The position numbers and the translations under genes were made by a program. The notes under the pieces were generated by a model. That model did no database searches, was not told the origin of the DNA, and worked only from the letters and a program-made list of their open reading frames with translations. From NCBI GenBank assembly GCA_030613045.1, contig JAUWMS010000020.1, positions 1-12,570 on the forward strand: a DNA stretch of 12,570 bases, in the 5' to 3' direction. Numbering within the stretch: the first letter of the stretch is position 1; each line of letters begins with the position of its first letter. This document shows positions 1 to 12,570 of this stretch, in pieces. The stretch is from Candidatus Latescibacterota bacterium (GTDB lineage: Bacteria; Latescibacterota; 4484-107).

Positions 1-426
1 GATATACCCCTTGAACTGCTTTCTCCTAAGAAGTTCGGCAATCGCGTTGATGCGCTCCATCGTCCCGTCGGGCGTGCCGATGATCCCGCTGGACAGGAAG
101 ATCCCCTGAACCCGGCGCGCGCGGTAGTACTCGAAAAAGGCCTTGACCAGCTCCTCGGGCTCGCGGGTGCATCTTCGGGGATCGCACCCCGCCCGCAGGG
201 GACAATATTTGCAATCGCTCACGCACACGTTGGAGATCAGCGTTTTGAGCAAAAAGGTTTTTCGTCCGTTGGGAAGCGCGACCGGATAGATCCATTTGTC
301 CTCTTTCGAACGATGACGGCGATCCGCATCGCTGGATCCGCAGGCGCACGCCAGATCGTATTGCGAATCCCGCGAAAGGATGGAAAGCTTTTCCGTGGTA
401 TCCGGGGTTTTCTGAATTCCGACCAT
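1..426 (-). CDS. Radical SAM protein, putative DNA modification/repair type (3'-truncated by window edge)
   Basis: Only the first 142 codons are in the window; the gene runs off the left edge. Residues C68, C72 and C75 form a CX3CX2C radical SAM motif (sequence CVSDCKYC), which would bind the 4Fe-4S cluster that cleaves S-adenosylmethionine. The order of landmarks is an N-terminal KLSILSRDSQYD segment, then CACGSS (C27, C29), then the cluster motif, then FLSSGIIGTPDGTMERI (about 110-126). This matches my recollection of the family called 'putative DNA modification/repair radical SAM protein', which is usually paired with a uracil-DNA-glycosylase-like gene. That partner would lie outside the window, beyond position 1. 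The ATG at 426 has a GGAGG Shine-Dalgarno 8 nt upstream. Extra cysteines C81 and C86 follow the motif. The family call is strong; the true substrate is unknown. Confidence 0.85.
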   Translation of the reverse strand, partial: MVGIQKTPDTTEKLSILSRDSQYDLACACGSSDADRRHRSKEDKWIYPVALPNGRKTFLLKTLISNVCVSDCKYCPLRAGCDPRRCTREPEELVKAFFEYYRARRVQGIFLSSGIIGTPDGTMERINAIAELLRRKQFKGYI

Positions 427-462
427 TCCAAAAACCTCCGAGCGTTTCCTCGATTCCGAATA

Positions 463-623
463 AGAGTCTATCCGAAAACGGCCTTTGTGCGCTTTCAAGG
501 TCGTCCTGATCCCTTCGACTGCGCTCAGGGCGAACTCCGTGAAGAACCGTGGTTTTGGAAGGGCGAGATTCTTCATTGCACCCAGAATGACACGGACGAG
601 ACTGATGTTTTCGGATAGACTCT
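463..623. repeat. 161-bp element bounded by 17-bp perfect inverted repeats (MITE/REP-like)
   Basis: AGAGTCTATCCGAAAAC at 463-479 is exactly complementary to GTTTTCGGATAGACTCT at 607-623. The interior holds words such as CCTTCGACTGCGCTCAGG and AGATTCTTCATTGC, which resemble intergenic repeats seen widely in environmental bacterial genomes. Chance reading frames through it encode peptides like PFDCAQGEL, which are familiar database artefacts. I see no clean target-site duplication. It begins 37 bp upstream of the radical SAM start codon, so on the minus strand it would be read just before that gene. Confidence 0.7.
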
Positions 624-811
624 AAGAGACCCATTCCAATATACTCATTCCATTTGGAAAAGCAAGAAAAAATGAGTGGATTCCGATCCCCCTGCCCGAT
701 GTTTTTTCAGGCCCCCGCGATACAGGGGATCGAACCGCTCGAAGCCTGCAAATTGTGTGGCTCAGCGCACGGCTGAAGGCTGATTTTACAAGTCTCAACT
801 TTCTAACCTCT
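624..811. other. Intergenic stretch, no gene recognised
   Basis: This lies between the inverted-repeat element and the PIG-L stop codon. I see no gene. It contains short dyads: ACTCATT (643-649) with AATGAGT (671-677), and nested CAGG/CCTG and CCCC/GGGG pairings around 709-748 that could form an imperfect hairpin. Neither strand has a T-run directly after the hairpin, so I do not call a Rho-independent terminator. A GGTTCGATCCC word on the minus strand here resembles a tRNA T-arm, but no tRNA can be folded around it. Confidence 0.5.
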
Positions 812-1498
812 CTACGAGATTGGCGGGAAGTCCGACAACTCGGTCCGATCTGTGATCCAGAATCGCTCCGTATGCCGCTCGCCGGCCTCGTTCATGCGCT
901 GCGCCTCCTCCAGAAACTGCGCTTTCGTGCGTCCGAACAGCACCTGCTGGGACTCCTGAGTGGCCAGAGCTTCCGGACGCTTATGGGCGGTCTTGCTCAC
1001 GTCGAAGACGATGGACGGAAGCGCAAGCCCTTCGGTGGCTTTGTAGTAGAAGAGATGGGGCGTTTTCCACGGGGAGCCAAGCTCCGTGGCTACGGGCTGT
1101 CCTGCGTGCCACGTCGCCTCTACGGAAAGGTCGTGGGTGGCCACGTGATCGCGATGCCGATCCACGGGGCCGTGGGTGAAGATGGCTTCGGGACGCACCT
1201 CCCGGATCGCCTGAATACATCGCTTCAGGGTCTCCTTGGTGTTCACCAAACCCATGTCCGGAATGTCAAAGGCAATCCGACGGGCGATGCCCAGCACCTC
1301 ATCGCAGGCGGCCATCTCCTTGCGCCGTAGTTCCACGATCTGATCCCGCATCTTGGGATGGGGATAGCCTTCGGATCCGTTGGTGAAAATCGCCACCACG
1401 ACCTGTACGCCCTGTGCAGACAGCTTGGCCATCGTCCCTGCCATCCGAATTTCATCGTCTGGGTGTGCTCCGAATACGAGGATGCGCGTGTAGTTCAT
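812..1498 (-). CDS. PIG-L/LmbE family N-deacetylase
   Basis: This 228-residue protein is a typical single-domain PIG-L (LmbE) zinc-dependent deacetylase. It starts with a Rossmann-like strand, RILVFGAHPDDE. The HPDD motif at residues 12-15 gives the metal ligand H12 and catalytic D14/D15, and the second signature HRDH at 115-118 supplies the later metal-binding His. The family removes N-acetyl groups from sugars, such as GlcNAc linked to inositol or malate in mycothiol or bacillithiol synthesis. The length is close to the bacillithiol BshB enzymes, but nothing nearby (no glycosyltransferase, no BshC) fixes the substrate. The ATG at 1498 is preceded by AAGGA with about 6 nt spacing. It reads in the same direction as rarA, which ends 169 bp upstream. 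No signal peptide is visible, so it is likely cytoplasmic. The fold is secure; the substrate is unknown. Confidence 0.88.
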   Translation of the reverse strand: MNYTRILVFGAHPDDEIRMAGTMAKLSAQGVQVVVAIFTNGSEGYPHPKMRDQIVELRRKEMAACDEVLGIARRIAFDIPDMGLVNTKETLKRCIQAIREVRPEAIFTHGPVDRHRDHVATHDLSVEATWHAGQPVATELGSPWKTPHLFYYKATEGLALPSIVFDVSKTAHKRPEALATQESQQVLFGRTKAQFLEEAQRMNEAGERHTERFWITDRTELSDFPPIS

Positions 1499-1667
1499 GT
1501 TCCGTCCTTCGGAAAAGATGTGGAGTTCGTGATCTGTGCGGTCAATTTAGTGTTCCTACATATAATGGTCTTTGAGTCGAACCTATAAACTTGGGGCCTG
1601 ACTTTCTGTTCAGACATTCCCCCTCTCCTTATTCTCCCCTATCCCTCGAATGGCAAAACACGGCCAC

Positions 1668-3011
1668 TCACGAGTCTCCCTTTCGCTTTCTGCGCTCCCA
1701 CCATGCCAGCCGCTCTTTGATCTTGCGCTCGAATCCGTATTCGGTTGGTGTATAGTATTTTTGTCCCTTCAACCGCTCCGGGAGGAACTCCTGACCGGCA
1801 TAATGGTCTTCGGCGTCGTGGTCGTATTGGTAGCCCGCTCCGTATCCTAGGTCTTTCATCAACCCCGTGGGCGCATTACGGATGTGCATGGGCACGGGGA
1901 GATGGCCGGATTTGCGGACTTCGGACCGGGCTTGGTCCAGGGCAACGTAAGCGGCGTTGCTTTTGGGAGCCGTGGCGAGGTAGATGGCCGCCTGTGCGAG
2001 GGCTAACTCGCCTTCCGGAGAGCCGAGGAAATGGAAGGCATCGCGCGCTGCAATGGTTACAGAGAGGGCCTGGGGATCGGCGTTGCCCACGTCTTCGGAG
2101 GCAAAACGCACCATCCTACGGGCGATGTACAGGGGGTCTTCGCCGGCCTCCAGCATCCGGGCCAGCCAGTAGAGCGCGGCATCGGGATCGCTGCCCCGAA
2201 GGGATTTGTGGAACGCGGAGATGATGTTGTAGTGTTCGTCTCCGGACTTGTCGTAGGAGAGGACTTTGCGTTGGGCCGCCTGGCGAACCCGTTCGGCGGT
2301 GATCGGGCGGCGTCCGTTTACGTCCGGCTCGGTGCTTGTGGCGACGAATTCGAGCAGATTGAGGGCTCTGCGCGCATCCCCGTTTCCATAGTCCACAAGG
2401 GCATCCAGCGCATCCGGCTCCACATTCGGGGAGAGATCGGCGATGCCGCGCTCGTGATCCTCGAGGGCGCGTTGGACGATGGTCTTCAGTTCGTCCGCGT
2501 TCAGCCAGCTTAATACGAAGACCTGAGATCGGGAGAGCAAGGGGGCGTTCACTTCAAAGGAGGGATTTTCGGTGGTGGCTCCGATCAGGACGATGGTGCC
2601 GTTTTCGACGTGTGGAAGGAAGGCATCCTGCTGGGCTTTGTTGAAGCGGTGGATTTCGTCAATAAAAAGGAGGGTGCGCTGCTCGGAATAACGCTGCTCT
2701 TCCGCGGCCCGAGCAATGACTTCCTTGATCTCCTTGATCCCGGCGACCACCGCGCTGAAGGGCACGAACCGGGCCCGGGTCTCGTGGGCGATGATGTGCG
2801 CCAAAGAGGTTTTCCCCGTGCCGGGCGGCCCCCAGAGGATGAGGGAGCGGAGTTGGTCCTTCTCGATCATTGCCCGTAGCGGCGTGCCTTCGGAGAGGAT
2901 GGCGCGCTGCCCCACAAACTCGTCGAGCGTTCGGGGACGCATTCGATCCGCGAGGGGCGCGGAGCGGGATTCGGAAGGAAGCTCAGGCTGAGATGTCTCG
3001 AAGAGATCCAT
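1668..3011 (-). CDS. rarA: Replication-associated recombination protein A (RarA/MgsA), AAA+ ATPase
   Basis: This 447-residue protein is a full-length RarA/MgsA, the bacterial relative of eukaryotic WRNIP1 and a clamp-loader-like AAA+ ATPase acting at stalled or gapped replication forks. Seen in order are [11 protein letters not shown] (26-35), Walker A GPPGTGKT (61-68), Walker [13 protein letters not shown] (114-125), sensor 1 [10 protein letters not shown] (143-152), a candidate arginine finger in LLSRSQ (158-163), and sensor 2 [11 protein letters not shown] (about 211-221). After these come the family C-terminal helical region with ALYWLARML and [16 protein letters not shown], and the tail [18 protein letters not shown]. 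The ATG at 3011 has only a weak AGGT Shine-Dalgarno 6 nt upstream. Between this start and a MITE-like element lies a heptamer tandem repeat (3028-3066), so any rarA promoter must be at or upstream of that tract. Confidence 0.97.
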
Positions 3012-3027
3012 TAGCTACCTGTGGGAA

Positions 3028-3066
3028 ATGAAAAATGAAAAATGAAAAGTGAAAAATGAAAAATGA
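3028..3066. repeat. Heptamer tandem repeat (ATGAAAA)5
   Basis: Five consecutive 7-bp units read ATGAAAA (the fourth is GTGAAAA), followed by a partial ATGA. The tract sits 17 bp upstream of the rarA start codon and could be prone to slippage. It does not enter the coding sequence. Confidence 0.9.
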
Positions 3067-3117
3067 CATAGGAAACATCATGTTAGCGAAGGGCCGTTTC
3101 TGCCGAAGCTTACTTAG

Positions 3118-3401
3118 CCTGCATTATTCATAAACTTCAGCTATGAAGGCCGGAAACTCAGGAGGCCGAATAAACCCGTAAACGGGTAACTCCGCCCCCC
3201 GATGAGCCGGAGGCCATTAGAGAGACGGAGTTCCCGCGGTAGCGGTTTATACCCTGCTTTATTCGCAAATCTGTGAGTTGATGCCCAGTTTCAGGCTTTA
3301 CTCAAGCCTTCTCGAAAACTAAGTTTTGAGACCAAAAAATTAAAATGCCTTGGGACACAAGTGTAAGGAAGAGTTCTGTCCGAATTCATGAATAATGCAG
3401 G
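3118..3401. mobile_element. 284-bp MITE-like non-autonomous element with 14-bp terminal inverted repeats and TTAG target duplication
   Basis: The left end CCTGCATTATTCAT (3118-3131) is exactly complementary to the right end ATGAATAATGCAGG (3388-3401). Directly outside both ends lies TTAG (3114-3117 and 3402-3405), a perfect 4-bp direct repeat, as expected of a target-site duplication. The interior has no coding potential but is structured: a hairpin ACCCG-TAAA-CGGGT (3174-3187), then AACTCCG (3188-3194) able to pair with CGGAGTT (3226-3232). It lies between the LVIVD gene and rarA. Ends beginning CC and a 4-bp duplication are compatible with mobilisation by an IS1380-type transposase, but that family call is inference only; no transposase gene is in the window. 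Confidence 0.85.
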
Positions 3402-3435
3402 TTAGCAACCTATCGTTGCCATCTGAAGCCTCCTT

Positions 3436-4509
3436 TCACTTAAAACGGACTTTTATCCAGCCCCATGTTGATGGAGTCATTTGCATCTCAATGACTGTGA
3501 GATCATAAACTTTGAGTAGAGAAGAGGCACCTATGTAAGCACAGTCTCCCGAGACACAAATGGACGCGCCTCCCAATGGGAGCTGATCTTCTTCCCCTCT
3601 TGCAACCTCGCGGGGATTAGCGACATCGGAGATGTCAAATACCGAAAAGTAAGCGCTGAGGAGGATATAGGCATAAGGCTCTGACTCTGAAATAACGAAA
3701 TCCATCCCTGTGCATAGATGCTGCGTGAAAGAACTCTGCATAAGAGGGTTCGAAATTTCTGATACATCCACAATGGAAAAAGTATATTGGAGAGGAACAG
3801 ACCATCCGTATTTGGATGCTAGATAAGCATAGGAACCCGAGACTGCAATCTTATCACCGTAATCGCCCGGAAGATCATAATGGCTGACCTGGTAAGGACG
3901 GGTGGGATTAGAAATATCCACTATCCAAAACCCACTCTCACCAGCGACAAAAGCATAAGGATATGTAATGTCGATATCTGAGGCCCCGCCAGGCAAATGA
4001 CAGTAGCCTACTTCTTGAGGCCCCGAGATATCCGAAATATCTATTACCCAAAGGCCTTCTTGGGAGGCTACATAAGCGTTAACACCCGAAATAGAGATCC
4101 CATTGAACGCTTTAAAAAGATCATGGTGCGTCACCTTCGGATCTATCGGGTTAGAAATGTCTATTATCTCAAGACCCCCATGGAGTTCAGGGGTCCCAGC
4201 CTGAGCATGGAGATATTCGTTCCACACTAAAAAAACATAAGGATCAGAAAACGTCATATCGTAGATATGAGCCTGAATGGGTAAGTCCGTTTCACTTATG
4301 ATGGCAGGAGAGTGAGGATTAGAGATGTCAATGACATAAAACCTCGGCTCCTGCCAGCCCAAGGCATAGAGATAGCCGTTTCCACAGATAAGCTGACTGA
4401 AGCCTTGCTCCAAAGACCCTACAAGTTTTACCTTGTCAGCAACCGCATCTGAGAAAATCCCACTCAACAGGATAAATAACAACGTGATGAATATCCTCAT
4501 GAATCTCAT
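3436..4509 (-). CDS. Secreted LVIVD-repeat beta-propeller protein
   Basis: This 357-residue exported protein has a Sec signal peptide: a basic start MRFMRIF, a hydrophobic core to about residue 18, and a likely cleavage after AVA at 22-24. The mature part consists of repeats of the LVIVD type (core pattern hydrophobic-x-I/V-x-DISNP), seen at about 57-65, 113-121, 153-164, 194-202, 244-255 and 288-299, with a degenerate copy at 331-342. Such repeats build a six- or seven-bladed beta-propeller, usually on the cell surface or in the periplasm, with no known enzymatic activity. The C-terminal tail TPSTWGWIKVRFK resembles a short TWG-x-IK tail that I recall on exported proteins of some candidate phyla; its function is unknown. 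The ATG at 4509 has AGGGGAG about 7 nt upstream. Base composition is clearly more AT-rich than the flanking housekeeping genes, which suggests a different history. No partner gene is evident. Confidence 0.85.
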   Translation of the reverse strand: MRFMRIFITLLFILLSGIFSDAVADKVKLVGSLEQGFSQLICGNGYLYALGWQEPRFYVIDISNPHSPAIISETDLPIQAHIYDMTFSDPYVFLVWNEYLHAQAGTPELHGGLEIIDISNPIDPKVTHHDLFKAFNGISISGVNAYVASQEGLWVIDISDISGPQEVGYCHLPGGASDIDITYPYAFVAGESGFWIVDISNPTRPYQVSHYDLPGDYGDKIAVSGSYAYLASKYGWSVPLQYTFSIVDVSEISNPLMQSSFTQHLCTGMDFVISESEPYAYILLSAYFSVFDISDVANPREVARGEEDQLPLGGASICVSGDCAYIGASSLLKVYDLTVIEMQMTPSTWGWIKVRFK

Positions 4510-4606
4510 CTTATTTCTCCCCTTGCTTTTTACGTTCCTCCGCCGCTCTCAAAACACACGCCACATTTCGAAGCATGCCCGAAAGACACCTCACCAAACC
4601 GCTTTG

Positions 4607-4627
4607 TTTTACGCCTCACGTTTTACG
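4607..4627. repeat. Heptamer repeat TTTTACG-CCTCACG-TTTTACG
   Basis: Three consecutive 7-bp units overlap the 3' end of mnmA, covering its stop codon and the preceding base pair. On the coding strand this reads as CGTAAAA-type heptamers. It belongs to the same class of short tandem repeat seen elsewhere in this window. Confidence 0.65.
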
Positions 4628-5696
4628 CGGTTTCTTCTCTGTCAGCGGCTTCGATAATTCCACCGCCTACCACCACATCGCCCTCATAAAACACCACCGA
4701 TTGGCCGGGCGTGACGGCCCATTGGGGGGTATCGAAGCGTACGCGGACGTTGCCGTTATCCAACGGCGTGATGGCGGCCGGAGCGGCTTCGTGGTTGGAG
4801 CGGATCTGGGCGCGCGCGCACAACGGCGCTTTTGGCTGTTGAACTGCGATCCAGTTCAGGTGCTCGGCAATAAGTTCCCGGCTCAACACGTCGTCTCGTT
4901 CGCCCACCCACAGCGTATTGGTGGAGGGATCTATCCGCGTGACGTAGATCGGATGGCCCACCGCAATCAGGCCCTTCCGCTGTCCGATGGTATAAAATGC
5001 AAGACCCTGATGGGTTCCAAGGACACGCCCCGCCTGATCTTTAATCGGCCCCTTCTCAAATTTTTCTCTAAGCCTTTCGCGCAGGAAGCGTCCGTAATCG
5101 TTATCGGGGATAAAGCAAATCTCCTGACTCTCGCGCTGGAGGGTGCCCTTCAGATGGAGAACCCTCGCTCGGTCCCGAACGTCCGATTTTCGCATCGCGC
5201 CGATCGGAAGCAAGGCTCGGGAGAGCACCTTTTGATCCAATTTCCACAGCACGTAGGATTGGTCTTTGGTCGGATCCGCGCCGCGCAGGAGGATGAAACG
5301 ATTCATGGAAGCGTCCCATCGGACCCGGGCATAGTGCCCCGTAGCCACAGTTCGCGCATTTAGGGCCTCGGCCTGTTCGAGCAGGATCCGCCACTTGATG
5401 CGGGGGTTGCAGAGGACGCAGGGATTGGGCGTGCGCCCGCTCGCATACACTTCGATGAACTCCCGAATTACCAAGGTCTCGAACTCGTTCCGGAAGTCCA
5501 CCACATTGTGCGCGATCCCCAAGGTCTGACAAATTCTCCGGGCCGCGTCTATGGCCTCCCCGGCGCAACCGCTCTCGTCGTCGAACAGGCGCATCGTAAT
5601 CCCGACCACGCGATAGCCTTGCTCTTTGAGCAGGACGGCTGCTATGGAGCTGTCCACGCCGCCGCTCATAGCGAGGAGGACGGTTTCTTGAGTCAT
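4623..5696 (-). CDS. mnmA: tRNA-uridine 2-sulfurtransferase MnmA
   Basis: MnmA (357 residues) adds sulfur at C2 of wobble uridine 34 in tRNAs for Lys, Glu and Gln, using ATP to adenylate the base and persulfide sulfur that comes from IscS. The PP-loop SGGVDSS is at 11-17, the catalytic Cys C93 lies in TPNPCVLCN, and the second catalytic Cys C194 lies in SQEICFIPD. KDQSYVLW (144-151) and the C-terminal beta-barrel with YTIGQRKGL complete the family pattern. The start chosen is the ATG at 5696, which has AAGGA 6 nt upstream. An upstream ATG at 5702 is too close to that site. A longer in-frame extension to 5786 would translate a low-complexity hexamer repeat and is rejected. It is the last gene of the iscRSU-mnmA group, 161 bp after iscU, so the sulfur donor and acceptor are encoded together. 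Confidence 0.96.
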   Translation of the reverse strand: MTQETVLLAMSGGVDSSIAAVLLKEQGYRVVGITMRLFDDESGCAGEAIDAARRICQTLGIAHNVVDFRNEFETLVIREFIEVYASGRTPNPCVLCNPRIKWRILLEQAEALNARTVATGHYARVRWDASMNRFILLRGADPTKDQSYVLWKLDQKVLSRALLPIGAMRKSDVRDRARVLHLKGTLQRESQEICFIPDNDYGRFLRERLREKFEKGPIKDQAGRVLGTHQGLAFYTIGQRKGLIAVGHPIYVTRIDPSTNTLWVGERDDVLSRELIAEHLNWIAVQQPKAPLCARAQIRSNHEAAPAAITPLDNGNVRVRFDTPQWAVTPGQSVVFYEGDVVVGGGIIEAADREETA

Positions 5697-5717
5697 CGCC
5701 ATTCCTTGTTGAAGGCA

Positions 5718-5795
5718 GGTAAAGGCTGGTAAAGGTAGAGGTAAAGAAAAAGGCAGAGGCAAAAGCAAAGACAGAGGCAAAAGCAAAGACAGAGA
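5718..5795. repeat. Purine-rich hexamer repeat tract (13 units of 6 bp)
   Basis: The stretch divides without remainder into thirteen 6-bp words of the type GGTAAA, TAAAGG, CAGAGG, CAAAAG and CAAAGA. It includes a perfect 18-bp duplication (5755-5772 and 5773-5790). It fills most of the iscU-mnmA gap. On the mnmA coding strand it is pyrimidine-rich and sits just upstream of the mnmA ribosome binding site. Confidence 0.85.
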
Positions 5796-5835
5796 AAAGA
5801 CCTCCTCCAGCCCGTGCGCGGAATGGATTCCCGAA

Positions 5836-5855
5836 CCGTGAGGTTCAGGTCACGG
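5836..5855 (-). other. Small hairpin just downstream of iscU
   Basis: CCGTGA (5836-5841) pairs with TCACGG (5850-5855) around an 8-nt loop, starting 2 bp after the iscU stop codon on the minus strand. No T-run follows, so it is not a standard Rho-independent terminator. It may be a weak processing or pausing structure, or chance. Confidence 0.3.
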
Positions 5856-5857
5856 CG

Positions 5858-6235
5858 TCAGGCGGGCGGCGCGTTTTTGGTCCGATAGTCCTCTATGGCT
5901 TTGTGCAGCGCATCCGCGGCGAGATTGGAGCAGTGCATTTTGTTGGGGGGCAATCCGTCCAGGGCTTCCGCCACATTTTTTCGGGTGACCCGTTCGGCCT
6001 CGTCGAGGGTTTTCCCCATAACCAATTCGGTCATCATGCTGCTGGTGGCAATGGCCGCGCCGCACCCGAAGGTCTGAAACTTGACGTCCTGAATGCGGTC
6101 GTCCCGCACCTTGATGTAGAGTTTCATGATATCCCCACACACGGGATTTCCCATCTCGCCTATTCCGTCCGCATCGGGGAGTTGTCCCACGTTGCGGGGA
6201 TGTTGAAAATGATCCATCACTTTTTCACTGTACAT
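5858..6235 (-). CDS. iscU: Fe-S cluster assembly scaffold IscU/NifU N-terminal type
   Basis: This 125-residue scaffold protein assembles 2Fe-2S clusters from sulfur delivered by IscS and hands them to target proteins in the cytoplasm. It has the three invariant cysteines C33 (NPVCGD), C58 (FGCGA) and C102 (MHCSNL), plus the conserved Asp D35. The opening MYSEKVMDHFQHPRNVG is the standard family N-terminus. It ends soon after the third Cys region and so lacks the ferredoxin-like and NfU domains of full-length NifU. The ATG at 6235 has GAGGGG 7 nt upstream; an upstream TTG in frame would place that site inside the gene and is rejected. It follows iscS after 157 bp, a gap mostly filled by a palindromic repeat, and precedes mnmA. 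No iscA, hscA, hscB or fdx gene is present between these genes. Confidence 0.96.
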   Translation of the reverse strand: MYSEKVMDHFQHPRNVGQLPDADGIGEMGNPVCGDIMKLYIKVRDDRIQDVKFQTFGCGAAIATSSMMTELVMGKTLDEAERVTRKNVAEALDGLPPNKMHCSNLAADALHKAIEDYRTKNAPPA

Positions 6236-6259
6236 TTTAATTCCCCTCAATTTTTATTG

Positions 6260-6380
6260 CACCGCAAAGGCGCAAAGGACGCGAAGAAAAGACAGTGGGA
6301 GGTAAAGGGTGGAGCGGAGGAACTCAATCTCAACTGTCACTTTGTTTGAATTTCTTTGCGCTCTTTGCGCCTTTGCGGTG
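6260..6380. repeat. Palindromic intergenic repeat, copy 1 (iscS-iscU gap)
   Basis: The left arm (6260-6289, beginning CACCGCAAAGGCGCAAAGGA) is complementary to the right arm (6351-6380, ending CTTTGCGCCTTTGCGGTG) at 27 of 30 positions. The arms are themselves built from GCAAAGG-type words. The 61-bp centre is unrelated to the centre of copy 2 at 8052-8189, apart from short GGTAAA-like words. It lies within the transcribed iscS-iscU interval and would form a long stem in mRNA. Confidence 0.88.
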
Positions 6381-6392
6381 GGATTCTATTTC

Positions 6393-7547
6393 TTACGTCA
6401 GCGGCGACATGGCACGCAGGCGTTCGATGATGGGAGGCAGCACTTCGGACACGGTTTCTATATCCTCCAGGGTGTTGGTGCGCCCCAGGCTGAAGCGCAC
6501 GGAACGCGGGGGCAACTCCGGGATGATGCCCATGGCGTTCAGCACGTGGGAAGATTCCAGCGATCCGGAGGTGCAGGCCGACCCACTGGCCACCGCGATG
6601 CCCTCCATATCGAGGCTGAGGATGATGGACTCGCCTTCGACGGCGGCAAAGGAGAGGTTCAGGGTGCTTGCGATGCGTTGGGTCGGATGCCCGTTCAAAA
6701 AAACCCGTTCGATGCGGTCGGTGATCTTTTTATGGAGCGCGTCCCGCAGCTGGGTCAGGCGCTCGGACTCCTCAGCGCGTTCGGTTTCCGCGATCTCGGC
6801 GGCCTTCCCCAAGCCGACGAGGCTCGCCAAATTTTCCGTCCCGGCTCTGCGACCGTGCTCGTGATGGCCGCCGTGGATCAGCGGCGTGATCTTCGTGCCC
6901 TTTCGGATGTAGAGCGCGCCAACGCCTTTGGGTGCATAGATCTTGTGGCCCGACAAGCTCAGAAGATCCACGTTCAGTTCATCCACGAGGATGGGGAGTT
7001 TCCCGGCGCTCTGGCCCGCGTCGGTGTGGAAAAGGACGCCGTGTTCCCGCGCGATGCGTCCGATCTCCGGGATGGGCTGAATGGTGCCCACCTCGTTGTT
7101 CGCGTGCATAATCGTGATGAGGATCGTGTGGTCCGTGATGGCTTTTCGGACGTCGTCGGGATTCACCCGGCCGGTTCCATCCACCGGAAGATAGGTCACG
7201 CGGAAACCCTCTTTCTCCAGATAGCCGCACGAGGCCAACACCGCGTGATGCTCGATCTGGGTGGTGATCAGGTGATCGCCTTTGTTCCGATAGCTGTGCG
7301 CCACCCCTTTGATCGCCATGTTGTCCGCCTCGGTCCCGCTTCCGGTGAAACAGACTTCGCGCTCCCTGGCTCCGAGCAAGTGGGCGATCCGGCCCCGCGC
7401 CCGTTCCAGCGCTTCCTTCGCCTCGCGACCGAACGCGTGGATGCTGGAGGGATTGCCGAAAACCTCGCTGAAATAGGGCTGCATCGCGGCCAGCACGCGG
7501 GGATCCACCGGCGTGGTGGCGTTGTGATCCAGATAAATTTTTTTCAT
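6393..7547 (-). CDS. iscS: Cysteine desulfurase IscS
   Basis: This 384-residue PLP-dependent class V aminotransferase-fold enzyme converts cysteine to alanine and carries the released sulfur as a persulfide to IscU and MnmA. Key features are IYLDHNATTPVDP near the N-terminus, TGSGTEADNMAI (68-79), IEHHAV (98-103), HANNEVGTIQPI (148-159), HTDAGQSAGK (174-183), the PLP lysine K202 in SLSGHKIYAPKG, and the persulfide cysteine C325 in SGSACTSGS. The ATG at 7547 has GGAGGA 6 nt upstream; an in-frame TTG 30 nt further up is rejected. It lies 57 bp downstream of iscR, and the gap contains a perfect 11-bp hairpin. Its length and C-terminal Cys loop fit the IscS/NifS group rather than SufS. Confidence 0.97.
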   Translation of the reverse strand: MKKIYLDHNATTPVDPRVLAAMQPYFSEVFGNPSSIHAFGREAKEALERARGRIAHLLGAREREVCFTGSGTEADNMAIKGVAHSYRNKGDHLITTQIEHHAVLASCGYLEKEGFRVTYLPVDGTGRVNPDDVRKAITDHTILITIMHANNEVGTIQPIPEIGRIAREHGVLFHTDAGQSAGKLPILVDELNVDLLSLSGHKIYAPKGVGALYIRKGTKITPLIHGGHHEHGRRAGTENLASLVGLGKAAEIAETERAEESERLTQLRDALHKKITDRIERVFLNGHPTQRIASTLNLSFAAVEGESIILSLDMEGIAVASGSACTSGSLESSHVLNAMGIIPELPPRSVRFSLGRTNTLEDIETVSEVLPPIIERLRAMSPLT

Positions 7548-7568
7548 AATGAGTCCTCCGATGTTTGA

Positions 7569-7603
7569 GATTTCCAAAGAAAGTCTTCGAGGCTTTGGAA
7601 ATC
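7569..7603 (-). promoter_or_regulatory. Intercistronic hairpin between iscR and iscS
   Basis: GATTTCCAAAG (7569-7579) is perfectly complementary to CTTTGGAAATC (7593-7603) with a 13-nt loop. It begins 1 bp after the iscR stop codon and ends 21 bp before the iscS start. No T-run follows it on the minus strand, so read-through into iscS is expected. In E. coli a structure at the same place stabilises the iscR portion of the message when the small RNA RyhB triggers decay of iscSUA; a similar role here is inference. Confidence 0.6.
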
Positions 7604-7604
7604 T

Positions 7605-8027
7605 TCAATCCTTTGTTTCCGCTATTTCTAGGATCAGATCTTGGAGTGTGGTCTGGTCGAACAGTTCCTCGAGCTTTCGGCTCAACCGCTTCCAGAAGAG
7701 TTTGGTGACGCACTGATCCACGATGTCGCAGGCCTCGTCGGAGACATAGCAGTCGCACAGCCCGATGGGGCCTTCCAGCACGCGGACGATGTCGCCGATG
7801 CGGATGCGATCCGCGGGTTTCTTCAGCAGGTATCCGCCTTTGGGACCTCGAATGCTCTCCACCAACTCCGCTTTTTTGAGCCGGACGAGCAGTTGCTCTA
7901 AGTAAGATATGGGGATGGCGTGACGCGCCGCGATGTGACGGATCGTCACCGGGCCTTCGCCGTAATGGGAAGCCAGCTCGAACATCGCCTTGATGCCGTA
8001 TTTGCCTTTGGTGGAAAGACCGACCAT
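7605..8027 (-). CDS. iscR: Rrf2-family Fe-S cluster-sensing transcriptional regulator IscR
   Basis: This 140-residue Rrf2-family regulator has an N-terminal winged helix-turn-helix (KGKYGIKAMFELA, TIRHIAARHAIPISYLEQLLVRLKKAELVESIRGPKGGY, about 6-66) and a cysteine cluster C91, C93, C100, C106. C93-x6-C100-x5-C106 corresponds to the three cluster-binding cysteines of E. coli IscR, but the fourth ligand of that protein, a histidine three residues after the last Cys, is K109 here; C91 could replace it. The ATG at 8027 has AGGGA about 7 nt upstream. A longer in-frame reading to 8264 would translate the palindromic repeat and the promoter and is rejected. It is the first gene of iscRSU-mnmA. Its promoter overlaps a sequence fitting an IscR type 1 site, so it is probably a repressor of its own operon when loaded with a 2Fe-2S cluster. 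Confidence 0.93.
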   Translation of the reverse strand: MVGLSTKGKYGIKAMFELASHYGEGPVTIRHIAARHAIPISYLEQLLVRLKKAELVESIRGPKGGYLLKKPADRIRIGDIVRVLEGPIGLCDCYVSDEACDIVDQCVTKLFWKRLSRKLEELFDQTTLQDLILEIAETKD

Positions 8028-8051
8028 TTCATATCCCTTTTTTATAGTGCG

Positions 8052-8189
8052 CACCGCAAAGGCGCAAAGGACGCAAAGAACTTCACACAAGGCAAAGGTT
8101 GAGGTTAAGGTTAAAACCACCCAACCCAGTCTTGTCCGGGCCTTACCCTCGCGCCGCCTTTTCTTTGCGTCCTTTGCGCCTTTGCGGTG
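8052..8189. repeat. Palindromic intergenic repeat, copy 2 (iscR leader)
   Basis: The left arm (8052-8080, beginning CACCGCAAAGGCGCAAAGGA) and the right arm (8161-8189) are perfectly complementary over 29 bp. The 80-bp centre contains hexamer-like words (GGCAAA, GGTTGA, GGTTAA, GGTTAA). It lies between the predicted iscR start of transcription near 8205 and the iscR start codon at 8027, so it should be transcribed as a long stem in the iscR leader. The arms match copy 1 (6260-6380) closely; the centre does not. Confidence 0.92.
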
Positions 8190-8211
8190 AGAAGTTTTTG
8201 GGTGCGTCTCA

Positions 8212-8240
8212 AATATACTAATCTTGACCATTTTTGTCAA
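8212..8240 (-). promoter_or_regulatory. Sigma70-type promoter of iscR operon
   Basis: On the minus strand a perfect -35 box TTGACA (8240-8235) is followed after exactly 17 bp by TATATT (8217-8212), five of six matches to the -10 consensus. Transcription would begin near 8205, giving an iscR leader of about 178 nt. The promoter overlaps the proposed IscR operator. Confidence 0.85.
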
Positions 8241-8244
8241 GTAT
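8220..8244 (-). promoter_or_regulatory. IscR type 1-like operator overlapping the iscR -35 box
   Basis: The 25-bp site reads, on the minus strand, ATACTTGAC, then 7 bp (AAAAATG), then GTCAAGATT. As I recall it, the E. coli type 1 IscR consensus is ATASYYGAC-N7-GTCRRSTAT. All nine bases of the left half and the first six of the right half fit, with identical 9-7-9 spacing. The core dyad CTTGAC-N7-GTCAAG is perfect. Overlap with the -35 box fits repression by cluster-loaded IscR. Confidence 0.78.
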
Positions 8245-8276
8245 AAATTTAATCGGTGCTGCATTTTCTTTTTGAC

Positions 8277-8305
8277 TTGACTTTATGCGCGAAAAGTTGT
8301 ACTTT
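8277..8305 (+). promoter_or_regulatory. Possible promoter of pduL
   Basis: TTGACT (8277-8282) lies 17 bp before TACTTT (8300-8305) on the plus strand, leaving a leader of roughly 58 nt to the pduL start. The -35 is good (five of six), the -10 is poor. It is divergent from, and about 32 bp away from, the IscR site. Confidence 0.35.
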
Positions 8306-8369
8306 GTGCTGCTCTAACTTCAGTCTGAGAAAATTCTAATATTTTGTTGGCGGGATTGCGAGGAGCGGT

Positions 8370-9101
8370 ATGGATCTTTCCATTGCAAGAAGAAGTCCGG
8401 CCTGTCAGGAATGCGGGCGGTGCTTCGATTTGCAGGATGCGACGGACACCGAGACCATGGTGGAACGGATCGCCCGGGAGGTGATCCAGCGGGTTCGCGA
8501 GCAGGCGGGTCTCCCGGAGGCGGGAGACAAAAAGGTCGTGGTGGGGGTTTCGGTGCGGCACGTGCATCTGACGCGCGATGCGCTGGGGACGCTGTATGGG
8601 CCCGGGCACGAATTGAAAAAGATGCGGGATCTGTATCAGCCGGGGCAATTTTCGGCCGAGGAGACCGTGGCGCTCGTGGGTCCCCGGATGCGGACCATCG
8701 AGCGGGTGCGGATATTGGGGCCTTTGCGGGATCATACCCAGGTGGAGCTTTCCCGCACGGATGGTTTTACGTTGGGTCTGGAACTTCCGGTGCGGCATTC
8801 GGGCGACATCGCCGGCACGCCGGGGGTGACGCTGGTGGGGCCTTACGGTGCGCTCACCTTGCGGGAAGGGGCGATCCGCGCGGACCGGCACGTGCATCTC
8901 TCCCCGGAGGATGCGCAGCGTCTCGGCTTCGTGGACGGAGAGTTGGTGAAGGCGGTGGTGTCCGGGGATAAACCGTTGACGTTGGGGAACGTGCGGATTC
9001 GGGTGTCGCCGGGACTGAAACTGGAATTGCATATTGATACCGACGATGCCAATGCAGCGGATGTTTCGTGCGGGGATCTGGTGGAGTTGGTGAAGGGGTG
9101 A
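8370..9101 (+). CDS. pduL: Phosphate acyltransferase (phosphotransacylase) of the PduL family, with BMC-type N-terminal extension
   Basis: PduL enzymes interconvert acyl-CoA and acyl-phosphate. This 243-residue protein has two beta-barrel halves with the paired metal-binding histidines VSVRHVHLT (H64, H66) and ADRHVHLSP (H174, H176), plus RHSGD (142-146) and the C-terminal signature LELHIDTDDANAAD (218-231, with H221). Before the catalytic core is an extra 50 residues. Residues 28-45 (start TETMVERIAREVIQ) form an amphipathic helix with hydrophobic residues spaced every 3-4 positions, resembling the encapsulation peptides that direct PduL into bacterial microcompartments. Ahead of that, C12, C15 and C18 make a CxxCxxC motif, unusual for this family. 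The ATG at 8370 has AGGAG 5 nt upstream; a later start at 8457 would keep the helix but lacks a good ribosome site. No microcompartment shell gene is in the window. It is divergent from iscR. Confidence 0.9.
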   Translation: MDLSIARRSPACQECGRCFDLQDATDTETMVERIAREVIQRVREQAGLPEAGDKKVVVGVSVRHVHLTRDALGTLYGPGHELKKMRDLYQPGQFSAEETVALVGPRMRTIERVRILGPLRDHTQVELSRTDGFTLGLELPVRHSGDIAGTPGVTLVGPYGALTLREGAIRADRHVHLSPEDAQRLGFVDGELVKAVVSGDKPLTLGNVRIRVSPGLKLELHIDTDDANAADVSCGDLVELVKG

Positions 9102-9185
9102 GATTTCTAAGGCGGAGTGAAACAATCTCCGAGCATCGGTCCTTCAACAGACGTAAATCTCTATATCGCTGGAGGTGAGCTTGGG

Positions 9186-10523
9186 ATGAAGGCAAGGCCC
9201 TGGATCTTGTCGGCTGTTTTGGACTGTGTGAACAGCAGCTTGAGGGGGATCATAGCACTCTTTTTTTTCCCTGTAGTAGCCTACGCCTTAGTCGTTTCCG
9301 GTTATGTGGAGGATCAGAACGGGGACGGGGTGATAGGAGCGTCTGTGTGCTTCTGGGATGAGAGCACAGGCCTTCTGACCGGGATGGACGCCACCGACAG
9401 TACCGGGGCATTTCGGGTACTCCTGTCTCCAACCTACTGTGCAGAAGAGGGTACAGAGGTTTGGACCTTCGCTATGTCCCCGGTCTATCCCAACCCATCT
9501 TCAGGGACAGTAGCCCTTCCGTTCTCCCTGCCCTCTCCCTGGTCTGTGCAGATAGATATATATAACCTGATAGGCCAGCGGATACGAGAGGTCTTCTTCG
9601 GAGAACTCAACAAGGGACCCCACGTAGTACTGTGGGATGGGAGGGATGACCAGGGAAGGACAATGGCATCCGGGATGTACCTGGCCATTCTAAGGGTCGG
9701 GGAGAGGGTGGCTGTACAGAGAGTTCTGCGCACAGGTGGGGCAGGTGAGGCAAGCGGTATCGTTCGTCCCAAGGCCATCCTATCCCAGTTTGGAGGACTT
9801 TATACTCTAGAAGTCAGCGGGTCTGGCATAGAGACCCTGCGCATCACCCATCTCTCTGTCCGGGTAGATACCTGCTTGGCCCTTCGGGTAATCCGGCTCC
9901 CCCTTACACTTTCCCTGGATCGGGAGTACGAGTGGTATCGGGATCAGAGGGGCACAGGATATGCGGCCAACAACAATTGCGGGCCGGCCTCTGTCTCTAT
10001 GGCCATCGCTTATCACTTGGGAGAAGATGTGCCTGCAGCAGAAGTTCGGGAACTAAGCCCCAGAGAGGGGGGATGGTGGTATACTTCGGACATCCATAAG
10101 GCTCTTAGCTACTACGGGGTTCCTTATGCTGTCTTGGCGTTAGAGGAGCCCAATGATCTCATCTACGCACTGGACAGAGGACATGTACTTTTAGTCTGTG
10201 TGAAGATGGGGGAGATATCGTACAACCCCGACCCGAAGAGTAGGTTTGGCCGGTTTTACACATATTCCAGCGGTCATTTCTTGATCCTCAAAGGATATTT
10301 CACGGACGGAGAGGGCGTGGAATGGATCATGGTTTACGACTCAAATAATTTGGGCAGGACCTATCTAGATGGGACGCCAAAGGGCAAAGATCGGTATTAT
10401 ATGAAGGAGGAAGTGTATCTGGCTATGGAGGTATGGTGGCCCTATTACTTTGAGATAGGGGCCACTCCGATCCTGGCCAAAAGGCTCGTTGCCCCAGATG
10501 TCCGGGCAGGACCTGAACCTTGA
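9186..10523 (+). CDS. Exported multidomain protein: carboxypeptidase-regulatory-like domain, FlgD/sorting-like domain and C39-like cysteine peptidase
   Basis: The start at 9186 (445 residues) has GGAGG upstream; an earlier in-frame ATG at 9117 lacks one and would precede the signal sequence. A hydrophobic segment at about 21-38 (core IIALFFFPVVAYA) is a signal peptide or anchor with AYA as a possible cleavage site. Next is SGYVEDQNGDGVIGASVCF (about 38-56), like a carboxypeptidase-regulatory/SdrD-type domain. At about 97-183 lies a FlgD-like or type A sorting-like domain (SPVYPNPSSG, then VQIDIYNLIGQRI, LWDGRDDQGRTMASGMYLA). The C-terminal half (about 253-445) is a C39_2-type papain-fold domain: YAANNNCGPASVSMA with nucleophile C265, SSGHFLILKGY with H364, and VYDSNN with D385. 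It is probably an exported cysteine peptidase or bacteriocin-type processing domain; the substrate is unknown. The sorting-type domain is internal rather than C-terminal. Codon use is less GC-rich than in pduL. Confidence 0.8.
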   Translation: MKARPWILSAVLDCVNSSLRGIIALFFFPVVAYALVVSGYVEDQNGDGVIGASVCFWDESTGLLTGMDATDSTGAFRVLLSPTYCAEEGTEVWTFAMSPVYPNPSSGTVALPFSLPSPWSVQIDIYNLIGQRIREVFFGELNKGPHVVLWDGRDDQGRTMASGMYLAILRVGERVAVQRVLRTGGAGEASGIVRPKAILSQFGGLYTLEVSGSGIETLRITHLSVRVDTCLALRVIRLPLTLSLDREYEWYRDQRGTGYAANNNCGPASVSMAIAYHLGEDVPAAEVRELSPREGGWWYTSDIHKALSYYGVPYAVLALEEPNDLIYALDRGHVLLVCVKMGEISYNPDPKSRFGRFYTYSSGHFLILKGYFTDGEGVEWIMVYDSNNLGRTYLDGTPKGKDRYYMKEEVYLAMEVWWPYYFEIGATPILAKRLVAPDVRAGPEP

Positions 10524-10691
10524 AAGCGGTGTGTCTCCAAGTCCACTCCTTCAGCTGGAGAGCAGGCTTACAGTCCAAAGCTGACTTAGCGTGAGCGGAA
10601 GTTGAGATTCAAGAGGCCTTCGGATGAAGGCACCGAGATATGGGGATGGTTTATCTTCTGGTTTTCTGTGCGTGCCAAAAGGGGAGATGAG

Positions 10692-11774
10692 ATGACGCGA
10701 GCGGAAGAAATCGAAATCAAGCGGGAGCGGGTGCGGCGCTTTCTAAAAGTGCATGGGCTGGATGGGGTCTTGATGACGCGGCAGAGCAACTTTTCCTGGT
10801 ACACGGGCGGCGGGAATGGCTTCGTGGCGTTGGCGTCGGTGGAGGCCGCGGGAAGTATTTTGGCGATGCGGGATCGGGATGTGCTGGTCACGGACAACAT
10901 CGAGGCGCCGAGATTGGAAGCGGAGGAGGTGGGTGGATTCGGGTTCGGGATGGCTTCGTTTCCGTGGCATCAGCCGGAGGAGCGGGCGAAGGTTCTGGAG
11001 AAGATCGGCGCGAAAAAGGTGGCGACGGACGTGGAATTGGGAGATGCGTTCAAGCGGCTGCGATACGTGCTGACCGAACGGGAGATCGTGCGATATCGTG
11101 TGCTTGGGAAGGATACGGGCGCTTCGCTGGCGGAGGTCTGTCGAACGATCCGATTGGGGGACTCGGAATTTCAGATTGCGGGACGGCTGGCGGAGTCTTT
11201 GTTTTCCAGGGAGATCGCGCCGATTGTGCTGTTGGTGGCCGCGGACGACCGGGTCCGCCAATTCCGGCATCCAATCCCGACGTCCAGGAAGGTGGAGCGG
11301 TACGCGATGGTGGTGGTGTGCGCCCGAAGGGGCGGATTGATCGTGTCGGTGACGCGGCTCGTGCACTTCGGGGAACTGTCGCCGGATCTGCGCCGGAGGC
11401 ACGACAGCGTGGTGCGGGTGGATGCGGCCTTTCTCGCGCATACCCGTCCGGGCGTCAAGGTGCGAACGGTCTTCGATAAGGCGGTGGCGGCCTATCGGAC
11501 GGAAGGATTCGAGGACGAGTGGCAACACCATCATCAGGGCGGCGGAACCGGATACGCCCCGAGGGATTTCAAAGGCACGCCGGATTGTCCGGAGATCGTC
11601 CGGGCGCATCAGGCATACGCGTGGAATCCCTCGATTACGGGATCGAAGTCGGAGGATACGATCCTCGTCGGGCCGGAGGGTTTCGAGGTCTTGTCGGAGA
11701 CTCCCGACTGGCCGATGATCGAGGCGACGGTCGAGGGACAGACCATCGCTTGCCCGGATATTTTGATCCGGTAA
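10692..11774 (+). CDS. M24-family (Xaa-Pro aminopeptidase-like) protein with altered metal site
   Basis: This 360-residue protein has the two-domain layout of aminopeptidase P/creatinase proteins: an N-terminal creatinase-like domain (about 1-120, with GLDGVLMTRQSNFSWYTGG) and a C-terminal pita-bread domain. The ATG at 10692 has GGGGAG 5 nt upstream; a longer in-frame start at 10602 has no such site. In active M24 enzymes two Asp, one His and two Glu bind two metals. Here the region expected to hold the Asp pair reads VVVCARRGGLIVSVTRLVHFG (about 207-227) with no Asp, and the first Glu position reads WNPSITG (N312), while SEDTILV (E321) is kept. A His-rich HHHQGGGTGY (279-288) stands in place of the usual His motif. 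I recall an uncharacterised M24 subgroup with HHQGG and WNPSITG signatures. It is thus likely a non-peptidase or differently metallated member. Probably cytoplasmic; no partner is evident. Confidence 0.85.
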   Translation: MTRAEEIEIKRERVRRFLKVHGLDGVLMTRQSNFSWYTGGGNGFVALASVEAAGSILAMRDRDVLVTDNIEAPRLEAEEVGGFGFGMASFPWHQPEERAKVLEKIGAKKVATDVELGDAFKRLRYVLTEREIVRYRVLGKDTGASLAEVCRTIRLGDSEFQIAGRLAESLFSREIAPIVLLVAADDRVRQFRHPIPTSRKVERYAMVVVCARRGGLIVSVTRLVHFGELSPDLRRRHDSVVRVDAAFLAHTRPGVKVRTVFDKAVAAYRTEGFEDEWQHHHQGGGTGYAPRDFKGTPDCPEIVRAHQAYAWNPSITGSKSEDTILVGPEGFEVLSETPDWPMIEATVEGQTIACPDILIR

Positions 11775-11779
11775 CCTTT

Positions 11780-11803
11780 TGGTGACTGGTGACTGGTGAT
11801 TGG
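11780..11803. repeat. Heptamer tandem repeat (TGGTGAC)3
   Basis: Three 7-bp units TGGTGAC, TGGTGAC, TGGTGAT and a partial TGG lie 5 bp after the M24 gene stop codon, between it and the lipoprotein gene. Confidence 0.85.
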
Positions 11804-11848
11804 CGCTCACGTTACGCCCTGAGCACTACGCAGCAAAGGAGGTGCAAA

Positions 11849-12570
11849 ATGACTCGATTGATTCTGAACGGACTCTTGCTCGTTCTGACGATAGGCGGCT
11901 GCGCGACCTTTCAGGCTTCCTCCGAATCGTCCCTGCCGGAACCATCGGCGGCGCGTCCTGAGTGGACGGCCATAGAAGGCTCGTGGACCGCCAAAACGAT
12001 CGCCGTCCGCCCCTTTGAGGATAAAAGCCGCTACGGTGGAAACTGGGATATTGAAGGGGGCACCGCGGCCCTTTTGGGGGAAATATTGCGGGAAAATTCG
12101 TTTTATACGATTCTTCCGCAGGATAGCGTGCAGGCGGTTTTACAACGCAGATCCAAGAAGGAGCACCAAGACGACCCCGCCGCCATCGGACGGGAGTTGG
12201 GCGCGGATGTACTCATTACGGGGAATATCGAGGATTTCAATATCACCCGCTTTATGGCGGGCGCGCAGATGCTCGGGGGATACCGATCCTATGCCTCCCC
12301 GGGGCGTTTGGAAGCGACGGTGTGGCGCGGGGTGGATGGCCGGGAATTGGGCATCATCGGCGGAGAAGGGGAAGTCCGGGAGCGTGATGGTGGCTTGACG
12401 CTTTTGGGGCGCCCTACGGAGAAAGATGGCCAGTTTTACGGGCTGAACGATATCGAATTCGGTTCGGAGGCGTTTCGGAAAACCATCATCGGTCAGGCGA
12501 CGCTCAAGGCGCTGGAAGAGATCAAAGGCAAGGTCGAGGAGGTGGTCACGCCGCCTTCAGGGTTGAAGGC
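11849..12570 (+). CDS. Lipoprotein with a CsgG/LpoB/TolB-N-like domain (3' end outside window)
   Basis: The reading frame is open from the ATG at 11849 to the window end, giving 240 codons. A near-perfect Shine-Dalgarno AAAGGAGGT lies 5 nt upstream. The N-terminus MTRLILNGLLLVLTIGGC is a lipoprotein signal peptide with the lipobox IGGC and lipidated C18, so the protein is probably anchored in the outer membrane. The mature part has KTIAVRPFEDKSRYGG (about 49-64), then YTILPQDSVQAVLQRR, then AIGRELGADVLITGNIEDF (about 113-131). This strand-helix pattern resembles the family of small periplasmic lipoprotein domains that includes CsgG, LpoB, GNA1162-like proteins and the TolB N-terminal domain. 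The remainder includes REGxxG-poor, Gly-rich LGIIGGEGEVRERDGG. Role unknown: candidates are envelope assembly or secretion. Placed 74 bp after the M24 gene in the same direction, separated by the heptamer repeat. Confidence 0.75.
   Translation, partial: MTRLILNGLLLVLTIGGCATFQASSESSLPEPSAARPEWTAIEGSWTAKTIAVRPFEDKSRYGGNWDIEGGTAALLGEILRENSFYTILPQDSVQAVLQRRSKKEHQDDPAAIGRELGADVLITGNIEDFNITRFMAGAQMLGGYRSYASPGRLEATVWRGVDGRELGIIGGEGEVRERDGGLTLLGRPTEKDGQFYGLNDIEFGSEAFRKTIIGQATLKALEEIKGKVEEVVTPPSGLK

Follow-up and report, generated by a model that had tools for sequence, protein, structure and literature searches.

Does the inverted repeat that lies over the promoter of an iscR-like gene in a Candidatus Latescibacterota genome serve as the operator of the adjacent regulator, and what kind of circuit would it then belong to? 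We analyzed this locus in a 12,570-nt stretch of contig JAUWMS010000020.1 (assembly GCA_030613045.1), here called the window, together with related genomes. The site is composed as follows:

8220..8244, minus strand: predicted type 1 IscR-like operator (consensus match; conserved in relatives)
8235..8240, minus strand: −35 hexamer TTGACA, overlapping the left half-site
8212..8217, minus strand: −10 hexamer TATATT, with the right half-site inside the 17-bp spacer

On the minus strand, positions 8220–8244 read ATACTTGAC-AAAAATG-GTCAAGATT, a 25-mer (ATACTTGACAAAAATGGTCAAGATT) that has the 9-7-9 architecture and covers the −35 box of a TTGACA-17-TATATT promoter (8240–8212), just as the original prediction had described. 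When ATACTTGACAAAAATGGTCAAGATT is compared with the type 1 consensus ATASYYGAC-N7-GTCRRSTAT, which was verified against E. coli K-12 DNA, two mismatches are found; the near-consensus fit claimed earlier is thereby upheld, with the count corrected from 15 to 16 of 18 half-site positions. The iscR upstream region of E. coli K-12 contains two matches to the same consensus, with one and two mismatches and starts 25 bp apart, and the window site consequently fits as well as one of that pair. No second dyad was found near the window's box, the next best match in 350 bases having seven mismatches. Scanning both strands of 7800–8600 returned this promoter as the sole sigma-70-like site, where shuffling predicts 0.6. 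The observed dyad and promoter upstream of the iscR-like gene are thus confirmed as real, and as judged by the hexamers, transcription would start near 8205 and produce a leader of roughly 180 nt. At three or fewer mismatches, 0.10 chance matches are expected at window composition and 19 of 200 shuffled sequences contained at least one, so that an isolated match in the window is suggestive only, not decisive.

The promoter reads leftward into an operon with the order Rrf2 regulator, NifS/IscS-type desulfurase, NifU_N scaffold and MnmA, and is flanked by a divergent neighbor:

7605..8027, minus strand: IscR-like Rrf2 regulator, 140 aa, with C91, C93, C100 and C106, and Lys109 at the E. coli His107 position (domain and profile scores, alignments)
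6393..7544, minus strand: cysteine desulfurase, NifS/IscS type (TIGR03402, 565.9 bits, cut-off 530.75)
5858..6250, minus strand: Fe-S scaffold with NifU_N domain, IscU/NifU_clost type (TIGR03419, 213.7 bits, cut-off 187.9)
4623..5786, minus strand: tRNA 2-thiouridine synthase MnmA, start uncertain (domain and profile matches)
8370..9101, plus strand: phosphate propanoyltransferase (PduL/PTAC family), divergent neighbor (domain and profile matches)

The start of the regulator is placed at 8027, as a 91%-identical relative (P0002) is likewise 140 residues long and begins MVGL; the longest open frame, starting at 8264, was set aside on the same ground. The protein scores 137.2 bits against the Rrf2 family (PF02082, cut-off 30) and 131.1 bits against the IscR equivalog TIGR02010, below its cut-off of 207.55, and is therefore filed as IscR-like. 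The IscS and IscU equivalog models fall short in the same manner (TIGR02006, 468.1 of 643.2 bits; TIGR01999, 151.5 of 192.4 bits). The operon had been named iscRSU: a desulfurase and a scaffold are indeed present, but by NCBIfam cut-offs they are of the NifS/NifU_clost type, and the regulator lies under the IscR equivalog cut-off. On the divergent side, the PduL-type phosphotransacylase (8370–9101) has an N-terminal extension with a CxxCxxC motif (ACQECGRCF), and a block at about 8263–8296 upstream of its gene is conserved with the congener L032 and could hold that gene's promoter.

The original prediction pointed to relatives for conservation of the dyad and its spacing, and both are conserved in the congener (L032/L003) and in four further genomes (G015, G007, G011 and G018). 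The nearest named relative, Candidatus Latescibacteria bacterium 4484_107 (L032), encodes a regulator 91% identical to that of the window; its 25-mer differs by one central base, its promoter is unchanged and its box lies at −318 upstream. An alignment of 115 bases between the congeners shows one difference in the 33 bp of box and promoter versus nine in the other 82, a pair too close to carry much weight alone. Four genomes of f5, another family of the same phylum, encode a similar regulator. The full-length proteins (G015, G007, G011) are 45–48% identical to the window's and all contain an LCDC motif; in G018, where the contig end cuts the gene before the CxC motif, 66 residues match at 61% identity. 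Their boxes comprise a two-mismatch site (L004, in G015), two three-mismatch sites 25 bp apart (L005, in G007), a three-mismatch site with a four-mismatch site 25 bp upstream (L006, in G011), and a site with one mismatch in a shorter 14-position dyad (L197, in G018). All four run into TTGACT-17-TATATT in the same phase as in the window. Altogether, six genomes were found to have this type of regulator (the CxC pair being visible in five), and in each of them the box stands upstream of the regulator gene in this phase to TATATT; in two of the six a second box lies 25 bp upstream, the same distance that separates the pair in E. coli. G002 and G004, of the same class, have a different Rrf2 protein with a best upstream match at five mismatches, and were set aside.

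To place the box among Rrf2 loci at large, the best-scoring 150 loci were taken (a selection from all matches); their 150 frames correspond to 137 different regulators, three of which have upstream regions shorter than 350 bases. Twelve of the 137 regions contain a box at three or fewer mismatches, compared with a mean of 0.35 and a maximum of 1 in 40 shuffled sets; these 12 rows are not independent, two being congeners and three coming from one family. Because TTGAC doubles as a −35 box, the right half-site was tested separately: given a left half of at least 8/9, a right half of at least 7/9 follows in 11 of 41 Rrf2-upstream cases versus 3 of 282 elsewhere (Fisher p 1e-8; loci not chosen for the pattern). 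These results bear on the suggestion that the box is nothing but a strong promoter with a chance resemblance to a half-site in its spacer. TTGAC does provide half of the match, and both congeners also have partial dyads at two other promoters, those of hrcA and a beta-helix protein gene; the enrichment of the right half, together with recurrence in all six genomes that encode such a regulator, makes the suggestion highly improbable. One of the three cases away from Rrf2 upstream regions, at position 354 of L093, is a type 1-like box with TTGACA-17-TATGAT. It heads a gene group (serine-acetyltransferase-like, iscR-like, desulfurase) whose arrangement suggests that this lineage controls cysteine supply and cluster assembly together.

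A dyad search in 13 genomes, mostly picked for having a box, gave no sign of a wider regulon. With ACTTGAC-N7-GTCAAGT, the operator is the best genome-wide match in G000 (the window's genome) and in G001. The best match, being first among the matches listed and with ties possible, lies upstream of an iscR-like gene in six genomes (G000, G001, G007, G015, G018, G250); in the other seven (G002, G004, G011, G157, G271, G324, G346) the best among the matches listed is not at an iscR gene. The window's genome holds 57 matches to the shorter dyad versus 109 for the reversed control, and 13 versus 19 matches to the type 1 consensus (at three or fewer mismatches); the shorter dyad is rarer than its reversed control in 11 of the 13 genomes. 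As there is no genome-wide excess of the dyad, we claim no wider regulon. Two-mismatch sites upstream of hrcA (L212/L216) and of the beta-helix protein gene (L211/L215), kept between the congeners, look like promoters with a chance partial dyad and were not counted. The hrcA promoter carries, in both Latescibacteria genomes (L212 at 2040, L216 at 2046), a conserved partial dyad ACTTGAC-N7-TTCAATT over its −35 box.

In a tree of 138 rows, to which E. coli IscR was added, 12 of the 13 box rows fall into one 46-row clade that includes E. coli IscR (support 96/96), and among the 92 rows outside it a single one, L008, has a box. By the test of three or fewer mismatches, 34 of the 46 clade rows are without a box. 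On this tree the box label requires 8 changes, whereas shuffled labels need 12.7. The regulators of the window and of f5 are sister to each other (97/84), and the window regulator shares the 46-row clade with E. coli IscR but sits on a different branch, in a tree that has a midpoint root and a bootstrap that had not settled. PMC9973013 divides Fe-S-linked Rrf2 regulators into IS1–IS6, with E. coli's group, IS1, in Proteobacteria only.

Turning to the regulator itself, residues 40–45 (SYLEQL) and R59 match those of E. coli IscR, its DNA-contact residues included. In the cluster loop, C93, C100 and C106 are equivalent to E. coli Cys92, Cys98 and Cys104, Cys91 is extra, and Lys109 occupies the His107 position. 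Ligands of the E. coli type are (Cys)3(His)1, as given in PMC4618611; the window regulator, with Lys at the His107 position, lacks this set. A different ligand set had been predicted, and the difference extends further than claimed, since a CxC pair accompanies the Lys. We followed both features in a set of 168 proteins, made up of the window's own and relatives chosen by similarity (including the best 120 of 1989) and thus no census. The CxC pair is present in 115 of the 168, of which 108 keep C106 without the intervening Cys, 5 (the window's group) have all four Cys, and 2 are, in the alignment, without both. Most CxC-type relatives accordingly have no Cys98 equivalent and a new Cys two residues before Cys92, while the window's group has both. 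At the His107 position Ser is commonest in the CxC proteins (99 of 115); among the 13 box rows, three have His (E. coli, L090, L163) and the others K, S, Y, R or F, hence the box occurs without a His ligand. Glu43 helps E. coli IscR to distinguish between type 1 and type 2 sites; the equivalent residue is Val in the L004 regulator (G015) and in 9 of the 115 CxC-type proteins. C93 and C106 (C94 and C107 in alignment numbering) are invariant in 20 and in 55 aligned sequences. The predicted cluster probably has C93 and C106 as ligands, joined by C100 and/or C91; across most of the CxC clade, the middle ligand has probably given way to the pair.

The invariant cysteines are relevant to the idea that the dyad is bound by a CymR-type repressor that responds to cysteine or sulphur status, in which case cysteine supply and not the cluster would control the operon. 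Among solved relatives, CymR structures take ranks two and four, some relatives carry the name cysteine metabolism repressor, and the CymR model NF047409 scores 119.9 bits, under its cut-off of 195. In addition, the box-bearing gene of L008 precedes a gene for a Cys/Met metabolism PLP enzyme (PF01053), and the L093 site precedes a serine-acetyltransferase-like gene. CymR chains, however, are without cysteines in the loop, whereas C93 and C106 are invariant, and the genes downstream of the window regulator encode a desulfurase and a scaffold; we regard control by cysteine supply as improbable.

More serious is the possibility that the form binding the dyad carries [4Fe-4S], or that binding needs no cluster, the GAC-N7-GTC core perhaps being general for cluster-binding Rrf2 proteins and not diagnostic of the E. 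coli [2Fe-2S] logic; in all but the cluster type this overlaps with the explanation that we prefer. The window regulator has four loop cysteines and no His, and Myxococcus RisR binds TtGAC-N7-GTCCt and may hold a [4Fe-4S] cluster, according to PMC9973013. On the other hand, E. coli type 1 is matched both by the outer bases and by the contact residues S40, E43 and Q44; these residues are not conserved in RisR, according to the same source. We judge this possibility unlikely, if clearly stronger than control by cysteine supply.

Based on the sequence of the dyad and its promoter phase, on its recurrence in six genomes and on the conserved E. coli DNA-contact residues, we propose that the dyad is very probably the operator of the adjacent iscR-like gene, and that it mediates negative feedback by the cluster-loaded regulator on its own operon. 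When Fe-S clusters are plentiful, the regulator would carry a cluster and bind the dyad as a dimer; once bound, it would cover the −35 box and the spacer and block transcription of the regulator, NifS, NifU and MnmA genes; and when clusters are short, loss or oxidation of the cluster would release the operon. In E. coli, isc is repressed by holo-IscR at type 1 sites, and the reduced [2Fe-2S] protein binds best (PMC12594620); by analogy the cluster-loaded regulator is expected over the −35 box and spacer. The earlier interpretation holds in outline, and we infer the cluster dependence of the feedback. Several observations count against the operator reading: (i) half of the dyad is a −35 box, selected anyway, (ii) the regulator lies under the IscR cut-off and has no His, (iii) the L008 box is outside the clade while 34 of 46 clade rows are boxless, (iv) there is no dyad excess, (v) the congener pair is too similar to weigh much, and (vi) in seven of the genomes searched the top dyad among the matches listed is not at an iscR gene.

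SufB/D (PF01458) was not found in any of five genomes (completeness at least 91% in three and 78% in the window's own) by a search that was positive in 14 of 14 control genomes, and the NifU_N scaffold (PF01592) is present in all five; one NifU_N scaffold was found in the window's genome, and G001 has a second. With SufB/D not found, the second branch known from E. coli, in which apo-IscR activates suf at type 2 sites, is probably absent. The loop seems to control the sole NifU_N scaffold found in the window's genome. The presence of S and U components without detected SufB/D may be compared with MIS, the minimal two-component S plus U machinery named in PMC9973013.

The predicted leader is largely occupied by a repeat, a second copy of which lies within the operon:

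8051..8192, no strand assigned: inverted-repeat element in the predicted leader (exact arms 8052–8080 and 8161–8189, 29 nt, 100% complementary)
6259..6381, no strand assigned: second inverted-repeat copy, between the desulfurase and scaffold genes (repeat match)

The repeat is dispersed (arms CACCGCAAAGGCGCAAAGGACGC...), with 138 arm-like matches in the genome versus 0 for the reversed control. The 8051–8192 copy accounts for the greater part of the predicted iscR leader and is predicted to form a very stable hairpin (leader fold −85.4 kcal/mol, z −7.58); in L032 the element occupies the same place, but the stretch between its arms is longer. The element would lengthen the predicted transcript and leave operator and promoter intact. 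A search of Rfam returned only sub-threshold MIR6462 hits over the whole length of 6259–6381 on both strands (34.5 and 30.6 bits; gathering score 96), and the MIR6462 family model may itself rest on such a repeat.

Among known systems, E. coli IscR/PiscR shares the box sequence, the R59 residue and the SYLEQL helix with the window, and its box is likewise placed at the promoter of the operon that encodes the regulator. It differs in that PiscR has two sites 25 bp apart, as in L005 and L006, where the window has one; in the ligand loop, where the window has Lys109 at the His107 position and the extra Cys91; and in setting, the window's being one of no SufB/D found, NifS/NifU-type partners and a repeat element in the leader. 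The closest solved relative is Thermincola potens IscR (PDB 4cic, 125 bits), with VTK in both and hence Lys at the His107 position. Discrimination between site types by T. potens IscR reportedly resembles that of E. coli IscR. The assignment of 4cic to T. potens follows PMC4618611; the aligned chain is without a loop cysteine (possibly an engineered variant), and its ligands are therefore not comparable here. Myxococcus xanthus RisR, as described in PMC9973013, is likewise an Rrf2 repressor of cluster-assembly operons with a GAC-N7-GTC dyad over promoter elements, but belongs to a distant group of Rrf2 proteins in which the E. coli contact residues are missing, and isc and suf are both under its control. 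The core dyad is compatible with the RisR and E. coli types alike, and the recognition residues in the window are those of E. coli IscR. A precedent is found in Rhodobacter sphaeroides IscR, which has a changed ligand set and still represses when cluster-bound; it differs in having a single Cys and another box, the Iron-Rhodo-box (PMC4618611). Among the publications listed in our searches, none names this regulator of Latescibacterota in its title or abstract opening. The regulatory kind is already known, and the variant part is the apparent rearrangement of ligands at a fixed operator, without detected SufB/D.

Finally, we tentatively suggest, at somewhat under even confidence, that in an IscR-like clade of Latescibacterota, which has no His107 ligand, the middle ligand shifted from the Cys98 position to a CxC pair formed with a Cys two residues ahead of Cys92, while the type 1 operator and its promoter phase were kept. 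The four-Cys group of the window would then be a living intermediate, and sensing chemistry would evolve independently of operator recognition, with the loop controlling the sole NifU_N scaffold found in the window's genome. The findings extend the E. coli type 1 feedback architecture to an uncultured phylum, two relatives having even the 25-bp tandem spacing, and suggest one operator code common to an Rrf2 clade that spans several families. In genomes without detected SufB/D, the type 1 branch stands isolated from the rest of the E. coli circuit, and the natural series of three Cys plus His, four Cys, and CxC plus Cys bears on how ligand changes tune sensing at a fixed DNA code.
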